Assembly (NCBI GenBank): GCA_003246455.1
Contig: QKAF01000032.1
Location: forward strand, 1 to 58,762
DNA length: 58,762 nucleotides
DNA from: Bacteroidota bacterium
Lineage (GTDB): Bacteria > Bacteroidota > Ignavibacteria > SZUA-365
Reading direction: 5' to 3'
Position numbers and translations under genes: made by a program. The stretch's first letter is position 1, and the number at the start of each line of letters is the position of its first letter. The notes beneath the pieces are model-generated. The model ran no database searches. It saw only the letters and a list, made by a program, of their open reading frames with translations, and had not been told where the DNA came from. Positions 1 to 58,762 of this stretch are shown piece after piece.

Positions 1-64
1 ATCAGGTTCCGCCAATCTGGCGGGTCACATCCCACCACGGCGAATTGAGATTACCAATAGGTGC

Positions 65-1237
65 ATGATGCTGGTACGAATGATCCTCGGTTTGCTGCTT
101 GCCGCCGGGGCAGTCTCACAGGCGCAGCAGGTCCGGCTTTCCTATTTCCCGCTTGAAACGGGTAATTCATGGACCTACCACGTCGTAAAGAACCCTGGCC
201 TTCATAACGAACTGCAGTTCGACACCACGATTACCGTGGGACAGCAAGTGCCGGCACCGAACGGGAAGCGCTATTTCGAGACCGGTTTCGGGCTCCTGCG
301 AGTGGACAGTACGACCGGCAATGTCTGGAGATATTTTCCGCACGTTCCCATCCTCCTGACGGACTCGACCCAGCACTGCGCCGACTCCACCGAGCTCGGC
401 TTCACCTTCCTGGCGGCAGATTCCGGGGACACGTACATGATGTGCGATTTTGGATGGCAATGGTATCTGCAGAGCACAGGTATGCCGATGCAGGTGGGGG
501 CCCTGAATATCAGCCGCAGGCAGATGTTATGGAGCAGTTGGATGCAGGCGAGGACCTTTGCAGACAGCATCGGAATGTCGGGACAAAACTACGCAGGCCT
601 CGGCATTGATTATTATATCTGGGAACTGACGAGCGCGACGGTATACGGGCAGACGTATTACCCCGTGCAATTGCAGGTTTTCACCGCCGAGAAACGGGCC
701 TCTTCGGTGCTCCTGCGCTGGGAGACTGCACAGGAAACAGATAACATGGGTTTTGAGGTCCGGCGATGTACGGACAATGCGCAGACGAGCTGGGAGGCTA
801 TCGGCTTCGTCCCTTCCGTCACCGGGCGATCTGCCGCCGCATATCGATTCGAAGACAACCGCCTCCCTTCCGCAAACGCGCCGACGCAGCTGCAGTACCG
901 CCTGCGGCAAATCGACTTCAGTGGACGCGTGTGGTTTTCTCCCGTTCAGACGGTCAACCTTAATGCGCCCCTATCAGCGAACATTCAACTGGACATCTCC
1001 CCAATGCCGGTCCGGTCCATTGCCACGCTGAAAATCTCCGGCGAGGATGCCGAGGCTTGGGAATGTTCCGTGTACGATACCCACGGACGACGACTTGCAC
1101 AGATCACACTAGGCCAGTCGTCGCGTACCGCATCGGCAGGAAAAATTATCCTCCGCGGACACAGTGCGGGAGTGTACTTCGCCGTCGCTGAACGCCGCAG
1201 CAGCCGCGTTGTTCGGCCATTTCTCTACCTCCCATGA
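65..1237 (+). CDS. Secreted protein with degenerate type IX sorting domain
   Basis: Function not recognised. Residues 1-21 form a signal peptide ending near AVSQAQQ, so the protein is exported. Residues about 205-300 hold a fibronectin-like segment (LLRWETAQETDNMGFEV) that commonly precedes type IX sorting domains in this bacterial group. Residues about 310-390 look like a C-terminal sorting domain (ISPMPV, SAGVYFAV) but lack the full NYPNPF signature seen in other proteins here. The first half shows no known domain. Two adjacent ATG codons (65 and 68) could start translation. It converges with the minus-strand gene ending at 1249, leaving 11 bases between them. Export is well supported; surface display via type IX secretion is inferred. 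Confidence 0.8.
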   Translation: MMLVRMILGLLLAAGAVSQAQQVRLSYFPLETGNSWTYHVVKNPGLHNELQFDTTITVGQQVPAPNGKRYFETGFGLLRVDSTTGNVWRYFPHVPILLTDSTQHCADSTELGFTFLAADSGDTYMMCDFGWQWYLQSTGMPMQVGALNISRRQMLWSSWMQARTFADSIGMSGQNYAGLGIDYYIWELTSATVYGQTYYPVQLQVFTAEKRASSVLLRWETAQETDNMGFEVRRCTDNAQTSWEAIGFVPSVTGRSAAAYRFEDNRLPSANAPTQLQYRLRQIDFSGRVWFSPVQTVNLNAPLSANIQLDISPMPVRSIATLKISGEDAEAWECSVYDTHGRRLAQITLGQSSRTASAGKIILRGHSAGVYFAVAERRSSRVVRPFLYLP

Positions 1238-1248
1238 GTCTGCGATGT

Positions 1249-1896
1249 TTAGAAGATGTTGAGGCTCAGCCCGAAATCCAGATTGGGAGCCAGCCAAGTA
1301 CTTGACTCGACCCGACCGGCTTTCACGCCGAGCGAAAGTCCCGCCCGGATGTAGAACTCTATACCGGCATCATCGAGTATGTACGCGCCGAGCATTGCCG
1401 AAAAGACGTCGGTCCTGACGGCGTCACCATCGCCGATGGGATCGACGTACGTGTATGAGACACCGGAAAACAGGTCGCTGCCCCCGCCTTCATGCCAGTT
1501 GAGCCCCAGGGAGTAGCGTGCGTCAAGGTCTCCCGCAACGCCAAACGGAGACAACGCCAATGCTCCGTCGATCCCATATGAGACCTCGAAGGATATACTC
1601 TCCTGAAGGTACGCCAGGGCGCCGACGTGTATCCCCTTTCCGAAAATATCGAGACCGCACTGCATGCCGAAGCGATAGGATGCGGGCGTTTCAGAACGCT
1701 CGAACGAATCCTGCGAATTCCAATCCCGGGCAGTGCTCATGCGCTCTTCAGAGTCAGATCTCACCTGTGAGAGGCCGCTCGAAGAGGCAAGGAGAAATAC
1801 GAGCAGGATCAGCAGCGAAATTCTCAATGAAGATGCACCACCCCGTCCAGCAGGTCCCCTTTCCAGGATATCGGTCCATCCTCTGTAATACGACAT
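1249..1896 (-). CDS. Small outer-membrane beta-barrel-like protein
   Basis: No named family is recognised. A hydrophobic signal segment (LLILLVFLLASSSGLSQ) is followed by about 150 residues of alternating polar and aromatic strands, and the chain ends in Phe (DFGLSLNIF). This is typical of outer-membrane barrels recognised by the BAM machinery. The ATG at 1896 leaves about 23 residues before the hydrophobic core. A TTG near 1827 would put the signal peptide at the very start (LRISLLILL), so the true start is uncertain. Barrel topology is inferred from pattern only; a periplasmic beta-sandwich is the alternative. Confidence 0.65.
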   Translation of the reverse strand: MSYYRGWTDILERGPAGRGGASSLRISLLILLVFLLASSSGLSQVRSDSEERMSTARDWNSQDSFERSETPASYRFGMQCGLDIFGKGIHVGALAYLQESISFEVSYGIDGALALSPFGVAGDLDARYSLGLNWHEGGGSDLFSGVSYTYVDPIGDGDAVRTDVFSAMLGAYILDDAGIEFYIRAGLSLGVKAGRVESSTWLAPNLDFGLSLNIF

Positions 1897-2395
1897 AACT
1901 GCCCCCGTGGCGTCCGTTTCGCAATATTCGGATTTTCATCTACAATAATACGACGTTTCCGGATAAGAAAGCCATTATATCGTACACCGGGATATGAGGG
2001 GTGTCAGCACGACAGCCCTCGTACTGGTCGCAGCCGATGGCCTGACAGTTAGATGACCCCGATATTTGAATCGGAGTCAAGTCTCGATGTTCTATTACCC
2101 GCCTGAACAGAGTGCCAATACAGTTGCGATGAAACAGGATGAGGCCCTGGGAGGACGACCTGACTCGCTTGATTTTCAATCGTCGGCTGACTATGTTCAC
2201 GCGTAAAGAGATATTTTTGTCTGCTGTTTCTCGTTTGCTCTCGTCGTCATTTTCTTCTTCAGCGCTCGCCGGCGAATGACTGACGAGACAATCGGGTTTC
2301 GAGATTGACCTGTCCCCTATCCATAATAGTCTGAGACCTGTAGTGTAGTAAACACTATCGCCCGTTACGTTTGATCCATTGAATTCGGGGTGCTC
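1897..2395. other. Intergenic region between divergent genes
   Basis: About 500 bases with no convincing gene. A short minus-strand reading frame at 1940-2200 has no ribosome site or recognisable protein features. The region must hold the promoters of the barrel gene on the left and the propeller gene on the right. Confidence 0.5.
2341..2357. promoter_or_regulatory. Short inverted repeat upstream of the propeller gene
   Basis: TAGTGT-n5-ACACTA is a perfect 6-bp inverted repeat about 40 bases before the ATG at 2396. It could be an operator or a small 5'-leader hairpin. No cognate regulator can be assigned. Confidence 0.3.
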
Positions 2396-4024
2396 ATGAA
2401 AACGTCAATTCTGGTTTGGACTGTACTGCTGCTGGGTGCCGCAACTGTGGCCCACGCTCAGCGTTTTGACTGGGTGCGGCACGGAGTTTCCCTCCACGAA
2501 GCGAATGCATGGAGCGTGATTTCCGACGGCCAGGGGAACCTCTATGTCGGAGGATATTTCTCGACTCGGCTTGAAATGGCTGACTTTCAGATAACTGGGT
2601 CCGGACCATCGCATGCCTTCATCGGGAAATTTTCCGAAGACGGGAAGCAGATCTGGCTGCAGCCTTCAGATTTTGCAGATTCTGATGTGATTTATAACCT
2701 GGTGCTCGATGCTCGCCGAGAAAGCATCTACGTGACAGGCGTACGGCATTACGCAGACCCAATGAAAGGACCTCTCTACATCAGCAAATTGGATACAAGC
2801 GGGCAGGTACAGTGGATCAAGACCATTAACAGCAAGGGCGGATGCTGTAGCGGTCACATCGCCATCAACTCCGAGGGTGATATCATGCTTACCGCCTCCG
2901 CAATCGACAGTGCAATTGTGGATGGAAAGGCGTATCCGGAAGGAATCTACCTTATGAAGCTGGACTCTGATGGGAATGTGTTGTGGAACAGGACGACGAT
3001 GGACAATACTGCTGCGTTCAAAGTCACTCCGGCGAACCTTGCAACCGGTCCCGGGGGCTGCACCTATGTCGTCGGTGATATTGAGAACGACACGATCCAT
3101 CTCGACTCAATCCACAGCATCTCCGCGGGTATGAGTCAACGAATCTTTTTGATCAAGTACGACAGAGACGGAGGCCTCGTATGGGTGCGCCAGAGTGACA
3201 ATACTGACGATGCCCGGGCAACCTCTATCGGGCTTGATGCTGAAGGCAATGTTCATGCCGCAGGCCTCTTCAAGAATGAGCTGGGATTCGGTTCCATCGT
3301 GATGCAAAGCCTGGACAATCCTGAGCTCTTCGTGGTGAAGTTCGATCCGGATGGAAATCCACTGATGGCGCTCCGGGCGGGCGAAGGCGGCAGCGCGGAC
3401 GTCACGGATATCAACGTAACGTCAGACGGAAGTATCTATGTTACAGGAGGCGCCGGTACGAATACCAGGTTCGGTGCTCACGTGTTAAAGGAAGGGGGCA
3501 TATTCGTCGCGAAATTCTCTGCTGACGGGAATTGTAATTTTGTCACCAGCGCCTATACCGTGGGGAATCAGTTTCTCCCGCACCTTGGCGCGTCCAGCGT
3601 CACCATAGGAGGCGAAGGAGCGATTTATATCGCGGGGAGTTTCACGGGCTCCTGCATGTTTGAACCGTACCTTATTGATGAACCGGACAAATACGGGATC
3701 TTCCTCGCAAGGGTACACGAGCCGTCAACTTCCATTATCAGTACGGAGACGGCCGCCCCCGGGCGCTTTGGACTCGACGCAAACTACCCGAATCCGTTTA
3801 ATCCATCGACGACTATTTCTTTCGATATCCCGACAGCCGAATTCACCATTCTGGACATATACGACTCTTTCGGACGTTTGATCTCGCGACTGTTCGCGGA
3901 CTGGCTCTCGGCCGGGCATCATCAGCTCGACTGGTGTGCGGACAATCTGCCAAGCGGCATGTATCTATGCCGGCTGCAGTCATCTGGACGGATCGACACG
4001 CGGAAACTGACGCTCCTTCGCTGA
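2396..4024 (+). CDS. Secreted SBBP-type beta-propeller protein with type IX sorting domain
   Basis: After a signal peptide (residues 1-22, ending AHAQ) the chain repeats blades of the SBBP/NHL-like kind, for example GQGNLYVGGYFS, AEGNVHAAGLFKNE, SDGSIYVTGGAG and GEGAIYIAGSFTG. These build a beta-propeller. The last 80 or so residues carry NYPNPFNPSTTISF, then IYDSFGRLISRL and LPSGMYLCRL, the classic FlgD-like C-terminal sorting domain. The protein is therefore expected to cross the outer membrane by type IX secretion and stay on the surface or be released. GTG at 2390 is possible, but ATG at 2396 gives the usual Met-Lys signal-peptide start. The ligand or function of the propeller is unknown. 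Confidence 0.85.
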   Translation: MKTSILVWTVLLLGAATVAHAQRFDWVRHGVSLHEANAWSVISDGQGNLYVGGYFSTRLEMADFQITGSGPSHAFIGKFSEDGKQIWLQPSDFADSDVIYNLVLDARRESIYVTGVRHYADPMKGPLYISKLDTSGQVQWIKTINSKGGCCSGHIAINSEGDIMLTASAIDSAIVDGKAYPEGIYLMKLDSDGNVLWNRTTMDNTAAFKVTPANLATGPGGCTYVVGDIENDTIHLDSIHSISAGMSQRIFLIKYDRDGGLVWVRQSDNTDDARATSIGLDAEGNVHAAGLFKNELGFGSIVMQSLDNPELFVVKFDPDGNPLMALRAGEGGSADVTDINVTSDGSIYVTGGAGTNTRFGAHVLKEGGIFVAKFSADGNCNFVTSAYTVGNQFLPHLGASSVTIGGEGAIYIAGSFTGSCMFEPYLIDEPDKYGIFLARVHEPSTSIISTETAAPGRFGLDANYPNPFNPSTTISFDIPTAEFTILDIYDSFGRLISRLFADWLSAGHHQLDWCADNLPSGMYLCRLQSSGRIDTRKLTLLR

Positions 4025-4079
4025 CGCAAAGGCAGTCCGCTCCTGATTTCACAAATCGACATGACGACAGACAGGAAGC

Positions 4080-4853
4080 TTACAGTTTCTTCCCGATGTA
4101 GAACGCGTAGCCGTAATACTGACTGTACTTGTGGTAGAGCTGAATTTCATGCCGCTGGTTTTCAATGAAATCCACGGCAGCTCGGTTGCCTGCGTGCGTC
4201 TCGAGAAACACTTCCTGGGCACGTACCTGCGGTTCGTAGAAATCTTCTTTCCAGCAGCGGTCGGGAACGATGAACGATGCGAGCGGTACGTACCCGGCGT
4301 TCTGCATCTGCGCCATCTTGTTTGGTATCGTGTCGATCCCGGGATAGGCATCCATCCAGAATTCCTCGATCTCGGCAGGACGCTCGTTCGTGAACCAGGA
4401 GGCTTCGGAGACGGCCACGCAGCCCCCGGGTTTCAGGAACCTTCGCCATTCCCGGAATCCTCGCTCAAACCCGATGTTGTAGATGGACCCTTCAGACCAG
4501 ATCAGATCCAGCTCCTCATCTTCGAACGACATGCTGTCCATGGACTCCACAATCCCCTTCACGCGATGCTGCAGACCCTGTTCTTCTGCGTTCCGGTTGA
4601 ATTTGTCGATGAAGGCGGGAAAGAGGTCGACGCCCGTGATCCTCCCCGGCGCATTCTGTGCTAGCACCATCGTCTGTCCGCCCGATCCGCAGCCGACGTC
4701 GGCAATATGCGCGTCATCGTGAAGATTCTCGATAAAGCTCAGGGCCTTCAGCGTCAGTTCCGGGCTGCCGGGCCCCTGCCGTTCCAGCGTAGCGTAGTAT
4801 TCGACGATCAATTCCACGTCGAACTCATGGATGGATTTCGTTTCATCGCTCAT
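4080..4853 (-). CDS. Class I SAM-dependent methyltransferase
   Basis: A 257-residue methyltransferase of the Rossmann type. Motif I is [13 protein letters not shown] at about residue 54 and binds S-adenosylmethionine. The acidic ribose-binding strand follows ([11 protein letters not shown]), and motif IV-like [15 protein letters not shown] comes later. The fold is complete and of normal length for a cytosolic small-molecule methylase. The substrate cannot be read from the sequence. It stands alone between secreted-protein genes on the opposite strand. Confidence 0.88.
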
Positions 4854-5329
4854 GAAAATACCTGTCGGTTCATATTTCTTCGTCCCCAGGTGATGAAGCA
4901 GCCAAGAGGAGGCTGTATAATGGCACGCATATCAGGTGTTCCTGCCCTGATATTCGGGGTTTACGGAGGATTTTGCAAGAAGAATTTCATGCGTACCATA
5001 TACTTCACGGCTGTAAACATGCTTCACGCGTGCATTTCCTCCTGTGCCGGGAAGGGGGACATGCCGAAAAACAATATTAACACCGGATCAGTTTTCCGGG
5101 AGAAGGTCAGGCCGGAACGACGCATAGTACCGGTCCGGTCACCCACAACTCCGCCAGGTCGTGATCCTCGTGGAAGAGGGCGCGTTCGTCGGCGGGGCGG
5201 TCCGCCAGAAGGACTGAACATCGGTGATGTCTCCGCTTCCCTCACGCAGGAACGCCGATTTGATGACGCTGTGTATATGCCCTATATTCAGAGGAAGAAT
5301 GCGTCAATAATGCTGGAGGAGGATGGGGT
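4854..5329. other. Intergenic region without a supported gene
   Basis: About 475 bases separate divergent genes. Reading frames across it are GC-driven and lack ribosome sites. A strong GGAGGAGG ribosome site at about 5315-5322 belongs to the gene starting at 5330. Confidence 0.5.
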
Positions 5330-6682
5330 ATGAAGTGTTTTACACCGAATATTGCGATGGCTCTTCTGTTGTGGTTGAGTGGCGGACCTCTGATGTTGAC
5401 AGTTACTGCACAGGAGAGGCCGGAAGGCAGCAAGGAAACGTCTGCAGATCGTACATCGATGGCAGGAGGCGTTCAGTGGGACGATGAGGACTCTCCGCCA
5501 TTGCTGTTCCGTGATTCGCGCATCGGCGGCTGGTTTTCACAGGTGCTCGACACTGAACTGCATGTCTACTCTGTCGCGTTCAGCACACCGATGACCGGGC
5601 TTGTCGTCGGGATGCACGGGAAGGTGTATCGCACCGAAGATGCGGGGAGCAGCTGGACTGTGTACCAGGCCCCTACAGAGTACTACATCGCGACCATCGA
5701 ATATGTGACAGACGAGATCTGGATGGCAGCCGGGAAAAACGGGACAATACTCCGCACGACGAACGGTGGTCGAAACTGGGTCCGGCAGGAATCCGGAACC
5801 ACCTGGATTCTGCGCGGAGTGTCCTTCACCGATTCGATAACGGGGACCGTTATAGGCGAGAGAGACATTCTTCGCACGACAGATGGAGGGGTGCATTGGA
5901 CGTCGCAGGATGGCGGAATACCGACCCAGTTCTACGAAGTGGTATACACTGATGCGGTCACCGGGATTATCGTCGGGAAGGATGGGATTATTCTGCGAAC
6001 GACGAATGCCGGGACGGTGTGGCAGTCTATTGATCCTGTTACCACGGTCGATCTGAACGATGTGTATTTTATCGATAAACAGACAGGCGTTGCCGTCGGT
6101 GATAAAGGTATCATCCTTCGCACAGTGGATGGAGGAAGGACGTGGACACACGTCTCATCTCCCACAGAGGTGAATCTGGAAGGGGTGATGTTTCCCACCG
6201 CACAGATCGGTACCATCGTCGGGATGAACGGGTGCATCCTGCGAAGCACCGACGGCGGGCAGTCCTGGATTGAGCAGCTCAGCAACTCACAGTCATATCT
6301 TTGGGGAGTATTTTTTACTGATCCCTACACTGGTGCTGCCGTCGGATCGGAAGGCACGGTGCTTCGAACCACGACCGGGGGAGTGACCTGGATCGACACG
6401 CCGGCTCCGGCTCCCCAGCGCGTGGCACTCCATCAGAACTATCCGAATCCTTTTAATCCTGCTACAGCAATACGCTTCACGCTGGCACAGTCGCAGTACG
6501 TTTCGCTGGTGGTGATGGATCAATACGGCCGTGAAGTCCGGTATCTGCTGGATGGAGAGTTCAGAGAGGCTGGCTCCCACCGGCTGCAGTTCGATGCCAC
6601 AGGTTTGCCTTCGGGTGTATACTTCTACAGCCTGATCGCAGGCGGGCAGCGGTTAACAAGGAGGTTGGTTTTGCTGCGGTAG
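5330..6682 (+). CDS. Secreted YCF48-like beta-propeller protein with type IX sorting domain
   Basis: After a signal peptide (residues 1-27) come seven blades with the YCF48/photosystem-II-assembly-like signature, such as GKNGTILRTTNGGRNW, GDKGIILRTVDGGRTW and GMNGCILRSTDGGQSW. Together they form a beta-propeller. The C-terminus (about residues 370-450) is a sorting domain: NYPNPFNPATAIRF, MDQYGREVRYL, LPSGVYFYSL. In heterotrophs this blade family is not photosynthetic and usually lies in secreted proteins of unknown role. The start is well set by GGAGGAGG just upstream of the ATG. A terminator-like hairpin lies 83 bases past the stop. Confidence 0.87.
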   Translation: MKCFTPNIAMALLLWLSGGPLMLTVTAQERPEGSKETSADRTSMAGGVQWDDEDSPPLLFRDSRIGGWFSQVLDTELHVYSVAFSTPMTGLVVGMHGKVYRTEDAGSSWTVYQAPTEYYIATIEYVTDEIWMAAGKNGTILRTTNGGRNWVRQESGTTWILRGVSFTDSITGTVIGERDILRTTDGGVHWTSQDGGIPTQFYEVVYTDAVTGIIVGKDGIILRTTNAGTVWQSIDPVTTVDLNDVYFIDKQTGVAVGDKGIILRTVDGGRTWTHVSSPTEVNLEGVMFPTAQIGTIVGMNGCILRSTDGGQSWIEQLSNSQSYLWGVFFTDPYTGAAVGSEGTVLRTTTGGVTWIDTPAPAPQRVALHQNYPNPFNPATAIRFTLAQSQYVSLVVMDQYGREVRYLLDGEFREAGSHRLQFDATGLPSGVYFYSLIAGGQRLTRRLVLLR

Positions 6683-6764
6683 CGTGTCCATGTAAAACAT
6701 CAAAAAAAATCCACCATGCAGTGAACACCAGTGGATTCAGGTGGATCAGAAGGATTGGGATTAA

Positions 6765-6800
6765 CGAAAACAGCCCGAAAATACGCATTTCGGGCTGTTT
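6765..6800. terminator. Terminator-type hairpin
   Basis: A perfect 10-bp stem, CAGCCCGAAA (6771-6780) paired with TTTCGGGCTG (6788-6797), with a 7-base loop. Read on the minus strand it is followed by TTTT, so it best terminates minus-strand transcription from the tRNA-like remnant beside it. It may also stop the plus-strand gene ending at 6682. Confidence 0.6.
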
Positions 6801-6810
6801 GATTAGGGGT

Positions 6811-6840
6811 GCGGAGAGACTCGGATTCAGCGGGAACCAG
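6811..6840 (-). pseudogene. Decayed tRNA-Ser 3' end (candidate attachment site)
   Basis: The plus strand reads GCGGAGAGACTCGGATTC, which matches the 3' end of the intact tRNA-Ser at 13375-13392 (GCGGAGAGACTGGGATTC) at 17 of 18 positions in the same orientation. On the minus strand it reads as half a T-arm and the acceptor stem (GGTTC, a 5-base insertion, GAATCC, then TCTCTCCG). As with the intact tRNA, a terminator hairpin follows after about a dozen bases. The 5' part of a tRNA is not present. I read it as a remnant tRNA end or integration site; chance similarity cannot be excluded. Confidence 0.5.
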
Positions 6841-6981
6841 CGGTATACTGTTGTTATTACATACTTTATGATGCATACGAAAGGTGTCGTCGCACAATTC
6901 TCGCAAGGGGATAGTTTAGGAACTGCAGCCTTTCTTGAGGCCGAGCCAAGACATCCGTTAAATGCGATCGCAATTCCTGTC

Positions 6982-7010
6982 TTGACATGCATAGATGTGC
7001 TATGTATATT
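6982..7010 (+). promoter_or_regulatory. Sigma-70-like promoter with internal palindrome for the PadR gene
   Basis: TTGACA (6982-6987), a 17-bp spacer and TATATT (7005-7010) lie 40 bases before the PadR start. Inside the spacer is the perfect inverted repeat CATAG-n5-CTATG (6990-7004), well placed for a repressor. PadR proteins usually repress their own operon, so autoregulation is a reasonable inference. Confidence 0.55.
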
Positions 7011-7050
7011 GAGATACCTTCAGATTCATCAGATACAGGAGAAGGCGGAT

Positions 7051-7392
7051 ATGTCACAATCAAAAGACCTGGTGGCAGCATCAGCAACTCCCTTAATCCT
7101 GACGATCCTGAGTCAGAGCGAGAGCTACGGATATGCGATCATTCAGGAGGTCCGTCGTATTTCAGCGAACGAAATCGAATGGTCCGACGGAATGCTGTAC
7201 CCTGTCTTGCGCCGACTCGAAAAACAGGGGCTCGTTGAGTCCGAGTGGCGGGAATCGGAGTCTGGGAAGAGGAGAAGATACTATAGAACGACCGAGGCAG
7301 GCAATCTTGCCCTCGAAGTGCATAAAGTACAGTGGCGATCTACCAATCGAATCTTCACGAGATTGTGGGAGGAGGCAGCATGTTTGAGTTGA
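7051..7392 (+). CDS. PadR-family transcriptional regulator
   Basis: A 113-residue winged-helix DNA-binding protein of the PadR type. The family pattern is clear: ILSQSESYGYAIIQEV, then the recognition region GMLYPVLRRLEKQGLVES, and the wing RRYYRTTEAG. Such proteins are usually dimeric ligand-responsive repressors of a neighbouring membrane-protein gene. The start at 7051 follows a good site (GGAGAAGG). The reading frame continues upstream, but that part overlaps the promoter and the tRNA-like remnant and is not coding. Its end overlaps the next gene by 13 bases, so the two are translationally linked. Confidence 0.9.
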   Translation: MSQSKDLVAASATPLILTILSQSESYGYAIIQEVRRISANEIEWSDGMLYPVLRRLEKQGLVESEWRESESGKRRRYYRTTEAGNLALEVHKVQWRSTNRIFTRLWEEAACLS

Positions 7393-8111
7393 GTGCAGCA
7401 ATCGACAATTGGAGACAAACCATCGGTACAAAAGGAGAATGTAGTCTTGAAGATATTCAAGAACTGGAGTCACACCTTCTGGAACAATTTCACGAACTCA
7501 CATCAGCAGGTCTTTCCGAACGAGAAGCGTTTTTTGTAAGTGTCTCACGCATCGGTACACCGGAGGAAATCAACAACCAGTACGCAAAGGCCGATCCAAC
7601 AAATATCTGGAAACACCGTGCGCTCTGGATGATCGCGGGGATATTATGTTGGTTCTCATTGATTTGGTTCCACAGAATTGTTATCGCGAAGGTCGATTTC
7701 TCAGCATTGGCACTATTCAACCAGGATGCGCCAGGACCTGGCAGTACGGTCATCGCTGAAAACACCGTATTCCTGCTACTCGCTGGAGTGGGTCTTCGAT
7801 TCGCCCTCCACCTCATGACGCGACCTTCAAAGCGCAATTGGATAACAATGCTTACCGCAACACGATCGAGACTGGCTCTGAGTATTGTCGCTGTACTTTT
7901 TGCCGGTCTGCTTGGTGAAATTGTTGCTCAGGCGAATCTGTCGTACGCCGCTAGCACTTTATCCAACGCAAATCAAGACCTTTACTTCACCTATCGTTTT
8001 ATCTCTGAGAAGATTGTGTTCACGCTGATTGCCGTAGCAATGGGTGGAGTTGCTATTTTAGTCAGCAATCGAAAATCTGCGTTTCCCATGCCTCGCGTGC
8101 GTCGATACTGA
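7380..8111 (+). CDS. Permease-prefix (HAAS-like) domain membrane protein
   Basis: A 243-residue membrane protein. Residues 1-75 resemble the helical prefix domain found beside PadR regulators (LEDIQELESHLLEQFHEL, SVSRIGTPEEI). About four hydrophobic segments follow, including ALWMIAGILCWFSLIWF, VFLLLAGVGLRFAL, LSIVAVLFAGLLGEIV and FTLIAVAMGGVAILV. In the family, the prefix domain is thought to be a partner or target of the PadR regulator, which fits the 13-base overlap with the upstream gene. GGAGGAGG precedes the ATG at 7380. No transport motif is present, so the activity is unknown. Confidence 0.75.
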   Translation: MFELSAAIDNWRQTIGTKGECSLEDIQELESHLLEQFHELTSAGLSEREAFFVSVSRIGTPEEINNQYAKADPTNIWKHRALWMIAGILCWFSLIWFHRIVIAKVDFSALALFNQDAPGPGSTVIAENTVFLLLAGVGLRFALHLMTRPSKRNWITMLTATRSRLALSIVAVLFAGLLGEIVAQANLSYAASTLSNANQDLYFTYRFISEKIVFTLIAVAMGGVAILVSNRKSAFPMPRVRRY

Positions 8112-8176
8112 TCACCTACATTCATCTCTGACTTAGGTTGCGTTTTTCGAATCTTGAGCATTAGTACATCCACGGA

Positions 8177-8713
8177 CTACATGGTAGCCTTGCCACGAGG
8201 CAGCGCCTTGTATTCCGGTTTGCTCTCAATGATCCGGATGATACAGGTCATCAAGGAGTCCATCCGTCTCCAGCTCTCAGTCCCGGGTGTACGGGAGTCC
8301 CACTGAACCCAGTTCTCTTCATCGACAGTGGAGATTCTGATAACTGCGGTCCAGTGTGACATGCCAAGGTCTATTTCATAGTACTTCGGCAGATCGTCGT
8401 TCGAAACAGGTTCATTAATTTTCGGTTTCTCCTGATGAGCATGAGAGAAGAATCCAAGGCTGCGGGCTGAATCGACTATTCGGATTTTCTCCGCGAGCGA
8501 AAGCTGTAGAGTCGTAACGATCGGGCGCACTTCACCGATATCCTTCGCGAAGGTCCATGCCCGTGTATCAAGATGGTTCTTTCCCCCTTCACCCCATCGG
8601 CAATCGATTTGGATATCCTCCCCTAGCTGTGAAGTACTGCACCCAGAGGCGAACTGAGCAGCTATCAGCACTATTCTGCCTATTATGACAACGACGATTC
8701 TAAACTTCCACAT
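8177..8713 (-). CDS. Lipoprotein, member A of a local three-copy family
   Basis: Unknown function, 178 residues. An N-terminal hydrophobic segment ends in a lipobox-like FASGC (Cys about 25). It is a paralogue of the genes at 10025 and 10934: all share CS(S/T)-x-n-(E/D)D(I/V)Q, an LD(T/S) with a following aromatic, an S-x-x-EK segment before the FF core (GFFSHAH here), and it shares SKPEYKALPR with the gene at 10934. Four extra residues and a diverged middle make it the least conserved copy. It lies 41 bases downstream of the gene ending at 8755 on the same strand, so both may be co-transcribed. Confidence 0.65.
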   Translation of the reverse strand: MWKFRIVVVIIGRIVLIAAQFASGCSTSQLGEDIQIDCRWGEGGKNHLDTRAWTFAKDIGEVRPIVTTLQLSLAEKIRIVDSARSLGFFSHAHQEKPKINEPVSNDDLPKYYEIDLGMSHWTAVIRISTVDEENWVQWDSRTPGTESWRRMDSLMTCIIRIIESKPEYKALPRGKATM

Positions 8714-8754
8714 CGCTTTGACTGACCCTATATATTCAGCGCAGCGGTACGATG

Positions 8755-9756
8755 CTATGGATTGATCAAATTGATACTATCTGGTCGCCTGATACGATAC
8801 AACTTAATATCGTATTCCGTGGATATCCAGATCGGTAGATCGAAACTGCCGCTTAGATGCGTTGACAGTGCCGTAGGCCAGTTTCCGAATTTCTGGTCAA
8901 ACTGTACATCGAGCGTGCCGCTGCATCTCGAAGACTCAAGATCCAGAGCCATGATTCTCACCGTCCCGCTGCTCAGCTTGTTCATTTTCATCTTTTCATA
9001 CACCTCCGCACCTTTGACCGACAACAGCCCGGCCGGTTTCTCCAAGTCAACTTGATATTCACCCGGGCCGCGATAATCATGCACTCGGACATCAATCCTG
9101 ACTGTCTGCCCGCTCTCTGTGCGGCCTTCAAAGTGGATTGTTATATGCGTTGCCGTATCGAGCTGCATCACGTTTACCGAACCTGGTGGTGTAGAGGAAA
9201 CCTCCACGAGACGGACGCCTTCCCCGTTGATCAGTAGATCAGCCTTTATCTGCAGCGGCACCGCAACTGAATCACCGATCGAAACGCGCAAATACTCTTC
9301 CGTCCACCGTCCAAGGAAGGCGTTGTGCAGGCTGAGATACAGAGTATCCCGATTAACGCGCCAGCGCCCATCACACACCTCCGGCTCCTTCGTCTGCACG
9401 TCCTGCTGTGTGAACTGGAATGTGGTCGAATCGGCCCAGAGGATCTTCCTATCCCAAAGAAAAGCACTCAACGGACAACCTTTGGAAAGCACTCCGGAAG
9501 CTGCGTTGACGCCCACTCCATCTATGTTCCCGTCGTCATGGATGTACACAGCATCGATTGCAGAAGGGACAAGTCCTGACGGCATTACATTCGACTGCTT
9601 CAGCAACAGCCACGCGCCCGTAAAGCGTTTGTCGATCCTGCCCTGAGGAAAATCACCAGGAGCTCCGCTCTGCGCAGAACTGCTCATGCCCAGCATACCG
9701 AAAATAGCCAAGCTGAACGCCAGTCCCCGTAACGCCGTCCCTCTGCTCGCAAACAT
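8755..9756 (-). CDS. Secreted protein of unknown function
   Basis: 333 residues from an ATG at 9756 that follows GGAGGG. The reading frame extends upstream to 9840, but without a ribosome site. A signal peptide spans residues 1-29 (LAFSLAIFGMLGMSSSAQS). The first half (FTGAWLLLKQSNVMPSG, DGRWRVNRDTLYLSLH) vaguely resembles lipocalin-like domains that begin with G-x-W, but I cannot confirm it. The second half is a beta-rich region with ITIHFEGRTESGQTVRIDV. It probably acts in the periplasm or on the surface. Confidence 0.65.
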   Translation of the reverse strand: MFASRGTALRGLAFSLAIFGMLGMSSSAQSGAPGDFPQGRIDKRFTGAWLLLKQSNVMPSGLVPSAIDAVYIHDDGNIDGVGVNAASGVLSKGCPLSAFLWDRKILWADSTTFQFTQQDVQTKEPEVCDGRWRVNRDTLYLSLHNAFLGRWTEEYLRVSIGDSVAVPLQIKADLLINGEGVRLVEVSSTPPGSVNVMQLDTATHITIHFEGRTESGQTVRIDVRVHDYRGPGEYQVDLEKPAGLLSVKGAEVYEKMKMNKLSSGTVRIMALDLESSRCSGTLDVQFDQKFGNWPTALSTHLSGSFDLPIWISTEYDIKLYRIRRPDSINLINP

Positions 9757-10024
9757 GCGCCCTCCATCTGTGATCATCTCAGATAATTTTGTCCTTATTC
9801 TAACAAGTATCCGGATGAACCGCAAGCCCCGAAGGATCACCTTCCCCAGTAAGGATTTTTTCCCATATCTTCACACATGAGTCTTTCCCCGGAGGGTTCA
9901 TATGAAGACGAGAGGATAGTATTAGCAGGTATGCCTGTCCTCGTATTTGTACGAGAAGACGGTCTTGTAATTCCCGGCTTTCTCCCAAATCTTGCGGAAG
10001 AGTGCTTCGAAAGAAGGAGGCAAA

Positions 10025-10537
10025 ATGGTAATCAGAATCTTGGTGGCATACGCATCGCTGGTTTTCTTTTCCACCTGCAGCTCAGTACCGCTTGGCGACG
10101 ACGTTCAATTCGAATGCCATTTAGATCGCACCAGAATTGATTCAAGAGTTGGAACCTTCGAATACTACATGGGTGGAGATCAGTCCCGTATTTATCGTCT
10201 GGAGTTCTCGCCAGAGGAAAAGGACAGTATTCTTCATGCTGCAAATGCAATCAATTTCTTCACCCTTCCTCATGACGTTCCATACGTGCCTGAAAGCACT
10301 ATCGAATTTGAGGATGGGCACACTGAGGAACGATTCATGATGGTTGAACCCTGCAGTAGATATCTTATAAGCATTTCTGCGGCGGGTAAATACAATTGGG
10401 TGGCGTGGAGTGACTGCATTAGACCATTGGCAGACCACGCAGAGGGTCTCAATGAACTAGTGAGAAAAATCACCGCATTGGTGGACCGTAAAGTGCCATA
10501 CGACACTTTGCCCAAAAGGAAGTGGATGCGCCAGTAG
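10025..10537 (+). CDS. Lipoprotein, member B of a local three-copy family
   Basis: 170 residues, function unknown. The start at 10025 follows AAGGAGG. A short signal peptide ends at a lipobox-like STC (Cys about 18). Paralogous to the genes at 8177 and 10934: it has CSSVPLGDDVQFEC, IDSRVGTFEYYM, EEKDSILHAANAINFFTLPHD, and ends YDTLPKRKW where the others have YKALPR. Unlike its two relatives it lies on the plus strand. Additional cysteines (FEC, VEPC, WSDC) might form disulfides in the periplasm. Confidence 0.7.
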   Translation: MVIRILVAYASLVFFSTCSSVPLGDDVQFECHLDRTRIDSRVGTFEYYMGGDQSRIYRLEFSPEEKDSILHAANAINFFTLPHDVPYVPESTIEFEDGHTEERFMMVEPCSRYLISISAAGKYNWVAWSDCIRPLADHAEGLNELVRKITALVDRKVPYDTLPKRKWMRQ

Positions 10538-10625
10538 CCCTCCGCCGCGCACCATTTTCAAACCGCTCGTCTTTGGTAGCCCTGGGGATACCCGGCTTCC
10601 ACCATCCTCCCTGCAGCTTCTAATA

Positions 10626-10835
10626 TCAAGATCCAAACGATGAGGTGGAGGATGAAGGAGGACATGAAGAAACGAGATGGAAAACGGAGGCTTCGACGAA
10701 AACGACCGTCATTAACGAGATCGCTTCATGTGTCCCACAATTCTTGACGACATACTCGTCGGTCCAGCCGCGGCAACTCACGAGTAAAAACGCACTCATA
10801 GCTACGAACAGAAGCATTCCAGCCAATCGATTCAT
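10626..10835 (-). CDS. Possible small lipoprotein
   Basis: A 69-residue candidate starting at ATG 10835: MNRLAGMLLFVAMSAFLLVSC is a convincing lipoprotein signal with Cys at 21. The remaining 48 residues (TDEYVVKNCGTHEAIS) match nothing I recognise and end in a Ser-rich tail. No strong ribosome site is seen, and the frame stays open upstream. It may be a real small gene or a decayed one. Confidence 0.35.
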   Translation of the reverse strand: MNRLAGMLLFVAMSAFLLVSCRGWTDEYVVKNCGTHEAISLMTVVFVEASVFHLVSSCPPSSSTSSFGS

Positions 10836-10933
10836 GACGACCCATAGATTTATCGATAACTGCAAATGAAAGTCGACCCGCTTCCTTCCACAGCCCTCTC
10901 TACGTGCCACACCGAGCTATAACGGGATCGGAA

Positions 10934-11440
10934 CTACATATATACGCCGATAGGTCGCGGAAGAGCCTTATACTCCGGCTTGCTCTTGATGATCCTCCAT
11001 ATTTCTTCCAGCAGCCATCTCAGCTTTCCTCTTGTCTCAGGCGTCCCAGCGTCCATGATATTCCATTCTACCTCATTCGTTTCATTAGCTGATTCGATTC
11101 TGATGGTACAAATGCAGGTGGATGATGTTAACTGAAAAGTTTCAACGGTATCACCGTCCCATATCTCAAGGATCGGTACTTGATGGATTTCATGTGGAAG
11201 TGAGAAAAAATCGATCGAACGTGCTGCATCGAGGATGCTGCGCCGTTCTGCGATCGAGAGCTGGAATTGAATTGTTATGTCTGGAGAGCTCACCATGTCA
11301 TGTGTGTACGTGCCCACTTTCGTATCTAGTCGATCCTTGCACCAGTTTGCCTGGATCTGTATATCTTCGGCGCCTGGAATCGAACTGCACGCCGCGTGAA
11401 GCACGATGGAACCGACAACCACCCATTTTCTAACTGCCAT
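10934..11440 (-). CDS. Lipoprotein, member C of a local three-copy family
   Basis: 168 residues from ATG 11440, which follows AGAGGTCAG. The signal sequence MAVRKWVVVGSIVLHAAC ends at a lipidation Cys (residue 18). It shares CSSIPGAEDIQIQ, LDTKVGTYTHDM, AERRSILDAARSIDFFSLPHE and SKPEYKALPR with the neighbouring paralogues. The conserved FFSLPHE core and the ALPR end mark a family I cannot name. The frame extends 47 residues upstream without a ribosome site, so the shorter form is preferred. Confidence 0.7.
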   Translation of the reverse strand: MAVRKWVVVGSIVLHAACSSIPGAEDIQIQANWCKDRLDTKVGTYTHDMVSSPDITIQFQLSIAERRSILDAARSIDFFSLPHEIHQVPILEIWDGDTVETFQLTSSTCICTIRIESANETNEVEWNIMDAGTPETRGKLRWLLEEIWRIIKSKPEYKALPRPIGVYM

Positions 11441-11963
11441 CTGACCTCTGTATAAACGTGATAATACTGCGCTGCTCTTCCTGATGCTAGTTATACGTGT
11501 AAAGGCGCACTCATTACCCATGTTCATTGCCGGGGCATGTTCCTGCTGCAAACGATCGAGCCTGATATCCCGGCCGCGCACTGAAAATTAAAAGGTGTGG
11601 CATTCCAGGACCAGAACGCGGAAACTATGGCTGTGATTAATGTGGCGATCTTTCTACTTTCGTTGGGGCTTTCGGTGTAGCGATGTTCTCGGTAGAAGAT
11701 GGTCCCCAAAATCTAATTCAGCAACTTCTCAACGCGTGTCCCGGATTCGGGAAAAATAGAATCAGCCGAAGCCAAGTTGTTTTCATCCGTATTCGAAGAC
11801 CTGGGTCGACCTCCAGATAAGTTTCAATATTGTTTTGGCGGCCCCGAAACCCACTAGTTCGCGTATGCCATCAAATGATATTAATACGATACGCGCTTAG
11901 CTTCATCTTCCGGCAGCAATAATACTAATTACATCTTCTTACCAACCCGTTAAGGCTATATTC
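11441..11963. other. AT-richer intergenic region
   Basis: About 520 bases with no supported gene on either strand. A 61-codon frame at 11524-11709 has no supporting signal. Base composition is lower in GC than the flanking chromosome, as in the rest of this accessory patch. Confidence 0.45.
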
Positions 11964-12824
11964 TCAATTAGGCTCTCTCATTTGCGCCAGTTTCTTAATA
12001 ATACTTATAACAGGCGCAAATACCGGAAAATTCAACCACTTATGTGAACGGTAATATTTTCTCAACCGAAAGATGGCTCGATGCTTCTGGAGATAAGCCG
12101 ATAAATAAAATATTATCAGCGGGTCACCATGAAACGGCAGTTCTTTAATCTCATACGGGGGACCGATATTGTGAAGTTGGCGAGCGCCCTCACTTCTTAA
12201 CACATCCGCATAGATTGGCGCATGTTTTCTGTTAGCAAGCAGTAATTTATTGTATCCTACTGCGACGGCACAATAGTTACTGTTCTCATCCAGGAATCTA
12301 ATCAACGCTTCAGTCACACCAGGCCATCCTGGCTGGAACGGGTCGTCAAGCACAATAACTCCAGGCGGCAACAATGATTGAGCAGCAAGTTTTAGGTCTG
12401 AGAGTGCTTCTTCGACATTGTGCCCACCATCGATATGGAAAAATCGAAATGGGCCATCGAGATCATGCGGATTCAAAGACATTGAATTCTGTTTATGGAT
12501 TTTAACGCGTAGTCCATACTTTTTGAATGGCAATAAATTTTGCTCTAGTATTGCCAAATCACCAGATCCAGAACCCGAAACATTAGATTGTTGATCATTA
12601 AATATATCACAAAGGTTCAGACTCTCCTGCTCTGCAGCAGCCATTGCGGCTAAACACACAGCACTTCTCCCATGATGCGCTCCAATCTCGAATAGATTAC
12701 CCGTTATGCCTTGGCTCTTCTGGATTTCGTCAATCAAGGCGAACAGCATCACCGCCTCATCCTCGAACCACCCCTCAATCCTTCGTTGCTGTTTTATGAT
12801 CGCTCTTGACTTTTTTGGTTTCAT
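11964..12824 (-). CDS. Class I methyltransferase of the Methyltransf_24 type
   Basis: 286 residues. The core is a SAM-binding fold typical of family 24: LFEIGAHHGRSAVCLAAM (motif I, about residue 41), then LNLCDIF as the acidic strand, FFHIDGGHNVEEALSDL with the metal- or substrate-contacting HIDGGH, and PPGVIVLDDPFQPGWPGV. Relatives often sit in cell-surface glycan or transferred gene clusters; the substrate here is unknown. Base composition is clearly poorer in GC than the flanking operons, which suggests horizontal transfer. It is isolated, with non-coding sequence on both sides. Confidence 0.83.
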   Translation of the reverse strand: MKPKKSRAIIKQQRRIEGWFEDEAVMLFALIDEIQKSQGITGNLFEIGAHHGRSAVCLAAMAAAEQESLNLCDIFNDQQSNVSGSGSGDLAILEQNLLPFKKYGLRVKIHKQNSMSLNPHDLDGPFRFFHIDGGHNVEEALSDLKLAAQSLLPPGVIVLDDPFQPGWPGVTEALIRFLDENSNYCAVAVGYNKLLLANRKHAPIYADVLRSEGARQLHNIGPPYEIKELPFHGDPLIIFYLSAYLQKHRAIFRLRKYYRSHKWLNFPVFAPVISIIKKLAQMREPN

Positions 12825-13375
12825 TGGCTCTTTGAAGTTCTTATATACACAGAGTATTTGAACAGTATGAGGCGCAAGATATCAAACGGCGGGATCGCGG
12901 GAAAATCACTTTTTCATTCTAGAACTCCATGCAATCCAGACAACTATTGGTCGTGCGATATTACGGATAAAGGACATCATAGTCAAGAATTGATCTACCT
13001 CCACAAAGCTGATCCAGCATCAATGTTAGTCTTTGAGTACATTGACCCCTCCCCTTAAACTGTACCAGCGATCAAGTGAATTTTCCGGCCTTTTGATCGA
13101 CGGCGTACAAGAAGGCGTATGGACCGTACGTTTAGAGTTGCAATCCTTTAAACGGGTTTTGAATTGCTTTCCACGCCTTTGAAACGATCACATGTTTCGC
13201 TTTCCTTTCCGAATCTTGCTAAAAGCTTTAACAGGATTATCGGAGTCCTAATTCCCGGTCGCGAGAACGTCGCAAGAAAGAATCGGAAATGGGCGTGCTG
13301 TGCAGGAAGGTGGTTTCGGTAGGTCCTATAAAAACAGGCCCGGTCGGGTGAGGACGGGGCCTGTCGGGAGGGTCG
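12825..13375. other. Intergenic region, possible insertion-sequence scar
   Basis: About 550 bases with no supported gene. Around 13040-13130 the sequence TTGACCCCTCCCCTTAAACT and the following 80 bases resemble the degenerate end of an insertion sequence, but no transposase or matching second end is seen. The right end holds the tRNA terminator. Confidence 0.3.
13329..13364 (-). terminator. Terminator of tRNA-Ser
   Basis: ACAGGCCC (13334-13341) pairs with GGGCCTGT (13357-13364) across a 15-base loop. On the minus strand the stem is followed by TTTTAT, 11 bases after the tRNA 3' end. Confidence 0.7.
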
Positions 13376-13461
13376 CGGAGAGACTGGGATTCGAACCCAG
13401 GGTACCCATAGGGCACAACGGTTTTCGAGACCGTCCTATTCAACCACTCTAGCATCTCTCC
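13376..13461 (-). tRNA. tRNA-Ser (anticodon CGA)
   Basis: An 86-base class II tRNA on the minus strand. The acceptor stem GGAGAGA pairs with TCTCTCC and the discriminator base is G. The anticodon stem ACGGT/ACCGT closes the loop CTCGAAA, giving anticodon CGA, which reads the Ser codon UCG. A long variable arm (GTGCCCTATGGGTACC region) is typical of serine tRNAs, and the T-arm has GGTTCGAATCC. The 3' CCA is not encoded. A short copy of its 3' end lies at 6811, so this gene may be the attachment target of an integrated element. Confidence 0.95.
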
Positions 13462-13534
13462 GTAGGACAATTCGAAAGGTCTATAAATATACGGAGGGGG
13501 CGGGGTTTTTCAAAGAGGCCAAGAGCTGCTTGAA

Positions 13535-13572
13535 GAAAAAAGCCCCGCGGGAAGGTGTCCCGCGGGGCTTGA
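13535..13572 (-). terminator. Strong intrinsic terminator
   Basis: AAGCCCCGCGGGA pairs perfectly with TCCCGCGGGGCTT around a 5-base loop. A run of A on the plus side (13535-13540) gives the U-tract on the minus strand, right after the ferritin-like gene. Confidence 0.85.
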
Positions 13573-13589
13573 TTTTGGGTTCGACGAGG

Positions 13590-13862
13590 TCACTCGCCCT
13601 TGTCGGGCTCGGGCTCGTCGTTGAAACTGGAGAGAATGCCGTCCATCACGGTTTTGTCGGATTTGATGGACTCGAGCTTCCTGGCAAGCATTTCCGCATG
13701 CCCCTTCTCCATTTCCGCCATGTCGAGGAGGAAGTCGCGGACTTCCGCTGCCTGGGCGAGTTCCGACGCTTCGGTGTAGAACTGCGCGGCATCCTTCTCC
13801 TTGTCGATGGCGTCCTGGATGATGTCTTCGAGTGACGTGTATTCCGGAATGACCCGCTTCAT
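13590..13862 (-). CDS. Short ferritin-like/rubrerythrin-type protein
   Basis: 90 residues forming half of a ferritin-like four-helix bundle. Helix 1 has IIQDAIDKEKDAAQFYTEAS with the metal-ligand Glu and the Tyr typical of rubrerythrin, and helix 2 has FLLDMAEMEKGHAEML with the E-x-x-H iron-binding pair. The protein is short, so it would have to dimerise to complete a di-iron site. It lacks the rubredoxin tail of full rubrerythrins. Likely roles are peroxide or iron handling in the cytoplasm. It is followed by a strong terminator. Confidence 0.8.
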   Translation of the reverse strand: MKRVIPEYTSLEDIIQDAIDKEKDAAQFYTEASELAQAAEVRDFLLDMAEMEKGHAEMLARKLESIKSDKTVMDGILSSFNDEPEPDKGE

Positions 13863-13891
13863 TCGTTCTCCAGCATATGATCGATAATGTG

Positions 13892-14731
13892 TTACTTGGT
13901 GCTTTTCTCGCTGTCGAGCTGCACCGCACCGGTTTCCGGTGCCGCACGGCGCAGGGAGGCGCCGACGCCTTCGCGCACCACACCAAACACCTGGATGATG
14001 CCCTCGTTGGTTCCGGTCACGAGACGGATGGCACCGTTGACCTGGCCGGGATACTGGGGCACGAGCGTAACGGAGACGTCTCCGCTCTGTCCCGGCGCAA
14101 GCTCGAGCGACGACGGCGTCACCACCGCACCCTCGAGCGGAATGGCGATCGTCCGTCCGTCACCGGCGGTGTCGGCGTAGCTCGTGACGTTGATCGAGAG
14201 ACCCGTGACGGTGAGCGGCTTGTCCGACGTGTTCTTCACGGTGGCCTTGCCGGTGATCGCCTTGCCGACCTCGGCGCCGAGCAGCTGGATATACTGCGGC
14301 TGGATGTCGATATCGGTCTTGATCTTCGCCGAGAAACGGATAATCGTGTGCGGTTTCTGCTCGTCCTTGAGGTAGACGCTCACGGTCTTGGTCACCTTGC
14401 CGCGCGTGCCGCGGGGCGGGGTGAACTTGACCTGGATCTTGGCCTCGCCGCCGGCGGGGATGACCTTTTCCGTCAGCACGGCCGCGGTGCAGCCGCAGCT
14501 CGCACGGGCAGACCCGACTTCTATGGTCTCGGAGCAGTTGTTCTTGAAAATGAACGTGTGCTCGACCGTCTCATTCTGATCGATTTCCCCGAAATAGTAA
14601 TCCGAGGTCCCCTCGATGGCGAAGCACTGCTGCTCTGCCGCATCGTTCCCTTCGTCTGTCTGCGCCTGCGCTCCCATGGTCAGGGTAAGCGCGAACAGCA
14701 CAAGCAGTGCGGACATCGTTGCGTGTTTCAT
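13892..14731 (-). CDS. DUF1573-domain exported protein
   Basis: 279 residues; ATG 14731 follows GGAGG. A signal peptide covers residues 1-23 (ALLVLFALTLTMGAQAQ). The DUF1573 domain has the conserved VGSARASCGCTAAVL, followed by PAGGEAKIQVKFTPP and KTVSVYLKD, an immunoglobulin-like periplasmic beta-sandwich. A second beta-sandwich (about residues 150-260) contains TGKATVKNTSDKPLTV. The tail ends in charged residues. The function of DUF1573 proteins is unknown. It forms a tandem pair with the paralogue upstream at 14891, though the 160-base gap leaves room for its own promoter. Confidence 0.85.
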   Translation of the reverse strand: MKHATMSALLVLFALTLTMGAQAQTDEGNDAAEQQCFAIEGTSDYYFGEIDQNETVEHTFIFKNNCSETIEVGSARASCGCTAAVLTEKVIPAGGEAKIQVKFTPPRGTRGKVTKTVSVYLKDEQKPHTIIRFSAKIKTDIDIQPQYIQLLGAEVGKAITGKATVKNTSDKPLTVTGLSINVTSYADTAGDGRTIAIPLEGAVVTPSSLELAPGQSGDVSVTLVPQYPGQVNGAIRLVTGTNEGIIQVFGVVREGVGASLRRAAPETGAVQLDSEKSTK

Positions 14732-14890
14732 ACGAATTCCTCCGTGTATAATCATTGTGAAAAATACAAAATTCAGATTTGAGAGACCAATTCGGCGCGT
14801 GATTCTGTCGGCTCCCGCCGCCGGCAATGCGTCCGCTTTATCAGGAGCGAATCGCGGACGGCAGTTGCGACAGACCGCGCCCTCCCCCTG

Positions 14891-15637
14891 CTATTCCCGC
14901 TGGCGAAGGATGGCCCCGACGACGGGAATGCGAAGCTCGGTGTCTGACAGCGGGATGCGAATCGTGCCGTTCAGCTGTCCCTTGTCCTGCGGATACAGGG
15001 TGAGCGTCAATCGTACCGAATCACCCGATTCAACCAGCCCGGCATCGAGGGCGATGGAAAAATTCGCAAAGGGTCGCGATTGTACCTGTTCTACGTGATA
15101 GGTGTTCCCTGCAGTGGTGTCGACGTACGCGGTGAATTCTCCCGTGATGTTGCTCAGCTGCACGGGCTTGTCCGTGTTCGATGTCAGCATGGCGTGGACG
15201 ACCACGGTGTCGCCGATAAAAGAGGCGAAACGCAGCATTCCCGGTGAATACTTGATATCCGCGACGACGTCGGCGTGAAGACGCAGTACCGCGAGTTTCT
15301 CCTCGACGCCGGCAAAGCGGCCGTAGAGCGTGATCGATTTGCTGATCGGCCCGTTCATTCCCGGGGCGGCATGGAACTGCGCCGAAAGCTCGGTACTGTC
15401 GCCCGGCGCAAGCGCGCTCTTGTTGAGGACAGTGGCGGTACAGCCGCAGCTCGGCTTCGGCTGCCCGAGGAACAGCGTGTCGGGAGCGGTGTTGTAGAGG
15501 CGGAACGTCAGTTCCCTCTTCTCCAGCGGACGCATCTCCCCGAAGGACTTCTCGGTCGCGTCGACGCGGAGATGCTGCGCCTGCACGGCAGCAATGCCAA
15601 AGGATAAGAGGATCAGGATAAAGGAGATTCTACGCAT
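14891..15637 (-). CDS. DUF1573-domain exported protein (paralogue)
   Basis: 248 residues, starting at ATG 15637. A signal peptide (residues 1-20) ends AAVQAQ. The DUF1573 core again carries SCGCTATVL and GDSTELSAQFHAAPG, followed by a second sandwich with VHAMLTSNTDKPVQLSN. It aligns over most of its length with the neighbour at 13892, so the pair arose by duplication. The conserved SCGCT suggests a disulfide or metal site. Cell location is periplasm or outer surface; its job is not known. Confidence 0.85.
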   Translation of the reverse strand: MRRISFILILLSFGIAAVQAQHLRVDATEKSFGEMRPLEKRELTFRLYNTAPDTLFLGQPKPSCGCTATVLNKSALAPGDSTELSAQFHAAPGMNGPISKSITLYGRFAGVEEKLAVLRLHADVVADIKYSPGMLRFASFIGDTVVVHAMLTSNTDKPVQLSNITGEFTAYVDTTAGNTYHVEQVQSRPFANFSIALDAGLVESGDSVRLTLTLYPQDKGQLNGTIRIPLSDTELRIPVVGAILRQRE

Positions 15638-15750
15638 GAAAGAGTAACACCTCAACGCAAGACGAGTTACGCGATACCGCATCGTTGACAGATATTATCA
15701 GAGAAGAATACGCAACTGCCCGTTGCGAATCAATCCGTAAATCCGCGTAT

Positions 15751-15776
15751 AAAAAAAGCGGGACCGGGGTCCCGCT
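15751..15776 (-). terminator. Terminator of the 2-oxoacid oxidoreductase operon
   Basis: AGCGGGACC pairs with GGTCCCGCT around a 2-base loop. Seven A on the plus side give a U-tract on the minus strand. It lies 22 bases after the last gene of the operon. Confidence 0.85.
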
Positions 15777-15797
15777 GAAAGAAAATTCCTGTACTGC

Positions 15798-16352
15798 TCA
15801 GGAAACCGGCACGGCCGACATGGCGAGTTCGCCGCCGCGCTGCAGCGCCTGTTCGTTGAGCGGAATAAGATGGTGGTGGCGTTCGGGGAGCACCTTGCGG
15901 AGCGCCTCGAGCACGGTCTCGATTTTCACGGCTTTCCGCTTCGCGAGGAAGGCGCCGAGAACGATCATATTCATGATCTTGGTGTTCTTCAGCTGAACCG
16001 CGGTCTCGGAGGCCGGGATGGGCACGACGTCGATGTCGGTGCGCTTCGGCGGATCGATGATATTCGTGCTGTCATAGATCAGCGTGCCGCCGGGTTTGAC
16101 CGCATCCTCGAACTTGTCGAGCGAGGGCTGGTTGAGCGCGACGACCGTGTCGAAACGGCCGATGATCGGGCTGCTGATTTCTTCCGAACTCACCGTCACG
16201 ATGCAGTTGGCGGTACCGCCGCGCATTTCCGGACCGTAGGAGGGCATCCAGCAGACTTCACGGTTCTCGATCATGCCCGCGTAGGCGAGCACCTGTCCCA
16301 TCGACAGCACGCCCTGGCCGCCGAATCCTGCGAAAATGACTTCTTCAAGCAT
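15798..16352 (-). CDS. 2-oxoacid:ferredoxin oxidoreductase, gamma subunit
   Basis: 184 residues. The start (LEEVIFAGFGGQGVLSMGQVL) is the gamma-subunit signature FGGQG, and PSYGPEMRGGTANC is another conserved segment of the pyruvate/2-oxoacid ferredoxin oxidoreductase gamma family. This subunit helps form the substrate and CoA site of the complex. ATG 16352 sits 8 bases after GGAGG and overlaps the end of the beta gene by 8 bases, which suggests coupled translation. A TTG two codons earlier is an alternative start. It is the last gene of a delta-alpha-beta-gamma operon. Confidence 0.92.
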   Translation of the reverse strand: MLEEVIFAGFGGQGVLSMGQVLAYAGMIENREVCWMPSYGPEMRGGTANCIVTVSSEEISSPIIGRFDTVVALNQPSLDKFEDAVKPGGTLIYDSTNIIDPPKRTDIDVVPIPASETAVQLKNTKIMNMIVLGAFLAKRKAVKIETVLEALRKVLPERHHHLIPLNEQALQRGGELAMSAVPVS

Positions 16353-17145
16353 TCTCAATGTCCTCCTTTGACGGTACTTTCATGTCTCCGAGCGGATAGT
16401 ACGGGAGCATGTTCTCGACGAGCCATTCGTTGGCTTCCACGGGCTTCATTCCCCAGTTGGTCGGACAGTTGCTGACGATTTCCACCATGCAGGTGCCCTT
16501 GTTCAGCTTCTGATACTTGAGCGCGTTGAGCAGCGCTTTCTTGGCGCGGCGCACGTTCACCGGCGTGTTCACCGCCTGGCGCGTGACGTAAAAGGCGCCC
16601 GGAAGCTGCGCGAGCAGCTCGGTGATCTTCAGGGGATTGCCCATGAAGGAGGATTCGCGTCCGTACGGGGTCGTCGACGTCTTCTGCTCGAGCAGGGTCG
16701 TCGGCGCCATCTGACCGCCCGTCATGCCGTAAATCGCGTTGTTGATGAACACGATCAGGATGTTCTCGCCCCGGTTGACCGTGTGCACGGTCTCGCCGGT
16801 ACCGATCGCCGCGAGGTCACCGTCGCCCTGGTACGTGTACACGTACTTGTCGGGGAGACAGCGCTTGATGCCGGTGGCGACAGCCGTCGCGCGGCCGTGT
16901 GCGGCTTCCTGCATGTCGACGTTCATGTAGTGATAGGCAAACACGGAGCATCCGACCGGCGCGACACCGACGGTCTGTTCCTGAATGCCCAGCTCCTCGA
17001 TCGCTTCCATCAGGATGCGGTGCGCTACTCCGTGTCCGCAGCCCGGACAGTAGTGCATGCGCGCGTCGAGCAGCGTGGAGGGACGCTCACAGACGACACT
17101 CATCTCGTCGTAGTGATGTTCTACTTCATGCATGCTGTTTTCCAT
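16345..17145 (-). CDS. 2-oxoacid:ferredoxin oxidoreductase, beta subunit (TPP-binding)
   Basis: 266 residues. It begins its core with MHYCPGCGHGVAHRIL, the conserved CPGCGH of this family. The thiamine-pyrophosphate site is visible as YTYQGDGDLAAIG followed by FINNAIYGMTGGQ. The subunit carries out oxidative decarboxylation of a 2-oxoacid, passing electrons to the iron-sulfur clusters of the delta subunit and ferredoxin. With the alpha subunit just upstream (11-base gap) and gamma overlapping downstream, the complex is complete. Substrate choice (branched-chain 2-oxoacids versus 2-oxoglutarate) cannot be decided from motifs alone. Confidence 0.93.
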   Translation of the reverse strand: MENSMHEVEHHYDEMSVVCERPSTLLDARMHYCPGCGHGVAHRILMEAIEELGIQEQTVGVAPVGCSVFAYHYMNVDMQEAAHGRATAVATGIKRCLPDKYVYTYQGDGDLAAIGTGETVHTVNRGENILIVFINNAIYGMTGGQMAPTTLLEQKTSTTPYGRESSFMGNPLKITELLAQLPGAFYVTRQAVNTPVNVRRAKKALLNALKYQKLNKGTCMVEIVSNCPTNWGMKPVEANEWLVENMLPYYPLGDMKVPSKEDIENA

Positions 17146-17156
17146 GTATGCCTCTT

Positions 17157-18227
17157 TTACTGAATCTTCGAATACATGTCTTTGAGGACCTCGACCACCT
17201 CTTCAGGTGACGGGATGATGCCGCCCATGCGACCGTAATGCCCGACGGGGCAGCGGCCGTTGACCGCGAGCCGCACGTCTTCCACCATCTGCCCGGCGTT
17301 GAGCTCGAGCGAAAGAAATCCCTTTACGTGCTCCGCCGCTTTCGCAATGGTTGCATAGGGATACGGCCACAGGGTGATGGGTCGAATGAGCCCCACCTTC
17401 ACACCCTCGGCACGCATGATCTCCATGACCTTGTGTCCGATGCGGGCGGAAAGTCCGTATGCCACGATGATGAAATCGGCATCTTCCGTATCCATTTCCT
17501 GGACGCGGATTTCATTGGCTTCGATGGTCCTGTATTTCTCCTGCAGGTGCAGGTTGACCTGCTCCATTTCCTCGGGCTTGATGAACAGCGAGGTGATGAA
17601 ATTGCGGTCGCGTTCGACCGGCTTGCCGGTGGTCGCCCATTCGGGGGCTTTCCGCGCGGTGCGATCGCGCTGCTCGCGCAATTCGACCTTCTCCATCATC
17701 TGGCCGAGCGCGCCGTCAGACAGCATCATCACAGGATTGCGGTACTTGTCGGCGAGGTCCCATCCTTCTTCGACGAAATCCGCCATTTCCTGCACCGTGG
17801 CCGGCGCAAGAACGATGAGGCGGTAATCGCCGTGGCCGCCGCCCTTGACGGACTGGAAGTAATCGCCCTGCGACGGCTGAATGGTCCCGAGACCGGGGCC
17901 GCCGCGGTTGATGTTCACGACAAGGCACGGGAGTTCCGCACCGGCGATATAGGAAAGGCCTTCCTGCATCAGGCTGATGCCGGGGCTGGACGACGACGTC
18001 ATCACGCGTGCACCGGCGCCCGCGGCACCGTACACCATGTTGATCGACGCGATTTCACTTTCCGCCTGCAGAATCGTGCACTTCGTGCGGTTATAGCCCT
18101 CGCGGGTAAGATATTCGAGTACTTCGGACTGCGGGGTGATGGGATAGCCGAAATAGGCATCCATCCCGGCGCGAATCGCGGCTTCCGCCAGCGCTTCGTT
18201 TCCCTTCATGAGTCGTAATTCACCCAT
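17157..18227 (-). CDS. vorB: 2-oxoacid:ferredoxin oxidoreductase, alpha subunit (VorB-type)
   Basis: 356 residues, the short alpha form without a fused gamma domain. The family start is clear: LMKGNEALAEAAIRAG, YFGYPITPQSEVLEYL, then VYGAAGAGARVMTSSSSPGI and GGPGLGTIQPSQGDYFQ. The C-terminal part (FIVAYGLSARIGHKVMEIM, VGLIRPITLWPYP) is the transketolase-like domain. The length and these motifs match subunits usually annotated as 3-methyl-2-oxobutanoate (2-oxoisovalerate) oxidoreductase VorB. A 2-oxoglutarate enzyme is the alternative. AAAGGAGC precedes the ATG at 18227. Confidence 0.92.
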   Translation of the reverse strand: MGELRLMKGNEALAEAAIRAGMDAYFGYPITPQSEVLEYLTREGYNRTKCTILQAESEIASINMVYGAAGAGARVMTSSSSPGISLMQEGLSYIAGAELPCLVVNINRGGPGLGTIQPSQGDYFQSVKGGGHGDYRLIVLAPATVQEMADFVEEGWDLADKYRNPVMMLSDGALGQMMEKVELREQRDRTARKAPEWATTGKPVERDRNFITSLFIKPEEMEQVNLHLQEKYRTIEANEIRVQEMDTEDADFIIVAYGLSARIGHKVMEIMRAEGVKVGLIRPITLWPYPYATIAKAAEHVKGFLSLELNAGQMVEDVRLAVNGRCPVGHYGRMGGIIPSPEEVVEVLKDMYSKIQ

Positions 18228-18295
18228 ACAATAAGCTCCTTTGGTCGGATATGCTCAAAATTGGAATATTCAGTCGTGGAAGAGGCGCGAAAGCA

Positions 18296-18604
18296 TCACT
18301 GGGCGTCTTCTTCGGCGCCCACGGTGATGTGAATGTCACCGGTCACGTTGCGGACTTCCGCCACGGGGATTTTCTCTCCCGATTTCTTGTCTTCGCGATA
18401 CACCGTGATGATCGCGTCAGGACAGACGAGGGAACAGTTGGTGCAGCCGGTGCACACGTCTTCGACAAGCACGGCGTAGTGATATCCCTGCTTGTTGATG
18501 TCTTTGGCAAGCGCCATCGCATCCTGCGGACACGCTACGACACAGAGTTCGCATCCCTTGCATTTCTCTATGTCAATACTGATATCACCGCGGACTTTGG
18601 CCAT
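18296..18604 (-). CDS. 2-oxoacid:ferredoxin oxidoreductase, delta subunit (2x[4Fe-4S])
   Basis: 102 residues. Two classical [4Fe-4S] ferredoxin motifs are visible, CKGCELCVVACP near residue 15 and CTGCTNCSLVCP near residue 50. They carry electrons from the TPP centre to external ferredoxin. The C-terminal 30 residues (AEVRNVTGDIHITVGAEED) are outside the ferredoxin fold. It is the first gene of the operon, so the operon promoter should lie in 18605-18850. The order delta-alpha-beta-gamma is typical of Vor/Kor operons. Confidence 0.92.
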   Translation of the reverse strand: MAKVRGDISIDIEKCKGCELCVVACPQDAMALAKDINKQGYHYAVLVEDVCTGCTNCSLVCPDAIITVYREDKKSGEKIPVAEVRNVTGDIHITVGAEEDAQ

Positions 18605-18966
18605 ACGAGTACTCCTGGTTATTTCTGGATTTCATAAAATTCTATGTGTGGCAGCGCCGTCATGACGTGACGACGTGCGCGAGAGGGCGTTGTGTGGAGA
18701 CCGATCAGGCGAGCGGTTGGAGGTGCTGTATTCTTCATTCCTACGGAGGTGCATTCACTGCGCAAACAGCGCGAACGTATTTAAGACAAAAATACTCGAA
18801 ATAAAGGTCAGTTCCAAGCGTCCGCTTCGCACTTCGCGCTCCGCGGACGCGATATTGGACATAGGACGTAGGATTTAGACAACGCGCCTCGTCCTACGTC
18901 CTATGTCCTAAATCCTATGTCCCAAACCTGTCCGCATCTTCCATTGATCGAGGAAAAACGGACCGT
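18605..18966. other. Intergenic region with hairpin-forming repeats
   Basis: No gene is supported here. It holds CGTCCGC...GCGGACG (about 18820-18850) and the larger heptamer-repeat hairpin at 18857-18922. The promoter of the oxidoreductase operon should also be here. Confidence 0.5.
18857..18922. repeat. Inverted arrays of a 7-base repeat
   Basis: The left arm reads GGACATA-GGACGTA-GGATTTA. The right arm, read on the other strand, is GGACATA-GGATTTA-GGACATA-GGACGTA-GGAC. Sixteen bases pair perfectly (18857-18872 with 18893-18908) around a 20-base loop. The arms are built from one heptamer, unlike an ordinary terminator. Confidence 0.8.
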
Positions 18967-19944
<978 letters not shown>

Positions 19945-19983
19945 GACGTCTTCGTGCGATTGTGAATGAATGTCCAACACAGA

Positions 19984-20012
19984 AGAATACTCCCCATGCG
20001 CGATAATGTCAA
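19984..20012 (-). promoter_or_regulatory. Candidate sigma-70-like promoter for the deoxyhypusine-synthase-like gene
   Basis: On the minus strand TTGACA (20012-20007) is separated by 17 bases from TATTCT (19989-19984). This lies 40 bases before the chosen ATG at 19944 and argues against the upstream GTG start. Confidence 0.45.
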
Positions 20013-20025
20013 GCACACCCGCCGT

Positions 20026-20078
20026 TCCCTCTTTACCCCTTTACCTCTTTACCTCTTTCCCTCTTCACCCTCTACCTC
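20026..20078. repeat. Purine/pyrimidine tract with 8-base repeats
   Basis: On the minus strand the tract is purine-rich and repeats GAGGTAAA-like units (GAGGTAAAGAGGTAAAGGGG and on). It sits at the end of the membrane-protein gene and upstream of the deoxyhypusine-synthase-like gene. Function unknown. Confidence 0.6.
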
Positions 20079-20536
20079 GTAAAGGCCTGGAGCATATTGA
20101 AAATGAGAATAATCGACCGGAAACTCCACGCATAACAGCGAATCCAGTTGCCGAAGAGCATGCGCCGGTACGCGCGCGCCTCGAATTCCTGCCCGAGCGT
20201 CCGGTAGCTCGGAAGATGCAGCGCGAACGTGGCCACCCAGATGATCAGCAGCAGGACGGCCCCGAGACGCGCCGCGTCGTCGGTGATCCAGGGGGTGGGA
20301 TGCAGCAGCCCGAAAAGGACGGATGCCGCTTCGAGCGTCATCAGCGGGGCGACGACGAACGCCGTGAGCACCAGGTGCGCCTGGGCGTAGCGGGCGAAGC
20401 GCGCTTTCCCGACTTTGCGCATCAGCGGGTAATGCACGATCTGCACAAACCAGATGATGCCGGTCAGGGCGAAGGTGCAGAAGATCTGCACAAGGAAAAA
20501 CACGTCGTCGAGTTTGAGAAAGGTATCCTCTGGCAT
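20072..20536 (-). CDS. Integral membrane protein of unknown function
   Basis: 154 residues with about four transmembrane helices (FFLVQIFCTFALTGIIWFV, LVLTAFVVAPLMTLEAASVL, GAVLLLIIWVATFALHL, and a C-terminal segment near SIILIFNML). WFVQIVHYPLM with its conserved His-Tyr-Pro recurs in small uncharacterised bacterial membrane proteins. ATG 20536 lies 11 bases after the stop of the flavoprotein gene, so both are in one operon. No catalytic motif is recognised. The upstream part of the frame overlaps the flavoprotein gene and is not used. Confidence 0.75.
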   Translation of the reverse strand: MPEDTFLKLDDVFFLVQIFCTFALTGIIWFVQIVHYPLMRKVGKARFARYAQAHLVLTAFVVAPLMTLEAASVLFGLLHPTPWITDDAARLGAVLLLIIWVATFALHLPSYRTLGQEFEARAYRRMLFGNWIRCYAWSFRSIILIFNMLQAFTR

Positions 20537-20547
20537 GAGACCCTCGA

Positions 20548-21549
20548 TCAAAGCAGCCGGAGCAGCATGTTTGCGGCTTCCATGCCCGAACGGGCCGCGC
20601 CTTCGACGCCGTTGACGCCGAAGGCATCTCCCGCCACCGCGAGCGGAGGATGTTCGTGAAGCCGCAGGTACGGCGCGGGATGCGGCGTCAGCACCTGGCT
20701 GTAGCGCCAGCGGTGCACCTGCCACGACTCCGCGTCACAGCGCAGCATCGGCAGGGCTTCGTCGAGCAGCAGATGCGCAACCTGTTCGTCGCTGTCGTTG
20801 AAATGCGCCGCGCTGAAATCGCCGGTCGCGTGAATGGTCAGTGCCGGGACGTCGGGAGAGACCCCCTTCCGCTGATTGTCCATGATGCGGCGCAGGTTCC
20901 CCCGCTCAAACTCGAGCACACCGTTTTCCGGCAGCGAGGGTTTGCTGTCGCAGGTGACCATCAGCGTGATGCACGGTTCGTAGACGAGATCCGTCAGGGC
21001 ATCGTGCGTGGCGCCTTCCAGCGTTATTTCCGATGCCGCCAGCAGGTCGAGCGTCTGCGGAACCGGCGGTGTGAGAATGCAGCTGCGGGCGGAAAACTGA
21101 CTGCCTTTCTCCGTTACGGCGTGCCAGCACTCCCCTTCGGCGTATATTCGGGCAACTTTCTCGCCTGTGTACACATTCATCCCGGACGCGATGACCTTGG
21201 GAATGCTGGTCATTGCCGGACTGCCGCAGTACCGGGCGGAAGACAGGTAGCGGGTATCCATCTCGTATGCCCGCACGCGAAACCACTCCCGCGCGACGCC
21301 TTCGTCGATCCATTCCGCGATGCGTGACTGGAACCAGGCGCTCGACGGCGCGAAATACTGCGTTCCGTGATCGTACACCGCACCGCCGAAACGGCGCGTC
21401 GCCATGCGTCCGCCCACTCCGCGTGCTTTCTCGAGCACGATGACCTGTATACCCTGGCGGTTCAGTTCACGCGCCGCCATCAGCCCTGCAATCCCGGAAC
21501 CGACGATGAGGCAGGAAGGCTCCTGATCAAGGTTGGATTCTATCGCCAT
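20548..21549 (-). CDS. Renalase-like FAD-dependent oxidoreductase
   Basis: 333 residues. The N-terminus has the FAD-binding dinucleotide motif CLIVGSGIAGLMAARELNRQ, followed by VIVLEKARGVGGRMATRR, the GG motif of the amine-oxidase/renalase superfamily. YDHGTQYFAP is characteristic of renalase-like bacterial proteins. The C-terminal FAD contact appears as LAVAGDAFGVNGVEGAARSG. Bacterial renalases oxidise isomeric forms of dihydro-NAD(P) to repair them; that substrate is inferred here. It is cytosolic, with no signal peptide, and is paired with the small membrane protein downstream. Confidence 0.87.
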   Translation of the reverse strand: MAIESNLDQEPSCLIVGSGIAGLMAARELNRQGIQVIVLEKARGVGGRMATRRFGGAVYDHGTQYFAPSSAWFQSRIAEWIDEGVAREWFRVRAYEMDTRYLSSARYCGSPAMTSIPKVIASGMNVYTGEKVARIYAEGECWHAVTEKGSQFSARSCILTPPVPQTLDLLAASEITLEGATHDALTDLVYEPCITLMVTCDSKPSLPENGVLEFERGNLRRIMDNQRKGVSPDVPALTIHATGDFSAAHFNDSDEQVAHLLLDEALPMLRCDAESWQVHRWRYSQVLTPHPAPYLRLHEHPPLAVAGDAFGVNGVEGAARSGMEAANMLLRLL

Positions 21550-21672
21550 GTGTCATTTTGACAGTTGGATTATCGTTTGGTCAATGTTAGTGAATCTCTC
21601 CATCGAGAACAACTGCATGCGGCCGAAGCGCTCATTTTTCCCCCAAAACAAGGAAAAAATATCCGAATGTTG

Positions 21673-21680
21673 TATCTTTG
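21673..21680 (+). promoter_or_regulatory. Possible Bacteroidota-type -7 element
   Basis: TATCTTTG matches the TAnnTTTG -7 consensus about 95 bases before the DUF5916 gene. No TTTG is found at the expected -33 spacing, so support is partial. Confidence 0.35.
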
Positions 21681-21773
21681 CACATTATGGTAACGGTGCC
21701 CTGTCACCTGCAGCATGACTGATTGACAACGCAAAGCGCAATAAACGGGAATTCGCTCCTCCCTTCATGCCGC

Positions 21774-24443
21774 ATGAAAGGAAAGGAGAGATACGGCCTC
21801 TCGGGAATCATCCTCCTGCTGATGATCCTCGGCGCCGTGGAGAGTGCTCCCGCGGCACTGCGTACTCCCCTGCCATCCGATGCGCCTCCCGACACGCTGA
21901 AAAAATCCGTTGCCGCCCGCCGCTGTGACGGGAATTCGCCCATCATCGACGGAACGCTCACCGAAGCCATCTGGCAGGAACTTCCCGTCGCCGGCGATTT
22001 CCTGCAGAAAGAACCCGCGGAGGGCAAACCGGCCACGCTCCGTACCGAAGTCCGTTTCTGTTACGACGAGGACGCGCTCTATATCGGCGCGACGATGTTC
22101 GTCGACAATCCCGCTGAAATCCAGTCGACACTCAGCCGCCGTGATAACGCCGGCAACTCCGAACGTCTCCTCGTCTCCATCGATTCGTACAACGACAACC
22201 GGACCGCGTATACCTTCGGCATCACGGCGGACGGCGTGCGCATCGATTACTATCACCCGAGCGATTATGAAATGAGCCGCGATTACTCGTTCGATCCCGT
22301 CTGGGAAGCGCGGGTGACGCGCAGCGGTGCGGCCTGGGTGGCGGAAATCCGCATCCCCTTTTCGCAGCTCCGTTTCAACAACCGGGATGTGCAGACCTGG
22401 GGACTGAACATGAATCGCTACATCCCGTTCCGGAACGAGGATGTGTACTGGGTTCTGATTCCGAAAAATGAAACCGGATGGAGTTCCCGCTTCGGCACCC
22501 TGACCGGCATCCGCGGCATTCAGCCTTCGTCGCGGGTGGAGCTCACACCCTACAGTGTTGCCGACGTCACGGTCTCGCGGACCGGAAATCCGTTCGATCC
22601 GTTCTACAACAAAATCGACTGGCGGGGAAACGTCGGCATCGACATGAAAATGGGTCTCGGGCCGAACCTGACGCTCGACGCGACGGTGAACCCCGATTTC
22701 GGCCAGGTGGAAGCGGATCCCGCCGAAGTGAATCTCTCCGCCTACGAGACCTACTACAGCGAGCGGCGGCCGTTCTTCATCGAGGGGAGCCAGCTCCTCA
22801 GCGGTGAAGGACCGGAGTACTTCTATTCCCGGCGCATCGGTGCCCCTCCGGCGCTGACACCGGAGGCCGCATACTCCGACCGGCCCATCAATACAACCAT
22901 CCTCGGCGCGGCCAAACTCTCGGGCCGGCTCTCGTCCGGGCTCTCGATCGCGGCGCTCACCGCTCTGACCCAGCGCGAATTCGTCGACACCTATGATCCC
23001 GTGTTCCGCAAATACTCCGAAGAAATGGTGGAACCGCTGACCGGCTTCGGCGTGATGCGCGTACAGCAGGAATTCGGCGAGGAAACCTCCACCGTCGGCG
23101 CCATGCTGACGGGTGTGAAGCGCGACCTCAGTTCTCCTGCCGCGGAGCGTCTGCTGACGCGGGAAGCCGTCAGCGGCGGAATCGACTGGAAGCTTCGCTT
23201 CGATCGCGCGACCTACGAACTCGGCGGGTACACCGGCTTCAGTTATATCACCGGCAGCAGCGCGGCCCTCGCACGCGTCCAGCGCAGCAGCGCGCACTAC
23301 TTCCAGCGGCCCGACGCCGACCATATCACCTATGATCCGACGCGTACCTCGCTCGCAGGCTATACCGCGGGACTGTGGCTCAACAAGCAGAGCGGGAAGC
23401 ACTGGCTCTGGCAGGTCGGTTCTTCGATGGAGACTCCCGGATTCGAGATCAATGACGCAGGCATCCTTCAGTCCGCCGACGATATCGACTCGTGGGGGGC
23501 GTTGGCCTATCGCGAAAACGAACCGGGGCTGATCTTTCACAATTATGAAATCGAACTCTCCGCATCCAGCGGATGGAATTTCGGCGGCGTACGCCAGTAC
23601 ACGAGCATGGGACTCGAATTCGGAACGACATTCCGGAACTTCTACATGGGGTCGATCCGCTTCGATTACGGAACCGGCGCGCTCAACGACCACCTGACGC
23701 GCGGCGGACCGCTGATGCGCAGCGGCGACGGTTGGAACATCTTCGCCAATCTGAGCAACAGTTACTCCGACGACGTGCGGTGGAACGTCTGGGCTTCGCG
23801 CTTCAGCGACGCGCTCGGCTCATGGAACTGGTCGAGCGGCGGATCCGCCAGCGTGCGCAGCAGCGGCTGGCTGGAGTTTTCCGTGGAACCCTCATACACA
23901 CGCAGCGTGAACGTCCGCCAGTACGTCGCCACAGCGGATGACGGACCGGCCGCCACATTCGGCCGGCGGTACATATTCGCGACCGTGGACCAGGGAACGG
24001 CCTCGGCGCAGTTCCGCGTCAACTTCGCTTTCTCTCCCGATCTCACCCTCGAACTCTACGCCGAACCGTTCGCCGCCAGCGGGGCCTACTCGGCATTCGG
24101 CGAACTCCCCGCCGCAGGCAGCGATCAGCTTCGCATCTACAGCGACGACCCCGAGAGCAGCATCGCCTATGATCCGGAAACGAAACTTTATGTCGTCAAC
24201 GATCAGCGCGGGACCGCAGCGTTCGCGAATCCGGATTTCAACATTCTCTCCTTCCGGAGCAACGCCGTGCTTCGCTGGGAGTGGGTCCGCGGCAGCACCC
24301 TCTTCCTGGTGTGGCAGCAGAACCGGTCCGGATACGACATCGACGGGAAACTGATCGGACCGGTCGATCTGCTGCGCTCGTTCGACAGTCCGGGTGACAA
24401 CTTCATCGCCCTGAAAATCTCTTACTGGATCCCCGTGACATGA
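21774..24443 (+). CDS. CBM9-like/DUF5916 outer-membrane protein
   Basis: 889 residues from ATG 21774; a TTG start at 21723 is possible but would bury the signal peptide. Residues 1-30 form the signal. Residues about 40-220 resemble the family 9 carbohydrate-binding-like domain (SPIIDGTLTEAIWQELP, VRFCYDEDALYIGATMF, WVAEIRIPFSQLRF). The rest is a DUF5916 outer-membrane barrel (LDATVNPDFGQVEADPAEVN, YSERRPFFIEGSQLL, then many amphipathic strands to WIPVT). This family is widespread in FCB bacteria, and its substrate is not established. Surface sugar or peptide handling is an inference. No strong ribosome site is visible. Confidence 0.85.
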   Translation: MKGKERYGLSGIILLLMILGAVESAPAALRTPLPSDAPPDTLKKSVAARRCDGNSPIIDGTLTEAIWQELPVAGDFLQKEPAEGKPATLRTEVRFCYDEDALYIGATMFVDNPAEIQSTLSRRDNAGNSERLLVSIDSYNDNRTAYTFGITADGVRIDYYHPSDYEMSRDYSFDPVWEARVTRSGAAWVAEIRIPFSQLRFNNRDVQTWGLNMNRYIPFRNEDVYWVLIPKNETGWSSRFGTLTGIRGIQPSSRVELTPYSVADVTVSRTGNPFDPFYNKIDWRGNVGIDMKMGLGPNLTLDATVNPDFGQVEADPAEVNLSAYETYYSERRPFFIEGSQLLSGEGPEYFYSRRIGAPPALTPEAAYSDRPINTTILGAAKLSGRLSSGLSIAALTALTQREFVDTYDPVFRKYSEEMVEPLTGFGVMRVQQEFGEETSTVGAMLTGVKRDLSSPAAERLLTREAVSGGIDWKLRFDRATYELGGYTGFSYITGSSAALARVQRSSAHYFQRPDADHITYDPTRTSLAGYTAGLWLNKQSGKHWLWQVGSSMETPGFEINDAGILQSADDIDSWGALAYRENEPGLIFHNYEIELSASSGWNFGGVRQYTSMGLEFGTTFRNFYMGSIRFDYGTGALNDHLTRGGPLMRSGDGWNIFANLSNSYSDDVRWNVWASRFSDALGSWNWSSGGSASVRSSGWLEFSVEPSYTRSVNVRQYVATADDGPAATFGRRYIFATVDQGTASAQFRVNFAFSPDLTLELYAEPFAASGAYSAFGELPAAGSDQLRIYSDDPESSIAYDPETKLYVVNDQRGTAAFANPDFNILSFRSNAVLRWEWVRGSTLFLVWQQNRSGYDIDGKLIGPVDLLRSFDSPGDNFIALKISYWIPVT

Positions 24444-24446
24444 GAA

Positions 24447-24470
24447 AAGGCCGGCGAATCCGCCGGCCTT
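24447..24470. terminator. Bidirectional terminator
   Basis: AAGGCCGGCG pairs perfectly with CGCCGGCCTT around AATC, between the convergent genes ending at 24443 and 24501. Confidence 0.8.
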
Positions 24471-24500
24471 CGATAAAGCTGATCACTGAAGTGTCCGGGG

Positions 24501-24842
24501 TTATTTATCCTCGGTCCGGACTTCCAGGACGGGCGTTTCGGCATTGACGATGACCACCGTGTAGCGAACGTCATTCTTGACGTCGAACGCGACCGTATAC
24601 TCGCCGCTCTTGGACTGCACGCTGGCGGTCGCGGTCCATCTTCCTTCCTGCACCGTCACTTCGGCGCTGGTTGTCCCGGCCGCCACATCGTTGATATTGA
24701 TCGTATTTCCCGCATCGGGTTTCAGCTGCACGTTGGCCTTGACCTCAAGGTCATTTTGAATTCGGACACTGGGATCCTCTTCCGAGCATGCGACGAGAAG
24801 CACTGCCAGCGTGAGCAGACTGAAGAGTTTGAAAAATCTCAT
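24501..24842 (-). CDS. Small lipoprotein
   Basis: 113 residues. The signal sequence (FKLFSLLTLAVLLVACS) has the lipobox LVAC with the lipidated Cys at 19. The mature part is a small beta-rich domain: VRIQNDLEVKANVQLKPD, EVTVQEGRWTATAS and YTVAFDVKNDVRYTVVIVN. The beginning resembles a transthyretin- or Ig-like fold, but no family is certain. It converges with the DUF5916 gene across a shared terminator and is divergent from the MFS gene at 24992. Function unknown. Confidence 0.8.
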   Translation of the reverse strand: MRFFKLFSLLTLAVLLVACSEEDPSVRIQNDLEVKANVQLKPDAGNTININDVAAGTTSAEVTVQEGRWTATASVQSKSGEYTVAFDVKNDVRYTVVIVNAETPVLEVRTEDK

Positions 24843-24991
24843 GTTCTTTCTCCTGGAAAAATGATGTCTCCCGCAGTTTAGCCACCGCGGAGGCGAAATG
24901 CAATGACGCGACGCGTCCGTAATTCCTCCGCGGTTTCGTATATTCCCGAGGGACCACCCCTCTCCCTGTCACCCCTATCCCGGTTTTCCCT

Positions 24992-26371
24992 ATGCAATCC
25001 GCACCTGAGAAACAGAAGAAAAATCCGTTCAAGGAACTGATCGATCCGTTCGTCGCATTCGCGCATGCGCCCCGCGCGCTCTGGGGCGTCAACCTCACGT
25101 ACCTGATCGAAGGAATGTGCTATTTCGGCGCGCTGGCACTGCTCGCAATCTACTTCAACCGTGAAGTCGGACTCAGTGACGCGCAGGCCGGCTGGATCGT
25201 TGGCGCGTTCACCGGAGGCATCACGCTCGCGATGTTCTTCTTCGGAGAACTCGCGGACCGCTGGGGCGTCCGCATCGCTCTCGCCATATCCCTGCTTCTG
25301 ATGTTTTTCGGCCGGTCGCTTCTCACCGTGGGGGTCGCGTTCGGCGGCAGCGGGATGTGGTCGCCGGTCTTCTTCGCGTCCATCGGCGGTCTCCTCCTGG
25401 TCGTGCTCGGCTACGGCATGTATCAGCCCGCGGCGTATGTGGCCGTGCGGCAGTTCACCACCCCGAAGACCGCCGCGATGGGATATGCCGCGCTGTACGC
25501 GGTGATGAATCTCGGCGGATTCATCCCCGGCCTGCTCTCCCCGCCCGTCCGCAGCGCCTTCGGCATCACGGGCATCTACTGGGTGTACACCGCGTTCACT
25601 GCGCTCTCCGTGCTTCTGATTCTCGGCATTACCACGAAAGCCAGTGTCATCGCCGCCCGGCGCAGCAGCCGCGGCGTGGATCACGAGGCCGAGGAAGCCC
25701 AGAAGAACCGGGTAAAGGAACCGTTCGAGCTTCGGCGCTGGCTGCGCGAGCATCCACTGCGCGACGTGAAGTTCTCCTTCTTCATCTTCATACTGATCCC
25801 GGTGCAGACGCTGTTCGCACACCAGTGGCTCACACTTCCGCAGTATGTCGACCGCGCCTTCGAGCCCTGGGTGAGTCAGAACATGGAGTTCTTCGTCAAT
25901 CTGAATCCCCTTCTGATATTCGTGCTCACGCCGCTGGTCGCGGCGCTCACCAGCAAGGTCGATGTGTACAGGATGATGATCATCGGCACCTTCGTCATGG
26001 CCGCGCCGACGTTCCTCCTGGCCATTGGTCCCAATGTGACGCTGCTGATGACGTATATCGTGCTGATGTCGGTCGGCGAGGCGATGTGGCAGCCGCGCTT
26101 CCTCCAGCTCGCCGCCGAGCTCGCCCCGGAGGGAAAGACCGGACAGTACATGGGAATCGCCCAGTTCCCCTGGTTCCTCACGAAACTCCTGACCAGCTTG
26201 TACTCCGGCACCATGCTCGCGCAGTACGTCCCGGAAACCGGCGGGCAGAACAGTGAACTCCTGTGGCTTTTCTACGCGGTCATCGCAATGCTCTCGCCTA
26301 TCGCCCTGTTCCTCGCCCGCAAATGGATGGGCGGCAAGCTGAAGACGGCGGCAGTGGGCGCGTCGGAATGA
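24992..26371 (+). CDS. Major facilitator superfamily transporter
   Basis: 459 residues with about 12 membrane helices. The loop-2 MFS signature is seen as FGELADRWGVRIALAIS, and YGMYQPAAYVAVRQFTT resembles the proton-dependent oligopeptide (POT) branch. A charged cytoplasmic loop lies at about residues 215-260 (RRSSRGVDHEAEEAQKNRV). A peptide or similar solute could be the substrate, supported only by the adjacent M28 peptidase at 26412, 40 bases downstream. The two may be transcribed together. Confidence 0.85.
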   Translation: MQSAPEKQKKNPFKELIDPFVAFAHAPRALWGVNLTYLIEGMCYFGALALLAIYFNREVGLSDAQAGWIVGAFTGGITLAMFFFGELADRWGVRIALAISLLLMFFGRSLLTVGVAFGGSGMWSPVFFASIGGLLLVVLGYGMYQPAAYVAVRQFTTPKTAAMGYAALYAVMNLGGFIPGLLSPPVRSAFGITGIYWVYTAFTALSVLLILGITTKASVIAARRSSRGVDHEAEEAQKNRVKEPFELRRWLREHPLRDVKFSFFIFILIPVQTLFAHQWLTLPQYVDRAFEPWVSQNMEFFVNLNPLLIFVLTPLVAALTSKVDVYRMMIIGTFVMAAPTFLLAIGPNVTLLMTYIVLMSVGEAMWQPRFLQLAAELAPEGKTGQYMGIAQFPWFLTKLLTSLYSGTMLAQYVPETGGQNSELLWLFYAVIAMLSPIALFLARKWMGGKLKTAAVGASE

Positions 26372-26411
26372 TCTACCCCGTAACCAGATTCACAGACGGA
26401 TAAAGCACACC

Positions 26412-27833
26412 ATGATTACACGCGCACTCGCTCCTACGCTTCTCGCGGTCCTCCTCTTCCCCTTCGTGCTCGCTGTGCCCGTGGCGGCACAATCGCCCGC
26501 CATGCATCAGCGAATGGCCGGCAGCGCATCCATCGACAACGCATCGTACGAACTGCTGCAGCGGCTGAGTGACGAAGCGGGCGGGAGATGGATCGGTTCG
26601 CCTCAGAACGTGCAGGGAATGGATATTCTGATGGAGGCCCTGCGCGGCATCGGCCTGTCGCCCAGGCAGGAGCGATTCACCGCGCGCGGGTGGGTGCGCA
26701 ATGACGACGAGGTGCGGATGATCGCGCCGTCGGACCGCGTGTTCCGTGCCGTCGCACTCGGGTATGTCGATCAGACGCCGGCCTTCGAAGCGCCGCTCGC
26801 CTGGGCCAACCGCGGGCTGACGGAGGATTTCGACAGCTGTGACGTGTCAGGCCGCATCGCACTCGTCACGCAGGAAAAACTGTCGGGACAGGAAAGTCCG
26901 CTCCGCTCCGAAGTCATCATCCGGGCCGCGGCGGCGGGTGCACGGGCGGTGCTTTTCATCAACGACAAGAAGGCCGGACAGATACTCTGCGGTATGGGCA
27001 ACTTCCATGGTGACCCTGCGGCGGTACCGGCGTTCAGTATCACCTGGACCGAAGGACAGCGGCTGAAGCGGCTGCTGGATCATGCGGTTCCCGTACGCAT
27101 GCGCCTGACGGTGCATTCCCGCTGCGTCGAAGTCGAGAGCGCGAATGTCGTGTGCACCCTTCCCGGGAAAAGCGCAGACAAGATCGTGATCGGCGCCCAT
27201 TTCGATTCATGGGACGTCGGGCAGGGCAGCGTCGACAACGGGATAGGGACCGCCGTGCTCTTCGATGTCGCGCGCATCCTGGCCTCCCTCTCCCCGTCGA
27301 ATGAGCGGACCATCGAGTTCGTCTGGTTCAACGGTGAGGAAATGGGTCTCTGGGGTTCGCGGAAGTACGTGGAGATGCACGCCGACGATCGCATCACGGC
27401 GATGATCAACATGGATATGACCGGGAGTCCGCGCGGATTCGGAGCCATGGGGAACGCGCAGTTTCTCCCCCTCCTCAACGAACTCGTCGACGAATTCCGC
27501 GGCTATGACATGAGCCGCGGGGTGATCAACGGCATATGGACGAACAGCGACCATCAGCCGTTCATGCTTGCGGGTTTCCCGACCGTCACCCCGCTCGGGC
27601 ACCTCGACCGCGAAACGGTCGAAACCTATCACGATTTCGGCGACACCTTTGACCTCGTCAACAAGCGCTATCTCTCCGAGACCGCCGGCGTCGTCTCCAT
27701 CCTCGCCTACGAAATCGCCAACCGGACGACCATTCCCACCATCCGCCGAACACCCGCCGAAACGATGGAGTACCTCCGCGCGGGCAATCTCGAGGAGCGC
27801 CTGAAACGCCAGGGCGAATGGCCGTTCGATTGA
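26412..27833 (+). CDS. M28-family zinc aminopeptidase, exported
   Basis: 473 residues with a signal peptide (residues 1-27, ending PVAAQ). A PA-like insertion at about residues 130-220 (RIALVTQEKLSGQE, ARAVLFINDKKAG) precedes the catalytic domain. M28 metal ligands are visible: IGAHFDSWDVGQGSVDNGIG (His and bridging Asp), WFNGEEMGLWGSRKY (catalytic Glu-Glu), NMDMTG (Asp), and the last His in TVTPLGHLDRE. The enzyme likely trims peptides in the periplasm or outside the cell. The C-terminus lacks a sorting domain. It probably shares an operon with the upstream transporter. Confidence 0.9.
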   Translation: MITRALAPTLLAVLLFPFVLAVPVAAQSPAMHQRMAGSASIDNASYELLQRLSDEAGGRWIGSPQNVQGMDILMEALRGIGLSPRQERFTARGWVRNDDEVRMIAPSDRVFRAVALGYVDQTPAFEAPLAWANRGLTEDFDSCDVSGRIALVTQEKLSGQESPLRSEVIIRAAAAGARAVLFINDKKAGQILCGMGNFHGDPAAVPAFSITWTEGQRLKRLLDHAVPVRMRLTVHSRCVEVESANVVCTLPGKSADKIVIGAHFDSWDVGQGSVDNGIGTAVLFDVARILASLSPSNERTIEFVWFNGEEMGLWGSRKYVEMHADDRITAMINMDMTGSPRGFGAMGNAQFLPLLNELVDEFRGYDMSRGVINGIWTNSDHQPFMLAGFPTVTPLGHLDRETVETYHDFGDTFDLVNKRYLSETAGVVSILAYEIANRTTIPTIRRTPAETMEYLRAGNLEERLKRQGEWPFD

Positions 27834-27940
27834 CCGGGTCCCCCGCCGGGGAAAACTCAATTACCGGATTACTGTGCATGGCCATGTGATTCGGCGTTTA
27901 CGTGTCATCGCGTATGGCCGGGCCGTTGGAAATCCCGGGG

Positions 27941-28176
27941 TTCGGGGCATGGCCGCGTTGCGGGACATCCCCGGGGTTCGGGGCATGGCCGCGTTGCGGG
28001 ACATCCCCGCGGTTCGGGGCATGGCCGCGCTGCGGGACATCCCCGGGGTTCGGGGCATGGCCGGGCTGCGGGACATCCCCGGGGTTCGGGGCATGGCCGC
28101 GTTGCGGGACATCCCCGGGGTTCGGGGCATGGCCGCGTTGCGGGACATCCCCGGGGTTCGGGGCATGGCCGGGCCG
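27941..28176. repeat. 36-bp tandem satellite, about 6.5 copies
   Basis: The element TTCGGGGCATGGCC starts at 27941, 27977, 28013, 28049, 28085, 28121 and 28157, an exact period of 36. Most units contain the mini-hairpin CCGC-GTT-GCGG. A few variants change it (CCGCGCTGCGG, CCGGGCTGCGG). The last unit runs directly into the left REP, which has the same GTT loop. Confidence 0.95.
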
Positions 28177-28192
28177 TTGGCCCGCCCCTACG
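28169..28192 (-). repeat. Left REP element (GTAG plus hairpin)
   Basis: On the minus strand: GTAG, GGG, then CGGGCC-AAC-GGCCCG. A GTAG at the 5' foot of an imperfect hairpin is the signature of REPs mobilised by REP-associated transposases. Confidence 0.7.
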
Positions 28193-28222
28193 TCAGTGCA
28201 TGCTCCTTGCTCCGGTGGTGAC

Positions 28223-28247
28223 GCGTCCGGGCCGTTGGCCCGAACGC
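28223..28247. repeat. REP-like hairpin
   Basis: GCGT-C-CGGGCC-GTT-GGCCCG-A-ACGC forms an 11-bp stem with one mismatch. It shares its core with the left REP but lacks the GTAG foot. Confidence 0.6.
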
Positions 28248-28350
28248 AGCATGGGGATCGCGGGGTCAGGTCGGCGATTGTTCCTTGCCGTCGATTTTTT
28301 ATTTTCGTAGCGTGCATTACACGTCGATTCATTTTGCATAGGGAGTGCGA

Positions 28351-28836
28351 ATGATCTTCCGAAATACATCGCGACGCCTGACGAGATATGATTACCGCAA
28401 TCCAGGGGCGTATTTCGTCACCGTGAAAACCAATGGGAACCGTGATCTCTTCGGGTACATCCATGAGGGGATCATCTTTCTCAATGGAAGGGGCCGCGTC
28501 GTTCTGGATGAATGGAAACGCATCACGAATGTACGCGACAATGTCCGTTGCGCGGAATTCGTCATCATGCCTGATCACATTCATGGTGTCATCGAGATTC
28601 TCCCCTATCGTCTCATCCAACCCCTTGAACCTGATTTCCGACTTCTCGGGGGCTCACTCGGTGCGATCATGGGACAATTCAAATCCCGCGTCACAAAACG
28701 AATCCGAAATGAATCGGGGAATCCACATTTTACCGTATGGCAAACGAATTATTATGATCACATCATCCGATCATCGAACGATCGTGAACGTGTTCGCCGT
28801 TACATCCAACAAAACCCCATGCGGTTTCACCCCTGA
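28351..28836 (+). CDS. REP-associated tyrosine transposase (RAYT, Y1/IS200-like)
   Basis: 161 residues. It begins with RRLTRYDYRNPGAYFVTV, typical of REP-associated transposases. The HUH motif is MPDHIHGVIEI, where the two His bind the metal, and the catalytic Tyr lies in QTNYYDHIIRS. R-x-x-I-x-x-NP near the end (RYIQQNPMRF) is also typical. These enzymes nick single-stranded REP DNA at GTAG-hairpins and spread REPs; unlike IS200/605 transposases they are single-copy domesticated genes. A GTG at 28345 is an alternative start. The gene is flanked by REPs in inverted orientation, so its likely substrates are adjacent. Confidence 0.93.
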   Translation: MIFRNTSRRLTRYDYRNPGAYFVTVKTNGNRDLFGYIHEGIIFLNGRGRVVLDEWKRITNVRDNVRCAEFVIMPDHIHGVIEILPYRLIQPLEPDFRLLGGSLGAIMGQFKSRVTKRIRNESGNPHFTVWQTNYYDHIIRSSNDRERVRRYIQQNPMRFHP

Positions 28837-28845
28837 ACCTACCCC

Positions 28846-28870
28846 GCACGCGTCCCATCGGGACGTGTGC
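28846..28870. repeat. Hairpin just downstream of the RAYT gene
   Basis: GCACGCGTCCC and GGGACGTGTGC pair over 11 positions with one mismatch around ATC. There is no U-tract, so it is a REP-like hairpin or a weak terminator. Confidence 0.6.
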
Positions 28871-28900
28871 GCCTCCCCTCAATTATATATGCCCCAATTG

Positions 28901-28926
28901 CGTAGGGCCGATCCAATGGATCGGCC
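28901..28926 (+). repeat. Right REP element (GTAG plus hairpin)
   Basis: GTAG (28902-28905) followed by GGCCGATCC-AAT-GGATCGGCC, a perfect 9-bp hairpin. It is inverted relative to the left REP, with both hairpins pointing away from the transposase gene. Confidence 0.75.
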
Positions 28927-28927
28927 A

Positions 28928-29068
28928 CACCATCACGATCATCCACACGTTTCCGGATCATCCACACGTTTCCGGATCATCCACACGTTTCCGGATCATC
29001 CACACGTTTCCGGATCATCCGCACGTTTCCGGATCCGCCGCACCATCACGATCATCCGCACGTTTCCG
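28928..29068. repeat. 19-bp tandem satellite
   Basis: ATCCACACGTTTCCGGATC repeats at 28941, 28960, 28979, 28998 and 29017 (the last with one change, A to G). CACCATCACGATC precedes the array and recurs at 29041, followed by a partial sixth unit. Confidence 0.95.
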
Positions 29069-29117
29069 TTCGGCCGCAAGGATCGGATGAGCCCGTTGAC
29101 AATGATCCGCATAAATT

Positions 29118-29149
29118 ACAAACGGCGAGCCCGAGAGGTCGCCGTTTGT
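29118..29149. repeat. Perfect 11-bp hairpin
   Basis: ACAAACGGCGA pairs with TCGCCGTTTGT around a 10-base loop. It could terminate the response-regulator transcript, but there is no clear U-tract on that strand. Confidence 0.6.
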
Positions 29150-29178
29150 GCAGCCGTGCTGCGCATGTGCTACGATAT

Positions 29179-29240
29179 TTTCGAAGGTGCTACGGAGTTC
29201 AGGAAGGTGCTTCGATGTTCTTCGAAGGTGCTACGGTGTT
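29179..29240. repeat. Degenerate 20-21-bp tandem repeats
   Basis: Three imperfect units of the form CGAAGGTGCTACGG(A/T)GTT lie between the hairpin and the stop of the response-regulator gene. Confidence 0.6.
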
Positions 29241-29244
29241 GTTC

Positions 29245-29619
29245 CTAACCCAGTTTCTTTTTCAGAATGGAGAGGAGTGTTTTGGGGTGGATCGGCTTCT
29301 GGAAGACGCCGTCCAGACCAAGCGCTTTGTAGTCGGTGTTGTCATCGAGGCTGTCACCGACGGAACTGAGCATGAAGAGGGGGATCGTATTGCCGAGGAC
29401 CTTCATCTCCTTGGCGAAATTGATTCCCGAATCCACTTCTTCCATCATAAGGTCGACAAGCAGAAAGTCAGGCGTAGTGTCCTTGTACTTGCGGATACCT
29501 TCCTCGGCACTGTGCGCTTCGACCATGTCGTAACCGTTCGCTTCAAGGATCATGCGCACGGCGTCGAGCATGTCCTGATCGTCGTCGAGGTACAGGATCA
29601 CGTGTTTACCGTCGTTCAT
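29245..29619 (-). CDS. Single-domain response regulator (CheY-like)
   Basis: 124 residues, a receiver domain only. The acidic pair is in ILYLDDDQDML, the phosphoacceptor Asp in FLLVDLMMEE, the switch Ser in LFMLSSVGDS, and the conserved Lys in GVFQKPIHP. No DNA-binding or other output domain follows. It lies 56 bases after the hydrogenase protease gene on the same strand and may be the last gene of that operon. Its partner kinase is not adjacent; the nearest is the CHASE kinase at 38744. A link to hydrogen metabolism is suggested only by position. Confidence 0.88.
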   Translation of the reverse strand: MNDGKHVILYLDDDQDMLDAVRMILEANGYDMVEAHSAEEGIRKYKDTTPDFLLVDLMMEEVDSGINFAKEMKVLGNTIPLFMLSSVGDSLDDNTDYKALGLDGVFQKPIHPKTLLSILKKKLG

Positions 29620-29675
29620 TGTGTTTCTCCATGTATAGAATTCTCGTGTTTTTCAATCACGCGCGCCGGTGCTGT

Positions 29676-30155
29676 TCAGTGGACTTCCGCGGGGGTGTCG
29701 AGCAGCCGCGGGTCTTCGAGTACCAGACGCATGTATGCAATCGCCTTTTCGAGGTTCTCCGCCGCACGCGGAGACAGACGTTCGCCGAATTCGTTGAAAT
29801 CGTAGCCGCGGATGCCGAGAATGTACGCGCGGGTCTTCGCCTGAAACAGGTTCTGCGCCATGTGCAGAAGCACGCTGGGCTCGACGCTGTGACTGCTGAA
29901 GCTCAGCGCTTCTTTCGGCTCCACTTTCTCGACGTAATAGGGCTCCGCGCCGTTGACCGATGCGTCCGCGAAAATGACGATATCATGCGCCGCGACGTCG
30001 CTTGCGTCTTCGACCGTCAGCTGATAATCGGCATCGACCGAGAGCCCCGCTACATTCCAGGTCTCCACGGCGGCTGCGAGCGCCGGACCGAGTCCGTCGT
30101 CAAGCCGGCCGGGGTTTCCGTACCCGATCAACAATATGCGGCGTGCGGTGTCCAT
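29676..30155 (-). CDS. hoxW: [NiFe] hydrogenase maturation protease
   Basis: 159 residues. IGYGNPGRLDDGLGPALA is the family start with the nickel-probing Asp, and the HyaD/HoxW-like core follows (DIVIFADASV, SHSVEPSVLLHMA, AYILGIRGYDF). This endopeptidase removes the C-terminal tail of the hydrogenase large subunit once nickel is loaded. The large subunit just upstream has a 24-residue tail after its last metal ligand region, so the enzyme and substrate match. Its ATG overlaps the hoxH stop by one base (TGATG), which implies coupled translation. Confidence 0.9.
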   Translation of the reverse strand: MDTARRILLIGYGNPGRLDDGLGPALAAAVETWNVAGLSVDADYQLTVEDASDVAAHDIVIFADASVNGAEPYYVEKVEPKEALSFSSHSVEPSVLLHMAQNLFQAKTRAYILGIRGYDFNEFGERLSPRAAENLEKAIAYMRLVLEDPRLLDTPAEVH

Positions 30156-31597
30156 CAGGTGCTCTTCTTCGCGACCTCGTTGCCTTCATGATCCACCAGG
30201 CGTACGACGAGCGGCATCTTGCCGAGCGCGTGCGTGGCGCAGGACAGACACGGATCGTATGCGCGGATGGCGACTTCGATGTGATTGAGCAGACCCTCGG
30301 TGATCTCTGCCTTGCCCGAGATGTGATCCATGGCGACCTTCGAGACGGCGCGGTTCATCGGCTCGTTGTTGCTGGTCGTGGAGACGATGAGATTTGCCAT
30401 GACCACCTGGTCGTCTTCATTCACCCGGTAGTGGTGGAAGAGCGTTCCGCGCGGCGCTTCGATCAGACCGACGCCTTCCGGACGGCGGTCGCCTTTCAGC
30501 ACGAGATCCGTGCCCTGGAGATCGGAATCCTCGAGCAGTTCGCGGATCTTCTCGATCGAATGCAGGGTCTCGATCATGCGGGACCAGTGGTAGGCCATCG
30601 TCAGATTGTTCGGCTTGCCTTCGGTCACCGCCATGAATTCCTTGCGCGCGGCTTCCGCTTCGGGCGTATCGATGAAGTCGCAGGCGTTGACGCGTGCAAG
30701 CGGACCGACGCGGTACCAGCCGTCCTCGGATCCGAGCGACTTGATGAAGGGGAACTTCATGTACGACCAGTCGCGCACTTCCTCGGCGATGTAGTCGAGG
30801 TAGTTCTGATAGTTGACCTGGTCGAAAATCTTGCCGCCCTGCGCATCGATGGCGCGCAGATTGCCGTGGTACAGATCCATCGCACCGTCTTCGCGGACGA
30901 GTGAGACGTGATTCGATTCGAAGGAACCGAAGGGCGCCACGGTCTCGAGATTTTCAATCGTATAGTCCTTTGCGATCTTGAGAGCGCCGCGTGCCCAGTC
31001 GGTCATCTGGTCGATGTCCTTGAGGAAGCTGTCGCGTTCTGCGATCGAGAGGTTCTTGTTCACACCGCCCGGAATGGCACCGGTACCGTGAATTTTCTTT
31101 CCCGCGGTCGCCTTGATGATTTCCTGCCCGTACTTGCGCATCATCACGCCCTGCACGGCGAGATCGGCATGTTTGGCGGCGACGCCGATCACGTTGCGGA
31201 TCGCGACGTCGGCACCGAAACCGAAGAGCAGGTCCGGCGAGGCGAGGTGGAAGAAATGCAGCGCATGCGACTGGAACATCTGGCCGTAATGCATGAGGCG
31301 GCGAATCTTCTCCGCCGTGGGGGTCAGCGTATCGACGCCGACGATGAGGTCCATGGCCTTGGCCGCGGCGAGGTGATGGCTCACCGGGCAGATGCCGCAG
31401 AGACGCTGCACGAGCACCGGGGCTTCCCAGTACGGGCGGCCCTGGATGAAACGCTCGAAACCGCGAAACTCGACGATATGCAGCCGTGCCTGCTTGACCC
31501 GGTTTTCCTCATCCAGCAGAATCGTCACCTTTCCATGCCCTTCAACACGGGTCACAGGTTCGATGACAACCCTCTTCAGATCATTTGTATCTTGCAC
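30155..31597 (-). CDS. hoxH: [NiFe] hydrogenase large subunit HoxH (group 3-type)
   Basis: 480 residues. The L1 motif is RLCGICPVSHH (Cys 67 and 70) and the L2 motif near the C-terminus is DPCLSCATH (Cys 450 and 453), which together bind the NiFe(CN)2CO centre. A 24-residue tail after His 456 would be removed by the downstream protease. The N-terminal RVEGHGKVTI segment is also conserved. Gene order and partners (hoxF, hoxU, hoxY) place it in the bidirectional NAD(P)-linked group 3d. The start is GTG at 31597 after AGGAGAAG. The hyp maturation genes are not in this window. Confidence 0.95.
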   Translation of the reverse strand: MQDTNDLKRVVIEPVTRVEGHGKVTILLDEENRVKQARLHIVEFRGFERFIQGRPYWEAPVLVQRLCGICPVSHHLAAAKAMDLIVGVDTLTPTAEKIRRLMHYGQMFQSHALHFFHLASPDLLFGFGADVAIRNVIGVAAKHADLAVQGVMMRKYGQEIIKATAGKKIHGTGAIPGGVNKNLSIAERDSFLKDIDQMTDWARGALKIAKDYTIENLETVAPFGSFESNHVSLVREDGAMDLYHGNLRAIDAQGGKIFDQVNYQNYLDYIAEEVRDWSYMKFPFIKSLGSEDGWYRVGPLARVNACDFIDTPEAEAARKEFMAVTEGKPNNLTMAYHWSRMIETLHSIEKIRELLEDSDLQGTDLVLKGDRRPEGVGLIEAPRGTLFHHYRVNEDDQVVMANLIVSTTSNNEPMNRAVSKVAMDHISGKAEITEGLLNHIEVAIRAYDPCLSCATHALGKMPLVVRLVDHEGNEVAKKST

Positions 31598-31638
31598 GAT
31601 TCTTCTCCTGTTCCTTTCTGTTTTGGGTTCCGAGCGGA

Positions 31639-32184
31639 TTAGTCATATTTGATGAGTTCGTACGGCAGTTCCAGCGGCTTGTCGGTCAGCAGGGCGACGA
31701 GCGCCTGCCAGATCGTATCTGCCGACGGCGGACAGCCCGGGAGATGATAATCCACCTTCACCACCTCGTGGCAGGGATAGACCCTGTCGAGCAGAAGGGG
31801 AATTTCCGGGTCGTTGGGGATGCTGCCGGAGGGGTTGTAGACGCTCGGGCCGTTGAGATACGCTTCATCGAGACATTCCTTCAACGGGATGGTGTTGCGC
31901 ATGGCGGGGAGGCCGCCGTTGATCGCGCAGTCACCGAGAGAAATCAGGATCTTGCAGTGCTTGCGGAATTCCTGCAGCACGCGCACGTTTTCCTCGTTCG
32001 CGCAGCCGCCTTCCACGATGCCGACGAGGCATTCGCCTGTAAATTCCTTGATATCGTTAATCGGGGATTTATCGAATTCGATCAGTTCCACGAGCTGGAG
32101 AATGCGGTCGTCGATGTCGAGGATCGACATGTGACACCCGAAGCATCCGGCCAGGGACGTGGTTGCAACTTTTGGCTTTGCCAT
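31639..32184 (-). CDS. hoxY: [NiFe] hydrogenase small subunit HoxY
   Basis: 181 residues. The proximal [4Fe-4S] cluster is bound by LAGCFGCHMS (Cys 14 and 17), and further Cys lie in GIVEGGCANEEN, LGDCAING and LPGCPPSAD. No twin-arginine signal is present, so the enzyme is cytoplasmic, as expected for group 3. It transfers electrons between HoxH and the HoxU/HoxF diaphorase. A second possible start at ATG 32208 overlaps the hoxU stop as ATGA; ATG 32184 has AAGGAG about 12 bases upstream. Either fits, and the difference is 8 residues. Confidence 0.93.
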   Translation of the reverse strand: MAKPKVATTSLAGCFGCHMSILDIDDRILQLVELIEFDKSPINDIKEFTGECLVGIVEGGCANEENVRVLQEFRKHCKILISLGDCAINGGLPAMRNTIPLKECLDEAYLNGPSVYNPSGSIPNDPEIPLLLDRVYPCHEVVKVDYHLPGCPPSADTIWQALVALLTDKPLELPYELIKYD

Positions 32185-32204
32185 GATTCTATCCTGCTCC
32201 TTGG

Positions 32205-32918
32205 TCATTGTTTGTTTGCTTCGATGTCCGATCCGATCGGCATGTGGTCGTACTTGCGCTGACCGACCGGGATCGCGTACCCGACGTGCTTCTTGAGGAT
32301 GGCTCCGACCGGACACACTTCCGTTGCTTTGTCGGTGATGTCCAGGTCGGTGTCCACCAGCTTCGCCTTCGCGTTCACCGCGATGCGCTTTCCGGGACCG
32401 CGACCCACGAACTGGAACACGTTCTTCCCGTCGAGATCACGCGAGGCCCGCACGCAGCGCGCGCAGAGGATGCAGCGGTTCTGGTCGATGAAGATGTGCT
32501 TGTGTGTCGCGTCGACATTGCGATCGGCCGGGAACATGTACGGGTATTTCGGCGCCGCGATGCCCAGGCGATACGCCATCGCCTGCAGCTCGCAGTTGCC
32601 GCTTTTTTCGCAGACCATGCAGAAATGGTTGCCTTCGACGAACAGCATGTCGACGATGTTGCGGCGGAATTCGAGGAGTTCCTCGGTGTCGTTTTCCACC
32701 ATGATGCCCTCGGCCACCGGCTGCGTACAGGCGGACTGGAAACGGCCGTTGACCTTCACGGTGCAGATGCGGCAGCTGCCGTGCGCAGGCAGACCGTCGA
32801 ACGCGCACAGCCGGGGGATATAGATTCCCGCGGCATCCGCGGCGGCCATGATCGTCTGCCCCGCGATACCCTGCACTTCGACGCCGTCAATTTCGAACGT
32901 TATTGTATTCTCACTCAT
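32205..32918 (-). CDS. hoxU: Hydrogenase diaphorase iron-sulfur subunit HoxU
   Basis: 237 residues, homologous to the N-terminus of complex I NuoG. A [2Fe-2S] site has RLCAFDGLPAHGSCRICTV; a His/Cys cluster follows at HFCMVCEKSGNCELQ, and a [4Fe-4S] set lies at CILCARCVRASRD, with a final Cys in TEVCPVGAI. It bridges the flavin subunit HoxF to the hydrogenase dimer. The length is typical of HoxU. It lies between hoxF and hoxY with short spacing, in one operon. Confidence 0.94.
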   Translation of the reverse strand: MSENTITFEIDGVEVQGIAGQTIMAAADAAGIYIPRLCAFDGLPAHGSCRICTVKVNGRFQSACTQPVAEGIMVENDTEELLEFRRNIVDMLFVEGNHFCMVCEKSGNCELQAMAYRLGIAAPKYPYMFPADRNVDATHKHIFIDQNRCILCARCVRASRDLDGKNVFQFVGRGPGKRIAVNAKAKLVDTDLDITDKATEVCPVGAILKKHVGYAIPVGQRKYDHMPIGSDIEANKQ

Positions 32919-32948
32919 GATCTTTTTCCGTTTTCGTTCATTGATGGA

Positions 32949-34763
32949 TTATTCGGCGAAATGCATTGACGGGCGTCCGGCGATTTCCTTCGCCGTGCCG
33001 AGTGCTTTCTGAATGTCGAATGTCGGCTGGAACGGCTGATCCTCCTTGACCAGCACCTTGTACAGCGCCGGGAAGTTCTTCAGCGAACTCAGGATCGGGT
33101 TCGGGGAGGTCTGTCCCAGACCGCAGCGGCTGGTCGACTTCACCGACTGTCCCAGTTCCTCGAGATATGCGAGGTCGGAAGGTTCGCCCTTGCCCTGCAT
33201 GATGTTCTCGAGACGGTTCTTCAGCAGCACGTTGCCCACACGGCAGGGCGTGCAGTAGCCGCAGCTCTCCTCGATGAAGAAGTCCATGAAGTACTCGACC
33301 ACCTTCAGGAGGTCGCGTTCCGGTCCGAACACCATCAGAGCGCCGCCGGTCGCCAGGTCGTCATAGCAGATCGTGCGGTCGTACATGTCGGGACCGATGA
33401 GCTGACCGCTCGGACCGCCGACCTGCACCGCAGCGGCACCATCGCCGCCTGCCATCTCGAGTACCTCTTTCATCGTGATGCCGAAGGGGACTTCGTAGAC
33501 GCCCGGGCGACGGACGTCGCCGCTGATGCTGAGCAGTTTCGTCCCGGTGCTCCCTTTCGAGCCGATCTGGGAGAACCAGCCCGCGCCCTGATCAATGATG
33601 CGCGCGACGCAGCAGAAGGTTTCGACGTTGTTGACCGAGGTCGGACAGCCGAGATAGCCTTTCTGCGCGGGGAACGGCGGACGGTTTTTCGGATCGCCCC
33701 GCAGCCCTTCGCAGGAACTGATCAGCGCGGTCTCCTCACCGCAGACATAGGCGCCGGCGCCCATCTGGATGCGGATATCGAAATCGAATCCGGCCTTGCC
33801 CATCACGCTCTTTCCGAGCATGTTCATGTTGCGGGCCATCTGCAGCCGGTCTTCGAGGAACGGGCGCAGGTACGCGTACTCGGCACGAAGGTAAATGATG
33901 CCTTCCTGTGCGCCGATGGCGTATCCGGCAATGGCCATGCCTTCTATCAGGAGCTCGGGACGTTCGGTGAGGATCACGCGATCCTTGAACGTGCCGGGCT
34001 CGCCTTCATCCGCGTTGCAGACGACATACTTGCGGTCGCCGTCGGCACTGCGCGTGAAATCCCATTTCATACCGGTCGGGAAGCCTGCGCCGCCGCGGCC
34101 GCGGAGACGCGCCGTCTTCACGTCGCGGATCACTTCGTTCGGACTCATTGCGATCGCCTTGCGCAGTGCGTTTCCGCACTCGAGCGGCGCGAAAATGACC
34201 TCGCCCTGCTTGCGCAGATTATTGGACACGCCGGCGCTGACGAGCGGATTCGAGTTGTTGCCGTCGCCGAGTCGGCGGCGCAGCCGTTCCGGCGCGAGTC
34301 CGGACTTCAGCTGTTCGACGATCTCGACCGCGCCGTCGCGCGAGAGTTCGGTGAAGATCTCGTCGTTGACCATGATGGCGGGTGCCTGGTCGCACATGCC
34401 GATGCACGGCGTGGTTTCGAGCGTGATCAGGTTGTCGGACGTGGTTTCGCCGACATTGATCCCGAGCGAATCACAGAACGTCTGCTTGATGCGCTCGAAT
34501 CCGAACATGCGGTCGATGATATCATCGCACAGCCGGATAACGACATTGCCCTTTTGATTTTTTGAAAGAAAAGCGTAGAAGGACACCACGCTTTCCACTT
34601 CGACCCGATGAGTCCCGACCGCTTTCGCGATCAGATCCATCGCATCATCAGAAACGCAGCCAAGGAGTTCCTGCAATTCCCGCACGATATCCATCATGCG
34701 GCTCTTGTCATTGCCGAATCCTTCACAGACAGTCTTGACGACCGTTTCCAAGTTTTCTGACAT
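32949..34763 (-). CDS. hoxF: Hydrogenase diaphorase flavin subunit HoxF (NuoE-NuoF fusion)
   Basis: 604 residues from ATG 34763. Residues about 1-165 match NuoE/HoxE, but the cluster site is incomplete: PCIGMCDQAP is present, while the first pair is reduced to LCDDIIDR. The fused form and partial loss resemble Cupriavidus-type HoxF. The NuoF part has the FMN/NAD site (LRGRGGAGFPTGMKW, NADEGEPGTFKDR, GAGAYVCGEETALISS) and a C-terminal [4Fe-4S] set (ESCGYCTPCRVG with SRCGLGQ). It oxidises or reduces NAD(H), possibly NADP(H), in exchange with the NiFe centre. First gene of the hydrogenase operon. Confidence 0.95.
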   Translation of the reverse strand: MSENLETVVKTVCEGFGNDKSRMMDIVRELQELLGCVSDDAMDLIAKAVGTHRVEVESVVSFYAFLSKNQKGNVVIRLCDDIIDRMFGFERIKQTFCDSLGINVGETTSDNLITLETTPCIGMCDQAPAIMVNDEIFTELSRDGAVEIVEQLKSGLAPERLRRRLGDGNNSNPLVSAGVSNNLRKQGEVIFAPLECGNALRKAIAMSPNEVIRDVKTARLRGRGGAGFPTGMKWDFTRSADGDRKYVVCNADEGEPGTFKDRVILTERPELLIEGMAIAGYAIGAQEGIIYLRAEYAYLRPFLEDRLQMARNMNMLGKSVMGKAGFDFDIRIQMGAGAYVCGEETALISSCEGLRGDPKNRPPFPAQKGYLGCPTSVNNVETFCCVARIIDQGAGWFSQIGSKGSTGTKLLSISGDVRRPGVYEVPFGITMKEVLEMAGGDGAAAVQVGGPSGQLIGPDMYDRTICYDDLATGGALMVFGPERDLLKVVEYFMDFFIEESCGYCTPCRVGNVLLKNRLENIMQGKGEPSDLAYLEELGQSVKSTSRCGLGQTSPNPILSSLKNFPALYKVLVKEDQPFQPTFDIQKALGTAKEIAGRPSMHFAE

Positions 34764-34828
34764 CCAAATACCTCTCTGGTAACTCACTGTGATTGGAGCG
34801 CGATCTCGGATAAAGAGATTCCATCATA

Positions 34829-34869
34829 CAAATCTATAGATCGTGAAAAATTTATCCAAACATTCACGA
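34829..34869 (-). promoter_or_regulatory. Hydrogenase operon promoter with overlapping inverted repeat
   Basis: On the minus strand TTTG (34860-34857), a 20-bp spacer and TAGATTTG (34836-34829) match the Bacteroidota -33/-7 promoter exactly. The inverted repeat TCGTGAA-n15-TTCACGA (34841-34869) lies across the -33 element and spacer, a position suited to a repressor. Transcription would start about 60 bases before hoxF. Confidence 0.65.
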
Positions 34870-34990
34870 AAAATTTCTCGAATTAATTTGTCAAAAAAGG
34901 GCAAGAATGGGTGCTGTCCGACCCCCGCGGTGGGTAGGACGCCCCGAAATCCTCTCGTTTGCCCCGCTTATCTGCATTCGAACACAAAAA

Positions 34991-35018
34991 AAAACAGGCC
35001 CCGCGGGGGGCCTGTTTT
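34991..35018 (-). terminator. Terminator of the repeat-lipoprotein gene
   Basis: AAAACAGGCCCC pairs with GGGGCCTGTTTT around a 4-base loop. Extended A-runs on the plus side provide the U-tract. It lies 29 bases past the stop at 35047 and isolates the hydrogenase promoter. Confidence 0.85.
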
Positions 35019-35046
35019 GATATTCCGGACTGCTCGATCCGACGGA

Positions 35047-37002
35047 TCAGGGTTCGAGCGTGATCGATTTTGCGTACGGCCCGCAGTCGGGTCCGATGGC
35101 GAAGGAAAATTCACGGGTGCGGAAGCCGGTTTTTTCGATATCGACACCGTATTCGCCCTTGCACAGTCCGTCAAAGACGGCCACGCCCTGGGCGTTGGTC
35201 TGCTGCGTTGCCAGCACCGCGCCGTTGCGCCAGAGCTTCACGGTGGCCCCGTCGACCGCCGCGCTGTTCGGATCCGTCACCGTCACGGTGAGCACGCCCG
35301 AGCAGCAGATTTCCGTCAGCGTGGCTTCGCGTGTCACCGGTTCGCAGCTGCTGTTGATGGCAAAGGAACCGTCGGTGGCATTGTAGCCTTCCTTGCTGAC
35401 GATATACACGTACTCGCCGGCGCAGAGACCGTCGACGACGATCTGGCCGTTGGCGTTCGTGCGCGGATCGGAGATCGCCGTCCCGTTTTTCTTGATCAGA
35501 ACCTTGGCATTCTCAACCGGGTTGCCGTTCCCGTCGCGCACGACGAGGGTGAACACACCGCTGCAGCACACGCTGTTGGTCTGCATCGTCGCTTCACGGG
35601 TTACCGGTTCGCAGCTGCTGTTGATGGCGAAGGAACCCTCGATCACGGCGTAGCCTTCCTTCGTGGCGCGGTAGCTGTACTCACCCTGGCAGAGGCCGTC
35701 GATGATGATGCGGCCGTCGCCGTTCGTCACGGGATCCTCGACCACCGTCGCGCCCTTCTTGACCACGACTTTCACGCCCTGGATGGGATTCCCGTTCGCG
35801 TCGCGGATGACGAGGGTGAACACCCCGCTGCAGCAGACACTGCTGCCGGTGAGCGTGGCTTCGCGGGTGACCGGATCGCAGTTTTCGGTGATGGCGAACA
35901 TGCCTTCAACGACGTTGTAGCCTTCCTTCGAAATGCGGTAGTTGTACTCACCGCGGCAGAGTCCGTCGACGATGATCGTTCCGGCGGCATTGGTCACCGG
36001 GTCTTCGATCACCTTGCTTCCCTTGCGCACGAGCACCTTGGCGCCCGGCACGGGATTCCCGTTGGCGTCGCGCACGACGAGGGTGAACACGCCGCTGCAG
36101 CAGCCGAGATTCTCGACCACGACATTCTTGGTGTAGGGATCGCAGTTTTCATTGATGGCGAATCCGAATTCGCGGTCGGTAACGCCGGTTTTCATGACGT
36201 CGACCCCGTATTCCCCGCGGCACAGATCGGTAAACACCGCGATGCCCGCCGTATCCGTGAACGCCTGGTGGAGAATCGCGCCGTTCTTCCAGACGCGTAC
36301 CTGAGCGCCGGCGACCGAAAGGCCGTTCTCATCCTTGACGATCACGGTCAGGACGCCGTCGCAGCATCCGCTGCTCGCGTTCTGCAGAACCGCGGTCATC
36401 TCGACAGGATCGCAGGTGGGGTTGATCGCGAACACGGCTTCGTAGACACGGTAGCCGTCCACGGCGATGCGAACCGAATATTCGCCCGCGCACAGACTGG
36501 AAACGGTGACCTTCCCGTCCTCGTCGGTTCGGGGATCTGCGATGATCTGTCCCCCGCGCTTGATGACGACGGCCTTGTTCACGAGGACCTCGTTATTCGC
36601 GTTTTTCAGCGTCAGAACGAGGACGCCGCTGCAGCAGGAATCGGCGGGAGTCATCTGCACGCTCATGTTCTGCAGCGCCCCTTCGTCCGATTTCGGATCG
36701 AGCCCGTTGTAGAGCACGGGCGCAAATCCTGCCGCCTCGACGATGATGTCGATTTTCTCCGCCGGCAGTCCTTTCAGGAGAAACGCGCCTTCGGAGTTCG
36801 TGACCGTTCTCGCAATCTCCGCCCCGTCTTCATGCCGCTGCGCGATGACGCTGGCATCCGAGAGCGCCGTTCCTGTCCCCGCCTTATGCACCGTTCCGGA
36901 CACGGAAAAGGTCTCCGGTGCCGTCGTACTGTCATCCGAACAGGAAAGCGCCACAAACAGGGCAAGTACCAGGAACAGGAGACGTGGAAACATTTGCTTC
37001 AT
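35047..37002 (-). CDS. Lipoprotein with six cysteine-patterned CnaB/PEGA-like modules
   Basis: 651 residues. The signal ends at a lipobox (FVALSC, Cys 21). A carboxypeptidase-regulatory-like domain follows (FSVSGTVHKAGTGTALSDA). Then come six modules of 82-90 residues. Each starts CC(S/D)GV(L/F)T(L/V), has D-x-N-G-x-x-V-x-x-A-x-V, then LC-x-GEY, and ends in a C-(D/E)P. So each module has four conserved cysteines. Modules 3 to 5 are the most alike, which suggests recent duplication. Such beta-sandwich modules often stiffen surface stalks; the role here is unknown. ATG 37002 is chosen to start the signal peptide; the frame extends upstream to 37140 without need. Confidence 0.85.
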   Translation of the reverse strand: MKQMFPRLLFLVLALFVALSCSDDSTTAPETFSVSGTVHKAGTGTALSDASVIAQRHEDGAEIARTVTNSEGAFLLKGLPAEKIDIIVEAAGFAPVLYNGLDPKSDEGALQNMSVQMTPADSCCSGVLVLTLKNANNEVLVNKAVVIKRGGQIIADPRTDEDGKVTVSSLCAGEYSVRIAVDGYRVYEAVFAINPTCDPVEMTAVLQNASSGCCDGVLTVIVKDENGLSVAGAQVRVWKNGAILHQAFTDTAGIAVFTDLCRGEYGVDVMKTGVTDREFGFAINENCDPYTKNVVVENLGCCSGVFTLVVRDANGNPVPGAKVLVRKGSKVIEDPVTNAAGTIIVDGLCRGEYNYRISKEGYNVVEGMFAITENCDPVTREATLTGSSVCCSGVFTLVIRDANGNPIQGVKVVVKKGATVVEDPVTNGDGRIIIDGLCQGEYSYRATKEGYAVIEGSFAINSSCEPVTREATMQTNSVCCSGVFTLVVRDGNGNPVENAKVLIKKNGTAISDPRTNANGQIVVDGLCAGEYVYIVSKEGYNATDGSFAINSSCEPVTREATLTEICCSGVLTVTVTDPNSAAVDGATVKLWRNGAVLATQQTNAQGVAVFDGLCKGEYGVDIEKTGFRTREFSFAIGPDCGPYAKSITLEP

Positions 37003-37202
37003 GGGAACCTCGTAATTAAGGCCCGGCTGCGAACTGCGCAAGGGCGGTAAAGTAGGGATGGATTCGGGAAGGTGCGGAAGTACTTCTGTACTCAGAAAGT
37101 AAGAACAACCGAACGCGTGAAAAGTTACATATTTACACACATTTTCACCGCATCGGGGCAGCCCTCGGCGAAACGGCGGCAGACCGGTGTCCGCCGCCTG
37201 CC

Positions 37203-38573
37203 TCAGATCTTGATGTGATACTTCTCGATCAGCTTGTACATGGTGGTGCGACCGATATCGAGCAGCCGGGACGCTTCGCGGATATTGCCCCCGGTCGCTT
37301 CGAGCGCGAGACGGATGCCGCGGGCTTTCAGCTGTTCCATGGTCGGAATGGGACTCGCGTGCCCGTTGAGAAGTCCGTCCGGTTCATCGGCATTCGGGGC
37401 CATGCCCGTCGCCTGGAGAATGGACTGCGGTAGATCGCACGGCTGAATATCCATGCTTTCCGCGACCACGACGCCCCGGGCGATGCAGTGCTCGAGTTCA
37501 CGCGCGTTTCCGGGCCAGTCGTATTTCTTGAATACCTGGTAGGTGTCCTTGCTGATGCCCAGACCAGGGCGTCCTTCGTTCTCGGCGTGCTTGCGCAGGA
37601 AATATTCCGCCAGCGGCGGCAGATCGACCATACGATCGCGCAGCGGCGGAATTTTCACCGGGAACGTCGCCAGACGGAAGTAGAGATCCTCACGGAACGT
37701 CCCATCCGCGCTCATCGTGCGCAGATTGCGGCTCGTCGAACTGACGATGCGCACGTTGACCGGGACATCCTGTTCGCTGCCGATCCGGCGCACCGTGCGG
37801 GTCTGCATCGCCCGATAGAGCCGTGCCTGCGTGGTCAGAGGGAGCGCGCCGATTTCATCGATGAATAGCGTTCCCCCCTCCGCGAGTTCAAAAATGCCCG
37901 GTTTCGAATCCGGAACGCCTTCGAAGACCCCCGCCTCGTATCCGAACATCTCGAGCTCGATGAGATGATCGGGAATGGCGACACAGTTGAGCATCAGGAA
38001 CGGACCATTCGCGCGGGTTCCGTTGAAATGGATCGCGCGTGCGAGATGCTCCTTGCCGGTTCCTTCCTCGCCTTCGAGCAGCACGTTGATTTCATTTTTG
38101 CACGCTTTCTCGACCAGGTGCACTACCGTGTTCATCGATCCCGAACGGGCAATGATCTGGCTGAGCTGCGTCTGTTCCGCGACGGCTTCCCGAACGGACT
38201 GCAGCTGCTGCTGCAGTTCGCGCATCCGGATCAGCGTACGCAGTGTCCCGGCAAGCTGATAGTCCTGTGCGGTTTTCGAAAGACAGAGCATCGCCCCCGC
38301 CGCCTCGGCCGCGATGACGATGTCACGGTCGCTGCCGTCGACCATCGCGATGATGGGCACATCGGACAGGCGGGCGGCGAGCTGCTCGATCTCGGCGGTG
38401 AGAACTCCGGCCGAGTCGTCGTCGACGAAGATGATATCCGGGGGACTCTCGGGCCTGGCAAACAGAGTGACGGCATCTTTCAGGGCGCGGACCTGATGCT
38501 GGGGTTTCACGGGCAGCGCTGCAGCTATCAGATCACGAGCCGAACCGCCCGCTCCGACCACATAAATATTCAC
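37203..38573 (-). CDS. NtrC-like AAA+ regulator with degenerate receiver and GAFTGA loop
   Basis: 456 residues. Residues 1-120 resemble a receiver but lack the usual acidic pair near the start (VVGAGGSARD) and the switch Thr, while keeping Asp 51-53 and Lys 100. The AAA+ domain has Walker A GEEGTGKE (168-175) and Walker B GGTLFIDE (233-240), plus sensor region NVRIVSSTSRNL. The sigma-54 contact loop, normally GAFTGA, reads GVFEGV (215-220). A Fis-type helix-turn-helix ends the protein (NIREASRLLDIGRTTMYKLI). It probably regulates transcription, but perhaps not through sigma-54. A CHASE kinase lies 170 bases upstream on the same strand. Confidence 0.88.
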   Translation of the reverse strand: MNIYVVGAGGSARDLIAAALPVKPQHQVRALKDAVTLFARPESPPDIIFVDDDSAGVLTAEIEQLAARLSDVPIIAMVDGSDRDIVIAAEAAGAMLCLSKTAQDYQLAGTLRTLIRMRELQQQLQSVREAVAEQTQLSQIIARSGSMNTVVHLVEKACKNEINVLLEGEEGTGKEHLARAIHFNGTRANGPFLMLNCVAIPDHLIELEMFGYEAGVFEGVPDSKPGIFELAEGGTLFIDEIGALPLTTQARLYRAMQTRTVRRIGSEQDVPVNVRIVSSTSRNLRTMSADGTFREDLYFRLATFPVKIPPLRDRMVDLPPLAEYFLRKHAENEGRPGLGISKDTYQVFKKYDWPGNARELEHCIARGVVVAESMDIQPCDLPQSILQATGMAPNADEPDGLLNGHASPIPTMEQLKARGIRLALEATGGNIREASRLLDIGRTTMYKLIEKYHIKI

Positions 38574-38628
38574 GCGTAATCCAGAATGGTATTAGGAAAG
38601 AGTGCGAAATCTGCAAAAGACTGTGATG

Positions 38629-38636
38629 CAAAGATA
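38629..38636 (-). promoter_or_regulatory. Possible -7 element of the regulator gene
   Basis: TATCTTTG on the minus strand matches TAnnTTTG about 55 bases before ATG 38573. The -33 TTTG is not at the expected distance. Confidence 0.3.
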
Positions 38637-38743
38637 GGATATTGGGATCCCAAGGAAAAGAATTTCAACTGCCCCGGACGATAAAAATAATCGAGGCCGA
38701 AACCAGGTTCCGGCCTCTTCGCGATACGCCCGTCTTTCTCCTC

Positions 38744-40498
38744 TCAGGCGACTTGCGCGACATTCTTGATAAGGGTGAGGGAGGGAGCCGCGGTCGGTTC
38801 GTCGACGTTGACGCGTTCCTCTTCGACGACCACGTGCTGTACGGGCATGATGGTCGGGAAGCTGATGGAGAATTCGGATCCTTTCCCCTTCTCGCTGCGC
38901 ACGTCGATCTTTCCGCTGTTGAGTTCGACGAACTGCCGCGTCAGCGACAGCCCGAGGCCCAGGCCGTCATACGGCCGGTTGTACCCGGTTTTCTCCTGCG
39001 AGAACACATCGAAGACGTGGCGGATATACTCTTCGGAAATTCCGATCCCGGTATCGCGCACGGTCAGCGTGCAGTCGTTGCCCTCGCCGCGAAGGAAGAT
39101 CTCCACCTCCCCTTTCTCGGTGTACTTGATCGCGTTGTCGACCAGGTTGGTCACGGCCTGTTCGAGCGAGTAGCGGTCGGCATACACGCTGGCACTCGCG
39201 AGCGTCGATTTGAAGACAAGGGAGAGACCGCGCTCTTTCGCCTCGTCGTGGAATTCACGCACGACAGTCCGCGTCGATTCGACGAGATCGAAGTCTTCCG
39301 GATTGACATTGAACGTGCCGGCGCGAAGACTGGAGATGTGCAGCAATTCCTCGACGGAACGCATCAGCCGGCGGCCGGCACTCTTCATGCTCCGCATGTA
39401 CAGCGCCTGTTCTTCGCTGCTGACGCCGGCATCGGCATTGTGGAGCAGATCGACATACCCCAGGATCACGTGCAGCGGCGTACGCACCTCGTGCGACATC
39501 GTGGCGATGAAGGCATCCTTCAGACGATCGGAATGCTCGGCCTTATCGCGCGCGGTGATCAGATCCGCTTCCGTGCGCTTGCGCGCTTCCACTTCGTGCC
39601 GAAGTTCCCGGTTCAGCTGTTCGAGTTCCTGCGTCCGACGATCCACGAGCTTGTGGAGGATGTACTTGCTGCGGGTGGAGACGAAGAACAGCGACATGAG
39701 CAGCAGGATGATGATGCTGCCCACGATCCGGAACGCGAGGACCTCATCGGAAACGAGGCTCAGCCAGCCGTCCTCCGGTGCCGCGGCGAGATCCCAGTAC
39801 CCGTCGAGCAGCGGGATGCGCTGCTGTTCGGGGGCGCAGGCGAATACCTTCTCCATACCGAAAAATGTCCCCTGGTGCTGATCACGCACGGCGAAAAGCA
39901 GTGCGTCTTCCCGGGTGTTCAATCCGGCCTCGAGAAACAGTTCGGGGAGATCGATCACGACCGCGGCCAGCCCCCACACCCGTCCGTCGACGCGGATCGG
40001 CAGGCGGGCGACGATGGCCTGTCCGCCCTGCTTGAGCTCCAGCGGTCCGTTGATGGTCACGAAATCGTTGTCGTAGGCACGACGTACGGAAACCGCCACC
40101 GACGGACGCGGATCGGTCAGCAGATTGTAGCCGTGGACCGCTTCGTTCCCCTCTTTCGGGAAAACGTAGGTTATGACGCCGTTTTCAACGAGCTGCATCG
40201 CGCGGATCGCCGTGGAATTGCCGCGAAGCGTTCGCGCGATGTTGTCGAATTCCTCCGGTCGCAGCTGCGACGCGGGGTGGGTTTCGACGAAACTGCGCAG
40301 ACCGTACAGAAGAGACAGTTTATTGTTGATCGTGCTTCCGAGGAGGGCACTCTGCTGCACCAGCTGCTCCGACACATTCGTTCGCACTCGGCTCTCCGCC
40401 CATCGGCTGTGCACCGAGTCGAGGAGATAGAACGCCCAGACCATCAGGAGAAGGACGAGCGAGAACGAGGTGAATTCTTTGTATGTGTACCGAAGCAT
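38744..40498 (-). CDS. CHASE-domain sensor histidine kinase
   Basis: 584 residues from ATG 40498. A membrane helix at about 10-26 and another at 255-275 enclose a periplasmic CHASE-like domain (AIRAMQLVENGVITYVFP, AVHGYNLLTDPRPSVAV, GPLELKQGGQAIVARLP). A coiled linker leads to the HisKA domain with His 336 (FIATMSHEVRTPLH). The ATPase part has NLVDNAIKYTEKG, VRDTGIGIS and GLGLGLSLT. It senses an external small ligand and phosphorylates a response regulator. Its closest candidates are the NtrC-like protein downstream (degenerate receiver) and the lone CheY-like protein at 29245. Confidence 0.9.
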   Translation of the reverse strand: MLRYTYKEFTSFSLVLLLMVWAFYLLDSVHSRWAESRVRTNVSEQLVQQSALLGSTINNKLSLLYGLRSFVETHPASQLRPEEFDNIARTLRGNSTAIRAMQLVENGVITYVFPKEGNEAVHGYNLLTDPRPSVAVSVRRAYDNDFVTINGPLELKQGGQAIVARLPIRVDGRVWGLAAVVIDLPELFLEAGLNTREDALLFAVRDQHQGTFFGMEKVFACAPEQQRIPLLDGYWDLAAAPEDGWLSLVSDEVLAFRIVGSIIILLLMSLFFVSTRSKYILHKLVDRRTQELEQLNRELRHEVEARKRTEADLITARDKAEHSDRLKDAFIATMSHEVRTPLHVILGYVDLLHNADAGVSSEEQALYMRSMKSAGRRLMRSVEELLHISSLRAGTFNVNPEDFDLVESTRTVVREFHDEAKERGLSLVFKSTLASASVYADRYSLEQAVTNLVDNAIKYTEKGEVEIFLRGEGNDCTLTVRDTGIGISEEYIRHVFDVFSQEKTGYNRPYDGLGLGLSLTRQFVELNSGKIDVRSEKGKGSEFSISFPTIMPVQHVVVEEERVNVDEPTAAPSLTLIKNVAQVA

Positions 40499-40774
40499 GT
40501 CGTGGCCTGTGATGTGACGCGTTCCGGAGCGGTGCGCTCCATCCGGAGCTTGCTCCTCCCGGAGCGCAGGGGGCATCCGGGACAATAATGACTCTGCTGC
40601 CAATCTATGGCGGCAACATTAACAGCACCTTAATCGGAGATGAAAAAGATGTAGGAAAAGCGAGAAAAAATGCCGGCCTCCCTGTAACGTTTTGTATCCC
40701 TCCGTTGTCACTCTTCTTAATATCGAGAATCTGGACGTATTTTCCCTCTTTTCACCCTTCGCCGGAGAAGAATC

Positions 40775-43201
40775 ATGAAAAATCTGTTCCGACTGGTACT
40801 CGTCGTGTGGATTTTCAGCGGCGCTGCCTTATGGGCGCAGAACACGCAATACATGCTCAGCATCGATCCCTCGGGGAGCAGTTCCTCGATGCTCACGGTA
40901 ACGCCCGGGCAGAGCATTCAATTCACGGCACGGGCCTATGAATTCACCGCGGCCGGGACGCGCGTCGAAGTTCCGATCACGAGCATCGCCTGGTCCGTCG
41001 ATCCTTCCTCTTTCGGCACCATCACCCCGCAGGGGCTCTTCACCGCCGCCGCGCTGAATTCCTCTTCGCCGCGCGGCGTCATTACCGCCACCGCGGTGGT
41101 GGGAAACATGACGCTGCAGGGCAGCGTCGGCGTCATGCTCGCGCCGCCGGGCGGACACATCCGCGGGAGAGTCATCGAGGCGACGACCGCAGGCTCCCCT
41201 GTCGCGGGAGCGCGCGTGACCGCCATTTCGCGCAGCAGCATGACCCCGCCGGCCAATACCGCGGGCTACAGTGCGATAACGGATGCGAACGGGAACTATG
41301 AAATCGTCGGCATCCCTGACGGACCGTACACCGTCTCCGCGATGCGGTCGGGGTACGTGACGCAGTTCTACGACGGGAAGCCCGACGCAGCGAGCGCGGA
41401 CGCCGTCACGATCGTCTCCGCCGGCACGGTGAGCGGCATCGATTTCGCCCTCTCGCTCGTTCCGCCCCCGCCCACCTATACCATCACCGGTTTCGTGCGT
41501 GATGCCAGCGGCAATCCCATCGGCGGTGCGCTCGTGCAGGCGGAGATGCTCAACAGCCCGATTCTTCGTCCGTTCATGGCGCGGTCGGCGAACGACGGCA
41601 GCTACACGCTCGATGTCCCGACAGGCAATTTCACCGTCTGGGCGAACGCCTCCGGATTCGCCACGGAATACTACAATGACACACCCGATCGCACGCTGGC
41701 GACCATCGTCACGGTGGACAACACCGCGCCGACGCGCAGCGGGGTGAATTTCTCGCTTGAACGCTTTGCCGGCTCCATCGCCGGAACGATCCGGGATGCA
41801 AACGGCAGCCCGATCGCCGATGCGGTCGTGACCGCATGGATCAACGGGCGGCCGAGCACGAATGTCGCCAGCAGCATCTACGGCCGAGCCGTTTCCGATG
41901 TCAACGGGAATTACCTGATCGCGGGACTCCCCGCGGGCGACTTCATCGTCCGCGCCCAGGCTTCGGGCTTCATCGCCGAGTACTACGCAGGAGTGACGGC
42001 CATTTCGCAGGCAGCCCCTGTCACCGTCGCGAACCAGCCGGTCACCGGCATAGACTTCACGCTCGATCCCGGCAGCAGCATCTCGGGGATCGTTTCGAAC
42101 GAGAATACCAATGCCCCGATCGCAAGCGCGACGGTGATCGTGCGATCGACGCAGTTCCATTTTGAACGCGGCGCGCGCACGAACGCGCAGGGCGCGTACA
42201 CCGTCGACGGACTTCCGGCAGGCGACTATATCGTGTACGCCTCGGCATACCGTTTCCTCGGAGAGTACTATAACAACGCCGCCTCGATGACCCTGGCCAC
42301 TCCGATCACGCTCGCGGCCTCGGCCAACGTGACGGGGATCGACTTGGCGCTGACTCCCGCCCCCACCGCGCCGCGCCTGTACCGCGGCCGTGTCGTGGCG
42401 CGCAACTCCCAGGGCGGACTCCCGGCCGTCATCGAAGCCGTCAATCCGGCGAACGGCATGGTGCTTTCCACCGGGACGAGTACGCAGGGTGAATTCGAAT
42501 TCCAGGCCTGGGATAACGCCGTGCTTCGCGCCCGCGCGCTCGGGTATGTCGGCATGTACGCTGGCGGGACATACGACTGGAAGCAGAGCCGCTGGGACGG
42601 TGCGCTCGGCGAAGTGACGTTCACGCTCGATCCGGTGACGGAAAGCGGTCTCGCGCTCTTCAGCGGCGAAGTAACCGACCAGACCTCCGGTACAGGACTG
42701 GCAAACGCGTGGGTGTACGGCATCGACGCGGCGGGCAGCATGTACTTCGCCGTCACGGGCACGGACGGTGCGTTCACCATCGCGAATACCGCAAACGGCA
42801 GTCTCGATGTCATGATCTCCGAGGTCGGATTCGAGAACGGCGCGACGTCGGCCGAAATCAGCGATGCGCACGGCAGCGCGTCGATCTCGGCACAGCGCTC
42901 CGGCGTGACGAGCGTCGCGAACCCCGCATCGCTTCCCTCCGCCCCGGTGCTCTATCAGAACTATCCGAACCCGTTCAATCCGGCGACGACGCTTCGCTTC
43001 GCCGTCCCCGAGCGCATGCACGTATCGCTCCGCGTCTATGACCTCCTCGGTCGCGAGGTCGGACTGCTCGTCAGCGATGTACGCGGGGCGGGCGCATACG
43101 AGGTTTCCTGGGATGCGTCGCAGCTGCCCTCCGGCATCTACCTCTGCCGTCTCGAGGCCGGTTCCACCGTACAGATCCGGCGCATGATGCTCATGAAGTG
43201 A
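40775..43201 (+). CDS. Large surface protein with carboxypeptidase-regulatory repeats and type IX sorting domain
   Basis: 808 residues with a signal peptide (residues 1-22). An Ig-like domain (LTVTPGQSIQFTARAYEF) precedes about six carboxypeptidase-regulatory-like modules, each opening as I-x-G-x-V/I-x-D (HIRGRVIEATTAGSPVAGA, ITGFVRDASGNPIGGA, IAGTIRDANGSPIADA, ISGIVSNENTNAPIASA). The end is a canonical sorting domain: NYPNPFNPATTLRF, VYDLLGREVGLL, LPSGIYLCRL. The protein is expected on the cell surface or released. Possible roles are adhesion or sugar contact, but nothing proves it. A terminator follows the stop. Confidence 0.87.
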   Translation: MKNLFRLVLVVWIFSGAALWAQNTQYMLSIDPSGSSSSMLTVTPGQSIQFTARAYEFTAAGTRVEVPITSIAWSVDPSSFGTITPQGLFTAAALNSSSPRGVITATAVVGNMTLQGSVGVMLAPPGGHIRGRVIEATTAGSPVAGARVTAISRSSMTPPANTAGYSAITDANGNYEIVGIPDGPYTVSAMRSGYVTQFYDGKPDAASADAVTIVSAGTVSGIDFALSLVPPPPTYTITGFVRDASGNPIGGALVQAEMLNSPILRPFMARSANDGSYTLDVPTGNFTVWANASGFATEYYNDTPDRTLATIVTVDNTAPTRSGVNFSLERFAGSIAGTIRDANGSPIADAVVTAWINGRPSTNVASSIYGRAVSDVNGNYLIAGLPAGDFIVRAQASGFIAEYYAGVTAISQAAPVTVANQPVTGIDFTLDPGSSISGIVSNENTNAPIASATVIVRSTQFHFERGARTNAQGAYTVDGLPAGDYIVYASAYRFLGEYYNNAASMTLATPITLAASANVTGIDLALTPAPTAPRLYRGRVVARNSQGGLPAVIEAVNPANGMVLSTGTSTQGEFEFQAWDNAVLRARALGYVGMYAGGTYDWKQSRWDGALGEVTFTLDPVTESGLALFSGEVTDQTSGTGLANAWVYGIDAAGSMYFAVTGTDGAFTIANTANGSLDVMISEVGFENGATSAEISDAHGSASISAQRSGVTSVANPASLPSAPVLYQNYPNPFNPATTLRFAVPERMHVSLRVYDLLGREVGLLVSDVRGAGAYEVSWDASQLPSGIYLCRLEAGSTVQIRRMMLMK

Positions 43202-43221
43202 TTTCTCCCCTAACAAGACAG

Positions 43222-43257
43222 AGCGCGGCGGCCCGTTGTTTGGGCTACCGCGCTTTG
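43222..43257 (+). terminator. Terminator after the surface-protein gene
   Basis: AGCGCGG (43222-43228) pairs with CCGCGCT (43248-43254) with an inner GCCC/GGGC stem, followed by TTTGT. Confidence 0.7.
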
Positions 43258-43320
43258 TATTTGTGCCTTCCGAATCGCGAGACACCTTCGCCGGCATACC
43301 CCGGCATGGGTGAATTCCGT

Positions 43321-43368
43321 CACGGCCGCAGCCCGTCACGGCCGCAGCCCGTCACGGCCGCAGCCCGT
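43321..43368. repeat. Three copies of a 16-bp tandem repeat
   Basis: CACGGCCGCAGCCCGT is repeated at 43321, 43337 and 43353 without change. Confidence 0.9.
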
Positions 43369-43431
43369 CACGCGCGTTTTCCTTCGCGGGCCGCGTGCCG
43401 AGGCAGCGCGGAGGACCAGGACGATTCCCGT

Positions 43432-44121
43432 TTACTCCAGCTTGAGTTTCTTCAGCTTCGGACGGATCACGACCTGGCAGTAGGGCGCATTCCGGTTGCG
43501 GTTGTAGTAGTCCTGGTGGTAGTTCTCCGCGACATAGAACGTGGTCAGCGGTGAAATTTCGGTGACGATGCGGCTGTCGATCTGCTTCTGTGCGGCCTGC
43601 ATCGATTTTTCCGCCGTGCTGCGCTGTTTGTCCGAGAGGGTGAAGATCGCCGAGCGGTACTGCGTGCCCACATCGGCACCCTGCCGGTTCATCGTCGTCG
43701 GATCGTGCGCCTGCCAGAACACTTCCAGAAGATCCGCGTACGAAATCCTTGCCGGATCGAAAATAATGCGCGCGACTTCCGCATGCCCGGTGCTTCCGCT
43801 GCACACCTGTTCGTAGGTCGGATGCTCCGTCTTCCCCCCGGCATAACCGGCCTCGACCGAAATCACTCCGTCCAGCCGCTCGAATACGGCTTCGATACAC
43901 CAGAAACAGCCGCCGCCGAAAATCGCGGTGTCCGTCACCGCGGGAAGAGATCCGCTGTCGGTTTCATCTATCATGTCTTTCTCCATATGAGCCCCACCGG
44001 GCAGAGGGGCTGCCTGTTGTTGTGCGTGCGCTCCGGCATTATCGGATCCCGCTTCCGTCTTCCCGCAGCCGGGAACCGTGAAGAGTAGAAACGCCGAGAG
44101 CATGAGGACCGCGTATTTCAT
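43432..44121 (-). CDS. msrA: Peptide methionine sulfoxide reductase MsrA, lipoprotein form
   Basis: 229 residues. MsrA is recognised by AIFGGGCFWCIEAVFE, with catalytic Cys 72, followed by GVISVEAGYAGG, HAEVARIIFDP, FWQAHDPTTMNRQGADVGTQYRS and YCQVVIRPKL. It reduces (S)-methionine sulfoxide in proteins, using thioredoxin-like electrons. Unusually for a cytosolic enzyme family it starts with a lipoprotein signal (LLFTVPGC, Cys 19) and a 45-residue low-complexity linker, so it should act in the periplasm or at a membrane. No MsrB partner is adjacent. Confidence 0.95.
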   Translation of the reverse strand: MKYAVLMLSAFLLFTVPGCGKTEAGSDNAGAHAQQQAAPLPGGAHMEKDMIDETDSGSLPAVTDTAIFGGGCFWCIEAVFERLDGVISVEAGYAGGKTEHPTYEQVCSGSTGHAEVARIIFDPARISYADLLEVFWQAHDPTTMNRQGADVGTQYRSAIFTLSDKQRSTAEKSMQAAQKQIDSRIVTEISPLTTFYVAENYHQDYYNRNRNAPYCQVVIRPKLKKLKLE

Positions 44122-44220
44122 GTCCTTCCTTTCCTGCTTTCCGTGTCAATGCCGCCATTATTCCTCAAAATACTCCGGAATTTCCGCGAAGAAAGGGCAA
44201 AAAGGCGGTCCGGACTCTTT

Positions 44221-45207
44221 TCAGGAAAGCAGTCTGAGCACTTCGTACGCGATGGCGGCGAAAATCGAGGACAGCGGGATGGTCAGCACCCACGCCCAGA
44301 GGATGTTGCGCGCCACGCCCCAGCGCACGGCGGAGACGCCGCGAACGGCGCCCACACCGATGATGGAGCCCGTGATGGTGTGGGTCGTACTCACGGGGAT
44401 ACCGAGCAGGGTCGCAAAAATGATCGTGAGGCCGGCCGACGATTCCGCGCTGAACCCGCCGAAGGGCGTGAGTTTGGTCATCCGCATGCCAAGGGTCTTG
44501 ATGACCTTCCACCCTCCGATGAGCGTGCCCAGCGCGATGAAGGTATAGCTGAGCATGATGACCCAGAACGGAACGTGGAACTCGCCGCCGATGATGCCGT
44601 TGGTGAACAGCACCAGCGCGATGATGCCCATGGTCTTCTGCGCATCGTTCGAGCCGTGACTGAGACTGTAGGCCGCCGCGGAAACCAGCTGCAGGCGGCG
44701 GAACCAGCGGTCGACGCTCCGCGGGGCATAATTTCGGACGATCCACATCGTGAGGACGGAAAAGAGGTACGCGATGAGAAGACCGAGGATGGGTGCGATG
44801 AAAATGAAGATGACGACTTTCACGATCCCGCTGGTCACGAGCACCTTCAGACCGGCTTTCACCACGGCCGCACCGCCGAGTCCGCCGATGATCGCGTGCG
44901 ATACGCTGATGGGAAGACCGTAATGCGTCGCCGTGGCGGTCAGAATGATCGCCCCCGAGAGCGCGGCGAAAATCACCGCGTTGTCAACGATCGACGGATC
45001 CACGATCCCCTTTCCGATCGTCGCCGCGACGGACACCCCGAAAATGAACGCGGCCGCGAAATTGAAGAATGCCGCCCAGGCGACCGCCTGCAGCGGTGTG
45101 AGCACGCGCGTCGAAACGACGGTGGCGATGGAATTCGCAGCATCGTTCATGCCATTGTAGAAGTCGAACACCAGCGCCAGGCAGATGATAAGTATGGCGA
45201 ATGTCAT
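44221..45207 (-). CDS. PiT-family inorganic phosphate transporter
   Basis: 328 residues with about ten membrane helices. The PiT signatures appear twice: FDFYNGMNDAANSIATVVSTR at the N-terminus and GIPVSTTHTITGSIIGVGAVRG at the C-terminus. It moves phosphate with H+ or Na+ across the inner membrane. The DUF47 gene starts just upstream and ends 4 bases before this ATG; DUF47 proteins regulate such transporters. The frame opens earlier, but this ATG places the first motif at the expected depth. Confidence 0.93.
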   Translation of the reverse strand: MTFAILIICLALVFDFYNGMNDAANSIATVVSTRVLTPLQAVAWAAFFNFAAAFIFGVSVAATIGKGIVDPSIVDNAVIFAALSGAIILTATATHYGLPISVSHAIIGGLGGAAVVKAGLKVLVTSGIVKVVIFIFIAPILGLLIAYLFSVLTMWIVRNYAPRSVDRWFRRLQLVSAAAYSLSHGSNDAQKTMGIIALVLFTNGIIGGEFHVPFWVIMLSYTFIALGTLIGGWKVIKTLGMRMTKLTPFGGFSAESSAGLTIIFATLLGIPVSTTHTITGSIIGVGAVRGVSAVRWGVARNILWAWVLTIPLSSIFAAIAYEVLRLLS

Positions 45208-45211
45208 GGTG

Positions 45212-45829
45212 CTACGAATTCTTGATGAAGATGGCGATGAGCACGTTCGCGACGGACTGGCACTTGTCGGAAGCATTCTCGAGGATATCGAGGATTTCTT
45301 TCTTCTTGATCAGTTCGATGGGGTCGGTCTCCTTCGCGAACAGGTCGGTCATCGCGGCCCGGTACACGTTGTCGGCCTGCGTCTCGAGGTCCTTCACCGC
45401 CTTGAGGCCGTCCACGTGGCGCTGTCTGCTTTTGAGTCCCGCCAGGACCTTCTCGAGTTCCAGAATCTGATGCTGAATAATGCTGATGATTTCCATGGCG
45501 CCGTCAATGCTGGCGGCCACTTTGAAAATGTCGGTACGCACGCTGGCGGCGAGGAGGATGTCGCTGATATCGTCGAGCCGTTTGATGAGCGAGAAAATGT
45601 CCTCGCGATCGAAGGGCGTCACGAAGGTCTTGTTCAGCTGCTTGACGACTTTATGCATGATCTCGTCGCAGCGTTTTTCCATGGGGATGATGTCGAGCAG
45701 AACCTCCCGGTCATACGGGTACTTGCTGAAGAGGGTGTAGGTTTTTTCCGCCATCTGGCGAATGTGCACGATCATCTCGGAGAAATACTCGAAGTACTTC
45801 TCCTCCTTCGGAAGCAGTTTGTCGAACAT
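45212..45829 (-). CDS. DUF47 phosphate-transport regulator
   Basis: 205 residues, all-helical and related to PhoU. MFDKLLPKEEKYFEYFSEM begins the family and EKRCDEIMHKVVKQLNKTF, TPFDREDIFSLIKRLDDISD follow with conserved acidic residues, possibly metal ligands. It almost certainly controls the PiT transporter downstream (4-base gap). ATG 45829 follows AAGGAG; the frame upstream of it is not used. Confidence 0.92.
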   Translation of the reverse strand: MFDKLLPKEEKYFEYFSEMIVHIRQMAEKTYTLFSKYPYDREVLLDIIPMEKRCDEIMHKVVKQLNKTFVTPFDREDIFSLIKRLDDISDILLAASVRTDIFKVAASIDGAMEIISIIQHQILELEKVLAGLKSRQRHVDGLKAVKDLETQADNVYRAAMTDLFAKETDPIELIKKKEILDILENASDKCQSVANVLIAIFIKNS

Positions 45830-46009
45830 GTGCGCCGGTCTCCTTGATGGGTTGGTCGTTCCGCTTCGCCGTGCGGAGCAGAACGGGTGGTACCGGAAGA
45901 TAGGGAATGCTTCGAGATCGTGAAAATGAGGCTTATTCGCCGTCCTTGCCTTGCATGGCCACAACCCGTATTATTCGGAGCATCATCGCGACAATATGGA
46001 AGAATGTCC

Positions 46010-46663
46010 ATGCCGAATACTCTCGCCCTGCTCCACGGCGCGCCGGACCACGTGATAGAACTCTTCAAGGCCAACGCAATCCGACAGGAGATCCCGTCCG
46101 GTATCGAAATCAGCCGTGAAGGTGACAGCTGTGCGTTTTTCCCCATCGTGGAATCGGGCAGCATCCGCGTCTACAAGCTCAGCCGCGACGGACACGAAGT
46201 CACCCTGTACCGCATCCGCGAAGGAGAAAGCTGCATTCTGACCCTCTCCTGCCTGGTGCGGTCGGCACTCTTCCCCGCGCATGCACGCGTCGAAAAAGAC
46301 TGCGCGCTGTACCTGGTCCCCGCCGTGACCTTCAAGGCGTGGAGCAGTACCGAACCGTTCTGGCGGGACTACGTCATCGGACACCTTTCCACGACGCTGG
46401 ACCGCGTGGTCGGTCTCGTGGAAAACATGCTCTTCCGGAGCGTAGAGATGCGCATCGTCGATGCGCTTCTCGAACACAGCCGGGAGGAGGGTCGGAGCAT
46501 CGCGGCGACGCATCAGGACATCGCGAATGAGATCGGGAGCGCGCGGGAAGTCATCAGCCGCAATCTCAAGGAAATGGAGCGCGAAGGGCTCGTCAGCCTC
46601 GGTCGTGGTGAAATCCGCATTCTCGACCGGAGCCGTCTCCTTCGCATGAGCGAGCTGCTCTGA
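46010..46663 (+). CDS. Crp/Fnr-family transcriptional regulator
   Basis: 217 residues. A cyclic-nucleotide-binding-like sensor domain occupies residues about 10-130 (FFPIVESGSIRVYKLSRDG, YRIREGESCILTLSCLV). The C-terminal winged helix has ATHQDIANEIGSAREVISRNLKEMEREGLV. GESCILTLSC contains two Cys five residues apart, and another Cys lies in EGDSCAFFP, all absent from cAMP-type Crp. The start is ATG 46010, seven bases after GGAAG; ATG 46004 is two codons earlier. It is divergent from the DUF47 gene and may respond to redox or small molecules. Confidence 0.88.
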   Translation: MPNTLALLHGAPDHVIELFKANAIRQEIPSGIEISREGDSCAFFPIVESGSIRVYKLSRDGHEVTLYRIREGESCILTLSCLVRSALFPAHARVEKDCALYLVPAVTFKAWSSTEPFWRDYVIGHLSTTLDRVVGLVENMLFRSVEMRIVDALLEHSREEGRSIAATHQDIANEIGSAREVISRNLKEMEREGLVSLGRGEIRILDRSRLLRMSELL

Positions 46664-46752
46664 CCTCCCCTTCACCGGCGTCATCCCGGTGACCGCCCGT
46701 CTGCATTCAGTCCCTATCGCAGCATTCATCATACAGGAAAAGGAATTCGCAC

Positions 46753-47244
46753 ATGAGTGACGACAATCTCAGCCTCTGCATCACCCATCTCCAGGAAATG
46801 ATGGCGCAGGGCTGGACCGCCGCGGCCATCTCCCGCGAAAGCGGCGTGAACCAGATAACCATCGGAAACATCAAAAACGGCAAGGCCAGCAGGGTCACCG
46901 ATAAAGTATACCGGAAGATCGCGGATCTGAAAGAAAGGGTCGACGGCGGAAAGCTCTCCGCCGGGAAACCCGGGCGAAAAGCAGGAAGCGCGGCGGTGGC
47001 GGGAAACGAGGGTGCGACGCGAGCCGCCGGTCGCACGGCCGAACAGCCCGGTCGCGCCAAGCAGCCGGTGAAGGCACGGCAGAGGGCGAAGAATCCTGAC
47101 GCCCTCGATGTGCAGGGAATGATCAGAACCGACTATGTACCGGTGGACATCGGTCAGCTGCAGGGACTGATCGACGGACTCATCGCGCGCTTTGCCGGCG
47201 CGATCGAAGAGCTCGAACAGATCAGGGAACAGCTGCGGAAATAA
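46753..47244 (+). CDS. Small HTH protein with basic linker and C-terminal coil
   Basis: 163 residues. Residues 1-60 contain a helix-turn-helix like the Cro/C1 type (GWTAAAISRESGVNQITIGNIKNG). Residues about 70-115 form an Ala/Gly/Arg/Lys-rich flexible linker (RAAGRTAEQPGRAKQPVKAR). The end is an amphipathic helix likely to pair as a coiled coil (LIDGLIARFAGAIEELEQIREQL). It may bind DNA as a multimer, like nucleoid proteins, but no family name is certain. It is 89 bases after the Crp-like gene and precedes a strong bidirectional terminator. Confidence 0.7.
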   Translation: MSDDNLSLCITHLQEMMAQGWTAAAISRESGVNQITIGNIKNGKASRVTDKVYRKIADLKERVDGGKLSAGKPGRKAGSAAVAGNEGATRAAGRTAEQPGRAKQPVKARQRAKNPDALDVQGMIRTDYVPVDIGQLQGLIDGLIARFAGAIEELEQIREQLRK

Positions 47245-47274
47245 CGCGGCGCAATTTATCCCTTCCGTTCAGTC

Positions 47275-47305
47275 AAAAAAAAACCCCGCCGAAGCGGGGT
47301 TTTTT
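47275..47305. terminator. Bidirectional terminator
   Basis: AAAAAACCCCGC pairs with GCGGGGTTTTTT around CGAA, between the convergent genes ending at 47244 and 47326. Confidence 0.9.
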
Positions 47306-47325
47306 CTCACAACAAAGCGAATCGC

Positions 47326-48438
47326 TTAGTTGTTGTAAGCGTCGATCGAGTTCTGGATGAGTGCCTTGGCATATTTCGGGTTGTGCACGCCGCCGCTGCG
47401 ATCTTCGATGAAGATCATGCGGTAGTTGAACAGTGCACCGGCCTTGTTCGCCGAGTACGTTCCAGCAACGGCGGAACCGCTCGCGGTGAGCAGACCGTCG
47501 TTGATGAGCATGGTCTCGAGCTGTGCGCCGAGAGCAGCAAGATCCGTGACCGCGCCGTTGACGTCGAAATCTTCGATTCCGTCGTGGCAGGACTGGCAGC
47601 CGGCGGTGTTCATTTCGGTCACACCGTGATACTCGTATTCCATCTTCATGGTGTGGCCACCGGACTGACGACCGAATGCTTCCTGCATGTGACAGGTCAC
47701 GCAGCCGTTGGAGATCATCGTGGTGTGCGCAGTGTTGTTGTACGCGAGCGTACCGGGCACTTCATAACCACCGATACCGGCAAGGAGGGAACCCTGCGGA
47801 CCGTGGTGCGGGCCGAAGCGGCTGGAGGTGACGGTGTAGTCGCCGCCACCGACGGTCGGAAGGGTGACGTCGCGCGGCTGATGGCAAGCGACGCAAAGGT
47901 TGGATGCGCCCTTATCATAGGTCTCGCCGGCCAGATAGGCGGCGCGGAACGGCGTTGCACCGGTCACTGCGAGCGTGAAGTCAGAGCGCTCGTAGCTGGT
48001 GTGGATGTTGTGGCACGTGCGGCAGCCGATCGCGGTCGGATTCGAAATCGTCGCTGCGACGGCTCCAGTTGCCTGGAATTCACGGAAACCTTCGTGGGTG
48101 TGGCACGGGGCGCAGTCAGCGGAATTGCGCTCGAAATTGCCGCCCATGTTGTGCTGGGAATTCGACCACTGGTCAACGCGTGCTACCAGGTCGGTCGACA
48201 TGTCGTGACAGGTGATACATCCGGCGGTGCCAGCTGCACCCGGATCGCCGGGATCGCCCTTGTCGCCCTTTTCGCCCTGGGCACCGGTTGCGCCTGTCGC
48301 ACCGGCGGCGCCGTCGGCACCGTCAGCACCAGCAAGTCCCTGAGGACCTTCGGGGCCTTCGCAGGCTGTGAAATAGAAGGCAAGGCAGATAACCATGAGC
48401 ATGCTGGGAACAGCTCGCAGCATTTTGAATGGATTCAT
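47326..48438 (-). CDS. Collagen-like hexaheme cytochrome c lipoprotein
   Basis: 370 residues. The signal ends with a lipobox (FYFTAC, Cys 26). Residues 28-73 are about 15 perfect Gly-X-Y triplets (GPEGPQGLAGADG... to GTAG), a collagen-like stalk. After it come six CxxCH heme-binding motifs: CITCH (74), CAPCH, CRTCH, CVACH, CVTCH and CQSCH. The tail has GGVHNPKYAKAL, common at the end of multiheme cytochromes. The protein should be an outer-membrane or periplasmic electron-transfer lipoprotein. Its redox partner is not identified here. It is alone on its strand, upstream of a strong terminator. Confidence 0.9.
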   Translation of the reverse strand: MNPFKMLRAVPSMLMVICLAFYFTACEGPEGPQGLAGADGADGAAGATGATGAQGEKGDKGDPGDPGAAGTAGCITCHDMSTDLVARVDQWSNSQHNMGGNFERNSADCAPCHTHEGFREFQATGAVAATISNPTAIGCRTCHNIHTSYERSDFTLAVTGATPFRAAYLAGETYDKGASNLCVACHQPRDVTLPTVGGGDYTVTSSRFGPHHGPQGSLLAGIGGYEVPGTLAYNNTAHTTMISNGCVTCHMQEAFGRQSGGHTMKMEYEYHGVTEMNTAGCQSCHDGIEDFDVNGAVTDLAALGAQLETMLINDGLLTASGSAVAGTYSANKAGALFNYRMIFIEDRSGGVHNPKYAKALIQNSIDAYNN

Positions 48439-48735
48439 AACCTCTCCTGCATTGATGATGGGTTAGTGATGGGAACCTTGATGCGGTTCATGTTGAAAAT
48501 ATTCACCTCTAAGCGTGGAATCAGGTGATTCGTGGAGTCAGGTAAGGGGGTTTCAGTAAATGCGAACATCAACATTTGAGCATATCACATGTTATGGTCC
48601 TATTATAGCTTTTCTGCCGGGCAAATGCAAGAGTCATGAGTATTGATTTTAAGGATTTAGGTCAGCTTTTTTCATCCCGTGCACGGCGTTTTTCCTTGCG
48701 CTTTGTGTAGACTTTGTATAGTTTGTGACGATTTT

Positions 48736-49137
48736 ATGCAAATCGACCTGAAATACGGCAATTCACCGGCAAGCCGCGGTGTGATCACCGCACTGCTGCT
48801 AATCGTGCTCATGCTGAACCTTTCGGTTCAGGCTGAAAATCGTCGGCCCTCACGGGTGGCGGCCTGTTCGAATACGGCATGCATGGGATCGCCGGAAACC
48901 GAATCGCTCGCTCCCTCTGCGACAAGCGACAGCACCTGCACGGATAATTGCTGCGGTGATGACTGCTGCGATGAGGACTGCGCATGCGGTCAGTTCGGCC
49001 AGGATTCGCCGGGACAATCGCTGCTCTCCGTCGCACATGCGCATTGTGCCCTCCCCAGTGCGAGGCTGGCAGAATCGCCGGTGCTCACCCTTCTCCAGGG
49101 CAGCGTCCGCACGCCCCAACTCCCTCCACGCGTCTGA
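48736..49137 (+). CDS. Small exported cysteine-rich protein
   Basis: 133 residues from ATG 48736. A signal anchor or peptide lies at residues 14-33 (RGVITALLLIVLMLNLSVQA). Residues 68-84 hold seven cysteines with acidic residues (CTDNCCGDDCCDEDCAC), a metallothionein-like metal-binding patch. The rest is low complexity and no family is recognised. The gene lies 62 bases before a TonB-dependent receptor whose plug has a CC motif, so a joint role in metal uptake is a plausible inference. The frame extends upstream to 48679 without a ribosome site. Confidence 0.65.
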   Translation: MQIDLKYGNSPASRGVITALLLIVLMLNLSVQAENRRPSRVAACSNTACMGSPETESLAPSATSDSTCTDNCCGDDCCDEDCACGQFGQDSPGQSLLSVAHAHCALPSARLAESPVLTLLQGSVRTPQLPPRV

Positions 49138-49199
49138 ACGCCCGATCACCTTTCCTTTCCCAGTACTCTCCCGTTCACCAAACGCTCGGAGGATGTCTC

Positions 49200-51446
49200 A
49201 TGCGTTCGCTCTGCCTGTTCGGCTGTTTCACGATATATTTGTCTTTTTTAATGGCGCCGCTCGCAGCGCAGGACCTTCGAGGTACTGTTCGCGGGGATGA
49301 CGGCACGCGCCTCGATGTTCTTGACGGCGCGCATGTGTTCTGGATCGGAACGCGCCAGGGGACCCTCACCGATTCGGACGGAATATTTCGTCTCCATGGT
49401 GAAGGCGTCTCCGACAGACGGCTCGTCGTCAGCCACGTCGCATTTGCGGCAGACACGATTGATGTCAATGGCATGGAAACGATCGACGTCGTTCTCAGCC
49501 GCACGCGTTCCGCGGATCTCGTGGAGGTGGAAGCCTCCTCCCCCGCAACCTTCATCACCCCGCTCGAGCAGAAAACGGAAGTCATCACCGCGGAGGAACT
49601 CGAGCATGCCGCCTGCTGCGATCTATCTGGATGCTTCGGAACCACATCCTCGGTCGAAGCCGACGCCGTCGATATCATCACCGACACCAGGCAGCTGAAA
49701 ATGCTTGGGCTCGACGGCGTGTACACGCAGGTCCTGCTCGAAAACACACCGGCCCTGGCAGGCGGGCTCAATACGCATCTCGGCGTCAGTTTCATTCCGG
49801 GCCCGTTCATCGACCGCATCTATGTAAGCAAAGGGGCGACGTCCGTCGTGCAGGGAAGCGAATCATTCACCGGTCTGATCAATGTGATGCTCCGTGAATG
49901 CGACGGAGAGGAACCGTTCTTCTTTAATGCGTTCACAAACAGCTTTCTCGAGCAGCAGTATAACGCCTACCTCATGGGCAGTGACGGACCATGGAGCGCG
50001 ATGCTCGCGCTGCACGGCGTCCGCCGCGGGAGAAAGCAGGATCGAAATGGTGACGGTTTTCTCGACGCGCCACTGACTGACCGCTTTTCCGTGCTCGGCA
50101 AATGGCGATATGACGGTTCGGAATCCGGGGTCGACGTTCGCACCGGAGTGAAGTACACCTGGGAAAATCGCATCGGCGGGCAGGAAGCCTATGATGCGAA
50201 CCGGCATGCAGGAGGGGCAACCATCTACGGTCAGACGATGGAGAACCGGCGATTCGAGGGATTCAATAAGACGGAGATCGATCTCGGGCAGGAACAGACC
50301 CTTTCCATGCATCTGGCGGGCAGCCTGCACAGGCAGAATGCGCTCTATGGCGCAACCCTGTATGAAGCCGATCAGCACATCGCGTACGGCGATGCCGCTT
50401 GGTCCGGCGAGTGGCTGGAAGAACAGCGACTGACTGCCGGCATCAGTTTCCTTGCCGACCTGCTCGATGAAACGATCGATCTCGGCAGCAATCCCCATTC
50501 CAAAACGTACGCGGGAATTTATCGTCAGGAGGTCATCATCCCGGGGATATTCGTCGAGAACAAGTCGTGGTTCCTTGACGACGACCTGAGTGTTGTCGGC
50601 GGGGTCCGTGCCGATTTCCGCAGTGATGAGGGGACCGTCGTGACTCCGCGGCTTTTCATGCGGTACAGCCTCGACGCGCAGACGACACTGCGTGCTTCGG
50701 CAGGAACCGCCTTCAGGGTGGCTCAGGTGTTCGTCCAGCAGCCCGCCGCCCTGGCCAGCTGGCGTGATATCCGCATTGCGGCGAACCTCGGGGGAGAACG
50801 CGCCGTCAACTACGGTGTCAGCCTGCTGCGGTACTATGATCTGGGTCCGCTGACGGGTTCTGTCAACATCGATGCATACAGGACAGAGTTCTCCCAGCAG
50901 GTAATCGCCGAGTACGACGATGATCCGCGGGCGATTGTGTTCCGAAATCTCGACGGGACCTCGGCCGCGAATAACCTCATGGCGGAAATTACCGGTGAGA
51001 TATCCCCTTTTCTGCTTCGAATGTCTTATACCTATTCCGACGTTTATGATAGCCGGGACGGACGGCATCGCACCCTCCCCTTCGTCACGCGCGACCGCAT
51101 TCTCGGCGTGGTGACGGCGACAAGCAGCGACGACGCCTGGCAGGGCACGATGACGGCAGAATGGCGCGGCGCACAGCGGCTCCCGCAGACGACATCCTAC
51201 CCTGAGGAGTTCCGCCTTCCGGAAACTGGAGAGAGCTATCTGCTCCTGCACGCTCACTTCCAGCGAAGGTGGGACGCGATCGACGTGTATGCAGGGGTGG
51301 AGAACCTCCTCGATTTCAGGCAGGATGACCCGATACTCAATGCGGCAAACCCCTTCAAACCCTGGTTCGAACCCGGGTTCGCCTGGGGCCCGGTCAAGGG
51401 ACGCGAGCTGTATGCCGGGATCCGCATCCGTGTCGACGTATTCTGA
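49200..51446 (+). CDS. TonB-dependent outer-membrane receptor with CC plug motif
   Basis: 748 residues; the ATG at 49200 follows GGAGGATGTCTC. Signal residues 1-23. A carboxypeptidase-like domain (LRGTVRGDDGTRLDVLDGA) precedes the plug. Within the plug HAACCDLSGCFGTT (Cys 139, 140, 145) is followed by SVEADAVDIITDTRQLKMLG and IDRIYVSKGATSVVQGSES. The barrel ends in GPVKGRELYAGIRIRVDVF with terminal Phe. A CC-x4-C plug like this recurs in Bacteroidota receptors often linked to metal uptake, though the substrate is not proven. Uptake needs TonB-ExbBD, not in this window. Confidence 0.9.
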   Translation: MRSLCLFGCFTIYLSFLMAPLAAQDLRGTVRGDDGTRLDVLDGAHVFWIGTRQGTLTDSDGIFRLHGEGVSDRRLVVSHVAFAADTIDVNGMETIDVVLSRTRSADLVEVEASSPATFITPLEQKTEVITAEELEHAACCDLSGCFGTTSSVEADAVDIITDTRQLKMLGLDGVYTQVLLENTPALAGGLNTHLGVSFIPGPFIDRIYVSKGATSVVQGSESFTGLINVMLRECDGEEPFFFNAFTNSFLEQQYNAYLMGSDGPWSAMLALHGVRRGRKQDRNGDGFLDAPLTDRFSVLGKWRYDGSESGVDVRTGVKYTWENRIGGQEAYDANRHAGGATIYGQTMENRRFEGFNKTEIDLGQEQTLSMHLAGSLHRQNALYGATLYEADQHIAYGDAAWSGEWLEEQRLTAGISFLADLLDETIDLGSNPHSKTYAGIYRQEVIIPGIFVENKSWFLDDDLSVVGGVRADFRSDEGTVVTPRLFMRYSLDAQTTLRASAGTAFRVAQVFVQQPAALASWRDIRIAANLGGERAVNYGVSLLRYYDLGPLTGSVNIDAYRTEFSQQVIAEYDDDPRAIVFRNLDGTSAANNLMAEITGEISPFLLRMSYTYSDVYDSRDGRHRTLPFVTRDRILGVVTATSSDDAWQGTMTAEWRGAQRLPQTTSYPEEFRLPETGESYLLLHAHFQRRWDAIDVYAGVENLLDFRQDDPILNAANPFKPWFEPGFAWGPVKGRELYAGIRIRVDVF

Positions 51447-51597
51447 CCTGCCCCTTTGCCGGCGGATTGGATCCCCCGGCTGCGAGCACCTGCCGATCGG
51501 ACCGGCAAAACCGTTGCGGCGATCCGGAGAAACAGATCTGCATTGCATGATATGCCGGGTTGCCGTATCATTGCGATCATTCTACCACGGAGGGATC

Positions 51598-52374
51598 ATG
51601 CAGCAGTATTACAGGCTTCCCGGGATTCTCGCACTTCTCGTCATTTCATTCATCGCTTCCTGTGACACGTCGGAGAATCCCGCCACGCCGCCCGGCGATT
51701 CGTTCATGGCGACCGCACCGATTGAACGGCTTGCACTGGCGGAGCAAGACAGGATATCGCACTCCGCGAGCTATCTCGCTCTGCGTGATATGCACCTCGA
51801 TTCGCTTCGCCGGGATACGGAGATCGCGATCGATCCGGATCTCACTGCGATGTACCGGAATGCCCTCGCGCATGTGTACCTCTCCGGACTCGCGGCGGCG
51901 GATTCGGTTCGGCTGATTCGGGCATTCCCCCGCCCTGCCGCAGAGTCACTGATGTTCGATGTCGGTGCGACCGTCCCATGGTTCCAGCGGCTGGAACAGG
52001 GAGAACCCACCACGGGATACGCGGAATTCGACGCACTTCTGTCAGAGTGGAAACTGACCGTCTGGAATATCCATGACTGGATGAACGACGGGAAGCTGGT
52101 CGTTCTTCAAACGGCGACTCTGTGCAACATGCAGGCGCTCGCGGTGCGGTTTCGAACGCTTTCCGATATCGGGTATGCCGAGCCGAATTCCACGTTTGGA
52201 GATGGACCGGACATAACGGGGGTGCGGCATGACGCCGGCGTCACCCTCCGGTTCACGGTCGCATGGGGCGACTGCCCGTCCGGCTGCATCAGCCGCCACA
52301 CCTGGACCTTCGACGTATCGCGCAACGGAGTCGTGGAACTGCGCTCCATCACCGGGCAGAATCTCCCGGGCTAA
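51598..52374 (+). CDS. Lipoprotein of unknown function
   Basis: 258 residues from ATG 51598, which follows GGAGGG. The signal ends with FIASC (lipid Cys 22). The mature part has LALAEQDRISHSASYLALRD, FDALLSEWKLTVWNIHDWM and a C-terminal beta-rich segment with AWGDCPSGCISRHTWTFDV. The last Cys pair (CPSGC) may form a disulfide or bind metal. It follows the TonB receptor by 150 bases on the same strand and may be co-expressed. No homologous family is recognised. Confidence 0.8.
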   Translation: MQQYYRLPGILALLVISFIASCDTSENPATPPGDSFMATAPIERLALAEQDRISHSASYLALRDMHLDSLRRDTEIAIDPDLTAMYRNALAHVYLSGLAAADSVRLIRAFPRPAAESLMFDVGATVPWFQRLEQGEPTTGYAEFDALLSEWKLTVWNIHDWMNDGKLVVLQTATLCNMQALAVRFRTLSDIGYAEPNSTFGDGPDITGVRHDAGVTLRFTVAWGDCPSGCISRHTWTFDVSRNGVVELRSITGQNLPG

Positions 52375-52403
52375 CCCCCCGTTCCCTGCTGTGCATATCA
52401 ACG

Positions 52404-52427
52404 AAAAGGCGGCCGAGGCCGCCTTTT
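52404..52427. terminator. Bidirectional terminator
   Basis: AAAAGGCGGC pairs with GCCGCCTTTT around CGAG, between convergent genes ending at 52374 and 52449. Confidence 0.85.
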
Positions 52428-52448
52428 CCCGTTCCGTGTCGGGGGTAA

Positions 52449-53168
52449 TCAGGATCCGGCGAACAGCGCGCGCGCGCGGGTAAAAACATCGTCGAGCGCC
52501 GGGCCGAGCAGCGCGGGATCGTCGGTCTTGCTCGGCATGTTGTCGAAGACCACGTACGGCACGGCATGTCCCCTGACCGTGATATGCGTCGCGGAGCCGC
52601 GTGATACATCCTCCCAGTCGACATCGTGATACAGCCGCTCGAGCTTCTCGTCGGGCAGCCCGTGTTCGAGAATGCTGTCGGGCCGCGCAGGATTGAAGCG
52701 TTTGCGGTTTTTTCTCAGCGACTCCTCGTAGGGTACATCGATGTAGACGATCACCGCGTTCGCAAGAATCGCATCGCTCAGATGCTGAAACGCCGAGGTG
52801 TAGCCCCCGTGCTCGGTACCGCGGGAAAATTCGATGATCGCGCTGCAGCGGTCGTGATAGTCCGCATCGCGCAGCTTCTTTTCGTAGTCGAGGCTGATGC
52901 GCGCGATCAGAAGATCCCATTGGTACTGGTGCAGGAAATACCCTGCTGCATCCGTGTGGATGCGCGGCTGATGGAGGATTTTCTCCCGGATGGCGTCTTC
53001 CTCGAACCACGTCCACAGCATGGGGAAATCGTCGATTTCATCGAGCACCCCGATGCCGAAACGGCGCAGCCGTTCTTCAACAGGCGTTTTCTTCAGGTAG
53101 TCGATGACTTCGGATTTCCCGGACGCGGGACGACCGGTGAGTATGATGATGGGAAGTGCAGGTTTCAT
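52449..53168 (-). CDS. P-loop NTPase, kinase-like
   Basis: 239 residues. The N-terminus has a Walker A motif in IIILTGRPASGKSEVIDYL. Further on are ANAVIVYIDVPYEESLRKN, which looks like a lid or nucleoside-kinase segment, and a possible Walker B in GVLDEIDDFPMLWTWF. The length fits a small-molecule or nucleotide kinase of the AAA/zeta-toxin-like P-loop groups, but the substrate is unclear. It is downstream of the OPA-type transporter on the same strand (45-base gap), so the two may form an operon acting on a phosphorylated compound. Confidence 0.75.
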   Translation of the reverse strand: MKPALPIIILTGRPASGKSEVIDYLKKTPVEERLRRFGIGVLDEIDDFPMLWTWFEEDAIREKILHQPRIHTDAAGYFLHQYQWDLLIARISLDYEKKLRDADYHDRCSAIIEFSRGTEHGGYTSAFQHLSDAILANAVIVYIDVPYEESLRKNRKRFNPARPDSILEHGLPDEKLERLYHDVDWEDVSRGSATHITVRGHAVPYVVFDNMPSKTDDPALLGPALDDVFTRARALFAGS

Positions 53169-53213
53169 TGTTTTCTCGATTGTAACACGGCAAATATGGC
53201 GTGACGCGCGGGG

Positions 53214-54560
53214 TCAATGCGCGCCGCTGCCCTTCGGGATGGCGTTCCAGATGCGCAGCGTGAGAAGAATGCCCGCGACGGCGAACGGGATCAGAAATAC
53301 CGGCCAGTAGTGCCAGTTCGCGCTCGTGATGTATCCGAGAGAGAGCGACTGAATGCCGGTGCCGAGGTAGACGAGTCCGTCGATCAGTCCGACTGCCGTC
53401 GCCGCGGCCTTGCGTCCGCCGAAGTCCATGGTCGCGGTTCCGCTCAGCATCCCGTGCGTCCCGATCACCGCGATGGAGATGACGACAACCAGTCCGCCCA
53501 GCAGGTACGGCATCCCGTCCAGAGAAAAGAGCATGCCGAACACGGCGAGCAGAAGCACGGAATACAGGATGCCCGCCACGGGCGCGCGGCGCGAACCGAA
53601 CAGATGATCCGACATCCATCCGGCGAGCATGCCGCCGAATGCGCCGGCGAGCATCAGCATCAGTCCCCAGTTGTTGAGCCAGAATTCCCACGACGCCGCC
53701 TGCGAAGCCGCCGCGATCTGCTCCTTCGCATAAATCGGGAACCAGTGCATGACGCCGTTGCGGAGGACGCCGGTGCAGAGTTCGATAAATCCGACGGTGA
53801 GGATCACGGGATTCGTGAAAATGCGCCGGAGGATATCCTTGAGCACGAACGGCGTATCGGCTTCGCCGGAGGACGCGTCCCCCGTATCGAAGTCTTCATG
53901 CCCCGCCTGGCTCGGATTGTCACGGATGAGGAAGATGTCGAGCACGAACCAGAACACGAGAATTGCAGCCGGAACGAAGAACACGAGCCAGTACTGCGGG
54001 TGCGCAGGATTGACGGCTTCGGTCCAGTTGACGATCGCCTGGCTCCAGTCGAATGCGAAATACAGGCCGAGCGAGATCAGGATGCCGAAGATGCCGCCGA
54101 AGATGCCGCGCTCGCGCACGTGGAACCAGGAGGAATTCACCTTCACGATGGCCACGGCGCCGTAGCTCTGAAAATACATGTTCATCGCGTAGGTCACGGA
54201 GAACCACAGCGTGAGATTCAGCGACCACCCCCACTCGAGTATGCCCAGCACAAGCAATCCCATGACGACGTTCATCAGTGCGGATCCCGCCGACCCGATG
54301 AGGATCGCCTTTTTCCCGCCGATCCGGTCGGTGAGCGGACCGTTGATCAGGAAGGAAAACGCGTAGGTGATGGTGCCCGCGGCGAAGATGATGCCGAAGG
54401 CTTCTTTCGACATCAGCGGACCGAGCGCGTTCTTCGAGACGGTCAGATTGTACCGTGCCATGTACAGGAACGCGTAGGTCAGCCCGAGCGGCAGCCAGTT
54501 CATGATGCGACGCCGGCGGAATGCCCGGCTGTGCGCAATCGGATTTCGTGGAGACGGCAT
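53214..54560 (-). CDS. MFS transporter, OPA (glycerol-3-phosphate/hexose-phosphate) type
   Basis: 448 residues with 12 predicted membrane helices. The N-terminal LGLTYAFLYMARYNLTVSKN and the loop NGPLTDRIGGKKAILIGSAG resemble GlpT/UhpT organophosphate:phosphate antiporters. A second loop (GWMSDHLFGSRRAPVAGIL) begins the second half. Such carriers import a sugar-phosphate or glycerol-phosphate in exchange for phosphate. An internal Met at residue 20 could also start translation. The P-loop gene follows directly, consistent with intracellular processing of a phosphorylated solute. Confidence 0.87.
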   Translation of the reverse strand: MPSPRNPIAHSRAFRRRRIMNWLPLGLTYAFLYMARYNLTVSKNALGPLMSKEAFGIIFAAGTITYAFSFLINGPLTDRIGGKKAILIGSAGSALMNVVMGLLVLGILEWGWSLNLTLWFSVTYAMNMYFQSYGAVAIVKVNSSWFHVRERGIFGGIFGILISLGLYFAFDWSQAIVNWTEAVNPAHPQYWLVFFVPAAILVFWFVLDIFLIRDNPSQAGHEDFDTGDASSGEADTPFVLKDILRRIFTNPVILTVGFIELCTGVLRNGVMHWFPIYAKEQIAAASQAASWEFWLNNWGLMLMLAGAFGGMLAGWMSDHLFGSRRAPVAGILYSVLLLAVFGMLFSLDGMPYLLGGLVVVISIAVIGTHGMLSGTATMDFGGRKAAATAVGLIDGLVYLGTGIQSLSLGYITSANWHYWPVFLIPFAVAGILLTLRIWNAIPKGSGAH

Positions 54561-54809
54561 GGATCGTCCGTTTGGTGATGGATCCCGGGGAGTTTTTCAA
54601 AGATAGAAGTTTTCGCGGATATGCACCAAGAATACGAAAACGACGGCCATCGCGCTGCGACCCTGAATAAAAGAAAAATCGGATTTTATTTGGAACCCCG
54701 GGCACGGTTCCGTCGTATATTTTTGAGTCCTTGAACGAATGATTCATGCAGTCGGACTCCCCCACTCGAAACACGGTTTAGTTCAGCAACGATTTCACTG
54801 GAGGATTCG

Positions 54810-56630
54810 ATGATACATAGAGTTACGCAGTCCGCTCTTCACCGTCTTTCCCGTCTCGCACTCTGGCTTCTCGTTCTGCTTCCGATCTCTTTCCGCGCGG
54901 CAGCCCAACACCCCAACCCCGCTTTCGACTATCAACGACTCTCGCCGTATTATGAAAATCAGGTGATCAAGATCAAGTTTCGTGACGGCCAGAAAATCCG
55001 CCTCCGCGACGGCGTGCTTGTCGACGCGCGTTTCGATCAGCAGGCGATGGCAAGCCGGCTCTTCGGCCTTATACGATCGATGGAGGCGCAGGGCTGCCAG
55101 TGGGAGAGAAGCCATGCTGTACCCGAGTCGTTTCTTGACAGCATCCGCCTGCTTGGCATGGAGCGCGGCGGTCAGCCCCTTCCCGACCTGAATCTGTATT
55201 TCACACTCCGTCTCCCGGCCGAAATGTCGCCAGCGCAAGCGATCGCGGAGTTCGTCGACGTGCCCGAGGTGGAGTGGGCGTATCTTATTCCGCGCCCGGT
55301 CGTCCCACCCACTGCTCCCCGGTACGACCGCGGGACGCGTGACGATCTCCTGCTGACCGACACGCTGCGATTCCAGGGCTATCTGCTTCCGGCTCCTGAC
55401 GGTATCGATGCGCATTACGCCTGGGAGGGACACGGCGGAAGCGGTGACGGCGTCAGCATCTGCGACATCGAGTACAGTGTCAATTTCTCGCACGAGGATC
55501 TGAATCGAGTGACACTGCTGGGAGTCCCGGGACAGGATCCCTTCGCGAGCGACGCACACGGAACCGAGGTGATCGGTATTTTCGGCAGCAGGAAAAACGG
55601 CATCGGCACGACCGGCATCGCGTACAGCGCGGACCGGTACTTCGCCGCGCAGAAACCGGTGACGGTCGGTGTGGTCGCAAGCGACCAGGCGATCACCACC
55701 GCCCTGAAGACCCTGCGGCTCGGTGACGTGATCATCATCGAGGCACAGACCGTCGGCCCGAATTTCGACCCGGACAACGCGGGGAACACGCAGTTCGGCC
55801 TGGTTCCGGTGGACTGGGATAAGCCGGTGTACGACGCCGTGCAGATCGCCACCGCGATCGGTATCACCGTGGTCGAGGCCGGGTGCAACGGCGGACAGAA
55901 TCTTGATGCCGTGGAATACATCACCCTGAACCAGAATCCGGGATTCTCCCCTTTTACCAACGCACAGCGCTCCCGCGCCATCGTGGTCGGTGCCGGCAAA
56001 TCGCCGCGCTTCGACGAGCCCAACGCCCGTTCGCGGCACGGCTTTTCGAATTATGGAAACCGCATCGATCTGCAGGCCTGGGGAGACAACGTCGTCACCA
56101 GCGGCAAAGGAACGCTCTGGGACGTGGATGGGAAAAACCAGCAGTACTCCAACAACTTCAGCGGTACCTCCAGCGCCACGCCGATGGTTACCGGCAGCGT
56201 CGCGGTCCTGCAGAGCACCTTCCACCGCGCCAAGGGCCGGTACATGTTTCCGCATGAGGTTCTCGACCTGCTCCGGCGGACGGGAACACCGCAGCAGGGA
56301 ACGGACAACATCGGTCCCATGCCCGACCTGCGACGAGCCATCGATGAAATCTGGGGCGATGAGACCCTGACACCAGCCCCGCCGGTGTTTTCTCCGAGCC
56401 CGCAGCTGATTCATCCCAATCCCATCCAGGTGCGCCTCGCGTACGGCCCGGGACAGAGCAGCGGCAACACTTCGATTCGCTATACCCGACCAGGGCGATT
56501 ATATCTATCAGCGTTATTCCAATACGATCCGCGCAAAGTCTTTCGTCTACAATCCGGTGAACGGCCGGCTGTACGCAAGCTCGACAGCCACCGCCGCGTA
56601 CCGCATCGAACAGCCGACTCCAGTCGTTGA
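54810..56630 (+). CDS. Subtilisin-like (S8) protease, N-terminal part of a frameshifted gene
   Basis: 606 codons as read. The signal peptide is residues 1-32. Residues 33-200 are a propeptide-like region. The S8 catalytic triad is present: Asp 219 (GVSICDIEY), His 250 (SDAHGTEVIGIFG) and Ser 454 (FSGTSSATPMVTGS), with the oxyanion Asn 360 (EAGCNGG). From about 56485 the frame changes to an unrelated tail. Skipping one base there joins it to the next reading frame, giving a single protein of 1299 residues with chitobiase-type repeats and a sorting domain. So this entry is genuine up to about 56480 and spurious beyond. The frameshift is real or a sequencing/assembly error. Confidence 0.85.
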   Translation: MIHRVTQSALHRLSRLALWLLVLLPISFRAAAQHPNPAFDYQRLSPYYENQVIKIKFRDGQKIRLRDGVLVDARFDQQAMASRLFGLIRSMEAQGCQWERSHAVPESFLDSIRLLGMERGGQPLPDLNLYFTLRLPAEMSPAQAIAEFVDVPEVEWAYLIPRPVVPPTAPRYDRGTRDDLLLTDTLRFQGYLLPAPDGIDAHYAWEGHGGSGDGVSICDIEYSVNFSHEDLNRVTLLGVPGQDPFASDAHGTEVIGIFGSRKNGIGTTGIAYSADRYFAAQKPVTVGVVASDQAITTALKTLRLGDVIIIEAQTVGPNFDPDNAGNTQFGLVPVDWDKPVYDAVQIATAIGITVVEAGCNGGQNLDAVEYITLNQNPGFSPFTNAQRSRAIVVGAGKSPRFDEPNARSRHGFSNYGNRIDLQAWGDNVVTSGKGTLWDVDGKNQQYSNNFSGTSSATPMVTGSVAVLQSTFHRAKGRYMFPHEVLDLLRRTGTPQQGTDNIGPMPDLRRAIDEIWGDETLTPAPPVFSPSPQLIHPNPIQVRLAYGPGQSSGNTSIRYTRPGRLYLSALFQYDPRKVFRLQSGERPAVRKLDSHRRVPHRTADSSR

Positions 56631-58710
56631 TCCCGTCACGTTCAATCCGACGGGTACGACCTTCGAGACTCAGCTCTTCGTATTCCTTGCCTGCGCGACG
56701 CCTGACGCGGAAATACGCTATACGATGGACGGCAGCGTCCCGGACGAAAGCGCGCAGCTTTACTCCGGCGGAATCGTTCTCAGCGCGTCCGCACGGATTC
56801 GCGCCCGCGCATTCCGCGACGGCTATTATCCGAGCCAGGTCATCACCGAACAGGTGTATTCACGCATCGAGGCGCGCACCGCGGCCCTCCCCTCGCCGGA
56901 ATTCCATCCCGCACCGGGCACGTACGTGGGCGGCGTCGCCGTCTCCCTGAAGTGCGCAGTCACCGACGCAGCGATTTACTATACACTCGACGGTTCGGAA
57001 CCGACGGAGTCTTCACTGCGATTTTACCAGTCCTTCGTTCTGACCGCAGGCGCCACCGTGAGAGCGCGCGCCTTCAAATCCGGGCGTATCCCCAGTGCGG
57101 TCTCCGCGGCGTCGTACGAGGTTTCACTCACTCCCGATGCCCCTGTTATTACTCCCGCCGGCGGAAGATTCACCGGCTCGACACAGGTGCAGATAAGCAG
57201 CAGCGTTCCCGGAGCCGTCATCCGCTATACCCGTGACGGATCTGATCCCCGCATCTACTCTACGCGGTACGACGCTCCGTTCTCGCTCGGTGTCGGCAAG
57301 CATGTCGTCACGGCGCGGGTGTTCCTCCCCGGCGGACTCCGCAGTGAGCGGTCTGTCGCGACGTTCACCGTGGACGATCCCTCCACCACGACGGTTCAGG
57401 ACCCGGTGATTACGCCCCAGGGCGGCAATTACACGGGCTCCGTCCAGGTCCAGATCGCGTGCTTCACGCGGGATGCGGAAATCCGGTATACCCTGGACGG
57501 CAGTGATCCCGATGCCGGCGGTATCCGCTACACCGGACCCATCACGCTCGGCGCCGGACAAACGCAGCTCGTGCGGGCCCGGGCATACCGGACCGGACTG
57601 ACGCGCAGCGGCATTCGTCAGATGAACTACAATGTCTTCGCCCCTGTCGGCGTGGTCGACAGCGTATTCGCTTCCCCCCCTGGCGGCGTGTATCACAACA
57701 GCGTTCGCGTCGCCCTCAGCACGACGACGGCATTCGCGCAGATCGCATTCAGTACCTCCGGGAACGATCCCCTGGAGAACGGCGCAATCTACGGCGCACC
57801 GGTCACGATTTCGCGCAGCGGCGTGCTCCGGGCTGTCGCGACGCGCCTTGCATTCACCAACAGTGCCGAGCTGCAGGAGGAATACGTCCTGCGCTGCGCC
57901 GATCCGGTCATCGTTCCCGGCGGCGGAATGTACAGGGATTCTGTGCTGGTCAGCCTCAAGAGCGAAACGGAAAACGCCCGCATCTATTACACGCTCGACG
58001 GCAGTGAACCGACCGAAAATTCGAACGCGTACGATCGTCCATTCGCCCTGCGCGACGGCACCTACACCGTCCGAGTCGTCGTGATGCGGAGCGGATTCGA
58101 AAACAGTTTCGTCGTCACCGATGTCCTGCAAGTGCGGCCCACTCCCGCATCGCCGCGGATCGACACGGAGCCGCAGGATCTGTTCATCGACGAAGGCAGC
58201 GAGGCGGTATTCCATATCGATGTCTCCGGTGACGAACTTGAATACGAATGGATGAAGGATGGGAATACGCTCTCCGGCGAGACTGCAAGCACGCTGCGCA
58301 TTCCGGCTACCGGTTCCTTCGACGAGGGCCTGTACCAGGTACGCGTCTTCAACGAATCCGGGAGCGTTCTGAGCCGGTTGGCGGAACTCCGCGTCCGTGT
58401 CACGACCTCGGCGGATGCTCCCCCGCAGCCCGTGTCACTGACGCTGCACGGGAATTATCCGAATCCCTTCCGCGAAAACACGACGATTTCATTTCAGCTC
58501 GAATGCGCTTCATCACTGCGTCTGGAGGTCTACGATCTGACCGGCGCGCTGGTTCGCATCATCGCGGACGGCACTTTCAACTCCGGTGTACATCAGACGC
58601 GCTGGGATGCGACGGATGCCGCGGGGAGACCGCTCCCTTCAGGCAGGTATTTCCTCCGCCTGAGCACGCCGACGGAATCCGTACACCGACTTCTCGTGAT
58701 CGCACGCTGA
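56557..58710 (+). CDS. C-terminal part of the frameshifted protease: chitobiase-type repeats, Ig domain, sorting domain
   Basis: 717 codons from the first GTG; the frame is actually open further upstream and meets the protease frame near 56485. It contains six chitobiase/beta-hexosaminidase C-terminal-like repeats (AEIRYTMDGSVPDE, AAIYYTLDGSEPTE, AVIRYTRDGSDPRI, AEIRYTLDGSDPDA, AQIAFSTSGNDPLE, ARIYYTLDGSEPTE). An Ig-like domain follows (DTEPQDLFIDEGSEAVFHID), then the sorting domain (NYPNPFRENTTISFQL, VYDLTGALVRII, LPSGRYFLRL). With the upstream gene it makes a secreted, surface-sorted protease. It is unlikely to have its own start. A terminator follows. Confidence 0.85.
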   Translation: MNGRLYASSTATAAYRIEQPTPVVDPVTFNPTGTTFETQLFVFLACATPDAEIRYTMDGSVPDESAQLYSGGIVLSASARIRARAFRDGYYPSQVITEQVYSRIEARTAALPSPEFHPAPGTYVGGVAVSLKCAVTDAAIYYTLDGSEPTESSLRFYQSFVLTAGATVRARAFKSGRIPSAVSAASYEVSLTPDAPVITPAGGRFTGSTQVQISSSVPGAVIRYTRDGSDPRIYSTRYDAPFSLGVGKHVVTARVFLPGGLRSERSVATFTVDDPSTTTVQDPVITPQGGNYTGSVQVQIACFTRDAEIRYTLDGSDPDAGGIRYTGPITLGAGQTQLVRARAYRTGLTRSGIRQMNYNVFAPVGVVDSVFASPPGGVYHNSVRVALSTTTAFAQIAFSTSGNDPLENGAIYGAPVTISRSGVLRAVATRLAFTNSAELQEEYVLRCADPVIVPGGGMYRDSVLVSLKSETENARIYYTLDGSEPTENSNAYDRPFALRDGTYTVRVVVMRSGFENSFVVTDVLQVRPTPASPRIDTEPQDLFIDEGSEAVFHIDVSGDELEYEWMKDGNTLSGETASTLRIPATGSFDEGLYQVRVFNESGSVLSRLAELRVRVTTSADAPPQPVSLTLHGNYPNPFRENTTISFQLECASSLRLEVYDLTGALVRIIADGTFNSGVHQTRWDATDAAGRPLPSGRYFLRLSTPTESVHRLLVIAR

Positions 58711-58736
58711 AACAGACGACGCATCCCGTATGACAG

Positions 58737-58762
58737 AGAAGGCCTCCCTGCGGAGGCCTTCT
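58737..58762 (+). terminator. Terminator at the window end
   Basis: AGAAGGCCTCC pairs perfectly with GGAGGCCTTCT around CTGC, 27 bases after the stop at 58710. Confidence 0.85.

Follow-up and report, generated by a model that had tools for sequence, protein, structure and literature searches.

A RAYT gene lies between two inverted GTAG hairpins

The window (the whole 58,762-nt stretch of DNA that we analysed, from a Bacteroidota genome) contains an intact RAYT (TnpA-REP) gene with a REP hairpin on each side, and the unit as a whole lies between genes for an M28-type peptidase and a response regulator (Table 1). The response-regulator gene precedes genes that, judged from their sequences, encode a hydrogenase maturation protease and a NiFe-hydrogenase subunit. 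The RAYT gene and both inverted GTAG hairpins are situated where the original prediction had put them, while the third hairpin and the tandem arrays that run outward after both REPs were absent from it. Both flanking REPs present GTAG towards the RAYT gene and the 3' side of the hairpin outward. The right REP differs clearly from shuffled sequences in its fold (z -3.8). The left stem consists of six inner pairs, the G.G mismatch and two outer pairs, and its fold is weak relative to shuffles (z only -1.6), in GC-rich surroundings. No Rfam family matches at the locus.

Table 1. Positions of genes, hairpins and arrays at the RAYT locus
Feature	Position	Strand	Description and evidence
M28-type peptidase gene	26412-27833	+	function named from sequence
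Copy of left REP 3' half	27914-27929	-	exact 16-nt copy (CCAACGGCCCGGCCAT) at far end of left array; 0.04 expected within 2 mismatches
Left tandem array	27934-28171	-	36-bp unit, 6.6 copies; overlaps 3' foot of left REP
Left REP	28167-28191	-	GTAG (28191-28188), then GGGCGGGCC-AAC-GGCCCGGCC (28187-28167) with one G.G mismatch; covariance model 46.2 bits
Inner hairpin (degenerate REP)	28224-28246	-	same apex type, without GTAG; 16.1 bits, z -3.5
RAYT (TnpA-REP) gene	28351-28836	+	161 aa, intact; Pfam, NCBIfam, PDB profile, AlphaFold model
Right REP	28902-28926	+	GTAG (28902-28905), then GGCCGATCC-AAT-GGATCGGCC (28906-28926), perfect 9-bp stem; covariance model 42.5 bits
Right tandem array	28918-29068	+	19/57-bp unit; begins inside 3' arm of right REP
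Response-regulator gene	29245-29619	-	function named from sequence

The RAYT is a class-2 TnpA-REP, with an HUH motif formed by H76 and H78 and a Y---NP motif. It matches Y1_Tnp in Pfam (1.4e-6) and REP_Tyr_transpos (NF047646) in NCBIfam, the latter with an E value of 2.4e-18 but a score of 66.4 bits, which is below the curated cut-off of 80 bits. A search of the PDB with the single RAYT sequence found no match, and a profile was thus needed; the profile built from ten relatives matched the E. coli TnpA-REP structure 4er8 (E 2.2e-8). Similarly, 4er8 is the top PDB fold match of the AlphaFold model (pLDDT 84), with modest TM-scores near 0.5 and ∼19% identity over the fold alignment.

Mapped by spacing, residues W94, Q95, R104, Y115 and N119 of the E. 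coli protein correspond to W130, Q131, R140, Y151 and N155 of the window RAYT. Based on this correspondence, W130, Q131 and R140 are predicted to read GTAG, Y151 to be the catalytic residue and N155 to be a metal ligand. All five are invariant, as are H76, H78 and P156. The call of an HUH transposase in the original prediction was correct, but its choice of the tyrosine in NYYDHIIR as the catalytic residue was not: that tyrosine is not invariant and belongs to the GTAG-reading motif WQ...DHIIR, and we therefore place catalysis at the invariant Y151 in RRYIQQNP. According to PMC6006769, W94, Q95 and R104 are among the residues that interact with GTAG, the role of W94 being called unclear, and Y---NP is the signature of class-2 TnpA-REP proteins.

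By homology, the protein would fold as an HUH Y1 nuclease and bind the GTAG-tagged strand of REP hairpins when that strand is single-stranded, for instance during replication; Y151 would then cut and rejoin DNA beside REPs, such that the short REPs spread and the gene does not. The gene is single-copy in the window's genome and carries Y---NP, whereas IS200/IS605 insertion sequences are recognised by several near-identical mobile copies and a class-1 Y---Q motif. A second Y1 protein of this genome, encoded on another contig (C154), was set aside because no GTAG hairpins of the family lie beside its gene.

The flanking hairpins belong to a dispersed REP family

The hairpins had been expected to recur in the genome, and this expectation holds for the family but not for the exact stems. 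Each exact flanking GTAG hairpin stem occurs once, and no dispersed REP with an identical stem was found in the whole genome. However, the family pattern has 20 matches in the 4.1-Mb genome, compared to 0 for the reversed control, and the covariance model has 30 matches at E < 2e-4, some of which are close together and at least one pair of which (contigs C14 and C94) may be one element assembled twice. The family, with about 30 members in the window's genome, has the consensus GTAG-GGNCGRNCC-NNN-GGNYCGNCC-A. Outside GTAG and the hairpin foot conservation drops, except for a short 5' edge and, in the window's genome, a GCAGGA-type 3' neighbourhood. No firm cleavage site emerges from the flanks: the REP flanks of the window's genome have no conserved C|T, and the only signals are a weak upstream GCTGGAT in part of the relative G005 and CA at the 3' foot.

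The stems of the family covary freely at three positions. Among 48 distinct REPs from four genomes the covariation score is 0.303, compared to 0.064 (sd 0.014) for shuffled and ≤0.049 for slid pairings, and 97.5% of cells are paired; since these REPs were picked with a stem model, we take the score as support and not as an independent discovery. Beside RAYT genes GTAG hairpins are specifically and several-fold enriched, occurring on both sides in 15 of 105 loci drawn from many phyla, while each of 11 control tetramers does so in 0–2. The accompanying statement that RAYT substrates occur mostly in proteobacteria is too narrow, as relatives are found in Bacteroidota, Spirochaetota, Cyanobacteriota, Chloroflexota and other phyla.

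If the two flanking hairpins were unrelated structures (terminators, for example) that carry GTAG by chance, one might expect each exact GTAG stem to be unique in the genome and the left hairpin to be weak against shuffles, as is the case. We nevertheless reject this explanation as extremely improbable, given the family counts relative to the control, the fit to the covariance model, the covariation and the specificity of GTAG beside RAYTs.

GGACGAGCC, the most frequent stem among the dispersed REPs, is not that of either flanking REP. The RAYT might be limited to the two REPs that flank it, with the dispersed GGACGAGCC family spread by another RAYT that is lost or unassembled. No dispersed copy in the genome has exactly the flanking stems, and in two relatives (G003 and G010) the family is present but a clade RAYT is not, both of which fit this alternative. 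We consider it unlikely, however, since flanking and dispersed REPs have in common GTAG, CG pairs, a CC/GG apex, a 3-nt loop and a CCA tail, and since the family is present in all three genomes with a clade RAYT. It appears instead that one enzyme serves hairpins with different stems, as we infer from the presence of a single clade RAYT here, from the freely covarying stems and from the behaviour published for a group-3 enzyme, to which GTAG and the loop matter more than the sequence of the stem (PMC8266576).

The Y1 HUH protein with its Y---NP motif and W/Q/R GTAG readers, the inverted GTAG hairpins and the dispersed family all support the initial interpretation of the locus. It is very probably a REPtron, in which a RAYT gene, a domesticated transposase, is located between inverted GTAG hairpins with family relatives dispersed in the genome.

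The RAYT clade is confined to genomes that carry the REP family

In a tree of 94 RAYTs, the window RAYT groups with those of two other genomes, G005 and G009 (support 100/99). The window's genome has one clade RAYT. All three of these genomes carry the REP family, and the clade RAYT occurs only in family-holding genomes; in most other relatives searched, the family is absent or represented by weak single matches. The family without a detected clade RAYT is found in G010 and in the sister genome G003, in which the left REP recurs letter for letter (L170). The G003 contigs break at both sides of the site, inside arrays, and the RAYT may thus simply be unassembled there.

The site between the peptidase and response-regulator genes is empty in G001, G005 and G010, where the response regulator comes immediately after the peptidase, and the clade RAYT of G005 is located elsewhere, away from this site. 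In G009 the RAYT follows the peptidase but in the opposite orientation, and the same REPs form the end of a second contig, which carries the response-regulator side; the reversal could result from recombination between inverted REPs or from a separate insertion. The clade RAYT is found at the M28/response-regulator site in two genera. At two loci considered together (L271, in G009, and L279), three different hairpin types alternate around the reversed RAYT, and their order is identical on its two sides.

The inverted ends, the empty site in three genomes, and the position in G005 and orientation in G009 would be explained if the whole unit were a mobile transposon terminated by the REPs. We reject this as a highly improbable explanation, because there is one copy per genome, because the clade RAYT occupies the same site in two genera and because the REPs have spread without the gene.

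Tandem arrays extend from the 3' side of the REPs

The arrays at the locus reflect a bias seen across the family. Of 68 REP loci in four genomes, 22 have an array that begins inside the 3' side of the REP or no more than 14 nt from it, and 6 have one that ends equally near the 5' side; both counts include the 7-bp GCAGGA arrays common in the window's genome, and by chance ∼0.3% of the bases in a 400-kb sample are as close as this to the start of an array. Arrays overlap the 3' arm at nine of these loci and the 5' arm at none. Stray half hairpins are similarly distributed. Thirteen loci have 3' halves downstream of the REP, a single 3' half lies upstream, and 5' halves are absent. All these counts are approximate, as they depend on search thresholds, on the clustering of REPs and on the choice of genomes. 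Where arrays are clear, the start of their unit coincides with the hairpin loop or is only a few bases from it, and the reiterated sequence is often the loop, the 3' arm and a short tail; the 5' half is hardly ever reiterated. Many weak matches are due to chance, and counts of unit boundaries with short arms are therefore noisy.

In G003, a 22-bp array borders the same site to the left, and to its right is a 19-bp array (CAACGGATCGCCCACGACG, 11.4 copies). Each contains a REP-like 3' arm, but their units are unlike those of the window, which indicates independent formation or renewal of the arrays. Beside the RAYTs of a spirochaete MAG and of Pinibacter there are similar 3'-half arrays; Pinibacter aurantiacus (L073) is in culture and carries half-REP arrays. 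Outside the family the 3' bias is weaker (counts of 11 versus 5, with at least two of the five being the same palindromes from the other strand).

Other repeats were also noted. Counter to the general bias, one locus (L054, ∼5490-5660) has a true 5'-side array, in which GTAGTAGAGACGCACAATAGTGCACCCC is repeated, at the 3' end of a RAYT gene. Arrays of 7-bp GCAGGAA/GCAGGAG units adjoin many dispersed REPs on either side (L136, L140, L144, L146, L157 and other loci of the window's genome). Within the window, an imperfect 20-bp array (GTGCTACGATGTTCTTCGAAG) at 29167-29244 precedes the response-regulator gene, with a comparable GGTGCT-CG series at this position in G003; a 267-bp tandem duplication at 35518-36103 is possibly inside a gene, and a perfect 16-bp repeat, CCGTCACGGCCGCAGC, is present in 3.5 copies at 43317-43372.

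Two sources of the 3' arrays appear about as likely as each other. The first, which has close to an even chance, is independent of the RAYT and consists of ordinary slippage during replication, or of hairpin processing, where hairpins are stable: the units start at or near the loop, as hairpin-driven slippage or loop cleavage could produce, and G003 has arrays with no clade RAYT assembled there. If this were the case, however, an untagged hairpin should give 5'-half arrays equally, while in the family 13 loci have stray downstream 3' halves and none has a stray 5' half. Moreover, of the 128 non-GTAG hairpins in a 400-kb sample, only 2 have a half copy close by, yet the same strict test finds one near 0 of the 14 GTAG hairpins there. 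We prefer, tentatively and at somewhat less than even confidence, the explanation that the RAYT cuts 3' of the hairpin in a strand-specific way and thereby initiates repeated rounds of local synthesis, from which the arrays result. Cleavage at this position would leave a 3'-OH able to prime synthesis, a use that is discussed in PMC8266576, and arrays would then grow from the 3' side of the REP, reiterating the loop, the 3' arm and a short tail.

An extension of RAYT cutting, which we regard as rather doubtful, is that REP hairpins act as one-way minisatellite seeds, with strand-specific RAYT cutting leading to repeated outward copying of the loop, 3' arm and tail. If true, REPtrons in several phyla would build and renew arrays both where they themselves end and beside dispersed REPs. 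The directional scar, namely 3'-half arrays and no 5'-half arrays in the family, is a sequence fingerprint of events at REP hairpins and bears on how RAYTs spread REPs inside genomes; directional arrays would, in addition, be one origin of private bacterial minisatellites.

Comparison with known REPtrons

The REPtron is an already known kind of element. With published REPtrons that have class-2 TnpA-REP/RAYT proteins (Nunvar 2010, PMC2817692; PMC6006769), the window shares an HUH protein with Y---NP, a gene between inverted REPs, one gene per genome, mostly solo dispersed REPs and W/Q/R GTAG readers. It differs from them in its low copy number (about 30), in flanking stems unlike the dispersed majority and in the 3'-side arrays that edge the REPs. 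Dispersed REPs identical to the flanking stems, which are typical of known REPtrons but not strictly defining, do not occur in the window's system.

The group-3 REPtron of Stenotrophomonas maltophilia, as described in PMC8266576, likewise has a near-perfect stem of 8-9 bp with a 3-nt loop directly after GTAG, but its loop is GCT, while those of the family are AAC, AAT and AGC. The E. coli TnpA-REP is the best match in both profile and fold, but the REPs of E. coli have bulged stems and differ in this from those of the window. One-sided half-REP arrays were not found in the freely accessible journal literature searched, although tandem whole REPs are mentioned in PMC3733652. That paper also deals with CGTC REPs, for which there is apparently no dedicated transposase. 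As described there, BIMEs and tandem REP clusters resemble the arrays in reiterating REP sequence together with flanking DNA, but BIMEs reiterate whole REPs, whereas the family reiterates mainly the 3' half and 3' flank, in one direction. The locus joins the known REPtrons as an example of a single RAYT that apparently serves hairpins differing in stem sequence.
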